Under the pieces are notes generated by a model. The model did not search any database. It saw only the letters and a program-made list of their open reading frames with translations, and was not told the origin of the DNA. Both the position numbers and the translations under genes were made by a program. From a bacterium (GTDB lineage Bacteria > NPL-UPA2 > JAUVJM01): 64,000 nucleotides of DNA. Of this stretch, positions 1-64,000 are shown piece by piece. Position 1 is the stretch's first letter, and the number at the start of each line of letters is the position of its first letter. Location of the stretch: NCBI GenBank assembly GCA_030606215.1, contig JAUWGW010000003.1:57683-121682 (forward strand), in the 5' to 3' direction.

Positions 1-2
1 AT

Positions 3-2258
3 CCTTTAAAATTATCTTATCTGTACACTATCCCCAGGCAAAATGTAATTAAACTAGGGCTATTGCAATCTGAACTTTCACGCTTTGGGAAACCACTTGC
101 TGTGAGAGTTCGGTTCTTGGATGATAAGAAAAAGGTAGCATTGGAGAAATCTTTTCAAAAATCAATCCGCAGGTACGAACTGGAAATGGATATAAGACAG
201 TTGCCTCCAGCCAATTATGAAATGGAAATATCTCTTACAAGTCCTGATGGAAGGGAGATCTCCACGCTCCGAGAGGCCTATACCAGATATTCCTCTCCAA
301 CACCCTGGGAAGGAAACCAAATTGGAATAACTGATAAGGTGCCTTTGCCCTGGACTCCTCTGAAAATGTCAAAGGATTCCGTCATATGCTGGGGGAGAGA
401 ATATTGCTTTGAGAACAGTTTGCTGCCTTCCCAGATAGTATCCCAGAAAAAAGAATTGCTTGTTTCTCCAATCAGGTTAGTAGCTCTCAAGCACGGGAAA
501 GAGATAGAACCAGTAAAGGCAGAAATAAGCTGGAAAGAAAAAAGTGAGAGCAAAGTAAATCTTTTGACAGAAGGCAGCCTTGATTCTATTAAACTGTCCG
601 CTGATATTGTAATTGAGTATGATGGTTTCATGTGGGTAACGTTACGTTTAACACCTTCTTCTCCCACAAAGATAGATAGACTTATTTTAGAGATTCCATT
701 AAAGAAAAGGTATGCCACTCTTGTAAACTCCGGCCATGGTTATCTGGAACAAACCGGAGCATTCCCTATGCAAGGCTGGCACAAGAACTTAAAAACAGAA
801 AGTCCTATTTTTTGGGTGGGCAATGAAGAAATGGGCCTTCAGTGGTTTGCCGAGGATCTGAGCGGTTGGTATGTCAAAGACCCTGGCCACAGTGCTGAAA
901 TAGTTTCTCAAGGAGATAAAGTCATAGCTCAGCTTAGTATTATTGATACACCACTCATTTTGAAGGAAACGAGAACTGTATCGTTTGGGTTTATGGCTAC
1001 GCCCGTAAGGCCAAAACCGGAGGGATGGAGGAAATGGAGAATATCCGGTACAGGAGTGAAAAGGAATATTTCTTTTATGGACTTATCGGTCACATATCTT
1101 ATTACTCCGTTATTCAATTACCCGGAGCTCCAGGACAGAGAAAACCTTGTAAATATATTTAATGATCATAAAACTCGTGGCATAAAAACATGTGCATATT
1201 TTTCTCTTGCTGTTTCATCACCTTTTTCTCCGGAGTTCAAATATGAAGGGCAATGGTGGAGAAGGCTACCCGGAGCAGGAGCAGTCCAATGGGACAGCAA
1301 AATGAAAGATAGACGGGATCTTTTTGTGAACATCTGTCCGGAATCAAGTTCTTACCGGGACTTTTACCTCTGGAAACTAAGTAAGGTCGTGCGGGATTTA
1401 GATTTAGAGGGTTTGTACTTTGATTTTGGAGAATCTCACACCTGTCAGAACAAGTTGCATGGCTGCGGGTGGCGTGATGAAGAGGGAACAATATGCCCTA
1501 CGTTTAATATCTTGGGAACGCGAGAATTGACTAAAAGAATCTATGTGATGATGAAAGAGCATGACCCAAATTCTCTTATAGTCTATCATATGTCAGGAAA
1601 AGTGGAAATGCCGGTACACTCTTTCGCAGATATCATGTACGATGGAGAACAGCTCACCCGGAAAGTAGGAAAAGAAGAATCTTATTATAATATTTTACCT
1701 CTAGATAAATTCCGGGCGGAATACATGCCTCATCAATGGGGGCCTATCACAACCTTTTTGCCTGAGTTTACTCGTTCCGCGCAACTTTTTAATCCGGAAC
1801 GGCTTAAATTTTGGTGGACCAAAGAAGCTGCAAAGCCAATTAATCACCTTATAGGTCTTGTTCTGGTGCATGACTCAAAATGCTTCAGTGGCAATATTGC
1901 TCCATACCTGGGTAAAGTCCGCGAAATACAGGATGAATTTGGCTGGGATGAACAGGTTGAATTTATCCCTTACTGGAATAATTCCCAGTATGTAAAGATG
2001 CTTTCTCCCGAATCGACAGACATAGTGGTATCGCTCTTTAAAAGGCCGGGGGCAGTCATGTTAATCCCTTTCAATAATACCGATAAGAATATTAAGTTGA
2101 AGCTTCGGGTTGACTTCGACAAATTAAACGTCTCTGGAGGCGATGTGATACACTTAATAGATAAACTAACCAACGAAAAATTCAGTATCGGAGAGGGTAA
2201 TACGTTGGAAATACCCGTGGACAGCCGCGCTTTCAGAATGCTTGTTATTAGAAGATAA
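3..2258 (+). CDS. Glycoside hydrolase-like protein, DUF6067/GH123-like (5'-truncated by window edge)
   Basis: The frame is open from base 3, and the first possible initiator (TTG at 63) has no convincing ribosome binding site, so the gene probably enters from the left edge and about 751 residues are visible. The N-terminal half is beta-rich and looks like an accessory sandwich domain. The C-terminal half has TIM-barrel features: a strand GLYFDFGES followed by a Cys-rich HGCGW segment (bases about 1405-1470), then YHMSG and DGEQ strands. This layout resembles DUF6067 proteins, which are related to GH123 beta-N-acetylgalactosaminidases. No signal peptide can be assessed because the start is missing. 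The downstream Gfo/Idh/MocA gene fits glycan catabolism. The substrate is not predictable, and the family call rests on motif recall. Confidence 0.6.
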   Translation, partial: PLKLSYLYTIPRQNVIKLGLLQSELSRFGKPLAVRVRFLDDKKKVALEKSFQKSIRRYELEMDIRQLPPANYEMEISLTSPDGREISTLREAYTRYSSPTPWEGNQIGITDKVPLPWTPLKMSKDSVICWGREYCFENSLLPSQIVSQKKELLVSPIRLVALKHGKEIEPVKAEISWKEKSESKVNLLTEGSLDSIKLSADIVIEYDGFMWVTLRLTPSSPTKIDRLILEIPLKKRYATLVNSGHGYLEQTGAFPMQGWHKNLKTESPIFWVGNEEMGLQWFAEDLSGWYVKDPGHSAEIVSQGDKVIAQLSIIDTPLILKETRTVSFGFMATPVRPKPEGWRKWRISGTGVKRNISFMDLSVTYLITPLFNYPELQDRENLVNIFNDHKTRGIKTCAYFSLAVSSPFSPEFKYEGQWWRRLPGAGAVQWDSKMKDRRDLFVNICPESSSYRDFYLWKLSKVVRDLDLEGLYFDFGESHTCQNKLHGCGWRDEEGTICPTFNILGTRELTKRIYVMMKEHDPNSLIVYHMSGKVEMPVHSFADIMYDGEQLTRKVGKEESYYNILPLDKFRAEYMPHQWGPITTFLPEFTRSAQLFNPERLKFWWTKEAAKPINHLIGLVLVHDSKCFSGNIAPYLGKVREIQDEFGWDEQVEFIPYWNNSQYVKMLSPESTDIVVSLFKRPGAVMLIPFNNTDKNIKLKLRVDFDKLNVSGGDVIHLIDKLTNEKFSIGEGNTLEIPVDSRAFRMLVIRR

Positions 2259-2318
2259 ATCTGTTCATTCATCATTGACGACTATTTATGGGAAAATATC
2301 CCGGGTTTAATTTAAGGT

Positions 2319-3341
2319 ATGTATATGGAAAAAATTCGAACAGTGGTGGTTGGTCTTAACCATGGAGCTGAATATATCCCAATCATCCTGAAACACCCTC
2401 ACATGGAACTTGTAGGATTGGTTGATATGGATTCAAGCTGTTTACAGAGACTGGTTTCTCAGCATAATGTTTCGGGCTTTGGTAATGTTAAAGAAATGGT
2501 TAAGTCTGAAATTGCAGACGCAGTCATTATTGCTGTGCCGACGCGTTTTCATGCTGATATAAGCATTATCTGTCTGGAGGCAGGGCTTCATGTGCTTCAG
2601 GAAAAGCCGCTCTGCTGCACAGGTGAAGAGGCGTCCGCCATCGGGAAAGCTGTCAGCCGGAGCGGAAAGATATTTCAGGTGGGCTATGAGGTTCGTTCTT
2701 CACCGTTACACATTTCCATAATGCGGCATATTAGAGACGGAGATTTGGGAATAGTAACTAATGTTTGGTATAACCAGCATACATTGGAGTCCAGAACGGC
2801 TGGCTGGTGCAGTGAACGGAGCGGTATGGGGGGCAAATTGTTTGATTGTGCAGTACACTATCTGGACCTATTGCAACAGTGGGCTGGTGCGCCGGTATGC
2901 CGAATTGCCGCACTTGGCAATCGCTTGGAAATGACGGGTCCCTGTGAAAAGGACATCCCCGATAGTGCTGCTATTTCAATTGAATATCAGAACGGGGTGC
3001 GTGGCACTTTTAATTTTGGCTCAAAGAACGATTTTCACAATGATTCCTCCTTTGGTGTGGCAGGGACGACAGGACAGATTATGGGTGACCCCTGGTATCC
3101 GGAAGGCGCAGGTTCTTATGACCTGCGAATGGATAAAGGATTGTATAAATGCCGGATAGTTTTTGATGGAAAACTAACATCACCTGGCCACTTAGGTTTT
3201 AAGGAACAACTGGACAATTTTGTGAATACCGTTTTGCATGGGTCCGCCAATATTTGTTCTTTTGAAGATGCCCTGGCGGTTCACCGGCAGATGAAAAGTA
3301 TAGACCAGTCACTTTCTTCAGGTCAGGTTATAACGATTTAA
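2319..3341 (+). CDS. Gfo/Idh/MocA family NAD(P)-dependent oxidoreductase
   Basis: This 340-residue protein has the two-domain layout of the Gfo/Idh/MocA family: an N-terminal Rossmann fold starting VVVGLNHGA and the LQEKPL signature near residue 95, whose Lys-Pro pair lines the active site. The C-terminal alpha/beta domain includes an FDCAVHYLDLL helix. The glycine-rich loop is atypical (GLNHGA rather than GxGxxG). Enzymes of this family oxidise or reduce sugars, inositols or sugar acids. The gene follows the glycoside hydrolase-like gene by about 60 bases on the same strand, suggesting joint transcription. An ATG two codons downstream (2325) could also serve as start. The substrate is unknown. 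Confidence 0.85.
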   Translation: MYMEKIRTVVVGLNHGAEYIPIILKHPHMELVGLVDMDSSCLQRLVSQHNVSGFGNVKEMVKSEIADAVIIAVPTRFHADISIICLEAGLHVLQEKPLCCTGEEASAIGKAVSRSGKIFQVGYEVRSSPLHISIMRHIRDGDLGIVTNVWYNQHTLESRTAGWCSERSGMGGKLFDCAVHYLDLLQQWAGAPVCRIAALGNRLEMTGPCEKDIPDSAAISIEYQNGVRGTFNFGSKNDFHNDSSFGVAGTTGQIMGDPWYPEGAGSYDLRMDKGLYKCRIVFDGKLTSPGHLGFKEQLDNFVNTVLHGSANICSFEDALAVHRQMKSIDQSLSSGQVITI

Positions 3342-3390
3342 CAGCCAGAGCATAAGTTTGTCAGCGCGGCCAATATTGCAGGAGGTATCC

Positions 3391-4071
3391 ATGAGTGACA
3401 CGGAAGACACGGGCAAAGGTCTTTCGCCCGGGTTGATAGCTGAGCAGAAGCGTCGCATGGATGAAGGCGTTTACGACAACAGTTGGTGGAGCCCCGGACG
3501 GGGCTGGTGGTGGCAGGCGCTGTGGAAGGTGATCGGCATGCCCATCTTCAGGTGCAGCACGGACGAACTGTTCAGTTTCTATTGGTCGTCGCGATTTCGT
3601 GGGTGGCTCTTGCGGTTGTTTGGAGCCAGGACCGGCAAGAACGTCTACATTCGTCCGACTGTGCGCATTACCTACCCGTGGAATCTGGAGATCGGCGACA
3701 ATTCGTCAATCGGGGATTGCACGTGGATCTATAACCTGGTTCCAGTCAGGATCGGCAGCCGCGTGTGCGTGTCCCAGAATACGTTTCTTTGTACCGGGGG
3801 ACATGACCCTTATGACATGACAATGGAGCTGATTGCCGGCACCATTGTCATCAGCGACTATGCGTGGGTCTGCGCGGATTGTTATATCAACCACGGGGTG
3901 ACGATCGGCGAAGGAACCGTGGTGGGTGCACGCAGCGTTGTAATGAAGGACATGCCGCCTTGGAAAATCTGCGTTGGCAATCCGTGCAAGCCGGTGAAGG
4001 ACCGGGTGCTGAGGAGTGAGGAGGAAGTTTTTTTTGACAATAACGGGGGTGATTTTAGGAGGGAAAGATGA
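3391..4071 (+). CDS. WcaF/LbH-type O-acetyltransferase
   Basis: The 226-residue product has a Trp-rich N-terminus (WWSPGRGWWWQALW) followed by hexapeptide-repeat turns (NLEIGDNSSIGD, GVTIGEGTVVGA) and the C-terminal MPPWKICVGNPCKPVK motif typical of colanic-acid/polysaccharide acetyltransferases of the WcaF type. Such trimeric left-handed beta-helix enzymes acetylate glycans with acetyl-CoA. The start was set at the ATG at 3391 because an AGGAGG lies just upstream; a TTG at 3358 would extend the frame without such a site. The gene is visibly more GC-rich than its neighbours, suggesting recent acquisition. Its stop overlaps the next gene's start (ATGA). Confidence 0.8.
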   Translation: MSDTEDTGKGLSPGLIAEQKRRMDEGVYDNSWWSPGRGWWWQALWKVIGMPIFRCSTDELFSFYWSSRFRGWLLRLFGARTGKNVYIRPTVRITYPWNLEIGDNSSIGDCTWIYNLVPVRIGSRVCVSQNTFLCTGGHDPYDMTMELIAGTIVISDYAWVCADCYINHGVTIGEGTVVGARSVVMKDMPPWKICVGNPCKPVKDRVLRSEEEVFFDNNGGDFRRER

Positions 4072-5525
4072 AAGAGCGGAGTAGTGTAGATATTCTCAAA
4101 AGAGAAGATATAGACTTGATCTTTAACAATGCTGTGAGGATTCTTTCTGAAGTCGGGATTGTGGTGGAAAACGATAAACTTTTGCAACTCTTAGCTTCTG
4201 AAGGAGCCGATGTGAATTTTGTTGAAGAAAGAGTTAAATTCTCTAAAAAATTCATAGAAAAGTTTATTTCTGAATCAAGTGAAGAATATGATGACGTGGA
4301 TGGACTTGAGGTTTCTTGCCTTTTCCCTTATGGTAAGAGGGGAGAATATGCTAATGGGCTTGAAGTAACAGCAGGTACTTATCCTCAGTACTATCTCACT
4401 CTGGAAGGAGAAATTGTCCCTCATAATTTGGAAAGTGCAGCAGGTATGACGAGATTAGCTGACAAATTGGAAAATATTGACAGGCTTGGTGCTATGGGTG
4501 TTCCTTCTGATGTCCCTCCAATATTAGGCCCTCTTTACATGCGTCTTATTGCCTGGAGACATGCCCAGAATAAGTTGAGCAGTTGTGGTGAGGTGCGTAC
4601 TGCAGAACTTATTCCCTATATTTGGGAGATGGGACAGGTAATGGCTGAATACAGAAATGTACCCGTAAGAAAATATACTTTTGCGGAGGTAGAGTTAATC
4701 TCTCCTTTAAAATTTACTCGGGTGGAGGCTGATATATTTGTACAATTCTGGAAAAAGGGATTACTCGCCGGTATTGGATTTATGCATTCTGCAGGCGGCT
4801 CCTCACCGGTAACCTTAGCCGCTACTGTCTCTCTGGCCGTTGCAGAATCACTATTTATAAATTTTCTGTATAGATTCTGTTATGGGTTTAAAAAACTATG
4901 GTTTCAATGTAATTCTTCTATTATGGATATGAAAGCCGGCATGTTTCCTTTCGGCAGGCCTGAAAGGGGTTTGATCGCTCTGGCAATGGGACAGTTAGCA
5001 AGACATTTTAAAGCTGGCCTCTGGGCGAGTGCAATATATGCCGATGCTAAACTGCCTGGAATTGAGGCCGGGATGCAGAGTGCTTTTAATACCATACCAA
5101 CAATTTTGGCAGGTAGTTTAGGGATAGAATGTTTTGGTATTCTCTCCGGAGCTGAGACGGGCTCTCCTGTACAACTGGTTATGGATAATGAATATGCTGG
5201 TGCTTTGAAAAGATTTGCCAGGGGGTTTGAAGTAAATGAAGATACACTTGCTTTTGAGCTTATCAAAGAAGCTGGTCCTGGAGGATTTTTTGCTGGAACC
5301 GAACATACTGCTCTTCATTACAGAAAGGAACACTGGCAGCCGGAGATATTTTCAAGAGAAGGACTAAATAGCTGGCTTGCAGCAGGCAAAACTGTAGATG
5401 TTGACATAGCGCGGAATATTTGCGAACATATCTTTCAGGAATACCATCCAAGGGGCATTGATGAGAGCACAGAAAAACAATTAGTAAAAATTATTGAAAG
5501 TGCCGGAAAGATGCTGGTTAGGTGA
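4068..5525 (+). CDS. MttB-family (COG5598) methyltransferase, non-pyrrolysine type
   Basis: This 485-residue protein resembles trimethylamine methyltransferase MttB: an N-terminal helical region, then a TIM barrel with AGGSSPVTLAATVSLAVAESL and a Gly-rich C-terminal part GPGGFFAGTEHT. True MttB carries pyrrolysine at an in-frame TAG; here the frame runs without an internal stop to TGA, so it belongs to the non-Pyl group that includes glycine betaine and related quaternary-amine demethylases (family knowledge). Those act with a corrinoid protein, but none is encoded nearby. A strong AGGAGGG precedes the ATG, which overlaps the acetyltransferase stop codon. Substrate unknown. Confidence 0.82.
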   Translation: MKERSSVDILKREDIDLIFNNAVRILSEVGIVVENDKLLQLLASEGADVNFVEERVKFSKKFIEKFISESSEEYDDVDGLEVSCLFPYGKRGEYANGLEVTAGTYPQYYLTLEGEIVPHNLESAAGMTRLADKLENIDRLGAMGVPSDVPPILGPLYMRLIAWRHAQNKLSSCGEVRTAELIPYIWEMGQVMAEYRNVPVRKYTFAEVELISPLKFTRVEADIFVQFWKKGLLAGIGFMHSAGGSSPVTLAATVSLAVAESLFINFLYRFCYGFKKLWFQCNSSIMDMKAGMFPFGRPERGLIALAMGQLARHFKAGLWASAIYADAKLPGIEAGMQSAFNTIPTILAGSLGIECFGILSGAETGSPVQLVMDNEYAGALKRFARGFEVNEDTLAFELIKEAGPGGFFAGTEHTALHYRKEHWQPEIFSREGLNSWLAAGKTVDVDIARNICEHIFQEYHPRGIDESTEKQLVKIIESAGKMLVR

Positions 5526-5645
5526 AAATAAAAGAGCTTATCGTTGCCGAAGCCTGGGGCAGGAACATCACGAATAGATTACTGCCGTAAATATTAGCAC
5601 TTTAAATCTTATTTCGGTAACATTTAATATGACGCAATTCGTAAT

Positions 5646-5673
5646 TTGATATTTTGCATCTTTATGATATAGT
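5646..5673 (+). promoter_or_regulatory. Candidate sigma70 promoter upstream of the SGNH hydrolase gene
   Basis: TTGATA and TATAGT are separated by 16 bases in the roughly 200-base gap after the methyltransferase gene, about 55 bases before the next start codon. Nothing else is recognisable in this gap. Confidence 0.4.
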
Positions 5674-5728
5674 ATATAGGAAAACAAAAAACGGCTTTAC
5701 TTTAACACTATTTAAAGGAGGAGCACAA

Positions 5729-6925
5729 ATGGCGTTTGATGTCAGAAAAGTGTTAGATGCAGCGGCGTACCATCCGGTTGAAATTGATAGGATTCTGGAT
5801 CCGGAACATCCATCGTTCATCGAGTTCGACCCTGAACTGGGATATGTCCTGAAAGATTATATATTCAGGGACGGTATGCGGAAGACCCTGTCTACATATA
5901 CCTACGAGAAACACGGTGGTCACCGAAAGATGATAAACTGTGCAGACCAACCCTGCCGTATCAACACATACGGTAACAGCTTTACACAGTGCGCGCAGGT
6001 CAGCGACGGTGAGACCTGGCAGGAGATTTTGGCGGCCCATATCAGAGAGCCCATCCGCAATTTCGGTGTAGGCGGATACGGAGTATATCAGGCTTACCGC
6101 TGCGCTATGAGAACAGAAGTAATCAATGACCTGGCTGCCGAATATATCATTCTGAACGTCTGGGACGATGACCACATGCGCAATATTGATGCGGCCCGTT
6201 GGAACCGGGTCGGCTGGATGTGCCGCGACCTGCCCAGAGGAACCAAAGATGGTTATCCTGTGCATGGTTTTCCCTGGGCGCATGTCCGTTACGACCTCAG
6301 TAAAGGAAGTTTTGTGGAACTACCCGGTCTTTGTGAGAAGGCGGAGGATTTGCGAAAATTAGTCGGCAAAGATGCCTATTATGAAATATTCAAAGATGAT
6401 ATCGTTGTTCACCTTTACACATTAAGGGAAGGCGGAGATGCGCCGGTTGAAGAATTGGAAAAACTTGCCGAGGCATTCGGTGTGAAGGTTGACCTGAGAG
6501 ATCCCCAGAGACGTGCGGTTGATGCGCGCAGGCTTCATTATGCCTATGGTATTAGATCCACTGAATATATCGTTGACAAATTGCAGGCCTGGGCGCAGGA
6601 GCAAAACAGGAAGCTTATGATTCTATTGAGTTATGACGCTCCAACGGTCATGGATTTCTTAGAGAAAGGAGAACGTTTTGACCAGGAATTTGTTGACTAC
6701 CTTGGAAAGAATAATTTTATCTATGTAGATTTTCTGAAGGAGGTAGCTGAGGAGCATAAGTCCTTCAACCTTGACCTGGAAAAGTTCCTGGAGCGCTTCT
6801 ACATTGAACGTGCCGGCGCACAGGTATTCGGTCATTATAACCCCTACGGCAATTTCTGGTTTGCTTTTGTCCTCAGAGAGAAGCTTGTTAACTGGCTGAA
6901 CCCGAAACCGCCTGCTTACCGCTGA
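5729..6925 (+). CDS. SGNH/GDSL-family hydrolase
   Basis: The 398-residue product has an SGNH hydrolase core from about residue 80: block I reads TYGNSFTQC (GNS in place of GDS), followed by NFGVGGYGVYQAY, which supplies the oxyanion Gly. The segment LNVWDDDHM stands at the block III position, and a late GHYNPYGN supplies the probable catalytic His. These enzymes are serine esterases or lipases, often removing acetyl groups from carbohydrates. No obvious signal peptide is present, so a cytoplasmic location is likely. The start at 5729 is supported by AAAGGAGGA; an upstream in-frame TTG would add a tail lying over the candidate promoter. The carbamate kinase gene follows 27 bases later. Confidence 0.8.
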   Translation: MAFDVRKVLDAAAYHPVEIDRILDPEHPSFIEFDPELGYVLKDYIFRDGMRKTLSTYTYEKHGGHRKMINCADQPCRINTYGNSFTQCAQVSDGETWQEILAAHIREPIRNFGVGGYGVYQAYRCAMRTEVINDLAAEYIILNVWDDDHMRNIDAARWNRVGWMCRDLPRGTKDGYPVHGFPWAHVRYDLSKGSFVELPGLCEKAEDLRKLVGKDAYYEIFKDDIVVHLYTLREGGDAPVEELEKLAEAFGVKVDLRDPQRRAVDARRLHYAYGIRSTEYIVDKLQAWAQEQNRKLMILLSYDAPTVMDFLEKGERFDQEFVDYLGKNNFIYVDFLKEVAEEHKSFNLDLEKFLERFYIERAGAQVFGHYNPYGNFWFAFVLREKLVNWLNPKPPAYR

Positions 6926-6952
6926 GGAGCAGGGCTGAAAAGTTTTTTAGCT

Positions 6953-7939
6953 ATGGCGCAAAATAAAGTACATATTAAATCTGAAGTAAAAGAAGGCTCG
7001 GTGGCTCTAGTTGCCTTTGGCGGAAACGCATTTTTCAAAGCAGAACAGAAAGGCAGTATCGAAGAGCAAAGACAAGCCGCCAACCAGATGTGTTGTAGAT
7101 TACTGACTATTATTGATAGAGGCTACGAGTTAGTCATTACTCATGGTAACGGCCCACAGGTCGGCAATTTGCTCATTCAGAGAGACATGACCAAACATGA
7201 GATACCGGAGATGCCGCTTGATGTTCTGGTAGCCCAGACTGAAGGCTCGCTGGGCTACATCCTGCAACAGGAACTGTTAAACCATCTGCGTGCTTATCGC
7301 ACAGGCAAATATGTGGTAACACTTGTAACACAGGTTCTGGTGGATAAGGACGACCCCGCGTTTGAGAAACCTACCAAACCGGTTGGACCATTTTATACAC
7401 GGGAAGAAGTTAATCAAATGCTTTTGGAGCACCCGGACTGGAAAATGGTCGAAGATGCAGGACGCGGTTATCGGCGGACAGTCCCCAGTCCACAGCCCGA
7501 ACGCATCATCCAGAGCCATATGATTCGCGCTTTGTGTTACAGCGGCAACGTGGTGATTGCTTTGGGCGGCGGGGGAATTCCCATGATTAAGGGGGAAGAT
7601 GAAAAATACGTCGGCATTGAGGCTGTAATCGATAAAGACCTTTCCAGCGCTGTTTTAGCCACTGATATCAAGGCAGACCTTTTCGTTATTTTAACCGGTG
7701 TTGATAAAGTCTGTCTGAATTACGGCAAAGAGGACGAGCAGCCGCTTGAGCATTTGACCTGCAGCCAGGCCAAGCAATATATGCAAGAGGGACATTTCCC
7801 TGCCGGGAGTATGGGCCCGAAGGTCTCTGCGGCACTGCACTATTTGGAAAACGGGGGACGTAAGGCCATCATCACCAATGCGGAAAGTCTGGAAAACGCA
7901 CTGGATGGCAAGGGCGGAACCCATATGGTGTGGGTATAA
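6953..7939 (+). CDS. arcC: Carbamate kinase
   Basis: The 328-residue protein matches carbamate kinase of the amino-acid-kinase fold: VAFGGNAF near the N-terminus, THGNGPQVGNL for phosphate binding, ALGGGGIP in the middle, and a C-terminal SMGPKVSAAL segment followed by GKGGTHMVWV. The enzyme makes ATP from carbamoyl phosphate and ADP at the end of arginine, agmatine or purine-derivative fermentation. No ornithine or putrescine carbamoyltransferase or deiminase gene is adjacent, so the pathway it serves is unclear. The family call is firm. Confidence 0.9.
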   Translation: MAQNKVHIKSEVKEGSVALVAFGGNAFFKAEQKGSIEEQRQAANQMCCRLLTIIDRGYELVITHGNGPQVGNLLIQRDMTKHEIPEMPLDVLVAQTEGSLGYILQQELLNHLRAYRTGKYVVTLVTQVLVDKDDPAFEKPTKPVGPFYTREEVNQMLLEHPDWKMVEDAGRGYRRTVPSPQPERIIQSHMIRALCYSGNVVIALGGGGIPMIKGEDEKYVGIEAVIDKDLSSAVLATDIKADLFVILTGVDKVCLNYGKEDEQPLEHLTCSQAKQYMQEGHFPAGSMGPKVSAALHYLENGGRKAIITNAESLENALDGKGGTHMVWV

Positions 7940-7946
7940 AAAAACT

Positions 7947-7976
7947 TTGACATAATCAGAATTGGTGGTGTATAAT
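7947..7976 (+). promoter_or_regulatory. Near-consensus sigma70 promoter for rpmB
   Basis: A perfect TTGACA and a perfect TATAAT are separated by 18 bases, ending about 43 bases before the rpmB start codon and directly after the carbamate kinase gene. It probably drives rpmB and the genes behind it. Confidence 0.8.
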
Positions 7977-8018
7977 TTGTCTCGTTTACAACCTGTAAAA
8001 TAAAATTGGAGATTGCAT

Positions 8019-8207
8019 ATGTCAAGAGTTTGTGAAATATGCGGGAAAAGGTCTAATGTTGGCAACAGGATAAGTCATTCTCACCGGAAAACGAGGCGGA
8101 AATGGTTTCCAAATCTACAGAAGGTGAGAGCGGTAATCGACGGTAGCAGAAAGAAGCTGACTGTCTGTACAAGTTGTATCAAGGCAGGGAAGATAACCAA
8201 AAAATAG
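8019..8207 (+). CDS. rpmB: 50S ribosomal protein L28 (zinc-binding form)
   Basis: The 62-residue protein begins MSRVCEICGKR and contains HRKTRRKWFPNLQ, the conserved L28 core. Two CxxC pairs (CEIC near the N-terminus and CTSC near residue 50) mark the zinc-ribbon version. L28 is found only in bacteria, so it anchors the domain of this organism. The ATG at 8019 follows TTGGAG; an in-frame TTG six bases earlier is less likely. A near-consensus promoter lies upstream. Confidence 0.96.
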   Translation: MSRVCEICGKRSNVGNRISHSHRKTRRKWFPNLQKVRAVIDGSRKKLTVCTSCIKAGKITKK

Positions 8208-8220
8208 GGGAGGAATAAGT

Positions 8221-9297
8221 ATGGCAGTGTGGGCGAAATTTAGTGACGGAGTTGAGGTTGATGAAAAGGTATTCAAACTGCTGGCAAAGTATGCAGGTGA
8301 AGGAAACCTTGATGTTTTTGCTTCTGACCAGCACAACTCATACCTGAAATTGACTTCAGCGTATCTCAAGCATGTTGGGGAGTCAAGAAAGGCAAATGAA
8401 GATGATGTGAGAGAAGTTTGCAGGAGATTTGCGAAAGGACTTCAGCAGATGCCGACCGCAGCTCTCTTCAACAAACTTGCATTTGAGAGTCCGGGCTTCA
8501 GAGAATTGCTGGGAGAAAAGGTTCTTCTCATCGGGAGGCTTGAAGACACAAATACAGTTGCAGTTGATGGTGGGAGAGGGCAGCTTGCTCAGTTAGCAGT
8601 TAATCCTGAAGATTGCGCTGATAAAGTAGATGCGTTTAAAACTCTGGCGAAAGTTGACCCTGACCACAAAGAAAGCTGGGAGAAGAATCTTGAATGGCTC
8701 AAGGATGTTTTTGAGAGATGCCAGAAACTCGGCAAAGCTCTTTTCAATGAAACGTTGTTGTTCCAGAGACCGGGTGAGTCAAAAGCTGATATGGCAAAGA
8801 GACTTCCTGAAGGGTTGGTTAAAGTTGCGAAAGATTTTGGTCCATATGGGCATTTCTACAAGACTCAGGTTCCGGTTTTCTGGGCGACGGATGATGGGGA
8901 AATTACAAGAATCAGCAACCCTGATACTATCAGGAAAACAGCAGAAGCAATGGCTGGAGTTGTTGACAGGCCAATGCTTCTTTTGAGTGCAGCGGTTGAC
9001 TTTGAGCAATACGCGGCTCAGTTCGGTATAGTTGCTGACATATTCACGGGTCCAATGTGCGGTAGGGCATATTTCAAAGAATCCTTTACAGTGCCGGAAA
9101 CAAAGGATTGGGACAGCCTGGAAGCGAGTTTCAAGAGGATTGCCCTGCCCAGAATTCAGCAGATAAAGAATCTGACCAGGATAGTGAGCAAGCCCTGGTG
9201 GCATAAGTTCTCGTGGATGGCTGATGATGCGAAAGCCGCTGTGAAACTTGATGCCAAACCTCAGGGTTCAGGTGTTAAAGCCGATTACGGTTATTAA
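8221..9297 (+). CDS. LacD/DeoC-superfamily class I aldolase (tagatose-bisphosphate aldolase-like)
   Basis: The 358-residue protein shows the layout of LacD-type class I aldolases: an N-terminal FASDQHNSYLKL strand, a central GHFYKTQVPVF strand whose Lys is the likely Schiff-base residue, LLLSAAVDFEQYAAQ, and a late GPMCGRAYFKE segment. Such enzymes cleave tagatose 1,6-bisphosphate or related ketose phosphates to triose phosphates; some relatives act on sulfofructose phosphate. GGGGAGG precedes the start. It lies 13 bases after rpmB and ends just before a hairpin terminator. The substrate is inferred only at family level. Confidence 0.7.
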   Translation: MAVWAKFSDGVEVDEKVFKLLAKYAGEGNLDVFASDQHNSYLKLTSAYLKHVGESRKANEDDVREVCRRFAKGLQQMPTAALFNKLAFESPGFRELLGEKVLLIGRLEDTNTVAVDGGRGQLAQLAVNPEDCADKVDAFKTLAKVDPDHKESWEKNLEWLKDVFERCQKLGKALFNETLLFQRPGESKADMAKRLPEGLVKVAKDFGPYGHFYKTQVPVFWATDDGEITRISNPDTIRKTAEAMAGVVDRPMLLLSAAVDFEQYAAQFGIVADIFTGPMCGRAYFKESFTVPETKDWDSLEASFKRIALPRIQQIKNLTRIVSKPWWHKFSWMADDAKAAVKLDAKPQGSGVKADYGY

Positions 9298-9322
9298 TTT
9301 TTGGCTGGTTTGGGTATAAGGT

Positions 9323-9353
9323 CTGGGGTGGGATTTTCTCACCCCGGCTTTAT
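9323..9353 (+). terminator. Probable Rho-independent terminator after the aldolase gene
   Basis: GGGGTG at 9325-9330 pairs with CACCCC at 9340-9345, extendable by several pairs on both sides around a short T-rich loop, and is followed by CTTTATT. Its position argues against starting the next gene at the TTG at 9301. Confidence 0.65.
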
Positions 9354-9369
9354 TGTGGAGCACAGTAAG

Positions 9370-10137
9370 ATGGGAGAGTCGTTCAAAAGCGGGAATATTT
9401 CTTCTGCCATAAAAGGGGTAGGGAAGAGTTTCTGGAACGCGTGGGAAGGATTGCTTTATTCTCTCTACACCCAACAGCACATGAGGTTCCATTTCTTTGT
9501 GGCGCTCCTTGTTGTAAGTTCAGCAGTTGTTCTGGAGCTTCCGCCGGTTGAAATGGCTATTCTCTCTGTGCTGATTATTCTCGTCATCAGCCTTGAAATC
9601 GTCAATACGTCTGTTGAATCTGCGATGGACCACGTGTCGGCGGAGATGAGACCGCTTGTGAAGCGTGCGAAAGATTCGGCTGCCGGTGCGGTTCTCGTAT
9701 GCTCTTTTGGGAGCGTAATTATCGCCGGCTATCTCATTCTGCCGAAGCTTGCAGCTATGCTTCAGACCGGAGTGGGGCTGGCTAAATACAGAAGCGATCT
9801 TTTATCACTCGCTGCAATAGTAGGAGCAATGGTTCTTTTTGTTGCGGTTCGCTGCGGGAAAAGAATCTCAATTGCAGTGATGTTGCTGTGCTCATGCTGC
9901 TGTGGGTTTGCCTTCTCGCACATTTGCGGAACCAGATGGCACATTCCGTCGTTCCTTGTGCTGGTTTCCGGGTCCATTATGCTCCTGACCGGGGTGGTGC
10001 GGAGCAGGGAAGAGAAAATTGCAAAAGAGCATATCAACCTGCATCCGCGTTACGATTTGCCGGTGCTCAAGTACATAGTAACTGGCGAGTTCTTGGGATT
10101 CGTTCTGTGGGTTCTACTGCTGACCGCTAAACACTGA
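9370..10137 (+). CDS. Diacylglycerol/undecaprenol kinase (DgkA family) with extra C-terminal membrane domain
   Basis: The first part resembles DgkA: a cytoplasmic helix with FWNAWEGLLYSLYTQQHMRFH, transmembrane segments, and the active-site stretch EIVNTSVESAMDHV followed by KRAKDSAAGAVLV. These small membrane kinases phosphorylate diacylglycerol or undecaprenol. The protein is about 255 residues, roughly twice the usual 120-130, because several further hydrophobic helices follow (including a CCCG-rich one) and resemble a PAP2-like phosphatase tail. The start was set at ATG 9370, which has GGAG nine bases upstream and lies after the terminator hairpin; a TTG at 9301 would run through that hairpin. 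Confidence 0.82.
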   Translation: MGESFKSGNISSAIKGVGKSFWNAWEGLLYSLYTQQHMRFHFFVALLVVSSAVVLELPPVEMAILSVLIILVISLEIVNTSVESAMDHVSAEMRPLVKRAKDSAAGAVLVCSFGSVIIAGYLILPKLAAMLQTGVGLAKYRSDLLSLAAIVGAMVLFVAVRCGKRISIAVMLLCSCCCGFAFSHICGTRWHIPSFLVLVSGSIMLLTGVVRSREEKIAKEHINLHPRYDLPVLKYIVTGEFLGFVLWVLLLTAKH

Positions 10138-10162
10138 CCACTATTTCAGAGAGGGCAGGGAA

Positions 10163-11071
10163 GTGTCGAAGAAGAAATATATCCCCGTTATTGTGGCAAC
10201 CTTCATCTGGATATGGCCCACGATACTCATCAAATTCCTGAGCCCCTATTTTGACGGTCACACTCAGAATTTCTACAGGTATCTCGCGGCTGTGGCTGTG
10301 CTTGTGCCGCTAAATTTAGCCTGTTATAGAGAGGAATTCGTACGCTCTCTGAGAAACATAAGGCAATTTTTCCTGCCAGTATTTCTCGTATTCGTATTTC
10401 AGACACTGTGGGTTAAAGGAATATATTTGCTCGAGCCGGCAATGGCTGCTCTGATTGCCAGGTCAAGTGTCCTGTTCGTAGCGATTTTCTCGTTCATATT
10501 CTTTGCTGATGAGAGGCGAGTTATGCGCTCCAGAGCTTTCATAAGTGGTTCGCTTATGGCTATTGCGGGTGTTGCCGGGGTTATTGTGGGAAAAAGCGGC
10601 CTGCGGCTTGGCAGTCTTGGTCCCGGTGTTCTGATTATTCTTCTGGGGGCTATCGCCTGGGCACTATATCTGACGGCTGTCAAAAGAATCGTGAGAAACA
10701 CTGACACTCTGGTGGCCGTCACTATCATTTTCTCTCTTGCAGTTCCGCTTTTCCTTGCGGCGAGTCTTCTTTTTGGAAATATCAATGGTGTCATGAATGC
10801 CCCTGCCGGTGCCAATGTAGTCCTGTTTGTGTCCGGGATTTTCTGTGTTGGCATTGCGAATGCCTTTAACTACAAAAGCATAAAATTGATCGGGACGTCC
10901 ATAAGTTCCAATTTTGTCCTCATTACTCCTTTCTTTACAGCAGTAGTTTCTTACTTTATTTTTGGTGAGGTTTTAAGTTCCTTGCAGGTGATATCCGGCA
11001 TTGTGCTTGTATCCGGGTGTATTGTGCTATTGCGCGGAGCCAATCTGGTTCATCGTAAAGCACAATGCTAA
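10163..11071 (+). CDS. EamA/DMT-family transporter
   Basis: The 302-residue protein is almost wholly hydrophobic, with about ten predicted transmembrane helices arranged as two repeated halves (PAMAALIARSSVLFVAIFS in the first half, GTSISSNFVLITPFFTAVVS in the second). This is the drug/metabolite transporter layout, and members export or import small metabolites. It begins with GTG after a GGCAGGGA site, 25 bases downstream of the DgkA-like gene. The substrate cannot be predicted. Confidence 0.85.
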   Translation: MSKKKYIPVIVATFIWIWPTILIKFLSPYFDGHTQNFYRYLAAVAVLVPLNLACYREEFVRSLRNIRQFFLPVFLVFVFQTLWVKGIYLLEPAMAALIARSSVLFVAIFSFIFFADERRVMRSRAFISGSLMAIAGVAGVIVGKSGLRLGSLGPGVLIILLGAIAWALYLTAVKRIVRNTDTLVAVTIIFSLAVPLFLAASLLFGNINGVMNAPAGANVVLFVSGIFCVGIANAFNYKSIKLIGTSISSNFVLITPFFTAVVSYFIFGEVLSSLQVISGIVLVSGCIVLLRGANLVHRKAQC

Positions 11072-11136
11072 AGATAATGTGGCAGTAGAAATCCTTAGAA
11101 ATTAGGCAAAAAGGGTACATATTGAAGGTCTGATAA

Positions 11137-11178
11137 GAGACATTATGTAAACTACGGGATAGAGCAAAGTAATGTCTC
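11137..11178. repeat. Inverted repeat in the aroD/EamA intergenic region
   Basis: GAGACATTA (11137-11145) is matched by TAATGTCTC (11170-11178) in the 243-base gap between two convergent genes. There is no T-tract, so it is not a clear terminator. No gene is seen in the gap. Confidence 0.35.
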
Positions 11179-11266
11179 AACTACAGTATGTAAGTATCCT
11201 AATCTACAATACTTAGGTGGGCTTGTTAAGCTACTACATTAGCATTTTTGAGCACAATGCTGTGTT

Positions 11267-11316
11267 GTCATTCTGAGCACATTCGTTTCACTCAGTATAA
11301 ACTCCGCGAAGAATCT
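11267..11316. repeat. Palindromic intergenic repeat abutting the end of aroD
   Basis: The stretch beginning TGTCATTCTGAGC and ending GCGAAGAATCT, with CTGAG/CTCAG arms, resembles short palindromic repeats scattered in many bacterial genomes. Its right end lies against, and probably supplies, the stop codon of aroD on the minus strand. Confidence 0.55.
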
Positions 11317-12043
11317 ATAGGAGGTATTTTTTTAACTCAGCATGGAGGGAGGATACACTCATCTGCCCGGATGCGACAGGTTCAGCTATGTATCCATAAC
11401 TGAGGCATGAGCCGAAGAGAGGTGCGATAATGCGGGAGTTTGTCCCCAGGTCGCCGAGTAAGATAGTTACAAGGGGGTGTTCCCTGGAGTGTTTCAGCGT
11501 GAAGCACATAAGCCTCGCTATATCCTCTGCAGAATTGGCGAAAGCAGCAATCTTTGTTATATCCGCTCCTGAGGATAGAGATTCAGATAGTAATTTCTCA
11601 ATTTCATCATCTGGTGGTGTTTCTGTCAGATTATGTTCTGAAATTATCACACTTTTATTGTGTGACTTTGCTATTTTTATTACTTCATCTCGTATCTCGG
11701 CTGTGAGTTCAATATCTATTGCATCAACCTCTGGTATGAGTTCTCTGAAGAGTTCGAGCCTCTCACCTTCCTCAAAATTGTATCCTTCTCCCTTTCTTAT
11801 CGTCGCTATAATTGGTATTTGAAACTGTTTCATTTCTGTGAGGGAATTTGCCACTACTTCCCTGCCTTCCTCATGTAGCCGGTCAGCTCTCAATTCCAGA
11901 ATGTCAACAATATCTCTCTCTACAAGCTCAGGGAGTTGCGAAAGTTCGCTTTTTAAATGAACTGTTCCAACAATTCTGGGAATTCTCCCGATTTCAAAGT
12001 TTCCGAATTTCACCGTAGGATTCTCTCTGGCCATGAATCTCAT
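11315..12043 (-). CDS. aroD: Type I 3-dehydroquinate dehydratase
   Basis: The 242-residue protein matches type I dehydroquinase: ILELRADRL near residue 50, the catalytic His in IISEHNLTET, the Schiff-base Lys in ITKIAA, and a C-terminal EPVASGQMSV. It removes water from 3-dehydroquinate in the shikimate pathway. The start overlaps the M20 peptidase stop by four bases; a Met three codons on (12034) is an alternative. The stop codon lies at the edge of a palindromic repeat, so the last few residues may be a late replacement of the original end. Confidence 0.92.
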   Translation of the reverse strand: MRFMARENPTVKFGNFEIGRIPRIVGTVHLKSELSQLPELVERDIVDILELRADRLHEEGREVVANSLTEMKQFQIPIIATIRKGEGYNFEEGERLELFRELIPEVDAIDIELTAEIRDEVIKIAKSHNKSVIISEHNLTETPPDDEIEKLLSESLSSGADITKIAAFANSAEDIARLMCFTLKHSREHPLVTILLGDLGTNSRIIAPLFGSCLSYGYIAEPVASGQMSVSSLHAELKKYLL

Positions 12044-13383
12044 TCTGCGAAGTTTTTCATAATTAGTGCAATGTGTTTGATGCCTTCAATAAAATCAGTA
12101 ATTCTAATATTTTCATTAGGCGCGTGTGGGTTAGATTCGGCATAATCCACTCCGACGGAAACACATGGGATATTCAATCTGCCGCAGAGATTGTACATTG
12201 GACCTGTTCCTTTTGATGTAGGATAAATGACAGGTTCAAGGTCGTAAATTTCTCTTGCAGACTCTATCGCTATGCGAGAAATTTCAGCATCAAGGGGTGT
12301 TTTAAAAGGTTTTGCCTCCCCGAGCTTGTGAATCTGTATTTCCGGAAACTCTTTTTTCAAGTGGTTCTCCAATTTCTTCAGAATGTCATCCGGCTCCTGT
12401 TCAGGGACGAGACGGAAATCAATTTTGGCAGTCGCCTCATGCGGCAGGACTGTTTTTGACCCCGGGCCTGTGTATCCGGCCCTGAGCCCGCAGATGGTGC
12501 ATGTAGGTTCGCTTAAATCGCGCAGTATGCGTTTCTCTCTTTTAAGCCCAAGGAGAAAATTCTTAATTCCTAAACTCTTCTTAATCCTTTCATCTTCCAG
12601 TGGGATACTCTTAATAACTTTTTTCTCTTCCTCTGTCAGAGGGACTACATTCTCATAAAAACCGTCAATTAATATTCTTTCCTGCCTGTTTTTCAGACTA
12701 TTCAGAGCCCAGGTCAGTTTCCACGCAGGGTTTGGAATTGTCGTGGCGCGGGAAGAATGAACATCTCTCATCATTTCCTTGACTTCAAGCTCAACATATA
12801 AAATACCTTTAACTCCAAGATATATACCGGGTCTTCCCTCAAAATTTTTCTCCCCTGACTCCCAAATACAGCAATCAGCATTGAGCAGATTGCTGTTCTC
12901 CTGAACTATCTTATCAAGGTTGGGACTGCCAATCTCCTCCTCTCCTTCTACAAAAAATATGATATTAACCGGTGGGGTGCCAACCACCTTCAAAAATGCC
13001 TCAACAGCAGACAATCTTGCTATAAGGTCACCTTTGTTATCTGAAACGCCCCGCGCATATAGCTTCCCGTCGACTAATGAAGCTGAAAATGGTTCATAAT
13101 CCCATTCCGGGAGGGGTTCTGGCGGCTGGACATCATAGTGGTTATAAAAGAGAATTGTCTTACTTCCCTTCCCTTTTATCCTGCCATATATTGCCGGGAA
13201 TCCTTCGTCAACCTGAAGATACTTTACCTCAGCCCCAAGTTCCAGAAGAAAACTTTTAACAAGTTCTCCTGTTTCTCTCATCCCAGCATTTTGGGTTGAG
13301 ATGCTCTTCTGCCTGCAAAGTTTCTGCAGTTTCTCTACAAATTTGTCCTTGTTCTCGTCAATATATGCAAAGATATTTTGCAT
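12040..13383 (-). CDS. M20/M25/M40 family metallopeptidase (dipeptidase-like)
   Basis: The 447-residue protein carries the M20 metal-binding motifs: FYNHYDVQP, the bridging Asp in RGVSDNKGD, catalytic Glu in FVEGEEEIGS, and the C-terminal SVGVDYAESNPHAPNE with the last His ligand. A dimerisation insert separates the two halves of the catalytic domain. Relatives include carnosinase-type dipeptidases and deacylases. It is translationally coupled to aroD. The exact substrate is unknown. Confidence 0.9.
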   Translation of the reverse strand: MQNIFAYIDENKDKFVEKLQKLCRQKSISTQNAGMRETGELVKSFLLELGAEVKYLQVDEGFPAIYGRIKGKGSKTILFYNHYDVQPPEPLPEWDYEPFSASLVDGKLYARGVSDNKGDLIARLSAVEAFLKVVGTPPVNIIFFVEGEEEIGSPNLDKIVQENSNLLNADCCIWESGEKNFEGRPGIYLGVKGILYVELEVKEMMRDVHSSRATTIPNPAWKLTWALNSLKNRQERILIDGFYENVVPLTEEEKKVIKSIPLEDERIKKSLGIKNFLLGLKREKRILRDLSEPTCTICGLRAGYTGPGSKTVLPHEATAKIDFRLVPEQEPDDILKKLENHLKKEFPEIQIHKLGEAKPFKTPLDAEISRIAIESAREIYDLEPVIYPTSKGTGPMYNLCGRLNIPCVSVGVDYAESNPHAPNENIRITDFIEGIKHIALIMKNFAE

Positions 13384-13394
13384 TCTTTGGATTT

Positions 13395-13463
13395 TTACTT
13401 TGAGACCTTAACCTTTATCTTGATTGTTTTCCCGCAGTGAGGACACTTTTGCACTTCAAGCAA
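13395..13463 (-). CDS. Possible 22-residue zinc-ribbon microprotein or frameshifted extension
   Basis: A TTG-started frame overlaps the stop of the EF-Tu-like gene in another phase and encodes LLEVQKCPHCGKTIKIK followed by a short basic tail. The CPHCG knuckle and Lys-rich tail look coding. It could be a coupled microprotein or the remnant (or frameshift-accessed) C-terminal zinc ribbon of the upstream protein. No independent ribosome binding site is clear. Confidence 0.35.
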   Translation of the reverse strand: MLEVQKCPHCGKTIKIKVKVSK

Positions 13464-13713
13464 TAACCTTATACACAGTATCGTGCGGCCTGACTCGCTC
13501 TTTAACTTTTGTCCCGACGCTATCTCCTTTCTTTGCGACTTCAATTGCCTCGTGTTCAATCTGCATAGATTCTACTTTCTGCTCAAAGTTTGTTGTGTGT
13601 CCCCGAATGGCAATCGTATCTCCTACTTTCAGCTCGCCTTCAGAGATCTCAATAACAGCGGCTTCCACATGGCTGAAATATTTTGCAACCTTACCGATTT
13701 TTTTCTCTTCCAT
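13456..13713 (-). CDS. Small translation elongation factor-like (EF-Tu domain 2-type) barrel protein
   Basis: The 85-residue protein begins MEEKKIGKVAKYFSHVEAA and contains GELKVGDTIAIRGHTTNF and DSVGTKVKERVRPHDTVYKV, the pattern of the beta-barrel domain 2 of translational GTPases as a stand-alone protein. Related small proteins are annotated as translation elongation factor-like, with no settled function. The start at 13713 has a strong GAGGAGGTGAGG upstream; an ORF start at 13752 would include that site. It lies between folC and the M20 peptidase gene on the same strand. Confidence 0.75.
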   Translation of the reverse strand: MEEKKIGKVAKYFSHVEAAVIEISEGELKVGDTIAIRGHTTNFEQKVESMQIEHEAIEVAKKGDSVGTKVKERVRPHDTVYKVIA

Positions 13714-13773
13714 TTCCCTCACCTCCTCCTGTGCGAATTGTATCACAACCATCAGTTGGGTGGAAGATTAAAA

Positions 13774-15213
13774 TCAAGCTTGATTACTTTGATCACGTAT
13801 AAGATTCAAATACTGCAGTATTTCTCCAACAAGGAAAAAGGAACCCGCAACACAGACTAAGCTCTCATCTTCTGCCTCGTTTAATGCAATTTTCATAGCA
13901 TCGGCGGAGGAATTTGCTGAGTGAAGCAGTCTCGTTTTAGATTGCCACGTCGTCCCGAACGTCTTCGGGACTCCTCGCAATGACATATTGGGGTGGGTAT
14001 TCACGTTTTTACACAGCCTTGCCAGGTTTTTTTTCAGATATAATGGCTCTGCCGCCCTTGGATTATTCGCTTTTGTAAGAATTATCTTATATGCAATAGG
14101 AAATAACTCCTTCCCTACCCCGCTGATATCTTTATCAGTACAAATTCCGAAGACAAGAACAATCTTTTTCTCCGGGAAAAGTCTTTTTATTGTGGACGCA
14201 AGACTTCTGGAAGCGGCTGGATTGTGGGCACCATCCAGAAGAATTGGGGGTTTTCCGGGAAACAGTTGAATTCTTCCCGGCCAGGTTGTTTTTTTAAGTC
14301 CCCTCTTTATGTAAACCGGGTCAATCCCGAGAAACTCCGCTGAACAAAGCGCAGCTCCAGCGTTTAGAATCTGGTGTTTTCCGAGGAGAGGAACTGAAAG
14401 AAGGTCATAACTATTTTTGGTTCCATATACCTTAAACTTACATCCTTCAAGAGAAATGGATTCCTCTTCAAGATAGATTTGATGTGAGCTCGAAATTCCC
14501 GGTGAATCATTTTTCATCCGAACTTCCGTCATTACAGAGTTTTTCTCTCTACATTTCTCAAGCAGAACCTTGCGCACATCCCTTTTCTGAGTAGTGGTTA
14601 TGACAGGGATTCCTTCTTTTATAATTCCGCTTTTCTCCTTAGCAATTGCAACCCGTGTTTCCCCAAGTTCTCCTGTATGGTCAATATCAATGCTTGTGAA
14701 AATGGAGTTCAGGGGTGTTACAACATTTGTTGCATCAAGCCTCCCCCCCATCCCGACCTCAAGAACAGCAAAATCCACTTCTTCACTTGCAAAGTAAAGA
14801 AAAGCCATCGCTGTATATATTTCAAAGAAACTTGGTTTTTCAAGACAATCCTTTTTTAGTTTCTCAACTGCAGATTTTATATCTTCTACAAGAATACATA
14901 TTTTCTCCTCGGGTATCAACTCATCTCCGATTCTTATTCTCTCCCTGAAAGAGATGAGGTGTGGGGAGCTATAAAATCCGGTTTTGAAACCAGCTTCCTT
15001 CAGAATAGATGTAAGCATCGCTCCAGTGGAACCTTTACCGTTCGTCCCTGTAATGTGAATAGCCTTGATTGAATTGTGGGGATTACCGAGATAATTTAGA
15101 AGTTTTTCGGTACGTGAGATACTATATGTTTTCTTATTATATTTTGAAGGAGGTTTTCTCTCATAATCAACAAAACTCTCAAGGTAAGACAGTGCTTCAT
15201 CATACTTGCTCAT
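13774..15213 (-). CDS. folC: Bifunctional folylpolyglutamate/dihydrofolate synthase with an in-frame repeat insertion
   Basis: The 479-residue protein is a Mur-ligase-family FolC: ITGTNGKGSTGAML forms the ATP-binding loop, then SPHLISFRERI, LEVGMGGRLDATNVV, IDHTGELG, and LLDGAHNPAAS in the C-terminal domain. It adds glutamate to dihydropteroate/folates. Between the ANNPRAAEPLYLKKNLARLC and ALNEAEDESLVCVAG regions an unusual stretch MSLRGVPKTFGTTWQSK appears; its DNA is a palindromic intergenic-type repeat (13940-13985) read in frame. The protein is therefore longer than usual there. Whether it is fully active is unknown. Confidence 0.9.
   Translation of the reverse strand: MSKYDEALSYLESFVDYERKPPSKYNKKTYSISRTEKLLNYLGNPHNSIKAIHITGTNGKGSTGAMLTSILKEAGFKTGFYSSPHLISFRERIRIGDELIPEEKICILVEDIKSAVEKLKKDCLEKPSFFEIYTAMAFLYFASEEVDFAVLEVGMGGRLDATNVVTPLNSIFTSIDIDHTGELGETRVAIAKEKSGIIKEGIPVITTTQKRDVRKVLLEKCREKNSVMTEVRMKNDSPGISSSHQIYLEEESISLEGCKFKVYGTKNSYDLLSVPLLGKHQILNAGAALCSAEFLGIDPVYIKRGLKKTTWPGRIQLFPGKPPILLDGAHNPAASRSLASTIKRLFPEKKIVLVFGICTDKDISGVGKELFPIAYKIILTKANNPRAAEPLYLKKNLARLCKNVNTHPNMSLRGVPKTFGTTWQSKTRLLHSANSSADAMKIALNEAEDESLVCVAGSFFLVGEILQYLNLIRDQSNQA
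13940..13985. repeat. Palindromic repeat inserted in frame within folC
   Basis: GTCCCGAA (13952-13959) pairs with TTCGGGAC (13964-13971), and outer arms ATTGC (13941-13945) and GCAAT (13977-13981) also pair. The sequence resembles the common ATTGCGAG...GCAATGACA genomic repeat and is translated within FolC without disrupting the frame. Confidence 0.75.
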
Positions 15214-15222
15214 GCTCTGACT

Positions 15223-16473
15223 TTAGACTTTGGACTTTTCTGTATAGATGGGAAACTTTTCACAGAGAGCTTTAACTTCTTCTCTGATTTCTTGGCGAAG
15301 ATTTTTATCAAGTTTACTCTTAAGAACTTTGCTAATCCTAAGGACGATTTCTTCTACTTCCCCTTCTTTCATCCCTCTGGTTGTGATAGCAGGAGTCCCG
15401 AGCCTTATTCCGCTCGTTACAGTTGGTGGAGTCTCATCAAACGGGACGCTATTTTTATTTACGATAATTCCTGCCTCATCAAGAATATCAGCGGCTTCAG
15501 CTCCTGTTATTCCCGTATCTACCAGGTTCACAAGAACAAGATGGTTATCCGTTCCACCTGACATTAATTTGAACCCTTCTTTCTTGAGACAATCTGCCAT
15601 ATGTTTGGCATTTTTTACCACCTGTCTTTGATATTCCTTAAACTCAGGTCTCAGTGCTTCACCAAAAGCAACTGCCTTAGCGGCAATCACGTGCATAAGA
15701 GGACCTGATTGAATCCCGGGGAAAACTGCTTTATCTATTAATTCTGCATATTGGCCTTTGCACATGATCATACCACCTCTGGGGCCCCGCAGTGTCTTAT
15801 GAGTTGTTGTTGTGACAAAATCAGCATAGGGTATTGGGTCAGGATGAAGTCCCGTTGCAATGAGTCCGGCAATGTGAGCAACGTCAGCGACCAGATATGC
15901 TCCGACCTCATCTGCAATTTTTTTAAATTCCTTGAAATCAATGGCTCTTGGATATGCGCTCGCTCCAACCATTATTAGTTTTGGTTTCTGCTTAATAGCG
16001 AGCGAATGCACCTCCTTCATGTCAATTACTTCTTTATCCCTGCTCACTCCATAAAAGATTACTTTATACCACCTTCCGGAGAAGTTCTGTTTCACTCCAT
16101 GAGTAAGATGTCCGCCATGAGATATATGCATTGAAAGTATTGTATCACCTTCTTCAAGCAATGCGAAATATACAGCCAGATTTGCTTGAGAACCGCTATG
16201 CGGCTGAACATTTACGTGCTCAGCTTTGAAAAGCTCTTTTGCCCGCTTGATTGCAAGTTCTTCTACCTCATCAACATATTCACAGCCGTTATAATACCTT
16301 TCGCCGGGGTATCCTTCAGCATACTTATTTGTCATTATAGAACCCTGAGCCTCAAGTACGGCAGAACTTGCGTAGTTTTCAGACGCTATAAGGTTAACCT
16401 TGTATTGCTGGCGTTTTAGTTCCCTTGAAAAAATCTCAGCTGTTTCCATATCCTGTTTACGTATTGCACTCAT
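15223..16473 (-). CDS. glyA: Serine hydroxymethyltransferase
   Basis: The 416-residue protein is a clear [49 protein letters not shown], and the PLP-Lys motif [14 protein letters not shown]. It interconverts serine and glycine while charging tetrahydrofolate with a one-carbon unit. It is immediately upstream of folC (9-base gap), giving a folate/one-carbon pair. Length and motifs are normal. A TTGACA-type promoter lies in the upstream gap. Confidence 0.97.
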
Positions 16474-16490
16474 TTATTTTTTAAGTCCCT

Positions 16491-16517
16491 GGATTCCAAC
16501 CTCGCTCGCAATGACAT
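16491..16517. repeat. Partial palindromic repeat in the glyA leader
   Basis: ATTCCAACCTCGCTCGCAAT at the core resembles one half of the repeat found inside folC. It lies in the 5' leader of glyA, 18 bases from the start codon. Confidence 0.4.
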
Positions 16518-16558
16518 AGGATTCTCTTGAGCATTTACTATTGGCTTCAACACATGGA

Positions 16559-16587
16559 ATGTTAACATTATCGCAAATGTCTGTCAA
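16559..16587 (-). promoter_or_regulatory. Candidate sigma70 promoter of glyA
   Basis: On the minus strand TTGACA (16582-16587) is 17 bases from TAACAT (16559-16564). A perfect 12-base palindrome AATGTTAACATT (16558-16569) covers the -10 region and could be an operator. No riboswitch was recognised in the leader. Confidence 0.55.
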
Positions 16588-16708
16588 TTGCAAAAATAAA
16601 TTTTACTATTCCATTAGGGGCTGAAATCTGTTATATTTACTCAAAGGGGAAATTGTAAACTTTTTCCCTGATAATCAACCTTAAGTTAAAAGTAATGGGA
16701 GGTGTGTT

Positions 16709-17779
16709 ATGAAAATCGGGACAAAAGACTATAAACAATCTGAACTAAAGCGTAAAATTGGGAATCTATCCCAGCTTGGCGGCACACGACACTATGAGCT
16801 ATCTTCAGGCAGTTCCAAAGGGTTGAGGGCCATTGACTTTAATACGGGCACAGGATTCTACTTTACGACACTGCCGGACAGGGCTCTGGATATATCCATT
16901 GCTCATTATAAGGGTATAAACCTTGTCTATCAAACGCCTAATGGCGAAGTCAACCCGGCATATTATGATCCTAGCGGTCTGGAGTGGCTCAGGATTTTCT
17001 TTGGCGGACTTCTAACCACGTGTGGATTGACGTATTTTGGGCCTCCGGGTAAAGATGGTGATGAAGACTTAGGATTGCACGGCCGTTGCACGGCAACACC
17101 GGCCAGGCAGGTTTGTGATACTTCCCACTGGGATGCCGACGAGTATGTAATGGAGGTTTCAGGCTTAATAGAAGAGTGTTGTCTTTTCGGCGACAAAGTG
17201 CGGCTGGTCAGAAACATATCGTCTCGAATCGGTAAAAAATCACTGGTTATAAGAGACAGGGTAGAAAATTTCGGGTTCAGTAAGGCACCTTTTACTATTC
17301 TGTATCATGTGAATGGTGGTTTTCCTCTGTTAGATGATGGAACTTATCTTATTATCTCAGCAGTTAAAATGGAACCTTGTGACGAACATTCTAAAAAATA
17401 TGTAGATAAAGCGAAAGATTTTACCAGTCCCAAACCCGGGTTCCAGGAGCAAAACTATTTGCATTCTATGCTGGCTGATAAGGAAGGATATGGATATGCC
17501 GCCCTGATTAATCCCGGAATCGCTGATGGTTTGGGTCTATATTTAAAGTTCAGGATAGATACCTTGCCATTTCTGTCAGAATGGAAGATGATGGGTGAGG
17601 GTGATTATGTAGTAGGCATGGAACCGTGCAATGTGAAAATTGATAACCGTGCTGTTTTAAAAGAGAAGAAAATACTTCCATATCTAAAACCGGGTGAAGT
17701 TAAAAACATGTATCTTGAAATCGGCGTTCTGGAAGGCAGTCAGGAAATAGATAAATTTACACAACAAGAACATTTTTAA
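16709..17779 (+). CDS. DUF4432 family protein (aldose-1-epimerase-like fold)
   Basis: The 356-residue protein has features of DUF4432: TLPDRALDISIAHYKGINL, a long FFGGLLTTCGLTYFGPP segment, DLGLHGRCTATPA, and FTILYHVNGGFPLLDDG. The family belongs to the galactose-mutarotase beta-sandwich superfamily and probably acts on sugars. A good GGGAGG precedes the ATG. It is isolated between glyA and the fucosidase gene, which it faces head to head at their 3' ends. The substrate is unknown. Confidence 0.8.
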   Translation: MKIGTKDYKQSELKRKIGNLSQLGGTRHYELSSGSSKGLRAIDFNTGTGFYFTTLPDRALDISIAHYKGINLVYQTPNGEVNPAYYDPSGLEWLRIFFGGLLTTCGLTYFGPPGKDGDEDLGLHGRCTATPARQVCDTSHWDADEYVMEVSGLIEECCLFGDKVRLVRNISSRIGKKSLVIRDRVENFGFSKAPFTILYHVNGGFPLLDDGTYLIISAVKMEPCDEHSKKYVDKAKDFTSPKPGFQEQNYLHSMLADKEGYGYAALINPGIADGLGLYLKFRIDTLPFLSEWKMMGEGDYVVGMEPCNVKIDNRAVLKEKKILPYLKPGEVKNMYLEIGVLEGSQEIDKFTQQEHF

Positions 17780-17865
17780 AAATATCAAAAATTATATTCC
17801 ATTCCAAAAAAGATGGAGGCGTGATTCTGAGCCCTCTTGCGACAATAGATCGGCTGTTGAATCTG

Positions 17866-19179
17866 TTATTGCTTTAAAAACAGTTCTATAACCGGCACGG
17901 CTACATCTGGTTTTTGTACTGGTAGAACCAATGTCAGAGTTTTAGAGTTTATTTTTTCAGACATGGAAGAATGTTCTTTTTCCATATTATGTTTTTCTAT
18001 TTTTATTTCAGAACCGTCGTTCAGTAATTGCGCATACTCAACCTTATCTGCCATATTATCAAGGTGAATGTGTTTAAATGGCCATGAAAAAATGTGCAGG
18101 TAAAGGCGATTACCATTCTGGGTGAACCTGTGGTCCTGAGGCGTTTTAAACTCACTCTGGGTTGCACCATAAATAGAACGTGAATGCAGCTTCATCCATT
18201 CACCTATGTCACTGAGTCTTTCCAGCGCTTTTGGCTCAAATTCACCTCTTGCTGTAGGTCCAACATTCAATATCATGTTTCCGCCCTTGGAGACTGTATC
18301 AATCAGCATCTTGATAAGCATTTCTGATGATTTCCATGCAAGATAGTTATCCCCAAAACTTCCAGAGCTATCTCTGTGATAACCCCAGCTTCCGTTCAAT
18401 GTCTGGCACACTTCCCATACAACAGGCTTGCCATCCATGTGAACCCAGCCACTTGGTTGAAATTGCTCAGGAGTGTAAAGATCCTGCGGAATTTCTGTTC
18501 TGTTATTTATGACTACATCCGGCATTAACTCACGAATCATTTTTATAAGTTTCTCGGATTGCCAGTCTTCTCTCCCTTTTCCCTTCATTCCGAGATATTC
18601 CTGTTGTGAGTAGGAAAAATCAAAGAATAAAACATCAATCTTTCCGAATTGTGTCATCAGTTCCCGAACCTGACCGTGCAGATACTCAGCATACTTTTTT
18701 ATATCGCGGTCTTTTGCCTGTTTTTTGAATTCCTCATCATCGCGCTGTGGATGAATCCCGTCTATCGGGAACTCTGGGTGATGCCAGTCAATAAGGGAAT
18801 AATATAAACCTATTTTAATTCCCTCTTTCCTGAAGGCTTCAACAAAGGGCGTAAGAAGGTCACGCTTTGCAGGAGTATTCGTTGCTTTGTAATCAGTAAG
18901 TTTTGAATCCCATAAGCAAAATCCATCGTGGTGTTTTGTTGTTATGACAGCATACTTCATCCCTGCATCTTTTGCAGCTTTTGCCCAGACTTCGGGAACA
19001 TATAAATCAGGGTCAAAGTGGTCAAAGTATTTTCGATACTCCTCATCTGTTATTTTCTCATAGTTCTTAACCCATTCATGTCGTGCGGCGACTGAGTAAA
19101 TACCCCAGTGAATGAATAAGCCAAAGCGGTCATGAACAAACCAATCTGTTTTGCCCGGTGTAGATCCAGGTTTAAGCAT
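17866..19179 (-). CDS. Alpha-L-fucosidase (GH29)
   Basis: The 437-residue protein matches GH29: RFGLFIHWGIYSVAARHEW near the N-terminus, KYAVITTKHHDGFCLWDS, IGLYYSLIDWHHP, and VLFFDFSY whose Asp is the expected nucleophile, then MILNVGPTARGE. The enzyme removes alpha-L-fucose from glycans. No signal peptide is seen, so it probably acts in the cytoplasm on imported oligosaccharides. The start at 19179 is chosen because GGGAGG precedes it; an upstream in-frame start at 19215 would overlap the neighbouring gene. Confidence 0.92.
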   Translation of the reverse strand: MLKPGSTPGKTDWFVHDRFGLFIHWGIYSVAARHEWVKNYEKITDEEYRKYFDHFDPDLYVPEVWAKAAKDAGMKYAVITTKHHDGFCLWDSKLTDYKATNTPAKRDLLTPFVEAFRKEGIKIGLYYSLIDWHHPEFPIDGIHPQRDDEEFKKQAKDRDIKKYAEYLHGQVRELMTQFGKIDVLFFDFSYSQQEYLGMKGKGREDWQSEKLIKMIRELMPDVVINNRTEIPQDLYTPEQFQPSGWVHMDGKPVVWEVCQTLNGSWGYHRDSSGSFGDNYLAWKSSEMLIKMLIDTVSKGGNMILNVGPTARGEFEPKALERLSDIGEWMKLHSRSIYGATQSEFKTPQDHRFTQNGNRLYLHIFSWPFKHIHLDNMADKVEYAQLLNDGSEIKIEKHNMEKEHSSMSEKINSKTLTLVLPVQKPDVAVPVIELFLKQ

Positions 19180-19192
19180 TGTATTATCCTCC

Positions 19193-19552
19193 CTATAACT
19201 TGTTGTCTTTGCCACCGTTAAGGGCGAGAAAGCTGTCTCTATCCATCAGGATCAGTGCCTTCATCAGCTTCTCGTTCTCCAGATAGCCCGGTCTGTCTTT
19301 CACATAGAGCATGCAGAGCATCTCTTTGAAACGCATTAGCTCGCCAAGTCTTCTTGCGCCCTCAAGAGCTTCCACCGTCAGGAATAGAAGTTCAAGAGCT
19401 CTCTCATAGCACCTTTTTACCTCGGAGAAATCCTCCGCCTTTACCCATTTTCCTGCGCGGTTCATCTCCGTGGCAATCATGAGAACTTGCTTGGAAAAGG
19501 GGAATTCCCTCCATCTCTCAACCGTCAGCTCTCTGTGATACTTAAGTTTCAT
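19193..19552 (-). CDS. Small helical protein paired with DUF5674 (function unknown)
   Basis: The 119-residue protein is predicted largely alpha-helical with alternating charged and hydrophobic residues (VKRCYERALELLFLTVEALE). I do not recognise the family. Its ATG lies inside the end of the DUF5674 gene (11-base overlap), so translation is coupled. Two small overlapping genes behind one promoter look like a toxin-antitoxin or similar two-component accessory module, but no catalytic motif is visible. Confidence 0.7.
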   Translation of the reverse strand: MKLKYHRELTVERWREFPFSKQVLMIATEMNRAGKWVKAEDFSEVKRCYERALELLFLTVEALEGARRLGELMRFKEMLCMLYVKDRPGYLENEKLMKALILMDRDSFLALNGGKDNKL

Positions 19553-19889
19553 AATCAATTAACCTGTCAACTATACGCTTTATCTTATCCCGGATAGCAG
19601 AATCCTCAACCTCCATGGAGGAGTTCTCCTGATGGGGACGGATATTAATAAGAGCAGTGTACTCTATAAATTCATCCTGCTTCCTGAAAGGGTATAGATT
19701 GATGCCCCACAAATCTTCCTGGTTCGAACCCTGTTTGAGGAGGTAAGCCTCCAGGTCCGCATGCAGTTCCGCATCAACAGCAATCAGTCCCTTTCCCACG
19801 TCTACGACTACCTTGGTGACCGACTTGAAATAGCTCAGATGGTTCTCAACCAGTTGTTTCCTTGTGATTCTCTGACGTATAGTCTCCAT
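19542..19889 (-). CDS. DUF5674 family protein
   Basis: The 115-residue protein has the DUF5674 signatures as I recall them: KVVVDVGKGLIAVDAELHAD, LKQGSNQEDLWGINLYPF, ALINIRPHQENSSM, and a C-terminal IRDKIKRIVDRLI helix. Members are small proteins of unknown biochemical role, often beside short helical partners. Here the partner gene overlaps its stop. A strong promoter lies upstream within an 85-base block that also occurs before fic. Confidence 0.8.
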   Translation of the reverse strand: METIRQRITRKQLVENHLSYFKSVTKVVVDVGKGLIAVDAELHADLEAYLLKQGSNQEDLWGINLYPFRKQDEFIEYTALINIRPHQENSSMEVEDSAIRDKIKRIVDRLIDYET

Positions 19890-19919
19890 GACTGAATATG
19901 TTATATCTCCCCTGCTCTA

Positions 19920-20004
19920 TTTTACCTCTCCACAACTGTTTATGATTATAGGGGCTAACCACAGTGAAATCAAGAAAATTACAAAAAGACCTTAATTGAA
20001 TTTT
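19920..20004. repeat. 85-bp direct repeat, copy 1 (upstream of DUF5674)
   Basis: This block matches 22195-22279 at 82 of 85 positions in the same orientation. Both copies lie directly before a leftward accessory gene and contain the same promoter. Confidence 0.9.
19945..19973 (-). promoter_or_regulatory. Promoter of the DUF5674 module, within the 85-bp repeat
   Basis: On the minus strand TTGATT and TATAAT are separated by exactly 17 bases. The leader to the start codon is about 50 bases. Confidence 0.75.
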
Positions 20005-20006
20005 TT

Positions 20007-20035
20007 CTGACAAAGTCACTTTTTTGTGGTATAAT
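20007..20035 (+). promoter_or_regulatory. Orphan rightward promoter-like sequence
   Basis: CTGACA and TATAAT are separated by 17 bases, pointing into a gap of about 100 bases that has no ORF longer than ten codons before the converging ATPase gene. It could make a small or antisense RNA, or be a remnant. Confidence 0.4.
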
Positions 20036-20107
20036 TTAAAGTAGTAAGATGAGATCAGTCAGTGAGGAAAGTCATTGTTGAGTGTAGTAGAAAAGTGAAT
20101 TTCCTAC

Positions 20108-20133
20108 TCCTTGAAAGCTTGGATTACAGGTCA
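20108..20133 (-). pseudogene. Possible degenerate remnant of the pgk 3' end
   Basis: Read on the minus strand this encodes PVIQAFKE and a stop, against the pgk end PVIQALKKKAS. Fifteen of 16 bases match (20116-20131 against 23042-23057). The match is short and could be chance. Confidence 0.3.
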
Positions 20134-20143
20134 TCCCTTTTTT

Positions 20144-21283
20144 CTATATAGATATATTTCTCTGGAGCCATATTTTAAAAAACGGATCTGCAATATAATA
20201 TTCTGCCTCATCCTTATGCACCATGCCATTTTTTATCAAGGCCCTTAGTGATGCCTGCACTGATGAACTTGTACCTAAGTTATACTTAAGGACCGAATCC
20301 TTGGAAAAAACCTCTTTTGTTTGCGAAAGGGCATAAAGAACAGACCTCTGGTGCAGACTTGCCGAATCATATAAACTAAAAAAGAGCTCGTTTTGTGTGT
20401 GCATTATTGTATCTATCGCTTTTGTTATAGCTTCATTACTTACCTTGTGTTTTGCCAGTGACCAGACATTAAAAGATAGTAGCTGAATGTTATATGGAAT
20501 ATTGCTTGAAAGCTCTACAATCTCCTGAGCCAGTTCTTTCGGAATAACCTTTCCAGAATTGCGAAAACGCCTTCTTACAAAATTTTCCATTTGTTTCCTA
20601 TCTATCACCGAGATAGGATAAACTGCCGCAGATTTATAAAGAGCTCTCTCGGAGTTATTGAACATATCCGTAATCATGTGCGTTTTGCTTCCCATGAATA
20701 TGTAGCAAACATCATTATGGTGCTGAATAAACGAGCGCACTTTTCGTTCAAAAGCTTTTCCATCTAAGCCTTCTATCTCCTGAAATTCATCAAATACCAC
20801 CACCACTCTCTTTTTATAAGAAAAGGCTATTTTTTGCGGCATTTCAAAAACTTCTTCCAGAGTTCTTTCTAAATTAGCTCTGGTCTTGGAGAAATCGAAA
20901 GATACTTTCCATATTCCACTCTGGTCAACCTCAAAACTCGGCACAATTCTTCTAAAGAATCTTGATATTTTCTCCAACCTTTCTTTCCTTGTGATAAGGG
21001 CATTACTGATACTGTTGGAGTAAACCTCAATGAATTGTGCTTGTGAAGTTGCCTTCTGAATATCTACATAAACAGCAATAACTTCTTTTCTTTTTGCCAG
21101 TGCCTCCATTACATTTTTAATAAGTGAGGTTTTACCCAGCCGCCTGTATGAGTAAATGAATAGATTTTGTCCAGCTTTAATATGCTCGGCAATATCTTTA
21201 ATTTCCCTTTCTCTATTAGCAAAACAATCTCCTGTAACTACCTCTCCAAATTTGAAAGGATTGGACTGGATAGACATTCCCAT
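20144..21283 (-). CDS. AAA+/STAND-type ATPase (archaeal-ATPase-like, ATPase_2 family)
   Basis: The 379-residue protein has a Walker A-like YSYRRLGKTSLI near residue 45, Walker B VVVVFDEFQEI, a sensor-like IFMGSKTHM, and a C-terminal winged-helix region ending DPFFKIWLQR. This is the layout of the ATP-binding archaeal-ATPase-like proteins widespread in accessory regions, with no defined substrate. The second ATG (21277) sits nine bases after GGAG and is a likely alternative start. An inverted repeat (21310-21342) precedes it. Its neighbours are the fic gene and toxin-antitoxin genes. Confidence 0.82.
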   Translation of the reverse strand: MGMSIQSNPFKFGEVVTGDCFANREREIKDIAEHIKAGQNLFIYSYRRLGKTSLIKNVMEALAKRKEVIAVYVDIQKATSQAQFIEVYSNSISNALITRKERLEKISRFFRRIVPSFEVDQSGIWKVSFDFSKTRANLERTLEEVFEMPQKIAFSYKKRVVVVFDEFQEIEGLDGKAFERKVRSFIQHHNDVCYIFMGSKTHMITDMFNNSERALYKSAAVYPISVIDRKQMENFVRRRFRNSGKVIPKELAQEIVELSSNIPYNIQLLSFNVWSLAKHKVSNEAITKAIDTIMHTQNELFFSLYDSASLHQRSVLYALSQTKEVFSKDSVLKYNLGTSSSVQASLRALIKNGMVHKDEAEYYIADPFFKIWLQRNISI

Positions 21284-21309
21284 AATCTCCTTAACTACAC
21301 CAACTTGCT

Positions 21310-21342
21310 TTATACTATTTACTATAATGCAATTTAGTATAA
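21310..21342. promoter_or_regulatory. Inverted repeat upstream of the ATPase gene (possible operator)
   Basis: TTATACTA (21310-21317) and TAGTATAA (21335-21342) are perfect 8-base arms 17 bases apart, about 27 bases before the start codon. A TTGACA is located further upstream on the minus strand. Confidence 0.4.
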
Positions 21343-21426
21343 TACACCTGCAATGTCAAGAGAAATTTTATAGCTACAAGTTTCACACCAAATATTTTGC
21401 CGGAAGAGGAGGGAGAGAAAATTGCT

Positions 21427-22179
21427 CTATTTTAACTCTTTTACAAGTCTTAAGTATTCTCTCAGGCTTTCACATACCATGCTTGAGATAAAATTTACGA
21501 ACAGTTGATTGTCCGTTCTATTTGCCCTTCTCAAAGCATTTATATAATCGTTTCTTAGTATTGGGGGAATTATTGTTATAACATAGCCCGTTTGCAATAG
21601 AGCTAAATTCATTAGAAGCCTTGCAGTTCTACCGTTTCCATCTACAAATGGGTGTATATCAGCTAATTCTTTATGGAGAATAGCTGAGTATTCTATAGAG
21701 TGATATTTTCTTTTAAGTTCTGGAATCCTGTTAACAAATTTCTCCATCAATCCCTTTATTTTATCAGGAGCAGGCGGGATGTAGTCTGAGCCTGTTATGA
21801 TAACTTTGACCTTCCTATATATCCCCGCATTATCAGGTGCAATACGATAGTAAAATAGCCTGTGTAAATCCAAGATGTCCTTTTCTGTTATGGTCTTGCC
21901 CTTAGCAAGTTTATACAGCAGGTCGTAAGCTTCACTATGTCCCATAGCCTCATAATGGTCTTTTAATGGTTTCCCCCCGATAGTTATACCATCTTCCAGA
22001 ACTATCTTAGTTTCTGTTTCCGTTAGGGAGTTGCCCTCCAAGGCATTGCTTGAATAGGTTAAGCCTATTCTGTAATACTCCTTTAATTGCTTTAAAATGT
22101 TTCTTGATAGAGGTCTATATTTATCCAGTTCCTTTTTAAGTTCATCTGCTTCCTTTATTCTATTTGTGAAGTTTATCAT
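21427..22179 (-). CDS. Fic family protein (self-inhibited AMPylator type)
   Basis: The 250-residue protein contains the Fic core HPFVDGNGRTAR, with His as base and the GNGR loop for nucleotide phosphates, and a flap ITGSDYIPPAP. An N-terminal SSNALEGN matches the inhibitory-helix motif S/T-xxx-E-G/N, so the activity is probably restrained within one chain. Fic enzymes transfer AMP or similar groups to target proteins. The start at 22179 is preceded by GAGGAG and lies just after the 85-bp promoter repeat; the longer ORF would read through the promoter. Confidence 0.92.
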   Translation of the reverse strand: MINFTNRIKEADELKKELDKYRPLSRNILKQLKEYYRIGLTYSSNALEGNSLTETETKIVLEDGITIGGKPLKDHYEAMGHSEAYDLLYKLAKGKTITEKDILDLHRLFYYRIAPDNAGIYRKVKVIITGSDYIPPAPDKIKGLMEKFVNRIPELKRKYHSIEYSAILHKELADIHPFVDGNGRTARLLMNLALLQTGYVITIIPPILRNDYINALRRANRTDNQLFVNFISSMVCESLREYLRLVKELK

Positions 22180-22194
22180 AACCACTCCTCTTAT

Positions 22195-22279
22195 TTTTAC
22201 CTCTCCACAATTGTTTATGATTATAGGGGCTAACCACAGTGAAATCAAGAAAATTACAAAAAGATCTTAATCGAATTTT
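22195..22279. repeat. 85-bp direct repeat, copy 2 (upstream of fic)
   Basis: This copy matches 19920-20004 with three transitions and fills nearly the entire gap between the RelE stop and the fic start. Confidence 0.9.
22220..22248 (-). promoter_or_regulatory. Promoter of fic, within the 85-bp repeat
   Basis: The same TTGATT-17-TATAAT pair as upstream of DUF5674, with a leader of about 34 bases to the fic start. Confidence 0.75.
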
Positions 22280-22280
22280 C

Positions 22281-22613
22281 TTAAGTTTTTTGTATTCTCC
22301 TGAGTACACGTGCCTGAAGAAGTTCCTGAAGGTCCCGGCGGCCATCAAATATGCCTATGACATAAAGATTTTTGTCTTGCTGAAGGTAGACGATTCTATA
22401 CGGCTTATAAAATACTTCTCTGTATTCGTAAGTATTTATTCTCTTTAATTCAGGTACTATCCTTCCTCTTTGAGGTGCTTTGCCAAGGCTTAGGATAGTG
22501 GTCTTCAGGCGGAGAAAGATATGTTCAGCGGCTTCGGGCGGGTCGTGTTCCTCAATATAGTTGCAGATTTCTTCTATATCAAGTTCAGCATCTATGGTTA
22601 GATAGACATTCAC
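22281..22613 (-). CDS. Type II toxin, RelE/ParE family
   Basis: The 110-residue protein resembles RelE/ParE toxins: a helical N-terminus (ELDIEEICNYIEEHDPPEAAEH), LGKAPQRGRIVPEL, and the strand pair REVFYKPYRIVYLQQD followed by VIGIFDGRRDLQEL. RelE-type toxins cleave mRNA at the ribosome and ParE types poison gyrase; the sequence alone does not separate them. Its start overlaps the antitoxin stop (ATGA), the classic coupled layout. Confidence 0.88.
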   Translation of the reverse strand: MNVYLTIDAELDIEEICNYIEEHDPPEAAEHIFLRLKTTILSLGKAPQRGRIVPELKRINTYEYREVFYKPYRIVYLQQDKNLYVIGIFDGRRDLQELLQARVLRRIQKT

Positions 22614-22891
22614 TTTTTCTGAACACGCCTGCGACGATTAATATTTGTAAATGCCTTCACAGCCGGCTTAATTTCACCAGATGTTATAGCAGATATGCCC
22701 ATAGCTGCTATTTTAAGCATAGTTAAGGAGTCTTGGATTTTCTGATATGATTGTATATCTTGAACAACCATTTTAGCTTCACCATTATGGGTGATAAACA
22801 TTGGACTATGGGATTCAGAAACCCTTGACAGGACATCAGATGCGTGTGTTTTAAGATAGGTAATAGGTTTGATGTTCTTGCTTAGCGTCAT
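22610..22891 (-). CDS. Antitoxin, Phd/YefM family
   Basis: The 93-residue protein begins with a Phd/YefM-type fold (SKNIKPITYLKTHASDVLSR, PMFITHNGEAKMVVQDIQSY), which dimerises and binds DNA. A C-terminal tail would wrap the toxin, and the extreme end is Arg-rich (NINRRRRVQKK). It precedes and overlaps the RelE-like gene. It likely represses its own promoter. Confidence 0.88.
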   Translation of the reverse strand: MTLSKNIKPITYLKTHASDVLSRVSESHSPMFITHNGEAKMVVQDIQSYQKIQDSLTMLKIAAMGISAITSGEIKPAVKAFTNINRRRRVQKK

Positions 22892-22916
22892 GTTTTTCTC
22901 CCTCCTTTCACCTAAT

Positions 22917-22945
22917 ATGGTATCTTATTTAGGACCAAAGGTCAA
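22917..22945 (-). promoter_or_regulatory. Candidate promoter of the Phd/RelE pair
   Basis: On the minus strand TTGACC and TACCAT are 17 bases apart, about 25 bases before the antitoxin start codon. Confidence 0.5.
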
Positions 22946-23020
22946 GGAGAAAAAACACAACAAAATGAAGTCAAAGAGTTAGGAAGATTGAATTATCGTA
23001 TTGGTATGACCTTGTTGAGT

Positions 23021-24262
23021 TTAACTGGCCTTCTTTTTAAGAGCTTGAATTACAGGTAGCCTTTCGCCAGACAGAAATCTAACAAGCCCTCCTCCAGCAG
23101 TGCAGATATAGGATATTCTCTTATCCACGCCAAATTTCTTCGCGGCGGCAATTGTATCTCCGCCACCGATGACGGAGAAAGCTTTTGAATCTGCTGCATT
23201 CTCCCATAGAGTACGTGTTCCATAAGCTGATGTATCTTCTTCATAAATTCCTGCAGGGCCGTTCATAAAAATTGTTCCGGCTTTTAATATGAGACCATTA
23301 TATTTCTCAACGGTTTTTGCTCCGATATCCACAATTAGACCATCTGCCGGCAGGGAGGATTTATCCATCTCCACCCTTCTATTTCCCTTCACAATTGCCA
23401 CATCTTCAGGATACGTCAGTTTCCCGGGATATTTTTTAAGGAGCTTTTCAGCTACAGGAATAAACTCATTAAGATGCTTTTCTTTAATAAAATCTTCAGT
23501 GGTTTTCCCAAGGTTGTAACCGGAAGCCAGGAGCATTATCTCTCCTACCAAACCACCTGTCAGAACACTGTCCGCTGACCCATTCTCCAGAACCTTCTCC
23601 ATCATTTTGAAAGCATCAAGTATTTTTGCGCCTCCGAGAAGAAATAAGCATGGTCGCTCAGGGTTTTCTTTTACTCGCGTGAGAACTTTCAACTCTTCTT
23701 CAAAAAGTCTCCCGCAGCCGGAAGGCAAAACTTCAGGGAAACCGACGAGTGATGGTTCTGAACGGTGGACGCAGGCAAAAGCATCGCAGAGATAAATATC
23801 AGCTAATGGTGAAAGTTTTTTCACAAGGATAGTCTGTGCCTGTTCCTTTGGTGATAGTTTCACCTGCTTTTCAAAAATTATTGTTTCTTCAGTGTGAATA
23901 CGAATATTCTCAAGAAGGAGAATCTCACCATTCTGGAGATTCCGGATAGATTCTCTTGCTGTTGGTCCCACTACATCATCAATAAACTTCACTTCCCTGC
24001 CGAGAAATTCTGTTAGTATCTTTCCGTGTTCCTCAAGAGATGTGAAATTCTGGTAGTCCATAGGGTCAGCCTGATGCGCAAGTAAGACTATCCTGGCTTT
24101 CTTATCAGACAATTCTTTGATTGTAGGCAGGCTTCTCCTTATCCTCGTATCATCCCCCATTTTCTTGGTTTTAATGTCAACAGGACAGTTTATATCAATT
24201 CTGAGTAAGACTACCTTACCACTTACATCAATATCGTCCAGTGTTTTGATTCTGGCAATCAT
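23021..24262 (-). CDS. pgk: Phosphoglycerate kinase, divergent
   Basis: The 413-residue protein has PGK landmarks in divergent form: VVLLRIDINCPVD at the N-terminus, DDTRIRRSLPTI, LAHQADP, LLLENIRIHTEE, CDAFACVHRSEPS, MNGPAGIYEE, VIGGGDTIAAAK and CTAGGGLVRFLSGERLPVI. It interconverts 1,3-bisphosphoglycerate and 3-phosphoglycerate with ATP gain. The sequence looks closer to archaeal PGKs than to typical bacterial ones, matching the type II GAPDH gene 17 bases upstream. The 3' end may have been altered by the accessory cluster that follows. Confidence 0.92.
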   Translation of the reverse strand: MIARIKTLDDIDVSGKVVLLRIDINCPVDIKTKKMGDDTRIRRSLPTIKELSDKKARIVLLAHQADPMDYQNFTSLEEHGKILTEFLGREVKFIDDVVGPTARESIRNLQNGEILLLENIRIHTEETIIFEKQVKLSPKEQAQTILVKKLSPLADIYLCDAFACVHRSEPSLVGFPEVLPSGCGRLFEEELKVLTRVKENPERPCLFLLGGAKILDAFKMMEKVLENGSADSVLTGGLVGEIMLLASGYNLGKTTEDFIKEKHLNEFIPVAEKLLKKYPGKLTYPEDVAIVKGNRRVEMDKSSLPADGLIVDIGAKTVEKYNGLILKAGTIFMNGPAGIYEEDTSAYGTRTLWENAADSKAFSVIGGGDTIAAAKKFGVDKRISYICTAGGGLVRFLSGERLPVIQALKKKAS

Positions 24263-24279
24263 CTTTCACCCCTATGGAC

Positions 24280-25308
24280 TTATTTAAGCCCCAGGCATTT
24301 ATTGGTGTGTGCGATTGCTTCATCGCCCGTTTCTTCCATGCTTAACAGACATCGGATGGCATCTATATTCTCGGGAATTACAATAACCTCCTGCGGTATC
24401 ATATTGATGGAGTAGACTCTGAAACCATCGTGGTCAATATAAATTGTTTCCTCCCAAACCGGGACTTCATACATGTCCCCTCTCTCAGAACCCATATCCC
24501 TGCAGTAATCAAATATGTGCGAGGTGGATATGAATCCGTCCTTTAATCGGAAGAGTCTTATGCGCGGCTCGTTACGGAACATCTCAATTACTTCTTCTTT
24601 AGTAGTCTTTTTCTTCACATCAAAGATCATCGTTGTTGCGTGCCCATGGCAAACAGGCGCTGTTACAACAGCAGTAACAACTTTTATATCAGGGCTTATG
24701 AAAGAAAAGTCCTCTGCCTGGTGGCTGGGTATCTCTACGGGCAAAAGCGCATCTACGGGACCCTTATGGGTTTCAGAGACATCTGCCGCCCTTCTGATAA
24801 TCATGCAGACCATCTCTTTAAGACCGAGCGCGCGGTCACAGGTAAAAGCCTGCCGAGCTATACCCATTGTGTTACAGGAAAGCATCTGCACATACTTTAA
24901 CCCTTTGCACTTATCATAGTTTGCCATAGGGTGTAGGAGATTCTCCCCCACGCCATATTTTTCTCCCGCCTGGAATATCGCCGGCACATCGTATTTCATG
25001 TACATTTCTTTGTTCTTTTCGCCAATTCCTGGTGAAGTAGCGTCAATTACGATGTCTACCTCCTTTAACAGGTCTTCCATAAGACCCTTCACAGGGATAC
25101 CGCTATTTTTCATATCAGAGAGTTTCTCTTTCAAAGCGCAGTAGATAGGATAGCCTTTGCCTGATTCTACAAGAGCGCGCACCGGGAGAGTAGCCGCTAC
25201 GTCAACAACTCCCATAAGTTCCATATCATCCTGTTTAACAACGCCATCTGCAATTCTCTCACCGATTGTCCCGTAACCAACGATTGCAACCATCTTTTTT
25301 TCACTCAT
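24280..25308 (-). CDS. Type II (archaeal-type) glyceraldehyde-3-phosphate dehydrogenase
   Basis: The 342-residue protein begins with the nucleotide-binding VGYGTIGERIADGV and contains the catalytic Cys in MLSCNTMGIAR, DVSETHKGPVDALLP, and ICHGHATTM-like PVCHGHATTM. This is the archaeal type II GAPDH, which phosphorylates glyceraldehyde 3-phosphate oxidatively and is unrelated in close sequence to bacterial GapA. It overlaps the Cys-cluster protein stop (ATGA) and precedes pgk. GGAGGGG supports the start at 25308; an upstream in-frame start at 25356 lies in the neighbouring gene. Confidence 0.9.
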   Translation of the reverse strand: MSEKKMVAIVGYGTIGERIADGVVKQDDMELMGVVDVAATLPVRALVESGKGYPIYCALKEKLSDMKNSGIPVKGLMEDLLKEVDIVIDATSPGIGEKNKEMYMKYDVPAIFQAGEKYGVGENLLHPMANYDKCKGLKYVQMLSCNTMGIARQAFTCDRALGLKEMVCMIIRRAADVSETHKGPVDALLPVEIPSHQAEDFSFISPDIKVVTAVVTAPVCHGHATTMIFDVKKKTTKEEVIEMFRNEPRIRLFRLKDGFISTSHIFDYCRDMGSERGDMYEVPVWEETIYIDHDGFRVYSINMIPQEVIVIPENIDAIRCLLSMEETGDEAIAHTNKCLGLK

Positions 25309-26306
25309 AGTGACCCCTCCTCTATAGACCATTGACTTATACGGGCACTCTGACATTTTGTGCGAAGACGTCCATCAACAGCCCGAATTGCTTCTCTGAG
25401 CATATTCTCTTCGTGAACATTACTCTCATTCACTTCCCAGTGAAGTGAGAGAGCATTTTTGAGCATCACAATCCTCTCGGAAAGTTTCGTGATAAAAGCA
25501 AATGCAACAGCAAATGGAGATTCTGGTCTGGGAATACCAACCGAACTGACGAGGCAGAAGCGATAGAAAATACCTCTACCAAACCAGAATCTCAGATAGT
25601 CAACTAATTTTTTTAGTGTATTTATAGGAAGAGGTATTGGATTTGAAGATTCTCTGAGCTGATAGGTGTGGTTCTCTATCTTGAAGATTGAATCCTTTAA
25701 GTCAAATTGATACCGCACTATTTCTCCCTCGGGAGTAAAATGTGTCCCTCTACCATCAGTGATGCTGAAGATACACTCCCACATATCTCCCTGCCTCGCC
25801 GGCAGGCGGGCTCCCCCAGTACCCCTTACTCCCCCTTTATTAATAAAGGGGGCAGGGAGGATTGATGAGGGGGACAAATCGGTCTCTAACAGACTTTCGC
25901 ACCACGCTAATCCCACTTCCTTAAATCTATCCTCGGAAACATATCCAGGTAACTTCTGTAAGACCTCGTCTTTGATTTTCTGAACTCCATGTGATGGGTA
26001 CTCATCAGACTTTATCCGGAATTCACTTCCCTGCCCTACACCAGGACAGCTCAGGTCAATATCAATCTCATCTCCTTCAACATAGAATGGGAAGGCACGA
26101 CAATAAGCGGGGCGCTCCTCATATATTGCGCATTTCAAATCCTGCCCGAGAAAAACGCAATATCCTCCCTTCTTCAACAAGAACTCATTGTCGGAAAACT
26201 CGTCCTTGTCGTATCCTTTTTTCACAATTCTTCTGATATCTGCTGGCAGTAAAGCCACTTTATAGCTGCAACACATCCCACAATTTTCAAGACAACGGAA
26301 ATGCAT
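25305..26306 (-). CDS. YkgJ-type cysteine-cluster protein with in-frame repeat insertion
   Basis: The N-terminus carries CLENCGMCCSY, then GGYCVFLGQDLKCAIYEERP and YCRAFPF, the Cys pattern of YkgJ/zinc-iron cluster proteins with unknown function. The protein is 333 residues, long for the family. From about residue 148 a stretch rich in Pro and Gly (FINKGGVRGTGGARLPARQG) is encoded by two palindromic repeats (25790-25870) inserted without breaking the frame. The gene ends in overlap with the type II GAPDH gene, suggesting co-expression. Confidence 0.78.
   Translation of the reverse strand: MHFRCLENCGMCCSYKVALLPADIRRIVKKGYDKDEFSDNEFLLKKGGYCVFLGQDLKCAIYEERPAYCRAFPFYVEGDEIDIDLSCPGVGQGSEFRIKSDEYPSHGVQKIKDEVLQKLPGYVSEDRFKEVGLAWCESLLETDLSPSSILPAPFINKGGVRGTGGARLPARQGDMWECIFSITDGRGTHFTPEGEIVRYQFDLKDSIFKIENHTYQLRESSNPIPLPINTLKKLVDYLRFWFGRGIFYRFCLVSSVGIPRPESPFAVAFAFITKLSERIVMLKNALSLHWEVNESNVHEENMLREAIRAVDGRLRTKCQSARISQWSIEEGSL
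25790..25885. repeat. Tandem palindromic repeats inserted in frame in the Cys-cluster gene
   Basis: CCTGCC/GGCAGG arms (25790-25806) are followed by a perfect 22-base palindrome at 25831-25852 (CCCCCTTTATT and its complement) and a GGGAGGATT flank. The second palindrome recurs at 32367-32385. Confidence 0.8.
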
Positions 26307-26320
26307 TACTTTTTTTATAC

Positions 26321-27316
26321 TTACTGGTCTATTACTACCAATTCCCCTTTCTTGGCTGATTGATAGGCGGCTAAAGTTATCTTTAAATTCTCAAGTCCGT
26401 CTTTACCGTCAACGGGAGGTTTCTTATCATTTATGATACAATCAGCAAATTGCTCAAACTGAACCTGGTACTGGTCAATTGCCTCCGGCAAATCTATTCT
26501 TTTTTCGCCATCCTTATTGAGTAACCGCAGGACTGGGTCAGTGAAAGGCCCGGCTGTCTTTGCGGCAAGAAGGGTACCTTCAGTCCCATAGACCTCTAAT
26601 AAATTCTCTCTATGAGGAATAGCGAAAGAGCTGTCAATTATTCCAACAGCTCCGTTTCTGAACTGCAAAGTTACAACAGATATATCTTCTACGGGATAGT
26701 CAAAAGCGGCATTTTGCATAACAGCGCTGACAGACTCAATCCGCCCCAGAAAAAATTGCAGTAACTCAAGACAATGAGACCCCACATCCATTAAAGCACC
26801 GCCTCCACCCAGAGCAGGGTTCTGGCGCCAGGCATTCTCTACCTTTGGATACCAGAGATGTGTCTGCGCTCTTACTTCAATTACCTTGCCAATCTTACCG
26901 CTATCTATTATCTCCTTAATTTTTTGATGGTAAGGATGAAACCGCCGCATATAGCCAATACCCAGCTTGACATGAGAACCAGCGCAGGCGTCTATCATCT
27001 CCTGACATTCAGCTATTGTAAGAGCCATTGGTTTTTCACAGAGCGCATGTTTCCCGGACTCTGCTGATTTAATGACGTGTTCCTTATGCAGATATACAGG
27101 AGTAACAATGTAGACAGCGTCAATATCGCTGTCATCTAAAAGAGTATCCACATTGTCATAGTATTTATTCACACCGTGTTTCTCCGCTAACTTTTTCGCT
27201 CTGTCTAAATCTCTCACCATCAGTGCGTGCAGTTTGCAACCACGGGATTTACACAAAGCCGGAATAGGTTTCTTATCAGCAAAACCGCCCGCCCCGATTA
27301 CTCCCCAGCGAATCAT
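26321..27316 (-). CDS. Gfo/Idh/MocA family oxidoreductase (first of three tandem)
   Basis: The 331-residue protein starts MIRWGVIGAGGFADKKPIP with a canonical GxGxxG loop, carries HALCEKPMALT, and has the C-terminal domain with GGGGALMDVGSHCLELLQFF. It is a sugar or cyclitol dehydrogenase of unknown substrate. The ATG at 27316 follows AAAGGAGG and overlaps the upstream gene's stop (ATGA), so the longer ORF start at 27394 is rejected. It is the promoter-distal member of three related genes. Confidence 0.88.
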   Translation of the reverse strand: MIRWGVIGAGGFADKKPIPALCKSRGCKLHALMVRDLDRAKKLAEKHGVNKYYDNVDTLLDDSDIDAVYIVTPVYLHKEHVIKSAESGKHALCEKPMALTIAECQEMIDACAGSHVKLGIGYMRRFHPYHQKIKEIIDSGKIGKVIEVRAQTHLWYPKVENAWRQNPALGGGGALMDVGSHCLELLQFFLGRIESVSAVMQNAAFDYPVEDISVVTLQFRNGAVGIIDSSFAIPHRENLLEVYGTEGTLLAAKTAGPFTDPVLRLLNKDGEKRIDLPEAIDQYQVQFEQFADCIINDKKPPVDGKDGLENLKITLAAYQSAKKGELVVIDQ

Positions 27317-28380
27317 TTGAGAACCTCCTTTATTCCCACTATTCTTTTTTCCTTTATTGCCTTTTCGGCTGCAAGTGGAACAGCTACGCTCCATTTCCCG
27401 ATTTCACCGTCGGGATAAGGTTTAGTGCCCTTTTTTATCGCTTTGAGGAAAGAAAGTTGTTCGTAATATACAGCTCCATTATGACTTCTCTTTTTAATAC
27501 GTTTTGGAATGTTGATGCGGTAGGTTCTCTTGTTCTTTTTTGCTCTGCCCCAGGTAAATATCTTCATTGGAGTTTGATAACTTTCAATTTTACCTTTGCT
27601 CCCAATTGCGCCCACTTCCAGAGCATCGTTTCCGTGTGGAGAGAAGAAACAGAGCCCGAGGCACGTTCTTGCCCCGTTCTCATATTCAGTTATTACCCAT
27701 GCGTGGTCAATAACATCACGGTGGTGGTAAAGCACCTCTCCTCCACCGAAAGCACTCACTCGGATTGGTTTTGCTCCAATCATCCAGTTGAAGAGGTCGA
27801 AATGATGGCAATCCTTCTCTACCAGCGAGCCGCCGGACTGTTCCTCCTTCAATATCCAGTCCTTTACTTTTTTCAGGAAAGGGCCGCGGAACTCCTTGCA
27901 CCACATCATCTGGACTTTGCCAATATCTCCTCTTTTGATGAGCATGTTCATTTTCTGATAGATTGGCGCGTGGCGGTATTCTAAACCAATCTGGAGAATC
28001 TTTTCACTCTTCCTTGCCACTTTTATCATCTCTTCACAATCTTTGACAGTTGTAGCCATCGGCTTCTCACAGAGCACATGTTTCCCGGCTTTTAGAGCGG
28101 CAACGGTAAGCGGACAATGAGTATAGTTGGGTGTAGCAATTATTATTCCCTGAAGCTCATCTACAGCCAGGAGGTTTTCTACCCGCCTGAATTTCATTAC
28201 GTTGCGGGGAGAAACCTTCAACTTGACGGCTAACTTGCCTGCCTCGTCCAGGTTTTTCTTATAGGTATCACAGATGGCTATTACCTCAGCTTCCGGGATA
28301 ATAGACAGCGACCTGAGGTGTCCTTGAGCCATCCCGCCGGCTCCAATAAGCCCCAATTTTACCTTTTCTCTTCTTGGCAT
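27313..28380 (-). CDS. Gfo/Idh/MocA family oxidoreductase (second of three tandem)
   Basis: The 355-residue protein has KLGLIGAGGMAQGHLRSL, HVLCEKPMATT, and a C-terminal segment SGGSLVEKDCHHFDLFNWM with a likely active-site His pair. It is distinct from its two neighbours, so the three are not recent duplicates. It overlaps the next gene by four bases. Substrate unknown; the cluster context (NagB-like, GlmU-like, transaldolase) suggests sugar phosphates or amino sugars. Confidence 0.88.
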   Translation of the reverse strand: MPRREKVKLGLIGAGGMAQGHLRSLSIIPEAEVIAICDTYKKNLDEAGKLAVKLKVSPRNVMKFRRVENLLAVDELQGIIIATPNYTHCPLTVAALKAGKHVLCEKPMATTVKDCEEMIKVARKSEKILQIGLEYRHAPIYQKMNMLIKRGDIGKVQMMWCKEFRGPFLKKVKDWILKEEQSGGSLVEKDCHHFDLFNWMIGAKPIRVSAFGGGEVLYHHRDVIDHAWVITEYENGARTCLGLCFFSPHGNDALEVGAIGSKGKIESYQTPMKIFTWGRAKKNKRTYRINIPKRIKKRSHNGAVYYEQLSFLKAIKKGTKPYPDGEIGKWSVAVPLAAEKAIKEKRIVGIKEVLK

Positions 28381-28383
28381 TTT

Positions 28384-28402
28384 ATTTGAGCGAGCAAGCT
28401 CG
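28384..28402. repeat. Short palindromic element between oxidoreductase genes
   Basis: CGAGC and GCTCG pair around AA in the 66-base gap; flanks GAGCGAG and CTCGTCTC resemble a common genomic repeat. Little else lies in the gap. Confidence 0.4.
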
Positions 28403-28446
28403 TCTCTACGTGCAGGGTTTGGCTTGCCAACCTTTTTCCTGCCCTC

Positions 28447-29481
28447 TCATAGGGGTAGGGTTATAGGTTTATGCTCTATGGCTGATTTATAGGAAGCAAG
28501 CACCATTTCAAGAGCCTTATAGCCATCTTCTCCTGTCACAGGAGGTTTCTTGTTCTTCTTAATACTTTCTGCGAATTTCTCATGGATTTTTACCATTTCC
28601 TGTCCGTCTGGCTCCAACTTCATCGTTACAAAACTATTTCTGTTCACAGGATTGGTTTTTTTTAGAGAAAGAAGAGACATTTCACCCATAGATGGGCGAT
28701 ACCAGAGGGTTCCTTTATCGCCCCAGATTTCTATCGTTTCTCCTCTACTTGTTACTCCTTCATGTTGACTGTTGCTCACTTCAAGTTCAGCTATTGCGCC
28801 TTTGTTGAACCGGTAAAGAGCAACGAGATTATCTTCAACTGTTACTTTCCTGTTGTGGTGGACAAATGTATCCATTTCCGCAAATACTCGCACAGCTTCC
28901 TGCCCGAGCAGAAAGCGCAGTGTATCGGTCTTGTGAACTCCCCAGCGCATGAGCGGTCCGCCGCCGCATTCTTTTCTATACCACCATTCCTTCTGAAGAA
29001 GATTCTCAATAGGTTCATACCAGCAGGCAATCACCCTTATCTTGAAGACCTTTCCGAGATACCCCCGGCGTATCAGGTTTCTTGCTTTCATCTCAATGTT
29101 AATGAACCTTCGCTGGTGTCCCACGCAGAGTTTGACCCTTTCTGCTTCACAGACATCTATAATCCGCCGGGCATCTTTCAGAGTTGTGGCAATTGGTTTC
29201 TCCACGTATACATGTTTACCTGCTTGAGCTGAATCAACACAGACCCTAACATGAAGGTGTTGTGGAAGGTTGACAACCACTGCATCTATGCTCTTGTCTC
29301 TTAGAAGGTTGTTGTAATCGGCATATGCTTTCTCAATGCCATAATTCTCTGCCGTTTTCTTAACTCTTTCCACATCCAGGTCGCAAACTGCAGATAGTTT
29401 CAAGCCTCGCGCTTTCAGCAAGGCTTTTACCTGAAATACTTCGAATACAGGCCCGCATCCAATGACTCCATACCTGAGCAT
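28447..29481 (-). CDS. Gfo/Idh/MocA family oxidoreductase (third of three tandem)
   Basis: The 344-residue protein starts MLRYGVIGCGPVFEVFQ and carries HVYVEKPIATT and CGGGPLMRWGVHKTDTLRFL. The Rossmann loop GCGPVF is slightly atypical. It starts at 29481 just after CAGGAGG and five bases after the GlmU-like gene ends, so the two are probably co-translated. It is likely a sugar oxidoreductase working on a product of the amino-sugar genes upstream (inference). Confidence 0.88.
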   Translation of the reverse strand: MLRYGVIGCGPVFEVFQVKALLKARGLKLSAVCDLDVERVKKTAENYGIEKAYADYNNLLRDKSIDAVVVNLPQHLHVRVCVDSAQAGKHVYVEKPIATTLKDARRIIDVCEAERVKLCVGHQRRFINIEMKARNLIRRGYLGKVFKIRVIACWYEPIENLLQKEWWYRKECGGGPLMRWGVHKTDTLRFLLGQEAVRVFAEMDTFVHHNRKVTVEDNLVALYRFNKGAIAELEVSNSQHEGVTSRGETIEIWGDKGTLWYRPSMGEMSLLSLKKTNPVNRNSFVTMKLEPDGQEMVKIHEKFAESIKKNKKPPVTGEDGYKALEMVLASYKSAIEHKPITLPL

Positions 29482-29485
29482 TCCA

Positions 29486-30739
29486 CTATCCTCCTGTAAC
29501 TCCCCATTTCTTCCTTTCATCAGCAGTTATCTCATAAACTTTTTTAATCAATTCCACATCTTCATCAGTCTGTTTGACTTTCCGCCGCCCGAGGACTTTT
29601 TCTGCTGTTTCAATTGCTTTCTCAAGTTTGAACTCCTCAAGTTTATTCCCGGAACCCCAGCTAAAGGAAGGAACAAACTTAGGAGGCATACCACCGCTGA
29701 AAATGTTACTACAGGCTCCAACAACAGTCCCGGTATTAAGAAGAGTCCCGATACCAAGTTTGGAGTGGTCCCCGATGAACGAGCCAACTTTGAGTTCTCC
29801 TGAGTTTGTCAGTTCTCCATTGACATATAGCTTCACGGGACCGTAATTATTCTTGATGTCGCTATTTGTGGCGAGAGCTCCCAGGTTTACCCATTCGCAG
29901 ATGTAGGAGTGTCCAAAGAACCCGTCATGGAACTTGTTGGCATACCCCTGGAAAATTATCTCTTCTACCTCGCCTCCAACCATTGTTACAGGACCAATAG
30001 AGGAGCACTCTCTAACTTTCCCGCCAACTATCTTTGATTTCTTTCCCACACAGGATGGACCTTCAATGCGGGAATGCGGATAGACAATTGCATCCTCATC
30101 AATAATCACAGGTCCGCCTGTTGTGTCAAGGACGACAAATGGGTGAATCTGCGCAGACTTACCAATAAAAAGTTGAGATTTTTCTCCAACTACGGCGGCT
30201 TGAGGAGACAGTTCACCTTCTATTCTGGCGCCCAGCACATTGAAATCCTCAACTATTTGCTCCCCATTCTTGTTGATGAGATCCCATAAATTGGTAATCA
30301 GGAAAACTTTTTCAAGCTGTTTTGTCGGCGCCGCTCCCTTCACCTTTCCAAGAAAATCAGTAACATTCAGGGAAGCGCATTTCTCAAGCGATGTTTTCTT
30401 GAGTCGCGCATAGACAATAGTCTCTCCGGAAATTCCGACTTCCTCATCTCCTTCTAATGGAATACTGGTCTTCTCATCCATAAGGAGACGGCCATTTATC
30501 ATTAGCAAATCTTCCTGTTTAAGTGAATCCAGATTGTTGACCGGAGAGTCAGGCACTCTCTTTTCAAAAGTTGGGACCAGGTGATCCCTCATCAGGAACA
30601 AAATCTTATTCTCCGGGAACTTCCTCACAATCTTTTCCCGGAGAAGGTTGAACCCGCATCTTAACTCAAAAGCAGGACGAAAAAGGGTGAGCGGATAAAG
30701 ATTTTTCCACCCTCCGTCTTCAAAAATACATATATTCAT
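29486..30739 (-). CDS. GlmU-like sugar nucleotidyltransferase/acyltransferase (GLMUCY type)
   Basis: The 417-residue protein begins MNICIFEDGGWKNLYPLTLF and continues RPAFELRCGFNLLREKI, the signature of the GlmU-like family TIGR03991 common in Bacteroidetes. The C-terminal half is a left-handed beta-helix with hexapeptide turns (PHSRIEGPSCVGKKSKIVGG, SFIGDHSKLGIGTLLNTGTV). Members are thought to make activated amino sugars. The usual GlmU pyrophosphorylase loop is not clearly present, so the two activities are inferred from family. It follows the NagB-like gene by 18 bases. Confidence 0.8.
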   Translation of the reverse strand: MNICIFEDGGWKNLYPLTLFRPAFELRCGFNLLREKIVRKFPENKILFLMRDHLVPTFEKRVPDSPVNNLDSLKQEDLLMINGRLLMDEKTSIPLEGDEEVGISGETIVYARLKKTSLEKCASLNVTDFLGKVKGAAPTKQLEKVFLITNLWDLINKNGEQIVEDFNVLGARIEGELSPQAAVVGEKSQLFIGKSAQIHPFVVLDTTGGPVIIDEDAIVYPHSRIEGPSCVGKKSKIVGGKVRECSSIGPVTMVGGEVEEIIFQGYANKFHDGFFGHSYICEWVNLGALATNSDIKNNYGPVKLYVNGELTNSGELKVGSFIGDHSKLGIGTLLNTGTVVGACSNIFSGGMPPKFVPSFSWGSGNKLEEFKLEKAIETAEKVLGRRKVKQTDEDVELIKKVYEITADERKKWGVTGG

Positions 30740-30757
30740 CTTTCACCTCCACTTGAA

Positions 30758-31627
30758 TCACGCGGTTTCATATGGTAATGGCAAAACATATTTTGGACTG
30801 ACGGCTGTTTCCGCAGTGGTAACCACAACATAATCCGGATGTTCAGTCAGATAGGTTACAGGATAATCATCACCAGGTTCGCCGAGAACAGCCAGTCTCA
30901 GAACCAGATTTGCCCAGTCTATTCCTGGGATGTCATTGCGGCAGTACAGTCTTACTCTCTTCGCACCTCTTATCTGGTTCATTCCCAATGTTACGGCCTT
31001 ACGCGGGAAGTTTATCAGGTCCCCGCCTATTTCGGAGCGGATAGCATTTATGGTTATCGTATACTGGTTCAAATATACGAGGCGCGGGTCAGAATATTTT
31101 ATATTTGGTTCAGGTTCGTTGAAAGCTACATGACCATGGATTCCTATGCCGCCGTAGCAGGTATCTATACCACCTGCCTTTCCAATCCTGTCCTTAAGCG
31201 TGTGGACATTCTTTTCACTCGGGAAAATTAACTGCTCTTCGGGAATCATAAGTTCCTTGTCTATATGGCTGAAGAACATATGGTCCATCTCACCCCTGAA
31301 GCTAAGTGGATAGTCAGGTGAAACAGCTTTCCCCGAATCATCACAGTTCTCATCCATATAGAAGAAGCAACAATTCTTCAAACTGATTCTTTCCTTATTT
31401 ATTATCTCCTTCAATATTGGGTACTGACCTGTAGGGCCAACCGGGAGTATCAGTTTGGTTTGCTTGCCTGATTCATTGTTGGCCTTTATCTCATCAGCAA
31501 TCGCCCTGGCAAAATGTTCGTGCAGTTTATCAAGGTTTTCAAGTATCATCAACCTTGCTCCTGCTTTCTGCTTCAACTCGTCAACAGACATACCTAAGAG
31601 TTTCCTTGCCTCTTCATTCCTGCTCAT
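30758..31627 (-). CDS. NagB-like glucosamine-6-phosphate deaminase/isomerase family protein
   Basis: The 289-residue protein resembles Nag[20 protein letters not shown] for phosphate binding, [23 protein letters not shown], and VTLGMNQI. In E. coli NagB the corresponding motif is GIDGHIAFNEP, where Asp141, His143 and Glu148 form the active site. Here His and Glu are kept but the Asp position reads His, so activity or substrate may differ. Its start overlaps the transaldolase stop (ATGA). It probably acts on a hexosamine or related sugar phosphate. Confidence 0.8.
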
Positions 31628-32283
31628 TTCACTCCCCCCTTCTGTGGAGCTTTTTTCCAGTCCTGCAAGAATTTCTCCAACCCGATATCTGTCAGAGGAT
31701 GCTCAAAAAGCATTTTCATAATCTCAAACCGCATTGTAGTTATATCTGCTCCCATCAGTGCGGAGTCCAGGACATGTATCGGATGCCGTGCGGCAGCGAC
31801 AATAATCTTTGTCTCAAAACCATAGTTGTCATAGATTGTCCGAATCTGCTCTACAAGGTCCATTCCATGGTGGCTCACATTGTCAAGACGACCCACGAAT
31901 GGGCTTACATAGGCAGCCCCCACCTTGGCGGCTAATAACGCCTGCATTGGCGAGAAGACAAGCGTGAAATTAACCTTTATGCCTTCCCCACTCATCATTT
32001 TCGTTGCCTTGACCCCTTCGGGAATTGACGGGACTTTGATCACTACATTATCAGCAATTTTGACAAGCTCCCTGGCTTCTTCAAGCATCTCTTCAGCCTT
32101 GAGGCTGACAACTTCAGCGCTCACGGGCCCATCCACAATCTTGCATATTTCTTTGACCAACTCCTTAAAAGGCATACTTTCCTTGGAGACATGAGTTGGA
32201 TTGGTTGTTACTCCATCAAGTATCCCCCAGCTTTTTGCCTCCTTTATTTCATCCATGTTTGCCGTGTCAATAAAAAATTCCAT
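31624..32283 (-). CDS. Transaldolase, small fructose-6-phosphate aldolase-like type
   Basis: The 219-residue protein is of the short transaldolase/FSA class: [43 protein letters not shown] with the Schiff-base Lys, [20 protein letters not shown], and [14 protein letters not shown]. It transfers dihydroxyacetone units between sugar phosphates or cleaves fructose 6-phosphate; members of this class also serve in sulfo-sugar transaldolase pathways. GGAGGGAG precedes the start. A palindromic repeat lies in the 111-base gap upstream. Confidence 0.9.
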
Positions 32284-32361
32284 AATTCTCTCCCTCCTCT
32301 ATTGTTTTGACGTTATTGTTATCCTGCTTAAGGCATACCCCAACCTATCTCCTTCCCCGGC

Positions 32362-32396
32362 TAAATCCCCCTTTAATAAAGGGGGTAGGAGGATTT
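32362..32396. repeat. Palindromic repeat at the end of the TauE/SafE gene
   Basis: CCCCCTTTA (32367-32375) and TAAAGGGGG (32377-32385) are perfect arms around one base, flanked by AAATCC and GGATTT. The element is related to the one inside the Cys-cluster gene and touches the permease stop codon. Confidence 0.8.
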
Positions 32397-34113
32397 ACAC
32401 CCAGATTTCAATCCCGAGAAATCTAAAAACAAGGAAAAGCAGAATAATTGCTAATGCAGTTTTTAGCTGCTTTTCAGAAAAATAGTGCTGGAATCGGCTG
32501 CCTAATAAGCCTCCTATCAAACCTCCGGCAACAATTGCGAGCACAATCCACAAATCAGGGTAGTAACCCATTCGCATGTAACCAGCGACCCCGGCTACGC
32601 ACCCAAATGTAGAGGCGAATAAAGAAATAGGAACAGCAACATACATTGGAAGTCCGCCGAGCATAGTCATAACAGGAACCATCAGGAATCCTCCTCCAAT
32701 TCCAAATGAAGCATTGACAATTCCAATAAATATTCCAAGAAACAAAAACAGCGCAATATTTATCCTGAATTCTTCTCCCCAGAAACTAAACCGGTAATCA
32801 AATAAGCTGAATTTAATGGTTTTAGCACGTCCGAGTTTTATTTTTCTTCCTTCTTCTTTAGCTTTTTTTGACTCCTGAGAAAACTTTTCTGTTATCTCTT
32901 TAACGGATTTCCTTTTCTTCATTGCTCTGGGGCTCAGCTCGTATAATGTTCGTAAAGCCATTATTAAAACTATTATGCCTAACCACGGTTTATATACGGT
33001 TAAGTTAAGATGTTTTGCAGATAGTGGAGGCCCTATCCAGAAGGAGCCAATGAAGAGTCCAATTCCAAAGGCTAAAGCCACGGGTAAAGCCAAACGACGC
33101 TCTTTGAACCAGTATCGGTATAAACCGGACAGGGGGGCAAAGAAGACGAGTGGAAGGTTAGACGGCTTAAGGACATTAGCTCCGTTTACACCCAGAGGAC
33201 CGGCAGTTCCTATGAACATAACCTGGAAAGCCGCCATTAGCAAACCGCCTGATGCGCCCACCATGGAATAAATTGTTCCTGCGACAATAGCGCCTAATGT
33301 AATCACTGCTGGATTTATATAACGCCAGCCGCGTGAAAGCCAGAATCCTTTCGGCTTAAGAATGTAAGAACCTATGTTTTTGCCGTTTACATAGACGTCA
33401 AACTTGGTATTTGGCGAAGTGTGGCGGAAAGTTGTAAATGTGGCGCTGAACCTGCCCGTCTTTTTATCAAGGTATATTTCAGTCCCTTTATTCCAATATT
33501 CCGACTCATTTTGATAGTCAGTAACTACACATCGAGAAAATATGATTACTTTGCCCCTGCAGGTTCTTTCCTTGCCAATTGTGTTAATTCCGAATGGGAC
33601 CTCATGCGCATAACGCAGGAAATTCCACTGGCTCTCAGTTTTAATCGGGGCTAAAGCTGATTTTGCTGAATCAGGGATTTCTTCCCACCTTTTGAGTTTA
33701 AGCATCTCTGTTTTATAGAGTCCACTAAAGAAAAATGCTCCCCCGAAGGCTTTATCTATTATGTATCCGTAGGATTCTGGGTTAGAGGTAACTATGTAAT
33801 ACAAGTAAGGTATTGTAGTATCCCTCTCAAATTCCCAACTTTTTGCTACATTTGTTAAATGAAGTTTTTCTTTGGGACCAGCAGCTTTCTCAGGAGAGAA
33901 TGTAGTTTGAGACGAAATTGCAATATTAATCTCTTCCCCTGGCGTGATAACCCCGTTTATTGTAATTGGCTCACCGGCTTCTACTCTGCTGGTTGACAGA
34001 GAGGCTGAGACTTCGGCAAAACCTACGTTAGCTAAGGAAAGAGTAAACAATAGAATGCCGAAGGGTACAAATTTCAGTAGATACTCAGTTAGCCTTGTGT
34101 CAATTTTTAGCAC
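32395..34113 (-). CDS. TauE/SafE-family permease with an N-terminal extracytoplasmic domain
   Basis: The 572-residue protein starts with a signal or anchor segment (FGILLFTLSLANVGFAE), then about 230 soluble residues with VEAGEPITINGVITPGEEIN and a TM segment after the GKNIGSYILKPKGFWLSR end, recalling the TIGR02186-type periplasmic domain. The rest is a permease of TauE/SafE type with two repeated blocks (SMVGASGGLLMAAFQVMF, ASFGIGGGFLMVPVM). Such carriers export sulfite or other sulfonates. GTG directly follows the preceding stop. Next to ComA this suggests sulfite or sulfonate movement (inference). Confidence 0.82.
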   Translation of the reverse strand: MLKIDTRLTEYLLKFVPFGILLFTLSLANVGFAEVSASLSTSRVEAGEPITINGVITPGEEINIAISSQTTFSPEKAAGPKEKLHLTNVAKSWEFERDTTIPYLYYIVTSNPESYGYIIDKAFGGAFFFSGLYKTEMLKLKRWEEIPDSAKSALAPIKTESQWNFLRYAHEVPFGINTIGKERTCRGKVIIFSRCVVTDYQNESEYWNKGTEIYLDKKTGRFSATFTTFRHTSPNTKFDVYVNGKNIGSYILKPKGFWLSRGWRYINPAVITLGAIVAGTIYSMVGASGGLLMAAFQVMFIGTAGPLGVNGANVLKPSNLPLVFFAPLSGLYRYWFKERRLALPVALAFGIGLFIGSFWIGPPLSAKHLNLTVYKPWLGIIVLIMALRTLYELSPRAMKKRKSVKEITEKFSQESKKAKEEGRKIKLGRAKTIKFSLFDYRFSFWGEEFRINIALFLFLGIFIGIVNASFGIGGGFLMVPVMTMLGGLPMYVAVPISLFASTFGCVAGVAGYMRMGYYPDLWIVLAIVAGGLIGGLLGSRFQHYFSEKQLKTALAIILLFLVFRFLGIEIWV

Positions 34114-34542
34114 TTAGATAATGTCCTTCGTTAATTCTTCTACTGTAAATCTAACTATTTCTGAGCAGAGTTCTTTTCTATCTTTAGAAGCGAAAACATC
34201 AGGGTCATCAGTGTGAAATTCTTTAGTTAATTCATCACAACGCAGGGTTCCATACTTTTCCTTAAATCTATCATAAAGCTGAGCAGATTTCTGGTTAACG
34301 GTAGTGATGTCATCCGTATTATTGTCGCGGCCATATATAATTCCAACAGCTACAAGACCGGCTAATAGACAACCACATAAGTCACCTTTAACTCCGCCAA
34401 TACCTGTCTTAAATGCTGAGCATGCTTTGATTGCCTCAGATGGGATATTTGCTATTCCACTGTCCTTAATAGCTTTAACCACAGCCTCCCCGCAGGAGAA
34501 TCCGCTTAGATAAGCCTCTTTCCCTTCCTGTCCGATATTCAT
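34114..34542 (-). CDS. C_GCAxxG_C_C family redox-type protein
   Basis: The 142-residue protein has FSCGEAVVKAI, ACSAFKTGIGGVKGDLCGCL, LAGLVAVGIIYG and later single Cys residues (TLRCDEL, KELCSEI), the Cys spacing of the C_GCAxxG_C_C family, thought to be redox or metal-binding. The start at 34542 follows GGAAGGG; an ATG at 34557 is possible. It sits between comA and the TauE/SafE permease with no spacing to the latter. Confidence 0.8.
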   Translation of the reverse strand: MNIGQEGKEAYLSGFSCGEAVVKAIKDSGIANIPSEAIKACSAFKTGIGGVKGDLCGCLLAGLVAVGIIYGRDNNTDDITTVNQKSAQLYDRFKEKYGTLRCDELTKEFHTDDPDVFASKDRKELCSEIVRFTVEELTKDII

Positions 34543-34561
34543 AACATCCCTTCCCATTTCT

Positions 34562-35356
34562 TCACCTGCTGTCCAGATATGCTTTTTTCAGGGTATCACC
34601 CCTTAGTCCCTGCCTCAAAGCTTCCAGAGCTAAAATTTCCTCCGGCGGCACGTTACCTAAATTGACATTTGTTCCAAATCTCATTATGAGGTATTGCTGC
34701 TGGTTCTTAATTGGAGCTTCCCATATGAGACAATCGACGTCTTCAATTCCTGAGATGATGCTATCTACTTCATCTCCCTTGACCTTTCCTTCCTTATCGT
34801 ATATACCTACTCCTTTACCGGCCTCTCTTGATTCCACAATAACCTTGAGAGCTCCCTGCTCAAGGTCATCTTTAATTTCCTCGTGCATCAAAGACAAAGC
34901 TATTTTCTCATCAGGGTCTTTCTTCCCAACTTCAGAAATAACTTTGAACCCTGCATCAATTGCCTTCCTGATTATTTCCTTTCTCTGCTCCCTGCCTATT
35001 TCTATAGTTCCGTCGGAAACCTCTATCATTGTGAACCCCAACTCTTTAGCTCTTTTTAGATACTTCTCATAAACATTCTGCCAGACTGCTACTTCAAGGA
35101 AAGTTCCTCCTGGCATGATATCAATCCCCGCATCAGCAATAATCTTGTTCTTTTCCTTCAAAACTTCTTCGTCGTAAAAGGCAGATGTCCCGAATGTCAA
35201 TTTTATATCGTCAATGTAGTCTGCGGCGATTTTAATTAAATCTTTAGTTGCTTCTACACCCAATCCTTTATCAAGAAGCATTGTATATCCAGTTTGCCTT
35301 GGTTTTTTGCTTCTCCCTTCAACGGGCATTGACAATACATTTTCCCATGCTTTCAT
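34562..35356 (-). CDS. comA: Phosphosulfolactate synthase
   Basis: The 264-residue TIM-barrel protein matches ComA: KPRQTGYTMLLDKGLGV at the N-terminus, DDIKLTFGTSAFY, IDIMPGGTFLEVAVWQN, EVSDGTIEI, VIVESREAGKGVGIYD and LIWEAPIKNQQQYLI. The enzyme joins sulfite to phosphoenolpyruvate to make phosphosulfolactate, first step of coenzyme M or sulfolactate synthesis. GGAG precedes the start. No comB or comC is seen in the window, so the final product is unclear. Confidence 0.92.
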   Translation of the reverse strand: MKAWENVLSMPVEGRSKKPRQTGYTMLLDKGLGVEATKDLIKIAADYIDDIKLTFGTSAFYDEEVLKEKNKIIADAGIDIMPGGTFLEVAVWQNVYEKYLKRAKELGFTMIEVSDGTIEIGREQRKEIIRKAIDAGFKVISEVGKKDPDEKIALSLMHEEIKDDLEQGALKVIVESREAGKGVGIYDKEGKVKGDEVDSIISGIEDVDCLIWEAPIKNQQQYLIMRFGTNVNLGNVPPEEILALEALRQGLRGDTLKKAYLDSR

Positions 35357-35368
35357 CCTTTATCTCCT

Positions 35369-36346
35369 CTATATAATTCCTTCCCAGCAATTCTGTGAAC
35401 CTGCAACGAGTTTGAGAATCTTCACTAACTGCCTCTTGTCCATGAAATTTCTTATTGCATCAAGCCGCCTGTCTCTTCCAACTGGACTATCGAGCCCTGA
35501 TACAGGAATTGACTCATAAAGCAAAACTTCCTCCCCTATTTTCTCAGTAGCATTATTGAAAAGCAATCTAAAAACTACTCTTTCCTTATCCCTCATATCT
35601 GACAGATGCACTTTGTCTCTCTTTTCCTCAACATGGGGGAAGAGGACAACTATTTCAGGGTCGGTTACTTCATCAAATGGAGTCTCAAACTTCCCGAGGT
35701 CAACCGCTATTTTCTTGCCCCATTCATCAGGAGTCTGCGGCAGTTCAATATCAAGTTGCTTAAGAATATCAGGATAACTGTATTTCAGATTGCCAATACG
35801 TATATTATCTACCAGAGAACCTTTATAGAGATGAAGCTTCCCGCCTTTAATTTCAAAATGGGTCATTTCAGTGGAGAACAGTTTGAGCCCGAGTTCCAAT
35901 CCCCTCAAGATGAGGCATGTCTTCCCGCTCCCAGCCGAACCGCAGGCAATGAAAAGGCGCCCGGTCTTTTCATCATACATGCTGCAGGCGTGGAAACTAT
36001 AGATGCTATATTTCTCTTCAAGCAGCATCAGCGCATAGCGAAAGATTAGTCCCTCATTGCCAAAGAAGCTGAACCTTAAATCATCAGTTTCCGAAGTCAG
36101 TTTAAGGAAAGAACCACTGGCGAGAATTTCATCATAGAAAATGTTGATTACTGGTATCATAGTTTCCTCATCAACAATTATAAGGTAACTGTCAAGCCCT
36201 CCGGAAAATTCTGTCTCGGTAACTTTATGGAAATCTGTAAGGAGAGACTCATATTCTGCCTTAAGAGGCAATTCGGGCAAAAGTTCTTTTCTGTTGGACA
36301 GGAGCCCAATCTTTAGATTAAGTATCTTAATTGCTTTCTTAAACAT
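35369..36346 (-). CDS. HPr kinase-like P-loop protein
   Basis: The 325-residue protein has a P-loop FIACGSAGSGKTCLILRGL in the middle, preceded by SIYSFHACSMYDEKTGR and followed by FSTEMTHFEIKGGKLHLYKG, recalling the C-terminal kinase fold of HPr kinase/phosphorylase. The N-terminal 130 residues are not recognised. It overlaps the ROK gene by eight bases and lies 12 bases before comA. No HPr or PTS gene is in the window, so its target is unknown. Confidence 0.65.
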   Translation of the reverse strand: MFKKAIKILNLKIGLLSNRKELLPELPLKAEYESLLTDFHKVTETEFSGGLDSYLIIVDEETMIPVINIFYDEILASGSFLKLTSETDDLRFSFFGNEGLIFRYALMLLEEKYSIYSFHACSMYDEKTGRLFIACGSAGSGKTCLILRGLELGLKLFSTEMTHFEIKGGKLHLYKGSLVDNIRIGNLKYSYPDILKQLDIELPQTPDEWGKKIAVDLGKFETPFDEVTDPEIVVLFPHVEEKRDKVHLSDMRDKERVVFRLLFNNATEKIGEEVLLYESIPVSGLDSPVGRDRRLDAIRNFMDKRQLVKILKLVAGSQNCWEGII

Positions 36347-37538
36347 GTGTCAGCTCCCACACCTCTTCGCTCTCGCACATAATCAGTGCGGCTGCTCCGA
36401 GAGCGCCGATATTATCTCCCAATTCAGAAAGCGTAATTCTCACAACTTTCCGCGGAACTTCAAGTGCCCTTTCCTCAACGGTTTCTCTAATCCGACTGAG
36501 GATTAATTCCCCTGCACTAACAAGATTCCCTGCAAGAATAATAAGTTCCGGGTTAAAGAGATTGATTATGTTGGCTATCGCCAGTCCCAGATACTCCCCT
36601 GTCTCTTTTGCAATTTCAAGAGCAATGCCGTCTCCTGATTTAGCCGCTTGTATTACTATTTCAGGGGTGATTTTTTTCCAATTTCCTTTCACTAACTTAT
36701 CAATCTTTGAACTCTCACCGTTCTTCATACGCTTCTTGATTCTTGCCACAATAGCTCGCCCGGAAGCCAATTCCTGCAGACATCCCCTGTTGCCGCACAT
36801 ACATTTTGGCCCGGTTCTATCCACAGTCATATGTCCGATTTCCCCGGCGCTTTCACTGACTCCTCTGAATAACTTCCCATCAACGACAACGCCGAGCCCT
36901 ATCCCGGAGCGCACTCCGAGACAAATCATATTATCAACATTGCGTGCCTGTCCAAACCATTTCTCAGCAAGTGCCATTGTGCGCATATTTTTCTCAATGT
37001 AGGTCGGCAGTTCAAACTCAAGACGCACAAGGTCGCCGATATGGACATCCCGCCAGCCAGGAAGGCTATAGTAGGAAATAGAAATACCTTTTCTGCTGTC
37101 AATGAGACCCGGGACTCCCAACCCGATGCCGAGCATTTTCTCGGTGGAGATACCAGATTTATCTATGACTTGATGTATGCTTTCTATTATTTTCCTGACG
37201 ATTGTCAGTTTATCGTCTTCGGTTTCTATCTTTCCTTTTACTGATGCAATTAGATTCCCAGTGAAATCTACCACAACAGCCATAATGCTTGTGGCTTCAA
37301 AATCTACCCCAATCGCATACGCCGCCTCGGGCTTCAATTCCAGGAGAACGGGTTTTCTCCCTCCGCTGGATTCACCCAGCCCTATCTCTCTTATGAACCC
37401 TCTGTGAAGCAGGTCATCCACTGCCTCCCCTACGGTGCCTTTACTGAGGTGTGTTACCTTAGCAATGTCATGCCTGGAAACTGCACCTGAACGGCGAATG
37501 ATATTCAGAATTTGAAGTTTTCTTGTGCCTCTTTTCAT
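36339..37538 (-). CDS. ROK-family transcriptional regulator
   Basis: The 399-residue protein has an N-terminal winged helix (GAVSRHDIAKVTHLSKGTVG) and a ROK sugar-kinase-like domain with GIGLGVPGLID, SAGEIGHMTVD and the zinc motif CMCGNRGCLQEL. It likely senses a sugar and controls the operon that follows. The start at ATG 37538 is chosen because a TTGACA-TAAAAT promoter lies right upstream; the TTG at 37574 would fall inside that promoter. In the zinc motif the usual GCLE Glu is Gln. Confidence 0.9.
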   Translation of the reverse strand: MKRGTRKLQILNIIRRSGAVSRHDIAKVTHLSKGTVGEAVDDLLHRGFIREIGLGESSGGRKPVLLELKPEAAYAIGVDFEATSIMAVVVDFTGNLIASVKGKIETEDDKLTIVRKIIESIHQVIDKSGISTEKMLGIGLGVPGLIDSRKGISISYYSLPGWRDVHIGDLVRLEFELPTYIEKNMRTMALAEKWFGQARNVDNMICLGVRSGIGLGVVVDGKLFRGVSESAGEIGHMTVDRTGPKCMCGNRGCLQELASGRAIVARIKKRMKNGESSKIDKLVKGNWKKITPEIVIQAAKSGDGIALEIAKETGEYLGLAIANIINLFNPELIILAGNLVSAGELILSRIRETVEERALEVPRKVVRITLSELGDNIGALGAAALIMCESEEVWELTHV

Positions 37539-37558
37539 GAATTCAACCCGTGGCCGAG

Positions 37559-37587
37559 ATTTTACAATATCCAACTAATCCTGTCAA
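37559..37587 (-). promoter_or_regulatory. Promoter of the ROK-led operon
   Basis: On the minus strand a perfect TTGACA and TAAAAT are 17 bases apart, with the ATG about 20 bases beyond the -10. It probably drives the long gene run down to pgk. Confidence 0.65.
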
Positions 37588-37683
37588 GCACTTTTTCCAC
37601 TTTTTCCCTAAGTTCAGGAATTGAACAAGAAGAGTGAAGCGGCAAGTTTTCTTGGACTTATGCCGAAAATGGAAAAAGATAGG

Positions 37684-38736
37684 TCAAATGGGGAATCTCT
37701 TAAGGTAGTTTTTTTTAACTTCGGGATTAATCCATGCAATTTCTCTTGGGAATCTTCCCTCAAGAGCACTCCTTATTTCCATTGCCCCTTTTCGCTTAAC
37801 ATCCCTTACAGACCTTGTGGAGGTGAATGCGCAATGCGGTGTTATTAAAACATTCGGCATTCTCCTCAAAGTATCAAAGGTGGGATTGTTCCCGCTTCTC
37901 AAATATGAATTTTGTCTTGGCTCTCCCTCAATAACGTCAATTGCGATGCCGCTTATCTTGTGAGTTCTTATCGCTGAGATTAAGACAGCGGTGTCCATAA
38001 CCTCGCCACGACAAACGTTGATAATATATGCGCCTTTTTTCATTAACCTGAATTCTTTCCTGCCAAGCATCCTGAATGTTGGGTGTTTCCCCTCCCTCGT
38101 CAGAGGAACATTGAGCGAAATTATATCCGCATTTCTCAGTAAGTCAGAGAGTCTTCTCATCCTTTTTGTTTTCTTACGTTCAAAATCAGCAGTGGTTATG
38201 AATGGGTCGTAGGAAATTACATTAAACCCAACCCCGCTTGCTTTTCTGCTCAATGCACCGCCAATTCTTCCAAGTCCAATAATACCCAGAGTTACATCTT
38301 TTGCCATATCTGCTTTTATACCCTGTGCGCTCCAATACCTTTTTCTGACTCTCTCTTCAAATTCCTTTATAGCCCTTATTTTCATAAGAGCAAGGGTTAG
38401 CGCATGTTCGGAGACAGCGTCAGTACAGTAATCAGGGACAAACGTAACGATAATCCCTTTACGGGTAGCTGCTTTTATATCTATATTATCGTATCCTCCG
38501 CCAAACCGCGTAATTATCCTGCATCTTTCTAATTTATCAATGATATCCCGCGTGATTCTTGTATGCCGCACGCCAATTCCATCAGCATTCCTGCCGTTCC
38601 TGATAATTCTCTGCGTATCACTTGTTCTTGATGTTCTCTCATCCTTCTTAACTGCGGCAATATCCCTGAGAAGCTTCTTTTCAATCTTTATGTCTTTCCC
38701 GTGTATATCAGCTAAGTATACAAGATATTTTTTCAT
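37684..38736 (-). CDS. D-isomer-specific 2-hydroxyacid dehydrogenase
   Basis: The 350-residue protein carries RFGGGYDNIDI, the NAD-binding GIIGLGRIGGAL, NVCRGEVMDTA with the catalytic Arg, and ITPHCAF with the catalytic His. It is close in layout to C-terminal-binding-protein-type dehydrogenases. It reduces a 2-oxo acid to a D-hydroxy acid or the reverse. It follows purH by seven bases and closes the galE-to-purH gene run. The N-terminus is unusually Arg-rich. Substrate unknown. Confidence 0.88.
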   Translation of the reverse strand: MKKYLVYLADIHGKDIKIEKKLLRDIAAVKKDERTSRTSDTQRIIRNGRNADGIGVRHTRITRDIIDKLERCRIITRFGGGYDNIDIKAATRKGIIVTFVPDYCTDAVSEHALTLALMKIRAIKEFEERVRKRYWSAQGIKADMAKDVTLGIIGLGRIGGALSRKASGVGFNVISYDPFITTADFERKKTKRMRRLSDLLRNADIISLNVPLTREGKHPTFRMLGRKEFRLMKKGAYIINVCRGEVMDTAVLISAIRTHKISGIAIDVIEGEPRQNSYLRSGNNPTFDTLRRMPNVLITPHCAFTSTRSVRDVKRKGAMEIRSALEGRFPREIAWINPEVKKNYLKRFPI

Positions 38737-38743
38737 TAAATGT

Positions 38744-40273
38744 TCAGTGTTTGAAGTGTCTCATCCCTGTGAAGACCATTGCCATCTTGTGCTTATTGAC
38801 AGCTTCAATAACTTCCTTATCTCTGAGTGAGCCTCCGGGCTGGATTATTGCTTTCACTCCTGCTTTTGCTGCTTCCTCAACTGCATCGGGGAAAGGGAAG
38901 AAAGCGTCGGATGCCATTACCGAGCCTTTAGCTAATTCTCCTGCTTTCCTGCAGGCTATTTTTACCGAGTCTACTCTGCTCATCTGCCCTGCTCCTATCC
39001 CAACTGTCCTTGTCCCCTGTGCAAGAACAATTGCATTGGATTTGACATGCTTGCTTATCTTCCATGCGAAGAGAAGAGAACTAAATTCATTGTCGTCAGG
39101 TTTTCTGTCGCTTACTATCTGACATTTTTCAGTTTTCACCTGACGAAGGTCTTTTTCCTGGAGTAACATCCCCCACTCCACTTTCTTAATGTCCAGTTTG
39201 CCGCGTTCAGGTGAATCAGCAATAATCAACCTCATATTCTTTTTGCCCTTCAGAATTCTAAGAGCGCCTTCGCTAAATTCCGGTGCTATTACTGCTTCTA
39301 CGAAAGGAGAGGAAACAATTGCCTTAGCTGTTTCTTCATCAACCTGCATATTCAGCCCGACAATACTTCCAAAGGCAGATACGGGGTCACATGCGAGTGC
39401 CTGTGAATAAGCTTCTGAAAGAGTTTTCCCGCATGCAGTTCCGCATGGATTTGTGTGCTTTATTACCACTGCGGCCGGCTTTTCAAATTCAGCGCTAATA
39501 GAAAAAGCAGAGTCCAGATCGAGAATATTATTGAATGAGAGTTCTTTTCCGTGTAATTGTTTGAGGGAACCTTTGCTGATGGTGTCTTTATAGAAACAAG
39601 CTTTCTGATGGGGATTTTCTCCATAACGCAGTTCCTGTGTCTTTGTAAATCCGAGAGTGAAAGTGTCGGCAAATTTGAATTCTTTGGTGCCGGTAAGGTA
39701 ATTGCAAATAGCACTATCATATCTCGCTGTATGTGAGAAAACTTCTGTTCTCAAATTCTCTTTTGTTTCAAGAGACAATTCCCCGCTCTTTTCCTCAAGT
39801 TCTTTCAGTATTTCAGGGTAGCGCGTCGGATTTACAATAACAGTGACAGATTCATAGTTTTTTGCCGCTGACCTGAGCATTGTAGGTCCGCCGATATCTA
39901 TATTTTCTATTGCAGTCTCAAGCGTTACATCCGGTTTTGAAATTGTCTCCTCAAAAGGATAGAGATTCACAACAACCATATCAATTGGCAATATATTATG
40001 TTTTTGTAATTCTTCCATGTGTTTTTTATTGTCCCTGCGCGCTAAGAGTCCTCCGTGAATTTTGGGATGGAGTGTCTTAACTCTCCCATCAAGCATTTCC
40101 GGGAATCCTGTGTAATCACTTACCAGTTTGATATCAATACCGTTCTCTTTGAGGAGTTTTGCTGTCCCCCCGGTTGAAAGTATCTCAATTCCGAATTTCA
40201 CAAGCCCCTTTGCAAAATCAACAATTCCCTCCTTATCGGAGACGCTTATCAAAACCCTTTCAATCTTTGCCAT
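38744..40273 (-). CDS. purH: Bifunctional AICAR transformylase/IMP cyclohydrolase
   Basis: The 509-residue protein is a full-length PurH: an N-terminal IMP cyclohydrolase with RVLISVSDKEGIVDFAKGL, LSTGGTAKLL, DGRVKTLHPKIHGGLL, and a C-terminal transformylase with QELRYGENPHQKA, LSFNNILDLDSA, VVIKHTNPCG and VMASDAFFPFPD. It carries out the last two steps of IMP synthesis using 10-formyl-tetrahydrofolate. The neighbours (hppA upstream, dehydrogenase downstream) are not purine genes. Confidence 0.97.
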   Translation of the reverse strand: MAKIERVLISVSDKEGIVDFAKGLVKFGIEILSTGGTAKLLKENGIDIKLVSDYTGFPEMLDGRVKTLHPKIHGGLLARRDNKKHMEELQKHNILPIDMVVVNLYPFEETISKPDVTLETAIENIDIGGPTMLRSAAKNYESVTVIVNPTRYPEILKELEEKSGELSLETKENLRTEVFSHTARYDSAICNYLTGTKEFKFADTFTLGFTKTQELRYGENPHQKACFYKDTISKGSLKQLHGKELSFNNILDLDSAFSISAEFEKPAAVVIKHTNPCGTACGKTLSEAYSQALACDPVSAFGSIVGLNMQVDEETAKAIVSSPFVEAVIAPEFSEGALRILKGKKNMRLIIADSPERGKLDIKKVEWGMLLQEKDLRQVKTEKCQIVSDRKPDDNEFSSLLFAWKISKHVKSNAIVLAQGTRTVGIGAGQMSRVDSVKIACRKAGELAKGSVMASDAFFPFPDAVEEAAKAGVKAIIQPGGSLRDKEVIEAVNKHKMAMVFTGMRHFKH

Positions 40274-40304
40274 GTCTTACCCCCTTCTTTTGTGAGTTTC
40301 TCTG

Positions 40305-42317
40305 CTAAAGAAATAATGGTGCTAAAACAAGCGAGATTACAGCCATGAGTTTTATCAGAATGTTTATGGATGGACCAACTGTATCTTTCAAGGGGTCTCC
40401 AACTGTATCCCCTACAACTGCCGCCGCATGGGTTGGAGTTCCCTTCCCTCCATAATTACCCTCTTCAATATACTTCTTGGCATTGTCAAGAGCGCCGCCT
40501 GAATTGGCGCTCTGAATACCGAGCATAACTCCTGTAATCAATGCTCCGATGAGAACACCTGCAAGTCCTTCTGCTCCAAGGGTGAATCCTATAATAACCG
40601 GGACAGCTATTACAATTGCGCCCGGAACCATCATCCCGTTAATAGCTGTTTTTGTGCTTATATCAACACATTTTGCTGAATCAGGCATCACCTTTCCTTC
40701 CATCAACCCCGGAATTTCTTTAAACTGTCTCCTCACTTCCCTTATCATCTGAAAAGCGCAATTACCTACTGCTCTAAAAAGCATTGACGAGAACAGGAAA
40801 GGAAGCATGCCTCCGAGAAGCAAGCCCGCTATCACATATGGGTCTTTCATACTGATAATATCTATTCTGGCAGCACTCATGAAAGCAGCCAGAAGTCCCA
40901 GTGAAGCAAAAGCCGCTGAACCTATGGCAAACCCTTTTCCAATAGCCGCAGTTGTGTTGCCAACAGCATCAAGTTTATCAGTTATTTTCCTGACGGATGG
41001 GTCAAGCCTTGCCATTTCTGCTATACCACCGGCATTATCCGCAACAGGACCATAACTATCAACTGCTACCACCATTCCTGTTGTGGCAAGCATTCCCAGA
41101 GCCGCCATTGCCACTCCATATGGCCCTGCAAAATAGTGAGAAACAACAACTGCAACCGCAAGGACAATTACAGGAACAGCAGTGCTTTGCATGCCTACTG
41201 CCAGCCCTTCAGTCACGGTAATTGCAGGTCCTGTCTGCGATTTCTCAGCGAGTCTCCTGACAGGAAAGAAATTTGAGGAAGTGAAAAACTCACTCGTCAA
41301 TCCAATGATAATCCCTGATATTACACCGGCGACAGCTGCGTAAAATGGTCCAAGGAGTGGGTATTCACCATAGCTTGCGCCAAAATTTCTGACGATAAAA
41401 TATGTAGCTGAAATGGTCAAGACAGCCGAGAGATATGTCCCGCCCATAAGAGATTTCTGCGCATTTTTCCTTCCAAACAATTTCACATAACTTATCCCTA
41501 TTATTGATGAAATGATACCCGCAGTTGCTATGTAAAGCGGCATAAGTTTAAGTTGAGGCGCTACAAGTCCAAGTCCCCCTGCAATTGCAATGCTTGCAAT
41601 TATTGATTCAACATAGGATTCAAGCAAATCTGTCCCAAGTCCTGCAACATCTCCTACATTGTCCCCTACGTTATCTGCAATCACTGCCGGGTTTCTCGGG
41701 TCATCTTCGGGAATTCCTGCCTCAACTTTTCCAACAAGGTCAGCCCCCATATCAGCGCCTTTTGTAAATATTCCGCCGCCGCTGCGTGCAAAAAGGGCTA
41801 CGAAACTTGCTCCCATTGCATAGCCATTAATGATGCTTGGCTCACCCTTGAAGAAGATGTAAACGAGGCACAGACCAAGAAGCGCAAGCCCGACAACACT
41901 CATTCCCATAACTCCGCCACTTGAGATTGCCACTGTTAGAGCTCCTTTTAACCCGGAGTCTGAAGCCGCCTGGGCAGTGCGGCTGTTAGCGCGGGTTGCA
42001 ATACTCATCCCTATATAGCCTGCAAGAGCTGATGTGAATGCTCCTGCGATGAAGGCTACTGATGTAGCCCAGCCCAGTCCAACTCCCGGTTTCAGGTATG
42101 GCGCAATGGAAATCAAGATTGCAACAATAATTACCAACATTGAAACATATGTGTATTCCCGTTTCAGGAAAGCTTTTGCTCCGTCCTGCACTGATTTTGA
42201 GATATCCTGCATTAGTTTATTTCCTGGGTTTTTCCTGAGAACACAGTATATAAGGTAGCAAACATAGAGAAGCGCAGCAATACTTCCTCCCAACGGTATC
42301 AACAATTCCTTAGTCAT
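40305..42317 (-). CDS. hppA: Membrane-bound ion-pumping pyrophosphatase, K+-dependent type
   Basis: The 670-residue protein has about 16 membrane helices and the PPi-binding motifs [39 protein letters not shown] and a C-terminal [14 protein letters not shown]. It couples PPi hydrolysis to H+ or Na+ pumping. At the [10 protein letters not shown] site Ala replaces the Lys found in K+-independent enzymes, so it should need K+; such enzymes may pump Na+ (family knowledge). It starts overlapping the fumarase beta stop by eight bases. Confidence 0.97.
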
Positions 42318-42900
42318 TTTCCTCCTCCGTTAAAGAATTTTCATGTATGCGGGATTTTACCATTATCAACCTTAGCTTTTCCTTATACCAGTCACGACCA
42401 TATATGTCATTTATGACGATTGCAGGAAAATCCTTCACCTCAAATTTCCAGAGTGCTTCGGGTCCTAATTCTTTATACGCAATTACTTCCGCCTTGATAA
42501 TTTTCTGACTGAGTAGAGCTCCTATCCCGCCAATTGCTCCAAAATATACAGCCTTATACTTCGCAATTGCTTCTACCACTTCTTCTGAGCGGGCTCCTTT
42601 GCCCAGCATGCCTTTCAACCCTGCAGAAAGGAGTGCTGGCGTATAGGGGTCCATACGATAACTCGTTGTCGGGCCTGCTGAACCAATAACTTCACCAGGA
42701 CGTGGAGGAGTGGGACCTACGTAATAGATTATTTGACCATTAATATCAAAAGGCAGCTTCTCGCCTCTTTGGATTAATTTAGTAAGTTTTTTGTGGGCAG
42801 CGTCCCTCGCGCCAAAAAGGATACCATTAATGAGGACCCTATCGCCGGCGTGAAGCTGCGATATGATTTTCTCATCAATTGGAGTATTGATCTTAATCAT
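42310..42900 (-). CDS. Fumarate hydratase class I, beta subunit
   Basis: The 196-residue protein resembles the C-terminal half of class I fumarases: GDRVLINGILFGARDAAHKK, YVGPTPPRPGEVIGSAGPTT, YRMDPYTPALLSAGLKGMLG and GKGARSEEVV. The class I enzyme interconverts fumarate and malate with an oxygen-labile 4Fe-4S cluster held by the alpha subunit. It follows that gene by 11 bases and is followed by hppA in overlap. A tartrate dehydratase role cannot be excluded by sequence alone. Confidence 0.92.
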   Translation of the reverse strand: MIKINTPIDEKIISQLHAGDRVLINGILFGARDAAHKKLTKLIQRGEKLPFDINGQIIYYVGPTPPRPGEVIGSAGPTTSYRMDPYTPALLSAGLKGMLGKGARSEEVVEAIAKYKAVYFGAIGGIGALLSQKIIKAEVIAYKELGPEALWKFEVKDFPAIVINDIYGRDWYKEKLRLIMVKSRIHENSLTEEEND

Positions 42901-42911
42901 GGTCTGAACTT

Positions 42912-43745
42912 TTATAATATCACTTCCTTACGTCTGCAGGCATGGCAGTTTATGTTTACAGCTACGGGGAGAGTTGCTATATGGCAGGGGAAACTTTCCA
43001 CATTTACCGCGAGAGCTGTTGTCCTGCCGCCAAAACCGGCAGGTCCAATACCCAGAGAATTTATCTCCTCAAGAAGTTCCTTTTCCAGCTCTGCCATGAA
43101 TGAAGATGATTTCTTAAGAGACCTTGCACAAGCTTTCTTTGCGAGCAACATTGCTTTTTCTACTGTCCCTCCGATTCCAACTCCTATGACCATCGGAGGG
43201 CAGGCGTTTGCGCCGGCATTTTTCACCTGTTCAAGGACAAATTCCTTGATACCATTTTCGGCATCTCCCGGCTTGAGCATTTTTACACCACTCATATTCT
43301 CACTGCCAGCTCCTTTCGCCATAACAACTATTTTTACGCTTTCCCCTGGGACAATTTCCATATGAATTACTGGCGGCGTATTATCGCCTGTATTTATGCG
43401 TTTTATGGGGTCATTGACAATTGAAGCGCGCAGATACCCTTCCTTTGTTCCCTCTCTTATCCCTTCTTCAATTGCTTTGTAGATTGGCCCCTCAATTTTT
43501 ACTCCCTGTCCTATGGAGATGAATATAACAGGAAAACCTGTATCCTGGCAGATCGGGATTTTCTTTTTTGAGGCAATTTCTGCATTCTCAAGTATTTTTT
43601 CAATAACTTCCCTTCCCGATTGTGAATCCTCTTTTTCCAGTGAATCCTTTAGAGCGCCTATTACGTCTTCTGGAAGTTCAAAATTTGCTTCCATCCAGAG
43701 CCTTTTTACTTCCTCTTTTATCTGACTGGTTTGTATTACTCTCAT
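42912..43745 (-). CDS. Fumarate hydratase class I, alpha subunit
   Basis: The 277-residue protein matches the alpha subunit: IPICQDTGFPVIFISIGQGV with a cluster Cys, GDNTPPVIHMEIVPGES, AKGAGSENMSGVKML, NACPPMVIGVGIGGT with a second Cys, and GIGPAGFGGRTTALAV. It binds the 4Fe-4S cluster and, with the beta subunit, forms fumarase. It lies one base after mdh, so malate dehydrogenase and fumarase form a C4-acid module. Confidence 0.93.
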   Translation of the reverse strand: MRVIQTSQIKEEVKRLWMEANFELPEDVIGALKDSLEKEDSQSGREVIEKILENAEIASKKKIPICQDTGFPVIFISIGQGVKIEGPIYKAIEEGIREGTKEGYLRASIVNDPIKRINTGDNTPPVIHMEIVPGESVKIVVMAKGAGSENMSGVKMLKPGDAENGIKEFVLEQVKNAGANACPPMVIGVGIGGTVEKAMLLAKKACARSLKKSSSFMAELEKELLEEINSLGIGPAGFGGRTTALAVNVESFPCHIATLPVAVNINCHACRRKEVIL

Positions 43746-43746
43746 C

Positions 43747-44670
43747 TCACAAAATTTCTTTTATAGATTGTCTGTAAATTGCTGCTGATTTATGGAGCGC
43801 CTCTTTTTCTTTATCCGTCAAACTTATTTCAACTACTTCCCTAACCCCTTTTTTTCCTAGCCTGACAGGTACCCCAACATAGATATCTTTCAGTCCATAC
43901 TCTCCGTTAAGATAAGCTGAGGCAGGTAAAAGCGAATTGGTATCTTTCACCATTGCATCCAGCATCATAAGTGTAGCTCCTGCAGGAGCATAATATGCAC
44001 TGCCTGTTTTGAGAAGAGAGACGATTTCTGCTCCACCGGAACGGGTTTTCTCTATTACCCTCTCAATTGTCTCCCTTGATAACACCTCAACAAGGGGTTT
44101 TCCAGAAACAGTGGTTTTGGAGATTATTGGAACCATTGAGTTGCCATGCCCACCGAGAATAATTGTTGAGATTTCTTGAGGTGGGACTTTACATTCCTGA
44201 GCTATAAAATATTTTAGTCTTGCAGTATCAAGAACTCCTGCCTGTCCGAGCACACAGTTTGGCTTAAAATTACTTTTTTTATATGCAAGGTATGTCATAA
44301 CATCAAGCGGATTTGTTACGACGAGGATGATAGATTCAGGCGCATAGGTTGCAATTTCTTTCACAACTGAACTCACAATTTCGGAGTTCTTCTTGAGAAG
44401 GTCAAGACGCGACATGCCTGGTTTTCGCGGGAGCCCTGCTGTTATAACTACAATCTTGCTATTTTTTATCTCTGAGTAATCATCAGTTCCGACTATGCTG
44501 TTCTTCTCAAACCCGGCGAGGGCTCCAGCCTGCATTATATCAAGAGCTTTACCTTTCGCCAGCCCCTCTACATAGTCAATGAGGATGACATTTCCGAGTT
44601 TTCTCTCAAGAGTTAGAAATGCAAGCGTTGCACCTACCTGCCCTGCCCCAATTATAGATATGGTTGACAT
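43747..44670 (-). CDS. mdh: Malate dehydrogenase (LDH/MDH family)
   Basis: The 307-residue protein has the NAD loop IIGAGQVGATLAFL, VVITAGLPRKPGMSRLDLL, VVTNPLDVMTYLAYK and ILGGHGNSMVP with the catalytic His. The Arg in AGLPRKPG, where lactate dehydrogenases have Gln, marks malate as substrate. With the adjacent fumarase genes it can carry oxaloacetate to fumarate in a reductive branch (inference). Start and length are normal. Confidence 0.94.
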   Translation of the reverse strand: MSTISIIGAGQVGATLAFLTLERKLGNVILIDYVEGLAKGKALDIMQAGALAGFEKNSIVGTDDYSEIKNSKIVVITAGLPRKPGMSRLDLLKKNSEIVSSVVKEIATYAPESIILVVTNPLDVMTYLAYKKSNFKPNCVLGQAGVLDTARLKYFIAQECKVPPQEISTIILGGHGNSMVPIISKTTVSGKPLVEVLSRETIERVIEKTRSGGAEIVSLLKTGSAYYAPAGATLMMLDAMVKDTNSLLPASAYLNGEYGLKDIYVGVPVRLGKKGVREVVEISLTDKEKEALHKSAAIYRQSIKEIL

Positions 44671-44684
44671 TTAAAGTTCCTTTC

Positions 44685-46055
44685 CTACATCACTTTTTGG
44701 GCGCCGTTAGAGGGTTGACAGACAAAGATGTAATCAGAAAAACTTTGTTCTTTTTTGAAATAATTTTTGTAGTATCCATGAATCATGCCTTTTTTGAACT
44801 TGTCAACTTTCTGTCTGTGAACCATGTTCACGGTGCATCCACCAAATCCAGCGCCGGTTAAACGCGAGCCAATAGCACCATTTCCTCCGGCAATCTCTAC
44901 TAATCGGTCCAGTTCGGGGCAGCTGACCTCATAATCTTCAGCACAACTTTTGTGGGATTGATACATCAGCTGGCCGAATTCGTCCATCTTTTGATTTTCT
45001 ATACATTCTTTACTTCTTTCTACTCTCTCAGCCTCAGTAAAGACATGGCGGAGGCGGCTTTTTATCTTCAAACCAGATGACGGCGGCTCAAAATGTGAAC
45101 CGCTCTTAAGCTTAAAATATCGTTCACGGATAGCCTCCTCATCCATTTTCAGGAAAAGAGATAATTCTGTTAATGTAAAATCATTCTTTGGAAATATCCT
45201 ATCAAGCGTGTTGTCAATATTCTTTAGCAGATATGAAAACCTTGATTTTTTTAAGTCTCCTAACAGGTCAATGTCACATCTCGTCTTATATTTATCTTCA
45301 ATGAATTTTCTTATCATAGCTGCTCCGAGACGACATTCAACAACCCTCTGGTTGTAAGCCAAACTTGCGCTGGCAGATTTTTTTGCCTCCACTAATGAAT
45401 TACATACAACTATCACGTAATTCTCAGGAAATGGTATATATTCTATTCTTAGAGGGAAGAAGTCAATTTTCAAAACCATCCCGCTTTTTCCCGAGAGAGA
45501 GGTGGCCTGGTCCATCCCGCCGCCTTCTGCCCCGACGTATCTCTCACCCACAGCTAACAGCTCGGCTAAAAATAACTTATCAATATTGAGCTTATTGAAA
45601 TCATTAATAACAACCGCAGTTGCTACTACCAGTGCAGATGATGAACTTAGTCCCGAACCTGCGGGTATATTGCCGTCAATGAGGGCATTCATACCGCATA
45701 ACAGCTTTTTCTCTTTCTTCTGGGGTAGATAATCCTGAAGTGTTTGGAAAGCGGCTTTACAATAGTTTCCCCAGTTTCCTTTTGGATAAGGTGGTATTTG
45801 GAAATCTATTTCAAACTCTATATCTTCAAACGATGGGTCAGTATTTTTTATAACTACTTTGTTATCATCGCGCGGGGAAATGCATATAGTTATACCCTGG
45901 CGTATTGCCATTGGCAAAACCGGCAGACCGTTATAGTCAGTATGTTCGCCAATTAGATTAACCCGACCCGGAGCGCGATAGATGGAGAAATATTCCGCTT
46001 CAGGGAAAAGTTTCCTGAAATTACTTGCTATATTTGCGTACCGTTCACTAAGCAT
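44685..46055 (-). CDS. galK: Galactokinase/N-acetylgalactosamine kinase (GHMP family)
   Basis: The 456-residue protein shows galactokinase signatures: APGRVNLIGEHTDYNG, DGNIPAGSGLSSSSALVVA, EGGGMDQATSLSGKSG, and a C-terminal GAGFGGCTVNMV. It is longer than E. coli GalK (about 380) and the length recalls eukaryotic GALK2-type N-acetylgalactosamine kinases, so the sugar may be GalNAc. The start at 46055 lies inside the galE end (eight-base overlap); the longer ORF at 46103 is less likely. Confidence 0.87.
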   Translation of the reverse strand: MLSERYANIASNFRKLFPEAEYFSIYRAPGRVNLIGEHTDYNGLPVLPMAIRQGITICISPRDDNKVVIKNTDPSFEDIEFEIDFQIPPYPKGNWGNYCKAAFQTLQDYLPQKKEKKLLCGMNALIDGNIPAGSGLSSSSALVVATAVVINDFNKLNIDKLFLAELLAVGERYVGAEGGGMDQATSLSGKSGMVLKIDFFPLRIEYIPFPENYVIVVCNSLVEAKKSASASLAYNQRVVECRLGAAMIRKFIEDKYKTRCDIDLLGDLKKSRFSYLLKNIDNTLDRIFPKNDFTLTELSLFLKMDEEAIRERYFKLKSGSHFEPPSSGLKIKSRLRHVFTEAERVERSKECIENQKMDEFGQLMYQSHKSCAEDYEVSCPELDRLVEIAGGNGAIGSRLTGAGFGGCTVNMVHRQKVDKFKKGMIHGYYKNYFKKEQSFSDYIFVCQPSNGAQKVM

Positions 46056-46986
46056 TTCTCTTGCACCATTCAACTGTTCTCTTAAGACCTTCCTCCATGT
46101 CAATTTCTATTTCAAAACCCAATTTACGCTTTGCCAGTGAATTGTCGCCGAGAGAATGGATTATGTTGCCTTCAGGCAGCGGCAAACATTCACGGGTTGA
46201 CTTAACATTCATCAGTTCAGAAATTTTATCATGCATATCGGAGATTACCACTGACTTTCCAGTTGAGATATTATAAGCGGCTCCTTCAAACTTAGAATCT
46301 TTCTCCATTGCGAGAAGATTTGCATTTACAACATTTGCTACATAGATCATATCTCTGGTTTGCTTTCCATCCCCAAGCAGTTGGGAAGAGCCTTTCTCAC
46401 GAATCTGGTCAATTACAATAGTAACTCCTCCAGGATGTGGTAAATCTGCATTTTGGCGTGGACCGAATACATTGAAGTATCTTAGAGATACTGTATCAAT
46501 ATCATGCAGTTTTGCAAAAAGCCTCATATAATTTTCCCCTGTAACTTTTTCCAGACCATAGGGGGAAACGGGAATTAGCAGTGCAGTTTCCTTTATAGGG
46601 AGGTCGTCGCAGTATCCATAGACAGCAGCAGTTGATGAAAAAATCACCCTTTTAACGTTATATTTCACTGCGATTTCAAGTAATTTGACAGTAGCAATTA
46701 TATTCTGCATTGCGCTCCAGCAAGGCTTCTTTAGACTGATGTTGACAGAAGTGTTTGCTGCCAGATGAAAGATGTGCTCTTTGCCTTCAACGGCTTTCTC
46801 TAAAACTTTCTGCTCCAATATATCTCCATCAATAAGGTTAATCTCTTTTATAACAGATTTAATATTCTCAGGTTTCCCATGCGACAGGTTGTCAATTACA
46901 GTCACATTATGACCTTCTCCAACTAATCTTTCAGTTAAATGCGAACCTATAAATCCCGCGCCGCCGGTTACGAGCACCTTAGCCAT
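46048..46986 (-). CDS. galE: UDP-glucose/UDP-GlcNAc 4-epimerase-like SDR enzyme
   Basis: The 312-residue protein is an extended short-chain dehydrogenase: VLVTGGAGFIGSHLTERL, HLAANTSVNISLKKP, FSSTAAVYGY, and the YxxxK catalytic pair in SPYGLEKVTGENYM, then LRYFNVFGPRQN. Such enzymes epimerise UDP-galactose or UDP-GalNAc. The overlap with a galactokinase makes a Leloir-type role likely. It leads the galE-galK-mdh-fumarase-hppA-purH run; no clear promoter was identified upstream. Confidence 0.88.
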   Translation of the reverse strand: MAKVLVTGGAGFIGSHLTERLVGEGHNVTVIDNLSHGKPENIKSVIKEINLIDGDILEQKVLEKAVEGKEHIFHLAANTSVNISLKKPCWSAMQNIIATVKLLEIAVKYNVKRVIFSSTAAVYGYCDDLPIKETALLIPVSPYGLEKVTGENYMRLFAKLHDIDTVSLRYFNVFGPRQNADLPHPGGVTIVIDQIREKGSSQLLGDGKQTRDMIYVANVVNANLLAMEKDSKFEGAAYNISTGKSVVISDMHDKISELMNVKSTRECLPLPEGNIIHSLGDNSLAKRKLGFEIEIDMEEGLKRTVEWCKRNA

Positions 46987-47079
46987 CTTTCATCCTTTAT
47001 TTTCCAGCTTTCTTATCTTGTAGGATATTGTCTCTGCCCTAAACTTACCTCCTTTGCTATGTCAATTTTTATCATATCA

Positions 47080-47096
47080 GGAGAAGATTCTTCTCC
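47080..47096. repeat. Short hairpin after a small antitoxin-like gene
   Basis: GGAGAAG and CTTCTCC are perfect 7-base arms around three bases, directly downstream (minus strand) of the 48-residue gene. There is no T-tract, so it is a weak terminator candidate. Confidence 0.4.
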
Positions 47097-47097
47097 A

Positions 47098-47244
47098 TTA
47101 GTCAGGCGGTAGAGCTTTTTTAGCCAATGTCATCATCTCTTTGGCAAGCTTGCGATCCTCTTCTTGTAGCGCTTCATAAACAGGTCCATATTTCCGGGCA
47201 GCCCTTTCTTCGGATTTATCTTCTAACTCGCTCTTTAGATACAT
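47098..47244 (-). CDS. Small charged helical protein, 48 aa (unknown)
   Basis: The product starts MYLKSELEDKSEERAARKYG, continues PVYEALQEEDRKLAKEMM and ends LAKKALPPD. It is strongly charged and predicted helical, like many antitoxins, but I do not recognise the family. A weak GAGG site lies upstream. It is the last small gene of the string between the CRISPR array and galE. It may be coupled to the Cys-containing microprotein gene 60 bases upstream. Confidence 0.55.
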   Translation of the reverse strand: MYLKSELEDKSEERAARKYGPVYEALQEEDRKLAKEMMTLAKKALPPD

Positions 47245-47303
47245 ATCCTTGCCTCAATTTTAGCAGGGTTATTATTCAGCTCCAGTAAATTTTGGCAGGG
47301 TTT

Positions 47304-47447
47304 CTATTTCCTGTCAATCGATTTAATTTCCTGAATCATCTGTTTCGATCTGGCTCTACCTTTTGGCTTGTGTTTGGGTTCCCAGCCGTGTTTCCACGGT
47401 TTGCACATGGCACATCCCGAAGATTTTTTGTCTTTATATTTTGCCAT
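47304..47447 (-). CDS. Cys-containing microprotein, 47 aa (copy 1)
   Basis: The product reads MAKYKDKKSSGCAMCKPWKH and then GWEPKHKPKGRARSK, with a CxxC pair and many basic residues. I do not recognise the family by name. The first 88 bases match the microprotein gene at 60251-60338 at 85 positions; the two diverge after residue 29. The CxxC and WKHGWEPKHKPK segments suggest metal and nucleic-acid binding (inference). It lies downstream of a nucleotidyltransferase gene set on the same strand. Confidence 0.75.
   Translation of the reverse strand: MAKYKDKKSSGCAMCKPWKHGWEPKHKPKGRARSKQMIQEIKSIDRK
47360..47447. repeat. 88-bp repeat flanking the CRISPR-Cas island, left copy
   Basis: Same orientation as 60251-60338, with three transitions. 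It covers the first 29 codons of the microprotein gene. Confidence 0.9.
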
Positions 47448-47467
47448 TGGTTGATGACTACCTTTGC

Positions 47468-47599
47468 CTATTCCCATACAGATAATTTTTCAAGCACAGC
47501 CTTATACACCTGTTCTGGTCTACGCTTAGTGGTATCAAGCCTAATTTCGGCAGGGATGGATTTGAACTCTTTAAACACTTTTCGCCTGGGCCAATCATC
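47468..47599 (-). pseudogene. Remnant of a small kinase-like or unknown gene
   Basis: A 43-codon open stretch without a start codon reads DDWPRRKVFKEFKSI, PAEIRLDTTKRRPEQVYKAV and LEKLSVWE before a stop. Its composition looks like real coding sequence, such as the C-terminal end of a small P-loop kinase. A stop codon precedes it in frame, so the gene appears truncated. Confidence 0.4.
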
Positions 47600-47768
47600 T
47601 TATAACAAATGGCACGTTTACCTCAGAAAGTTTCTTTTGTTTTCTAATTGTTTTTATATCTACAGTATATTTCAAATTCATATAAATAAATCTAAGATAG
47701 TTGTCCATTGATAGAGATTTCGCCTTTGGCATATTTCCTTTTATGACAGGGAGATTTAACTTTTCCAT
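47595..47768 (-). CDS. Small nucleotidyltransferase-partner protein, 57 aa
   Basis: The product reads MEKLNLPVIKGNMPKAKSLS, MDNYLRFIYMNLKYTVDIKT and IRKQKKLSEVNVPFVIR. The segment MDNYLRFIYMNLKYT with a terminal VPF motif resembles small proteins I associate with AbiEii-like nucleotidyltransferases in related genomes. Its ATG lies one base after the nucleotidyltransferase stop, which supports co-translation. Its role (antitoxin, cofactor or target adaptor) is not known. Confidence 0.65.
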   Translation of the reverse strand: MEKLNLPVIKGNMPKAKSLSMDNYLRFIYMNLKYTVDIKTIRKQKKLSEVNVPFVIR

Positions 47769-47769
47769 A

Positions 47770-48309
47770 TCACTTAATCTCTAATAATATTTTATTATAG
47801 ATATCTTCTGTGCCGTATTTCTGAGAGATACTCTTAAATTCTTCGCTTTTGATATCTATATTGTTATACTTTACCAAATCGATAATATCCATCAGGTCCT
47901 TATGCTCACGTTGCGAAGGATTATTCTTTATTGAGTGGAGCTTAAGTGCTATCAGATGCAAAAGAGATGGAATAAGAAACTTCTGGCTGGCGATAGTAAT
48001 CTCTTTGGCATCTTTTATAACTTTATCTAACGTATTTTTGTCAACAAACATGAAATCAATATCCAGAATATAGTGTTTTACACTTTTTAACCTGCTAAAC
48101 AACTTCCTCCTGTTATCCTCTTTATAGCCTTCTTTTTCTAACAGAACTAATGCTTTCTTGAAATCATTCTCTGTTGTCAAAAAGTCTATATCTGCAGTTT
48201 GGTGCGATACGTTATAATAATTAACCGCAAAACCACCTATTAGAACAGCGACTGTATGTGTCTTTTTTAATATAGCTGAAACTAAATGAAATTCTGTCTC
48301 ATATCTCAT
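47770..48309 (-). CDS. AbiEii-like nucleotidyltransferase, 179 aa
   Basis: The protein has the pol-beta-type core AVLIGGFAVNYYNVSH followed by TADIDFLT with its Asp-x-Asp, a third acidic strand ILDIDFMFV, and a helical C-terminus with SQREHKDLMDIIDLVK. This is the small nucleotidyltransferase fold of AbiEii/MenT toxins, which modify tRNA or proteins. It is followed directly by a 57-residue partner and has its own promoter. It lies beside the far end of the CRISPR array. Confidence 0.82.
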   Translation of the reverse strand: MRYETEFHLVSAILKKTHTVAVLIGGFAVNYYNVSHQTADIDFLTTENDFKKALVLLEKEGYKEDNRRKLFSRLKSVKHYILDIDFMFVDKNTLDKVIKDAKEITIASQKFLIPSLLHLIALKLHSIKNNPSQREHKDLMDIIDLVKYNNIDIKSEEFKSISQKYGTEDIYNKILLEIK

Positions 48310-48342
48310 CTCTTTTGTTTCCTCATAATTGCCTATAATCGA

Positions 48343-48371
48343 ATTTTACCTGAAATAAGTCTATTTAGCAA
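48343..48371 (-). promoter_or_regulatory. Candidate promoter of the nucleotidyltransferase module
   Basis: On the minus strand TTGCTA and TAAAAT are 17 bases apart, 34 bases before the start codon. The rest of the gap up to the array shows nothing recognisable. Confidence 0.5.
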
Positions 48372-48432
48372 TCGTTTTTTGGAATAAATTTTTTGGGATT
48401 AAATAGTGAGGAGCAACGGCCAATTTGGGAGT

Positions 48433-48838
48433 TTCAATCCTTGTTTTAATGGATCGTCCTCTCAAACCCCTGCCACAAGAAGCAGGTGTGCAAGGAGAGT
48501 TAAGTTTCAATCCTTGTTTTAATGGATCGTCCTCTCAAACGAGAACAATCAGGGATGCCTATTATCTCATCATCTGAGTTTCAATCCTTGTTTTAATGGA
48601 TCGTCCTCTCAAACAGGGCTCTGTTGACACAGATAAATTTGCACTACCCTTTGTTTCAATCCTTGTTTTAATGGATCGTCCTCTCAAACTAAACTAAATC
48701 CAGCCCCGAAATATGTCCATGCAGGAGCGTTTCAATCCTTGTTTTAATGGATCGTCCTCTCAAACTTTGATTTAAGGTATTGTTACTTCTTTCCGTATCG
48801 GGTTTCAATCCTTGTTTTAATGGATCGTCCTCTCAAAC
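48433..48838 (-). CRISPR. CRISPR array, six identical 37-bp repeats, five spacers
   Basis: Repeats lie at 48433-48469, 48504-48540, 48578-48614, 48653-48689, 48729-48765 and 48802-48838. On the minus strand each starts GTTTGAGAGG and ends GGATTGAAAC, the 8-base ATTGAAAC handle being typical of type I-B and III systems. Spacers are 34, 37, 38, 39 and 36 bases. All six repeats are identical, including the distal one, so the array is young or recently homogenised. Orientation follows the handle and the position of cas4 and the leader at higher coordinates. Confidence 0.98.
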
Positions 48839-49010
48839 TCCAGTTTCTACACAAGTTACCTGAAAATGGTAAGTTGCCTCTCTCAAGCACAAATGGTTTT
48901 CGTCAAATTTATGCAGTTTTTGTATTCTCCAAACACTCATCCTCTTCCCTTTTACATGCTTTTGCCTTACTCATCTCTCCAATTTACGGATAGTTACGAA
49001 GTTGCCCACA
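48839..49010 (-). promoter_or_regulatory. Probable CRISPR leader
   Basis: The 172-base gap between the cas4 stop and the first repeat, AT-rich and without a supported gene, lies at the leader end predicted from repeat orientation. No clear promoter boxes were recognised. Confidence 0.6.
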
Positions 49011-49607
49011 TCAAACACAAATATTTTTGTAGCAACAATCAACGCATCTTGCTAAAGACTTTGCCTTACTGGGATAAAAACCATGCTGAATTACGTTCAA
49101 AACATCCTTTATTATTTGCTGTGCGTTCTCAAAATCTTTGTCACTGAAACTCATCTCTTTTAGGAGATATTTGCTCCGGATATAGCAAACGTAACCTTTT
49201 CGGACTTCACATTGGTAGTTATCCTTGATCAAGAGAGCGTATAGCACTGACTGAATTCTATGTGTGCGGTAGATAGTATCTTTATATTCAGCAAATTTAT
49301 AATCCAGAGGTGCCATTGTACCATCTGCAAAGTATAGAACTTCATCTATCTCTCCTCTAAGATGATAACGAGATGATGACAAATATACTATGATGTCTTT
49401 TTGGACACACGATATTTTCTTACGCAGATAATCACGATTTTCCTTCTGTTTTTCCTCGTGTAACTCCCTTCCTTTTAGAACCTTGTATCTTTTTTCTTCA
49501 TGCTGAGGAATGCATAAACAATTCATAAAAAAGATAAATCTTGGACAGAATAGATACTCAATAACTTCAGAAGGCGTAATGGATAAATTTTGCTTGTCCA
49601 TTCTCAT
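49011..49607 (-). CDS. cas4: CRISPR-associated exonuclease Cas4
   Basis: The 198-residue protein has a RecB-type nuclease core: an N-terminal Cys in IEYLFCPRF, RGEIDEVLYF, MAPLDYKFAEYKD with the metal-binding Asp and Lys, a helix with HRIQSVLYALLI, and the C-terminal Cys cluster CVDCCYKNIC for an Fe-S centre. Cas4 trims prespacers and sets PAM choice during adaptation. It lies 15 bases after cas2 and next to the leader. Confidence 0.93.
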   Translation of the reverse strand: MRMDKQNLSITPSEVIEYLFCPRFIFFMNCLCIPQHEEKRYKVLKGRELHEEKQKENRDYLRKKISCVQKDIIVYLSSSRYHLRGEIDEVLYFADGTMAPLDYKFAEYKDTIYRTHRIQSVLYALLIKDNYQCEVRKGYVCYIRSKYLLKEMSFSDKDFENAQQIIKDVLNVIQHGFYPSKAKSLARCVDCCYKNICV

Positions 49608-49622
49608 ATGCCAGCGGACATG

Positions 49623-50889
<1,267 letters not shown>

Positions 50890-50899
50890 TTTAAAATCC

Positions 50900-50930
50900 T
50901 CACCACCGTCCCAAATCCCCGCGACACCGA
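50900..50930. repeat. 31-bp direct repeat, right-hand remnant of the cas6 3' end
   Basis: All 31 bases equal 51803-51833. On the minus strand it reads in the cas6 frame KSVSRGFGTVV, then RILKCS and a TAG that overlaps the cas1 start. It lies between the nucleotidyltransferase stop and cas1. Confidence 0.95.
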
Positions 50931-50942
50931 TTTTCTCCCAGC

Positions 50943-51530
50943 TTAAGTCAAAGGCCCTGCTTCATCAAGTGCTTTTTCCAACAAGTCAGAAATGCCCAGG
51001 TCTTCAGCCCATTGTTTAAGATAGACCATGTTGAGTTGTTCCCCCTGCACCTTCAAAACACCCAGCACATCACTCCATTGACGGTCTGAGATACATCCTC
51101 CAATCTTATACCACTTCAATTTATTGATAATAATATCTTCCGGTGTGGCAAAGAAAAGCTGTCGTGGGCTATCTTCAGAAACAGGCTTCGGAAATCGCCG
51201 TAAAAAAGCCTGTTTGTCAAAGGGCTGGTCCTTGAGAATAAACACATCTACTTTGAACATTGTCTCAAGATGAATAAGGTTGAAGGATGACTGGTGCTTG
51301 ATTGCATCACGGATCATTTCAGCGTCTACATAAAACTTTTCTTTTAGGGATTCTTCAATAGGAGATATTTGTTCCCGCTTAATATCAGCTACAATGTCCA
51401 CATCTACCGTCGCACGAGCGACACCAAAAGCAGAACTTGCTAAAGAGCCACCTATATGGTAGGCAATACCAAGTTTTTCAAAAACCCTCACAACTTTGAG
51501 ACTGATCTCAATAATATCGGGATGTTTCAT
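50943..51530 (-). CDS. Nucleotidyltransferase (AbiEii/MNT-like) inserted in the cas operon
   Basis: The 195-residue protein has a pol-beta-type start (LGIAYHIGGSLASSAFGV, then RATVDVDIVAD with Asp-x-Asp), a third acidic strand MFKVDVFILKD, and a helical C-terminus LFFATPEDIIINKLKWYK typical of DUF1814-like transferases. It follows its partner gene by one base. Together they sit between cas6 and cas1 inside a perfect 31-bp direct repeat, so they look like a late insertion rather than part of the CRISPR machinery. Confidence 0.88.
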   Translation of the reverse strand: MKHPDIIEISLKVVRVFEKLGIAYHIGGSLASSAFGVARATVDVDIVADIKREQISPIEESLKEKFYVDAEMIRDAIKHQSSFNLIHLETMFKVDVFILKDQPFDKQAFLRRFPKPVSEDSPRQLFFATPEDIIINKLKWYKIGGCISDRQWSDVLGVLKVQGEQLNMVYLKQWAEDLGISDLLEKALDEAGPLT

Positions 51531-51531
51531 C

Positions 51532-51795
51532 TTACCGGCCCCCCTTTTCTTTTACTAAATCCCTAATTCGTCGAGCCAAAGACGCATCTTTATATAAAAG
51601 TGAAACAAATCGTTGTATGCGAGCATCCAGCGTTTCCTCAGGATAACGCTCACAAATTCCTTGCCAGGATAATTGACGCGTGGTCTTGCTCAGCGAAACA
51701 ACCATCTGCAAACGTCGAAAGATAGTCGCCTTGCGAATCAACCCTATCTGAAACTGCTCAGCTTTCCTATGTGTGTCAGAAGATAATGTTTTCAT
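51532..51795 (-). CDS. Small helical partner of the inserted nucleotidyltransferase
   Basis: The 87-residue protein includes AEQFQIGLIRKATIFRRLQM, VVSLSKTTRQLSWQGI and FVSLLYKDASLARRIRDLV. Proteins with this RKAxxxRRLxxVxSLSxTT pattern commonly precede AbiEii-like nucleotidyltransferases (recall) and may act as antitoxins. Its ATG overlaps the cas6 stop (ATGA), so translation is coupled to cas6. It lies inside the 31-bp direct repeat pair. Confidence 0.8.
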   Translation of the reverse strand: MKTLSSDTHRKAEQFQIGLIRKATIFRRLQMVVSLSKTTRQLSWQGICERYPEETLDARIQRFVSLLYKDASLARRIRDLVKEKGGR

Positions 51796-52463
51796 TTAAC
51801 CTTCACCACCGTCCCAAATCCCCGCGACACCGACTTCCCCAGACCAAAATAATCAGGTATTTCAAAATTAACCGAAAAACTTCCCAGAAACCCAAGCATG
51901 GGAGTGCGTTTGAGCGAGGTTCTAACTTCTTTCATATTGATAATATTTGCCTTAATAGGTTCACAAACTGTATAGCCCAACCCCTTAGACATAGAAATAA
52001 TATTGCCAACTAATATTTTTGCCAATAACTCTTTTTTTTCCCTCTGACCGCTAAGTCTTCTATATTTCTCATAATTCCTTTCATTCAAAGCAAGCCATGG
52101 GGTGAGGAAGGAATAAGGGAAAATTGTTTTAATTGTGCCATAGAGTTCCTCTTGAAACACTATATCCTTTTTAAGAATCTTATATTTCTCATAGGGTAGT
52201 GCAATTGTTTCTCCAACCAAATGAAGATTAGAGATAAGTTTTGCAGCCTTTCCAATGCCTACTAATAAACAGTTTCTTTGAATACATTTATATTGAACAA
52301 GAGGATATCTATACTTGACCGTACCATCTTCACTATGTTGGTGAAGCAATATTTCATTTGGATACAGGCCAGCAATGGTTCCCCGTAAGTCTTTTGATTG
52401 GAATCCTAACTTATCTATTGACCTATCAAACTGTAGACAAACAACAGAACTCAATACTTTCAC
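51792..52463 (-). CDS. cas6: CRISPR-associated endoribonuclease Cas6 (divergent)
   Basis: The 223-residue protein ends with the Cas6 signature FGLGKSVSRGFGTVVKVK, a Gly-rich loop, and has the strand pattern of a RAMP fold (MKVLSSVVCLQF at the start, TVKYRYPLVQYK in the middle). It processes crRNA. The catalytic His may be in LLHQHSEDG, but this is uncertain. The last coding bases are part of a 31-bp direct repeat whose other copy lies downstream of the inserted module, so the current C-terminus VKVK probably differs from the ancestral end. Confidence 0.85.
   Translation of the reverse strand: MKVLSSVVCLQFDRSIDKLGFQSKDLRGTIAGLYPNEILLHQHSEDGTVKYRYPLVQYKCIQRNCLLVGIGKAAKLISNLHLVGETIALPYEKYKILKKDIVFQEELYGTIKTIFPYSFLTPWLALNERNYEKYRRLSGQREKKELLAKILVGNIISMSKGLGYTVCEPIKANIINMKEVRTSLKRTPMLGFLGSFSVNFEIPDYFGLGKSVSRGFGTVVKVK
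51803..51833. repeat. 31-bp direct repeat, copy within the cas6 3' end
   Basis: Identical to 50900-50930. It encodes the Gly-rich loop region of Cas6 and marks the left boundary of the inserted module in cas6 reading order. Confidence 0.95.
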
Positions 52464-52495
52464 GGTAAGTTATTTGTTAAAGCATTTATTAACTG

Positions 52496-54865
52496 TCATA
52501 TAATGAATACCCCTGCAGGTGCTTGATAGTTAAACCCTATTTCATCATCATAGTACCTTGACTCTAAAAAATAAAAATCGCCCCTCCCTTTTATGGCAAT
52601 ATCATCGGGATTGAATTTGTAAGCATTTACGGAAATAGAATTCATTGCTATTTTGCTCAAGAGGCTCTTAAGCCTTCTTCTACGTTCCCATCTGTCAATA
52701 TCTTCTTTGAAAATCTGTTCTATTTCTTGTTTTAATTCTGGAATATACTTTTCAACTATTAGGCTATATTGCTGCAAATTTCCTCTCAGTTCTTTCCTAA
52801 TATCAAACTCGTGCTGCTTCCCGCCCTTAAGATACTTATGAGAGAAATCTATCAAACATTTTGTTCTGTTTTCACCTAAATTCTTACGCTTAAGTTCAAT
52901 GAAATACTGAGATGCTAAGTCAAAAACTTTATTTTCCATAACCTCATCACTTTCGCACCCATTCAAAATATCCATTGTCGCATCAAGAGAGAGTCTGCTA
53001 TCATTGCCATAAACCATTGCACTAAATTCGCCTGTTGGACAAAAATTACTAACTGCATCTGGATCATACAACCTGACAATCTCAACAATACTTATGTCTT
53101 TTTCTCCTTCTCTGTTGCACCGTCCTGCAACTTGAATAATTGAATCCAATGGACCAAAATCTCGAATTACATAGTCCATATCAATATCCACACCTGCTTC
53201 AATACATTGAGTGGTTATAACTAACGCCCGTTTTGAACTTTTAATTTTCTCAATCCTATCCAATCTTTCTGCTGGTATAACATAGGAAGAAAGAAAATAG
53301 GTTTCTCTATCTCCCACGAAACCCTTCAGTTCTTCATACACTTGTTTGGCTGAATCCCGTGTATTAAGAACTATCATAATTTTTTCTTCCTTCATCCCTG
53401 GAAGATTATTTCTCATTTCATCAATAAAGTTATTTATCGCTTTTCTGTTTTTGTGCTTTAGAAGCAGCTTGTAGCGTAACCTTTTCTCAAAATATCTTTC
53501 AGGCCCTTTTTCTACATTACCCACTCTAATGCTTGGAACAATTTCTTTTGCATTATCTAAAAATCGGGGCTGGGTCGCGGACATAACAAGGAGATAGCTT
53601 TTACCTATATTGGTAATATGCCTAATAAAAGTAGAAAAAGGATCCCAAAGATGAGTTGGCAAGGCTTGCACCTCATCCATAACAATAATGCTGTTTAATA
53701 GATTGTGGAATCTCATAAGATGTTTGGGCTTGAAACTGAAAAAGGCATACAATAACTGGTCAAAAGTAGTCATTATTATTTGGGATTTCCAGATATTGAC
53801 AAAAAACTCAGCGGTATTAGGCTCATACCCGTTAAACTCGAATGATGAGAGGGAGTGGGTTTTAAGAAATAGTTCTTCAACAGGTTCATTAAGGAATTTT
53901 TCGTATTCTTTTGCCGATTGGTCAATGATTGAAAGAAATGGCAGGGCAATAATAATTTGAGGGGTAAAACCTAAATCCTCCTGTATTTTGTTTCGCAGTT
54001 TTATCGCCCATGAGGCAGCCAATAAAGTCTTTCCCAGACCAGTTGGCAAGGTCAGTGAATATATATGATTGCTCAAATCAAGTTTCTCCAAATTTTCCAT
54101 TACATCTTTATAGGCCCTTTCTCTATCTGCATTTATATTCGCCTTTCTATTTTTAAACTCCTTTGCCTTATACGCATCAATTGTATATGGATCAATAGGT
54201 ATAGGTTTTCTTTGATAGAGTTTTTTATCTTTAACGGCAAGGTATGCTTTATCTGCCTCTAACAGCAAAGAGTAGATAAATAATGTCAATAAACGAGATT
54301 CTCTTTTCTGTTCGATTGAAAGTTCTGACAAATCAGAAAAGATGTCTTCGATGCCGCAATCTACAGCAGTTGGGTTAAGTGAATCTATTTCGACATCCAT
54401 TTTCACTTCTTTCAAAATCGGCAAGGTAAAAATCTCTTTTTTGAAAGCCTTTAAACGATCTTCCATCACTGCATCATTTGGCAAGTCTTTTGATAATTTA
54501 GAATGGTGAAACGAGATGGCTAATAAAGGTGCCAAGGCGATGATTTCGTTCAGGTTATTTTCTTTGCAATAAGTTAAAAGAGGTTCATAGGCAAGTATAG
54601 CAGATAGACCAGTATGCTGGTGTTCTCCATTTGGCCCTTTTTTACCAGTTTCTAACCGCTCCTGAAAATATGTTGTTGCCTTGCCTATATCATGGAATAA
54701 AGCAGTTCTTTTAACAAGAGCTTTTAGATGATCATTGGTAAGACCAAGAGATTCAAACTGCACTCTCTTATCTTCAAGGAGTTCAGTTGCGATATCCGCA
54801 ACTTGCGCTAAATGTTCTTCCAGAGGCAGATCGGGATGAGATTTAATATCAGAAAATTGACACAT
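52496..54865 (-). CDS. cas3: CRISPR-associated helicase-nuclease Cas3
   Basis: The 789-residue protein has an N-terminal HD nuclease with LEEHLAQVADIA, RTALFHDIGKATTYFQ and ISFHHSKLSKD, then a superfamily 2 helicase with LPTGLGKTLLAASWA (Walker A), IIVMDEVQALP (motif II as DEVQ), LLVMSATQP (motif III) and QVAGRCNREG (motif VI). It degrades target DNA recruited by Cascade. It overlaps the cas5 end by 17 bases. HD and helicase are in one chain. Confidence 0.95.
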   Translation of the reverse strand: MCQFSDIKSHPDLPLEEHLAQVADIATELLEDKRVQFESLGLTNDHLKALVKRTALFHDIGKATTYFQERLETGKKGPNGEHQHTGLSAILAYEPLLTYCKENNLNEIIALAPLLAISFHHSKLSKDLPNDAVMEDRLKAFKKEIFTLPILKEVKMDVEIDSLNPTAVDCGIEDIFSDLSELSIEQKRESRLLTLFIYSLLLEADKAYLAVKDKKLYQRKPIPIDPYTIDAYKAKEFKNRKANINADRERAYKDVMENLEKLDLSNHIYSLTLPTGLGKTLLAASWAIKLRNKIQEDLGFTPQIIIALPFLSIIDQSAKEYEKFLNEPVEELFLKTHSLSSFEFNGYEPNTAEFFVNIWKSQIIMTTFDQLLYAFFSFKPKHLMRFHNLLNSIIVMDEVQALPTHLWDPFSTFIRHITNIGKSYLLVMSATQPRFLDNAKEIVPSIRVGNVEKGPERYFEKRLRYKLLLKHKNRKAINNFIDEMRNNLPGMKEEKIMIVLNTRDSAKQVYEELKGFVGDRETYFLSSYVIPAERLDRIEKIKSSKRALVITTQCIEAGVDIDMDYVIRDFGPLDSIIQVAGRCNREGEKDISIVEIVRLYDPDAVSNFCPTGEFSAMVYGNDSRLSLDATMDILNGCESDEVMENKVFDLASQYFIELKRKNLGENRTKCLIDFSHKYLKGGKQHEFDIRKELRGNLQQYSLIVEKYIPELKQEIEQIFKEDIDRWERRRRLKSLLSKIAMNSISVNAYKFNPDDIAIKGRGDFYFLESRYYDDEIGFNYQAPAGVFII

Positions 54866-55562
54866 ATTTACCCCACACTGGTATTTTTAAAATATTCTTC
54901 ACATTTTTAAGAGGAATTGTCTCACCATCAAGGTTTACTGTAAAGACCTCATGCTCGAAATCTCTTGGCGATTTGATACCTTTTAACCCTTCAAATTCAG
55001 TTATGCGTAGTTTATTTTCTTTGGGTAATGTGTTTATTTTGTCAAAATCTAACTTCCCGTGGAATTCTCGAATAAAAGCACCGTCTACCTCTACATCAAC
55101 ACCATCAATTGAATTCCCCTCAACAACATCAGATACTTGGAAATCCGTGCTGGCTATAAATTGGGCAAGCCCAAGATAGGGTGTAAATATAGGCGCTTGT
55201 TGTTTCATAAGTTTCTGAATATCCTGAAGAACAGTATTTTTCCCAGACAGATAAACACGATATTTCGGTGCAACAATCACTTCCACTGATGTCCTGGAAG
55301 ACTTTTTGTTTGCAGAGTTTCCAGGGAACCCCTGTCTTGTCAAGTAAGGCATGGATATTGTGCGATATTCACCACATATCTCTATACCACACTGAAGTTC
55401 TTGATAAAGACTCAGATCGTCTTTTTCAATACCGAAAACTGAACCTACAAAACCCATAATTGCAGTTTTTGTAGGACAAGGTTGAGTTAGTCGGTAAACG
55501 TTTGTATATGGTACGCAGAAGTGGGCAAATCGGCCCTTCATCATAAAGGATAAAACTTTCAT
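54849..55562 (-). CDS. cas5: CRISPR-associated protein Cas5 (type I-B)
   Basis: The 237-residue protein begins MKVLSFMMKGRFAHFCVPYT followed by PTKTAIMGFVGSVFGIEK, the Cas5 RAMP start, and has TPYLGLAQF in its second half. In Cascade it holds the 5' handle of the crRNA. The start at 55562 has GGAG six bases upstream; an ATG at 55574 is also possible. It follows cas7 by about a dozen bases. Confidence 0.9.
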   Translation of the reverse strand: MKVLSFMMKGRFAHFCVPYTNVYRLTQPCPTKTAIMGFVGSVFGIEKDDLSLYQELQCGIEICGEYRTISMPYLTRQGFPGNSANKKSSRTSVEVIVAPKYRVYLSGKNTVLQDIQKLMKQQAPIFTPYLGLAQFIASTDFQVSDVVEGNSIDGVDVEVDGAFIREFHGKLDFDKINTLPKENKLRITEFEGLKGIKSPRDFEHEVFTVNLDGETIPLKNVKNILKIPVWGKYVSIF

Positions 55563-55573
55563 CGCTGTCTCCA

Positions 55574-56815
55574 TTAATCAAAATCAATATCCGTATCTTC
55601 AGTAACTTTTTTCTCCAGATCATTATGTAGCTCTTGTTTAAATTGCTCAAGTGTTATTAACCCGTTAGAGGCAAACTTGATGGCTTTTATAGCCTCTTTT
55701 CTGGAGCCAACTTTTTCATAAAACTTTGTTAAATCCAAAGTAAAATCCTCAATGCTTCTATAAGCTTCTTCTTCAACAGGCTTTTCATTCCTCGTAGCAG
55801 GTTTTAATTCAGCACTGTTTATAAGGTCTCCGAAGTGAAAAGGTTTACTATATTCAATGTCTATCAACAACCTTGGCACCTGGTTTTTGCTTCTGGTATG
55901 CCGAGCTCTTGTCCCACGCCACAAGGCTTTTAAAAACAGTTCGCAGTCATTATCGGTAAGTCCTGTAAATCTAGCTGCATTTTCATTGGCTATTGCACTG
56001 GTGGCAAAAAGGCCGTACTCAATGCAGTGAGTATCACCAAATGATCCGCCCCCATGTTCTGCCTCCTCCTTTTCTCCTGCAGGTTTCTTGTCTGGTGCCA
56101 TAATGCTGGTAATTTGTTTATTAGACTGAACAACTCTGTGCAGTGAGGTTCCCACCTCAATTTGTATGGGTCCAGTCAAAGGGCCACCAATGTCAGCAAG
56201 TGGCGTTTTGCTCTTTATTGCCAACACACTTCCAAACATTCTTAGATCATAGAAACACTGACACAGATGTTTTCGTAAATCGTTAATTAGATTTGGCCAG
56301 TTTTCTCTTTCATCTATCAGAGCTTTCAACTTTTCAGCAGACTTCTTTTCTTCAAAACTTTTAAAAAGCTTCAATTTTTCTTCTAATGTTTTCTTCTCTT
56401 TTTCCAGTTTTTCCTTTTCTTTCTCTTTAGCTGTAGAAAGCTCTTGTTCGATATTTTGAACCTTTGTTTTGATATCATCCAAAATATTCCCTATTGAAGT
56501 TTTAACTACTTCGATCGTTTGCCTCTTCTTTTCCTCAGAGCCAAAGAAAAAATCTATTATTCGTTCTGTAAGTGTTACTATTCGTGAGGTATCTTCCCCC
56601 AAACGAGTTATGAGTATTGAGTCTACTCCTTTAATCTTTGATATGTAATCCCTGACTGACCTTTTAACACACACATCTGTTACATCGCACTTCTTTGTGT
56701 GCCTGTCTATGCGAGGTTCATTCCCACTTGGGTCGCCATTCGGGTTGCTCTTGCGAACATCCCATAAAAATAAGGTCTCATGCCTATTACCTAATACAGA
56801 ATCATTCTTCTTCAT
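55574..56815 (-). CDS. cas7: CRISPR-associated protein Cas7/Csh2 with a coiled-coil insertion
   Basis: The 413-residue protein starts HETLFLWDVRKSNPNGDPSG and RIDRHTKKCDVTDVCVKRSV, the Cas7 I-B (Csh2) signature, and resumes HLCQCFYDLRMFGSVLAIK and ADIGGPLTGPIQIEVG. Between residues about 98 and 171 lies an extra highly charged helical stretch (KEKEKEKLEKEKKTLEEKLK) not in usual Csh2 proteins of about 300 residues. Cas7 forms the backbone along the crRNA. GGAGG supports the start at 56815, overlapping the cas8b end. Confidence 0.93.
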   Translation of the reverse strand: MKKNDSVLGNRHETLFLWDVRKSNPNGDPSGNEPRIDRHTKKCDVTDVCVKRSVRDYISKIKGVDSILITRLGEDTSRIVTLTERIIDFFFGSEEKKRQTIEVVKTSIGNILDDIKTKVQNIEQELSTAKEKEKEKLEKEKKTLEEKLKLFKSFEEKKSAEKLKALIDERENWPNLINDLRKHLCQCFYDLRMFGSVLAIKSKTPLADIGGPLTGPIQIEVGTSLHRVVQSNKQITSIMAPDKKPAGEKEEAEHGGGSFGDTHCIEYGLFATSAIANENAARFTGLTDNDCELFLKALWRGTRARHTRSKNQVPRLLIDIEYSKPFHFGDLINSAELKPATRNEKPVEEEAYRSIEDFTLDLTKFYEKVGSRKEAIKAIKFASNGLITLEQFKQELHNDLEKKVTEDTDIDFD

Positions 56816-59072
56816 TGTCTTTTCCTCCTTTTTCATTTGCTATTTCTTTATCAGATTTTTGCCAAACAGTTGATATTTTCTCTCTTTGTTCTTCTGGGAT
56901 TAAACTCAAAAATCCCTCTAATGCAGAGGTGTCTTTCACATTAAGTTTTTCTTTATTCCCATTCAAGCATTCTTTGATTTCATCTGTTATTTGCATCCCC
57001 AATTCTTTAAGTTTTTTATTAATTGCCTTAACAACATCCTTTTTTAAGATGAAACTCTGTCCAACAGCCCATCCATGACAAAAGGCTATCAAGGCAACTC
57101 GGTCGTTATCACATCTTCCACAATCATAATAGGCAATGGCTTTAGTAAGTTCTTGCAGTCTTGGACTCGATATAATTTTCTCCTTGTTTTTAATGTAGTT
57201 CAGAATCTTTGGGTAAATATCCTCCAAAATGTCCCCGTAAGTTAATGCCATAGTTCCCAGCCAATTATATGCGGCAAGTCTACTACTGTCTTTCTGGAGA
57301 TACTCGACATACGAAAATAGACATCCAACAAAGAACGGAGCAAGATATTGCTCGTCTTTGAATAAAGGATGCCTTTCAACAAACTCACCTAAGTCTGGCA
57401 TGGCTGTAAATGAAAAGCGTACTTTCTCTGTTTCCCCCATAATTTCCACCTCATCTTTAGATTTATTGATTTTTCCTATTTGTTCTAAGAAAACAAATAA
57501 AGACAGAAGATTGCCGATATAGTTATCTTTTGCATATCTGGCTTTTCTGTCTTCATCTGTTGCATTCCGACTTGTCTTTATCGCAGAAACCAAATTTCCA
57601 TAGCAATCCTCTGCAATTTCGCTACAAGAAATTTCCTGCCCATAAAAAATTGCCCTTAAATAGCGTTCAGTTTCTGATCTCCGTCTACTCTTGTCCTTTT
57701 TCTTTTCTTCCCATGGCGGATAGAATAGTTGATAAAGTAAATAGAAATCATCCTGGATATTCCATGGACAATTCCGATCTCTGCCTCTCAGAGACCACAT
57801 CTCATCAAGTTGTTTGTTGGCCTCCTGCATTGCATTGGCAATTTGCGAAAGCCTGCTTGGCAAAACATCAGGGAATATAATATTCAATCTATCTAATCTT
57901 TTTACATCTTTTGTCTCGCCGACTGTAATATAATCACCAAAAATAAATGTTACAGTAGCATAGGATGGTAATTGGCCAAGCCTGTATAATAATCTTTCCT
58001 CCGTAGACGCTGCATCTTTTTTGTCAGATGAACCCCAGAATCTTTTAAGATTCTCATACAACCTTCTCTTTTCGCTTTGATCTAAGGGAAGTAGCTTTAT
58101 AGAAGGTAAAACCAAACATTCATTCCCACCCAACTTGCGTGTTAAAGTTTCAAGTATCCGTTGTTTAAAGATAAACAACAAATCAGCACAACCTTGACAT
58201 AAACTAAAAGACGCCACCTCAGAATATTCAAATGAAGAATAACTCTTTTTCTCCAGCTGATAGAATGATAGTTCTGCAGGCACATGCCACAATTTCAGTA
58301 AAGGCTTTTCCCTAAAACATGATGGGCATGTTCCAATAAAATTTTTAATTTCTAATCTTGTGTCCCTATTCGCAAAATATTTAAGTCCGCCATCAATACC
58401 TGCTCTCATTCTTACGAACAATAAGTAACGCCTGAATAATTCATAGTCTCCAATGGTTTTGTCATCAACAATTATACCTATAAAAATGTCTGCATTAGAT
58501 TCAAGCGATGAAACTTTATCTTTAACTTGTTTATCTATCTCGTTTTTATTTTTATTCAAAACGGCGATTATATTTTTAAGCCATGTTGATTCTTCCTTTT
58601 TATCCTTACTCCAAAATAATGGGCCAGTTTCAGTACGTGTTTTATTCTTTCCCTTGTCTGTATAAACATAACAATAACTATCTGATATAACTTGCAGTGG
58701 TTTTATTAACTCATCTATTGAAAACTTGCCTTTCTTAAAGTAATCATGAGGACTGCTACGACTTTCCTTGCTTTGCCTTTGCCCAGACCCTTGCCAGAAC
58801 AAATGACTCGACCAATCATCGACTTTGTCAATTCCTACATAATTTTCGTAGTCTTTATATTTGACCTTACAACTTTTGTTTTTAGTATTTACATCAACAA
58901 ACAAAGCATATTTACATTTGCCTTTCGGATTTACATCTGCCAAAAGTCCTGTTGACTTTTTAGGCACATTTTGAATTAGCTCATCATGAAAATCGTTCCA
59001 CGACTTACCTTCCGGCAATAATCCATTAGAGTGCAAATATAATTCTGTAAGCAATTTAATATCTTTTAGCAT
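56802..59072 (-). CDS. cas8b: CRISPR-associated large subunit Cas8b/Csh1
   Basis: The 756-residue protein fits Cas8b/Csh1 by position and content: a zinc-finger region with TCPSCFREKPL and later SLCQGCADLL, a long helical C-terminal part (LAAYNWLGTMALTYGDILED, YDCGRCDNDRVALIAFCHGW), and a charged tail. It recognises the PAM in the Cascade complex. It is the first cas gene of the operon and overlaps cas7 by 14 bases. Confidence 0.88.
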   Translation of the reverse strand: MLKDIKLLTELYLHSNGLLPEGKSWNDFHDELIQNVPKKSTGLLADVNPKGKCKYALFVDVNTKNKSCKVKYKDYENYVGIDKVDDWSSHLFWQGSGQRQSKESRSSPHDYFKKGKFSIDELIKPLQVISDSYCYVYTDKGKNKTRTETGPLFWSKDKKEESTWLKNIIAVLNKNKNEIDKQVKDKVSSLESNADIFIGIIVDDKTIGDYELFRRYLLFVRMRAGIDGGLKYFANRDTRLEIKNFIGTCPSCFREKPLLKLWHVPAELSFYQLEKKSYSSFEYSEVASFSLCQGCADLLFIFKQRILETLTRKLGGNECLVLPSIKLLPLDQSEKRRLYENLKRFWGSSDKKDAASTEERLLYRLGQLPSYATVTFIFGDYITVGETKDVKRLDRLNIIFPDVLPSRLSQIANAMQEANKQLDEMWSLRGRDRNCPWNIQDDFYLLYQLFYPPWEEKKKDKSRRRSETERYLRAIFYGQEISCSEIAEDCYGNLVSAIKTSRNATDEDRKARYAKDNYIGNLLSLFVFLEQIGKINKSKDEVEIMGETEKVRFSFTAMPDLGEFVERHPLFKDEQYLAPFFVGCLFSYVEYLQKDSSRLAAYNWLGTMALTYGDILEDIYPKILNYIKNKEKIISSPRLQELTKAIAYYDCGRCDNDRVALIAFCHGWAVGQSFILKKDVVKAINKKLKELGMQITDEIKECLNGNKEKLNVKDTSALEGFLSLIPEEQREKISTVWQKSDKEIANEKGGKDNEEE

Positions 59073-59160
59073 TCTTCTGTTCCTTTATACCTAATACCTA
59101 TAAAACTCTGGCCGATTCTGATATTCGTGACCAAAGAAACCCCGCAGTCGTCGAGCATTA

Positions 59161-59322
59161 TCATATAGCAAGTGACTCTTCCATTTCCAATTTTAAGGAT
59201 ATACTTTCAATCATATTTCTTTTAGGGACCCCGATGTCTTTTTCTCCTCTCAACCTCTTTGGCCCGCCCTGAATCTTAATGCTTTCTCTTCCCACCACCT
59301 CAATTCTTTGATTGATACACAT
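59161..59322 (-). CDS. Possible 53-residue basic protein upstream of cas8b
   Basis: An ORF in a different frame overlaps the end of the 298-residue gene by 23 bases and reads MCINQRIEVVGRESIKIQGG, PKRLRGEKDIGVPKRNMIES and ISLKLEMEESLAI. It has a coding-like composition, but no strong ribosome binding site and no recognised family. It may be a small coupled partner of the unknown protein or a chance ORF. Confidence 0.35.
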   Translation of the reverse strand: MCINQRIEVVGRESIKIQGGPKRLRGEKDIGVPKRNMIESISLKLEMEESLAI

Positions 59323-60196
59323 CCTTGCGAATTTGTATTTTGAACTGTTTGTCTTTTGTAAAATAGCCAAAACTAACATGCAAAAGTGGGATGTCTTTTA
59401 GGATTCTTTTTCTTTCTTTCCAATCTATATGATAATTTGAGCCCAAATCGTGACTGGAAAGTACCAGCGACTTCGACGAAGTGAGGTATTTAAACCTGTT
59501 ATGGTCGTCATAGATCATAATATGGGTGGGGATATCAATTCCTTTGTTCTGACAGCGGGCGAAAAGAAACCCATAGCGAGAATGGTTCTCTCTTTGCCCG
59601 GAAGAACCACTTCCTCCTGAAACGCAAGAGGTTTGACCTTTTTCTACAAAAAAATATGTTTGCACCGCAGAATTTCTATAATCCCAGTAATTCCAGGGAT
59701 AGGGCACATCATAAATCCTTGCGATCTGATAACAAAACCTATCTCTGGTTAACTCTTTTATCTTCTTCTCCCAATCCTCAGGCTTTCGCATCCTTTGATG
59801 CGCCTCGTTCAGGAATCTATTTAGCGACTGTTTGATCAGTAGATCATAAGCATGGTATATCTCTATCTTCTTTTTCTTGACTTTTTTTTCTGCGGCTTGC
59901 CGACATTCAATATCATGATCAGAGAAATATCTATTCACTTTCTCCTGAACTAAAGAACATCTTTCGGTTCTGACCCACCGGACATATTTCTTATCACGCC
60001 TATGCTCGCCCTTCAATATATCAACGATTACGATAATTGTTTCTAATTTTATTCTGCCGGATATAGCATTCCTGTACATTTTGTCTTCATCAAGGCGGGA
60101 GTATATGAGCCGCTCAGGACTAAAGCCGGCAAATTTCTTCCTGAGGAAATCAGGTACCGGTTTCAGATCAGACAAGAGATAGGTCTTTTTCATCAT
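59300..60196 (-). CDS. Unrecognised 298-residue protein at the head of the cas operon
   Basis: I do not recognise this family. Segments include RKKFAGFSPERLIYSRLDED, a helix-rich basic middle (AAEKKVKKKKIEIYHAYDLL), a strongly aromatic stretch YDVPYPWNYWDYRNSAVQTY, CVSGGSGSSGQRENHSRYGF and a C-terminal LLHVSFGYFTKDKQFKIQIR. The ORF opens at 60304 but its first 36 codons overlap the microprotein gene; the ATG pair at 60196/60193 follows GGGAG. It is on the cas strand, between the microprotein gene and cas8b. It may be an accessory defence protein. Confidence 0.7.
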   Translation of the reverse strand: MMKKTYLLSDLKPVPDFLRKKFAGFSPERLIYSRLDEDKMYRNAISGRIKLETIIVIVDILKGEHRRDKKYVRWVRTERCSLVQEKVNRYFSDHDIECRQAAEKKVKKKKIEIYHAYDLLIKQSLNRFLNEAHQRMRKPEDWEKKIKELTRDRFCYQIARIYDVPYPWNYWDYRNSAVQTYFFVEKGQTSCVSGGSGSSGQRENHSRYGFLFARCQNKGIDIPTHIMIYDDHNRFKYLTSSKSLVLSSHDLGSNYHIDWKERKRILKDIPLLHVSFGYFTKDKQFKIQIRKDVYQSKN

Positions 60197-60200
60197 CTCC

Positions 60201-60338
60201 CTAATGTCTCTCCTTAGTTTCCTTGCCCATCTGCTTTGGTCCGGTTCTATCTTTTGGCTTGTGTTTGGGTTCCCAGCTGTGTTTCCACGGCTTGCACATG
60301 GCACATCCCGAAGATTTCTTGTCTTTATATTTTGCCAT
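60201..60338 (-). CDS. Cys-containing microprotein, 45 aa (copy 2)
   Basis: The product reads MAKYKDKKSSGCAMCKPWKH, SWEPKHKPKDRTGPKQMGKE and TKERH. It shares 28 of its first 29 residues with the 47-residue protein at 47304-47447, then differs. Its stop lies five bases before the start of the unknown 298-residue gene, so the two are probably coupled. The CxxC and basic residues suggest zinc and nucleic-acid binding (inference). Confidence 0.75.
   Translation of the reverse strand: MAKYKDKKSSGCAMCKPWKHSWEPKHKPKDRTGPKQMGKETKERH
60251..60338. repeat. 88-bp repeat flanking the CRISPR-Cas island, right copy
   Basis: Matches 47360-47447 at 85 of 88 bases in the same orientation, about 12.9 kb apart. 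Confidence 0.9.
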
Positions 60339-60394
60339 CAGTGAAGTTTAACCAGCTCTTTTAGAGAAAGGTTTTCTATCTCAATATTACTCAT
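60338..60394 (-). CDS. Possible 18-residue leader peptide
   Basis: An ATG-started frame reads MSNIEIENLSLKELVKLH and its TGA overlaps the microprotein ATG (TGATG). It could be a coupling leader or the stub of a lost gene. A TATAAT lies just upstream on the same strand, without a convincing -35. The rest of the 280-base gap up to the next rightward gene holds only that gene's promoter. Confidence 0.3.
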   Translation of the reverse strand: MSNIEIENLSLKELVKLH

Positions 60395-60521
60395 AAACCT
60401 ATTATACCAAAAAATTCTTGAAAAAATATTAAAAAATGCTTCTATGCAAGTCAGTGGGAGAGATTACAGCTTTTCATGGTTTCATACTTGCACAGCTCTG
60501 AAGAATACTTGCAATTTGAGG

Positions 60522-60549
60522 TTGACAGTATTTATGGCGATGGTAGAAT
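60522..60549 (+). promoter_or_regulatory. Candidate promoter of the surA-like/pdxA/ksgA/gatCA operon
   Basis: TTGACA and TAGAAT are separated by 16 bases, about 70 bases before the first start codon. Confidence 0.55.
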
Positions 60550-60618
60550 ACAGACGATGAGATGGGATAATTTAATGCCAAATCTATCAGAATGCGGAAT
60601 AAAGAAAGAGGGGTAACT

Positions 60619-61311
60619 ATGAATACTAAGCGCTCAACACTGACCGCTGGTCACTGTATTTTGAAGGTGGCAGACCTTATATTAATCACAATGCTTATTG
60701 TTCTGCCAACACTAATCACCAGTGCGGAAATAATTGAAGGGATAGCCGCTATTGTGAATGATGAAATCATTACTTGCTCAAAGCTTGAAGAGTTTCTGGC
60801 TCCACATCTTCTCTATATTAATCAAAATTTCTCAGAGGAGGTTAGGCAGGAGAAAATGGTTTTGATGAGGAGAGAACTGCTTGAAGGAATGATTGAGGAG
60901 GAACTTTTACTATCTGAGGCAAGGAAACAAGGGATTGTGGTGTCGGACGAGGAACTAGAGAAGCATTTGGGTGTTATCAAAGGGAAATTTGATTCAGAAG
61001 AAAAATTTCAGTTACAGCTCAGTGAAGAGAAGCTCACCGAAGAAAAGTTTAGGGAAAGGTTAAGAGAGCAGATACTGCTGAAGAATCTCGTTGATTTAAA
61101 AATCGCAAGTCAGATTGAAACACCTTCTGAGGAAGAGATGAAGAAATTTTTCAGGGAAAATAAGAAAGAGTTTAGAACCCGCCAGAAAGAATTCTCTGAA
61201 GTGCGCAGGGAAATTGAAAATCGTCTTTACCGTTTAAAGATGGAAGAAGTGCTGGGCAGATGGCTCAAAGAACTGAAAGAGAAAGCCTACATTCAAATAA
61301 TAGACAAATGA
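60619..61311 (+). CDS. SurA N-terminal domain protein lacking a PPIase domain
   Basis: The 230-residue protein has an N-terminal hydrophobic export segment (LILITMLIVLPTLITSAE), then IEGIAAIVNDEIITCSKLEE and a helical chaperone region (LLEGMIEEELLLSEARKQG), as in SurA. After ETPSEEEMKKFFRENKKEFR it passes directly to a C-terminal helix; the parvulin domain usually in between is absent. It likely helps outer-membrane protein folding. The start at 60619 has GAGGGG upstream. Its stop overlaps the pdxA start. Confidence 0.78.
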   Translation: MNTKRSTLTAGHCILKVADLILITMLIVLPTLITSAEIIEGIAAIVNDEIITCSKLEEFLAPHLLYINQNFSEEVRQEKMVLMRRELLEGMIEEELLLSEARKQGIVVSDEELEKHLGVIKGKFDSEEKFQLQLSEEKLTEEKFRERLREQILLKNLVDLKIASQIETPSEEEMKKFFRENKKEFRTRQKEFSEVRREIENRLYRLKMEEVLGRWLKELKEKAYIQIIDK

Positions 61312-62318
61312 AGCCGGTTATTGCAGTCACGATGGGGGACCCTGCAGGAATTGGACCCGAAGTCTGTATTAAAGCGGTTGCAGGAGGGAAAGCTGGTTTC
61401 TGCCATCCCGTTATTGTGGGAGCTGGGAATGTTCTTGAAAATCTAATACGGGTCATTGAACTGAACATCGGTATAAATACCATTAAAAATGTCAGGGACG
61501 CAAGGTTCAAAAGGAAGCAGCCAGATATTCTGGATGTTGGTGGTGTTCAACTCAATAAACTGGTGCCGGGGAAAATCAGTGCTATGTGCGGGCTTGCTTC
61601 CATTAATTATGTCAGGCAGGCAGTTGCTCTTGCAGTGGACGGTAAGGTAGATGCTATTGTTACAGCGCCAATTAACAAAACTGCAGTGCATCGAGCCAAG
61701 CTTGAATATAAGGGGCATACAGAACTTCTCAGCGAGATTTTCCGAACTCAAGTAGTGATGATATTTGTGAGCAGGAATCTGCGTATTGCAGTTGTCACAA
61801 GACACCTGCCGATAAGGCATGTCTCAAGGGCAATTACGAAAGAGAGAATACTTGACACAATCAGGATTATATATGAAAATAGAAGGCTTTTAGGATTTGC
61901 GGACCCTTCTTTTGCCATTCTTTCACTTAATCCACACGCTGGTGAGGGAGGCATCCTCGGAGAGGATGAGAAGAAGAAAATTATGCCGGCAATTAAGGAG
62001 GCGAAGGAATCGGGTATTAGAGCGGAAGGGCCGTTTCCCGCTGATGGATTCTTTGGTGCGAAGAAAGAGAAGGATTTTGATATTATTGTCGCGATGTATC
62101 ATGACCAGGGATTGATACCGTATAAAATGAAGGCTTTTGGTCACGGGGTGAATGTAACACTTGGGTTGCCAATCATCCGCACGTCAGTTGACCATGGGAC
62201 AGCTTTTGATATAGCGGGTAAAGGAGCTGCTAATCCATCAGGGTTGATAGAAGCAATGAGGTTAGCTTCTCTCATGGTAAGGAGGAAGAAAGTTAATTGC
62301 GATGAGGCAGCTGCATAG
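61308..62318 (+). CDS. pdxA: 4-hydroxythreonine-4-phosphate dehydrogenase
   Basis: The 336-residue protein matches PdxA: VTMGDPAGIGPEVCIKA at the N-terminus, APINKTAVHRA, GHTELLSEIF, VTRHLPIRHV, LNPHAGEGGILGEDE and MYHDQGLIPYKMKAFG with metal-binding His and Asp, then GTAFDIAGKGAANPSG. It oxidises 4-phosphohydroxy-threonine in vitamin B6 synthesis. The start at 61308 overlaps the preceding stop (ATGA); the longer ORF start at 61260 lies in the upstream gene. Confidence 0.95.
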   Translation: MKPVIAVTMGDPAGIGPEVCIKAVAGGKAGFCHPVIVGAGNVLENLIRVIELNIGINTIKNVRDARFKRKQPDILDVGGVQLNKLVPGKISAMCGLASINYVRQAVALAVDGKVDAIVTAPINKTAVHRAKLEYKGHTELLSEIFRTQVVMIFVSRNLRIAVVTRHLPIRHVSRAITKERILDTIRIIYENRRLLGFADPSFAILSLNPHAGEGGILGEDEKKKIMPAIKEAKESGIRAEGPFPADGFFGAKKEKDFDIIVAMYHDQGLIPYKMKAFGHGVNVTLGLPIIRTSVDHGTAFDIAGKGAANPSGLIEAMRLASLMVRRKKVNCDEAAA

Positions 62319-62329
62319 AAGAAAGGTGG

Positions 62330-63157
62330 GTGTTTATTAGGATTCGCCCGTTGAAGAAGTTAGGACAGAGTTTTCTCACGAATGGGAGAATTAGCCGGCA
62401 GATTATAACATGCGCTAAATTGAGCTGTGAGGATACTGTGCTTGAGATAGGAGCAGGTCACGGAGAACTCACCGGACTGATAGCTGAGAATGCCGGGAAG
62501 GTGATTGCAGTTGAGATGGATAAGAAATTGTGCCGGTTGTTGCATAAAAAATTTTACGAGTTTAAAAATGTGGAAATAATTGAAGGCGATATCTTAAAAC
62601 TGGATATCAGGAAATTGACCTGGGGAGGAAAGATAAACCCTAACTGCGCGCGCACGAGCAGGTTAAAAGTTGTTGGCAATCTGCCATATTATATAACAAC
62701 TCCAATTCTCATGAAGTTGTTTAAGGAAAAGGACCTCGTAAGTCACTTGATAATAATGGTTCAGAAAGAAGTGGCGGAAAGAATGATTGCCAATCCCGGA
62801 AGCAAAAATTGTGGTGCTCTTTCAGTGTCAGTGCATTACCACGCTAAGGTTGAGGAAGTGTTTCCCGTGAGTAAACACTCTTTCTATCCCAGACCGAAAG
62901 TTGACTCCTGCCTCATGAGTATGAGTATGCGCAGATGTGCTCCCGTCAGTGTTTCTGATGAGGAGCTTTTCTTTTCGTTTATTAAAGGTATATTTGGCGG
63001 GAGGAGAAAAATGTTATATAATACTATTTCAAGAGTAGTTTCTATTGACAAGAAGGAAGTAGAAAAGCTGCTCCTGAATATTGGTATAAATCCGAAGGCG
63101 CGGCCTGAAAATATTAGCCTGAAGGAGTTTGCAGACATTTTTGATTTAATTAAATGA
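62330..63157 (+). CDS. rsmA: 16S rRNA (adenine-N6,N6)-dimethyltransferase
   Basis: The 275-residue protein (KsgA/RsmA) has LKKLGQSFLTNG at the N-terminus, the SAM loop LEIGAGHGELTGL, EMDKKLC, and the catalytic NLPYYITTPILMKL, then VQKEVAERM and SFYPRPKVDS. It dimethylates two adenines near the 3' end of 16S rRNA. It starts with GTG after AAGGTGG and ends in ATGA overlap with gatC. Confidence 0.95.
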   Translation: MFIRIRPLKKLGQSFLTNGRISRQIITCAKLSCEDTVLEIGAGHGELTGLIAENAGKVIAVEMDKKLCRLLHKKFYEFKNVEIIEGDILKLDIRKLTWGGKINPNCARTSRLKVVGNLPYYITTPILMKLFKEKDLVSHLIIMVQKEVAERMIANPGSKNCGALSVSVHYHAKVEEVFPVSKHSFYPRPKVDSCLMSMSMRRCAPVSVSDEELFFSFIKGIFGGRRKMLYNTISRVVSIDKKEVEKLLLNIGINPKARPENISLKEFADIFDLIK

Positions 63158-63441
63158 AAATCACATCAGAAGTAGTAAGCCATATTGCAAGACTCTGTCG
63201 CATCAGTTTGAGTGATGAGGAGCACAAGTTGTTCACCCTGCAGCTCAATCAAATCCTCGCCTATATGGATAAGCTGAACAAACTCAATATCGAAAATGTT
63301 GAACCGACTTCTCATGTCCTTCATCTTGAAAATGTATTGCGAGAAGATAAGATTTCCCCTTCCCTTCCCCGGGAGAAAATGTTTGTCAACGCACCGGATA
63401 AACACAAGGGATATTTCAAAGTGCCGAGGATAATTGAGTGA
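63154..63441 (+). CDS. gatC: Glutamyl-tRNA(Gln)/Asp-tRNA(Asn) amidotransferase subunit C
   Basis: The 95-residue protein is a typical Gat[48 protein letters not shown] and the C-terminal [10 protein letters not shown]. It wraps GatA and stabilises the complex that converts misacylated Glu-tRNA(Gln) or Asp-tRNA(Asn). It overlaps ksgA by four bases and gatA by one. Confidence 0.95.
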
Positions 63442-64000
63442 TGAAACTCAATGAACTGACTGCTCATGAAATTAGAGAACTTTTTGAGAAAGGTGAAACT
63501 TCAAGCGAGGAAGTTACAAAAGCTGTATTTGAGAGAATTAATGAGGAGGATGGTAGGATAGGAGCTTATGTAACTTTAACTGAAGAATTAGCTCTTAAAC
63601 AGGCGAGGATTGTTGATAAGAAACGCAAATCGGGAGAGGTGCTGTCTCTACTTGCAGGTATCCCGATATCCATTAAGGACAATATCTGCACAGAAGGGAT
63701 AAGGACAACCTGCAGTTCAAAGATGCTATCAAACTTTATTCCTCCGTATCAGGCAACCGTGCTTGAAAAAATCCTTTCTCAGGATTTAGTTCCAGTGGGT
63801 AAAACAAACATGGATGAATTTGCAATGGGTTCGTCCACTGAGACTTCCTTCTTTGGTGTTACACGTAACCCCTGGAATCTTCAGATGATTCCAGGAGGCT
63901 CAAGTGGTGGTTCTGCGGCTTCAGTAATAAGTAATGAGACAGTGGTCTCAATCGGTTCAGATACCGGAGGTTCAATCCGCCAGCCAGCCGCTCTATGTGG
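63441..64000 (+). CDS. gatA: Amidotransferase subunit A (3'-truncated by window edge)
   Basis: The frame starts [20 protein letters not shown] and continues beyond the right edge. The amidase signature is present: [11 protein letters not shown] supplies the catalytic Lys, [20 protein letters not shown] follows, and [12 protein letters not shown] with [12 protein letters not shown] gives the cis-Ser and nucleophile Ser. It makes ammonia from glutamine for the tRNA-dependent amidation. TGATG links it to gatC. Confidence 0.95.

Follow-up and report, generated by a model that had tools for sequence, protein, structure and literature searches.

Within the type I-B CRISPR operon of the window, the 64,000-nucleotide stretch of DNA analysed here, a two-gene module lies between cas6 and cas1 and is bracketed by two copies of the cas6 3' end, an arrangement that very probably records an insertion accompanied by duplication of the gene end. 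The same kind of bracket recurs at the ends of other genes and around unrelated toxin–antitoxin (TA)-type modules, surrounding about one in five or six of those surveyed and none of 87 control genes. On the whole we lean towards a reading in which a TA-like module entered the cas6–cas1 junction through homology on one side only and has been retained there through addiction. The general pattern is more interesting than the single cas6 locus.

The gene pair between cas6 and cas1

Pfam and PADLOC support the assignment of Cas6b, Cas1b, Cas3b, Cas5b, Cas7b, Cas8b and Cas4b, and all genes of the locus are transcribed from the minus strand in the order cas8b, cas7b, cas5b, cas3b, cas6b, an 87-aa gene, a nucleotidyltransferase gene, cas1b, cas2 (labelled from its position and size), cas4b and the CRISPR array. 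The stop codon of the intact cas6 (51792–52463, minus strand) overlaps by 4 nt (ATGA) the start of the module's first gene, which encodes an 87-aa all-helical partner and putative antitoxin (51532–51795, minus strand). It is followed by the gene for a 195-aa nucleotidyltransferase, a putative toxin with a MenT1/AbiEii-like fold (50943–51530, minus strand), with cas1 (49891–50889, minus strand) as the neighbour on the target side. These two genes make up the whole content of the insert, which holds no transposase, integrase or other recombinase. A further nucleotidyltransferase-like gene (NTP_transf_5/AbiEii-like) occupies 47770–48309, just past the CRISPR array.

The bracket is an exact 31-bp direct repeat, with 50900–50930 identical to 51803–51833 in the same orientation, and similarity stretches to 39 nt, of which 36/39 (92%) match (50895–50933 against 51798–51836). 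A search with the 31-mer, allowing up to three mismatches, returned exactly two matches in the 1.52-Mb genome and none with the reversed control; by our own arithmetic, an exact repeat of this length within 3 kb would arise by chance with a probability of about 1e-12. Around the exact core the copies show slight differences, and these speak against a duplicate created by assembly. The upstream copy in the direction of transcription (51803–51833) is the 3' end of the intact gene and closes the annotated cas6 with GKSVSRGFGTVVKVK before the stop codon (tail given as GFGTVVKVK). The downstream copy (50900–50930) is a remnant cas6 3' end between the nucleotidyltransferase stop and cas1. Read in the cas6 frame, it runs to RILKCS and then to a TAG inside cas1 (50880–50882), giving an overlap of 10 nt measured from the first base of the cas1 ATG. 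A preliminary description of this DNA had reported the perfect same-orientation repeat around the module, the reading through to RILKCS and a TAG overlapping cas1, and the overlap of the annotated cas6 stop with the first cassette gene, all of which are borne out here. Its frames and gene ends for the two copies also hold, with the correction that its "left" and "right" follow transcription order and are swapped relative to the coordinates.

Neither the nucleotidyltransferase nor its partner matched a Pfam or NCBIfam family above cut-off or an entry in PADLOC or PHROGs. The residues G28, S29, D43, D45 and D95 of the nucleotidyltransferase (a GS motif, a D-x-D motif and a third aspartate) are invariant in 29 homologues, and its AlphaFold model (pLDDT 92.8, pTM 0.88) finds its best structural match in the MenT1 toxin of the MenAT1 complex (E 8e-7), a link that a profile search also makes weakly (E 0.0012). 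The partner is modelled as four helices (pLDDT 92.6); a partner ORF, picked automatically, lies directly upstream of the nucleotidyltransferase in 73/80 loci, and the two are a single ORF in two relatives (L033:4059–4937 and L034:4707–5600). The pair resembles TA systems of the MenAT/AbiEii type (MenT1, Rv0078A) in the nucleotidyltransferase fold, the catalytic residues and the small helical partner in the same operon, but differs from them in that the window's nucleotidyltransferase is marginal in sequence, falling under the Pfam AbiEii cut-off, and its partner found no match in a fold search of the PDB. Judged from sequence and structural models, the gene pair likely acts as a TA module, in which the nucleotidyltransferase would be toxic and addiction would retain the module. 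Homologues of the nucleotidyltransferase are spread across many phyla, with distant ones on 6/72,556 plasmids, and no carriage of the module was found in phage and viral collections. Nor was a consistent cas association of these homologues seen: a cas6/cas1 motif scan marks only the window copies and, in G007, a distinct module of DUF6036 type.

Brackets in relatives, at other genes and around other modules

The preliminary description had looked to relatives for an empty cas6–cas1 site with a single copy of the repeat, and among the six compared none came to light; every relative with a cas1 at least 60% identical (6/6) holds cargo directly upstream of cas1. Nor do the relatives all carry the same module with the same repeat, the outcome which that description had set against its own reading; their modules differ. 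In G093 (L126, G093:C6, 11304–13174), cas6 is followed by a pair consisting of a 106-aa gene and an NTP_transf_8 nucleotidyltransferase and then by a 45-bp repeat of the cas6 3' end. In G008 (L125, G008:C103, 977–1090) the order is a DUF4143 ATPase, a cas6 3'-end remnant and cas1, and in G046 (L128, G046:C60, about 13665–13780) it is a cas6 3'-end remnant, a Schlafen/AlbA_2 gene and cas1, the resident cas6 being of another type. Three further genomes (G007, G123 and G144) hold other nucleotidyltransferase-type cargo in the junction, with no repeat detected. The cas6–cas1 junction is itself an insertion hotspot.

Homologous loci were screened for direct repeats straddling the module, and the same bracketing emerged at the 5' ends of hycI, lpxA, hsdR, DUF58 and ABC-ATPase genes and at the 3' ends of cas6, VWA and ridA genes, with the identities of the target genes backed by Pfam. 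The repeats comprise 46 bp of the 5' end of a hycI-like protease gene (L012, copies 96% identical), 126/144 bp of lpxA (L010, G137:C4), 110 bp of hsdR (L105), 71/77 bp of the DUF58 gene (L079) and 82 bp of the ABC ATPase gene (L101), together with 134 bp of the 3' end of the VWA gene (L096) and 63 bp of that of ridA (L072); in each of these cases the neighbouring gene retains one complete copy. At L090 the two copies are 100% identical. Around the homologous modules at these different gene ends the repeats measure 34–144 bp; overall, repeat length ranges from about 25 to >140 bp and the ends of the insert differ between insertions, variability that argues against a sequence-specific transposase. 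Within L105 (3867–5667) the hsdR 5' end is present three times, with a Y1/RAYT-type transposase between the first two copies and the nucleotidyltransferase pair between the last two, from which it appears that unrelated cargo has used one gene end twice. A HepT module, in turn, is bracketed at a gyrB 3' end. The idea of a module that lacks a transposase or integrase and is flanked by a duplicated gene end, as the preliminary description put it, is therefore supported, and the arrangement recurs at other genes and in other phyla. Insertion with gene-end duplication stands, and is peculiar neither to cas6 nor to this nucleotidyltransferase family, since HepT and ParE modules behave alike.

At lpxA, a single genus offers both occupied and empty sites. 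G137 and G146 both carry the module and an lpxA remnant and share the same left junction, and G147, whose lpxA is 93% identical, and G145 have neither module nor remnant and represent the empty site; the lpxA loci inspected outside this genus likewise lack both. The remnant in G137 is a hybrid, its left half resembling the genome's own lpxA and its right half, with the cassette, resembling G146, which indicates that homologous recombination has acted within the gene end. A further gene nearby, which we take to be DUF6487-like, lies after the nucleotidyltransferase in G146 (L154, G146:C20) and before the lpxA remnant in G137 (L010).

Brackets are enriched around TA-type modules. In a first control, 15/73 nucleotidyltransferase loci were bracketed, against 5/538 pseudo-cassettes slid along the same loci. 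A filter dropped low-complexity and multicopy repeats prior to the final counts, and HepT and ParE loci were drawn from the same genome set as the nucleotidyltransferase loci; after filtering, brackets were present at 13/77 and 3/24 loci of the nucleotidyltransferase family, 7/27 HepT loci and 5/28 ParE loci, or 28/156 TA-type loci in total, and at 1/199 slid windows. The control genes gave 0/30 for methyltransferases, 0/29 for ClpP and 0/28 for S23, and 28/156 against 0/59 for methyltransferases and ClpP combined corresponds to a Fisher p of 6e-5. A few of these 28 brackets are something other than duplicated gene ends (L108 holds tandem cassettes, L055 paralogues, and L035, L086, L169 and L175 possibly interspersed elements, which may also account for some of the sampled non-coding repeats), and the true rate of gene-end events is below 28/156; the contrast with zero in the controls stays. 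The repeats at L004 and L055 (probable paralogues), L108 (tandem cassettes) and L097 (a CRISPR array) were set aside. S23 genes had at first scored 5/28, all of them low-complexity, multicopy or tandem repeats that the filter took out. The S23/IVP genes (L300, L304, L315, L317 and L320) commonly have degenerate simple-sequence or multicopy repeats on their flanks, in contrast to the TA modules, whose gene-end repeats are unique.

The genome of the window contains further TA-type genes. Bracketing repeats are absent at seven other stretches of it (five HepT, one ParE and one partial nucleotidyltransferase). Elsewhere in the window, an 85-bp direct repeat with copies about 96–97% identical (19920–20004 and 22195–22279) brackets a pair of Fic-family and ATPase_2 genes, the second copy lying directly downstream of a Phd/YefM–ParE pair (22281–22891, minus strand), and constitutes a second duplication-bracketed insertion.

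Possible routes of entry

We infer both the one-sided homology and the addiction-based retention, and for the former, taken as the mechanism of insertion, we hold belief and doubt to be about evenly balanced. Incoming DNA bearing a cas6 3' end together with the module would pair with the end of the resident cas6. Non-homologous repair would attach the far side of the module a few tens of bases before the stop codon of the resident gene. The product would consist of an intact cas6, the module, the leftover cas6 3' end and cas1, with no gene broken and no integrase required. Direct repeats ordinarily favour precise deletion of the DNA between them. Cells that deleted the module would be killed, and brackets would thereby persist chiefly around addiction modules.

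The divergence of the two copies bears on this mechanism. Across nine curated coding repeats, third codon positions account for 33/48 differences (of the 48, 30 are synonymous and 18 are not), against the roughly 45% that we estimate if one copy merely decays (p about 8e-4), and this excess favours copies that drifted apart while functional as genes and came together later. The curated set was used for the test, the automated version being unreliable through the choice of wrong ORFs; with automatic gene choice over all loci, 60/128 differences are at third positions, a figure lower partly through wrong frames. Only three differences (one synonymous, two not) separate the copies in the window, which may or may not be of allelic origin. 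The tail of cas6 can be read in the same light. An in-place duplication that gave cas6 its new end, VKVK, as the preliminary description proposed, is possible and, given the third-codon excess in the curated set, is not the sole option; Cas6 C-terminal tails differ among relatives, and VKVK may be a newly acquired end or, equally, the one that a donor allele naturally had.

Several other histories would leave a similar bracket. Were it a true target-site duplication, a transposase or retroelement acting in trans would have produced staggered ends that copy 30–150 bp, and the copies would have drifted afterwards. The single copy on each side of an otherwise intact target gene fits such a history, as do the copies at L090 and L012 with their 96–100% identity and the insertion of a Y1/RAYT transposase at the hsdR end of L105, bracketed by that very end. 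However, a repeat of such variable length, insert ends that are not fixed, an insert without a recombinase and a third-codon bias in the curated set that is unlike the neutral decay of a relic all make this history unlikely. Alternatively, the remnant could be old and the nucleotidyltransferase pair passive cargo, if a new effector block bringing its own cas6 had joined an older adaptation block at the cas6 end. The 3' ends of cas6 are strongly conserved, G008 and G046 have remnants next to cas1 or to other cargo, and the resident cas6 of G046 is of another type, all in keeping with such an exchange of CRISPR modules. Yet the exchange leaves the bracketing at hsdR, lpxA, hycI and other genes unexplained, and the near-identical copies in the window would demand blocks from closely related sources, so that we regard it as improbable.

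The gene order around lpxA raises another route, in which the module with a piece of its target would excise as a circle through the repeats and re-enter other cells by a single crossover at the same gene. The position of the DUF6487-like gene in G146 compared with G137 does resemble a circular permutation, but this is a single case in which the G146 contig stops before lpxA, and circles would explain spread within one gene and not the capture of new targets; we consider them very improbable as a general explanation. Entry by one-sided homology is the reading that we carry forward. Extended beyond this locus, it leads to a tentative and somewhat doubtful generalization: unrelated small addiction modules may share a transposase-independent route by which the end of the target gene becomes duplicated, with repeats persisting where loss is lethal, junctions such as cas6–cas1 serving as hotspots and the bracket becoming the signature of a working addiction module.

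Known systems and wider meaning

Homology-facilitated illegitimate recombination is known from the competent bacteria Acinetobacter, S. pneumoniae and P. stutzeri and has been proposed for Vibrio T6SS effector–immunity modules (PMC5361080). The route suggested here is like it in having one homologous anchor and one non-homologous joint, in placing a gene end behind the module and in needing no integrase, and both the hybrid lpxA remnant of G137 and the third-codon excess are compatible with it. The Vibrio cassettes belong to T6SS clusters and involve displacement, whereas here the modules are of TA type and lie at a wide range of unrelated genes across many phyla, with the gene end duplicated. 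About 10% of small variable genome segments are flanked by direct repeats ascribed to illegitimate recombination (PMC2884548); in that study these are mostly <30 bp and no link to TA modules was noted, whereas the repeats here are mostly 34–140 bp and enriched around TA-type modules. The ccdAB module at folA–apaH in E. coli is likewise a two-gene chromosomal TA system in a conserved junction without a recombinase, but there the spacer was replaced and the gene end not duplicated; looked at as a strain-level case of duplication, it offered none. A literature search, with subscription journals mostly outside its reach, returned no report of TA modules bracketed by gene-end duplications.

In the window, a toxin-like pair that bears no family name appears to have been spliced into an immunity operon with both cas6 and cas1 unbroken, and each downstream start codon there keeps its own copy of the sequence upstream of it. 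Excision of such insertions through recombination between the repeats is predicted to be possible and to kill the cell when no antitoxin is provided. For the broader matter of how solitary TA modules that lack mobility genes have come to reside in so many chromosomes, the bracketing provides a measurable footprint.
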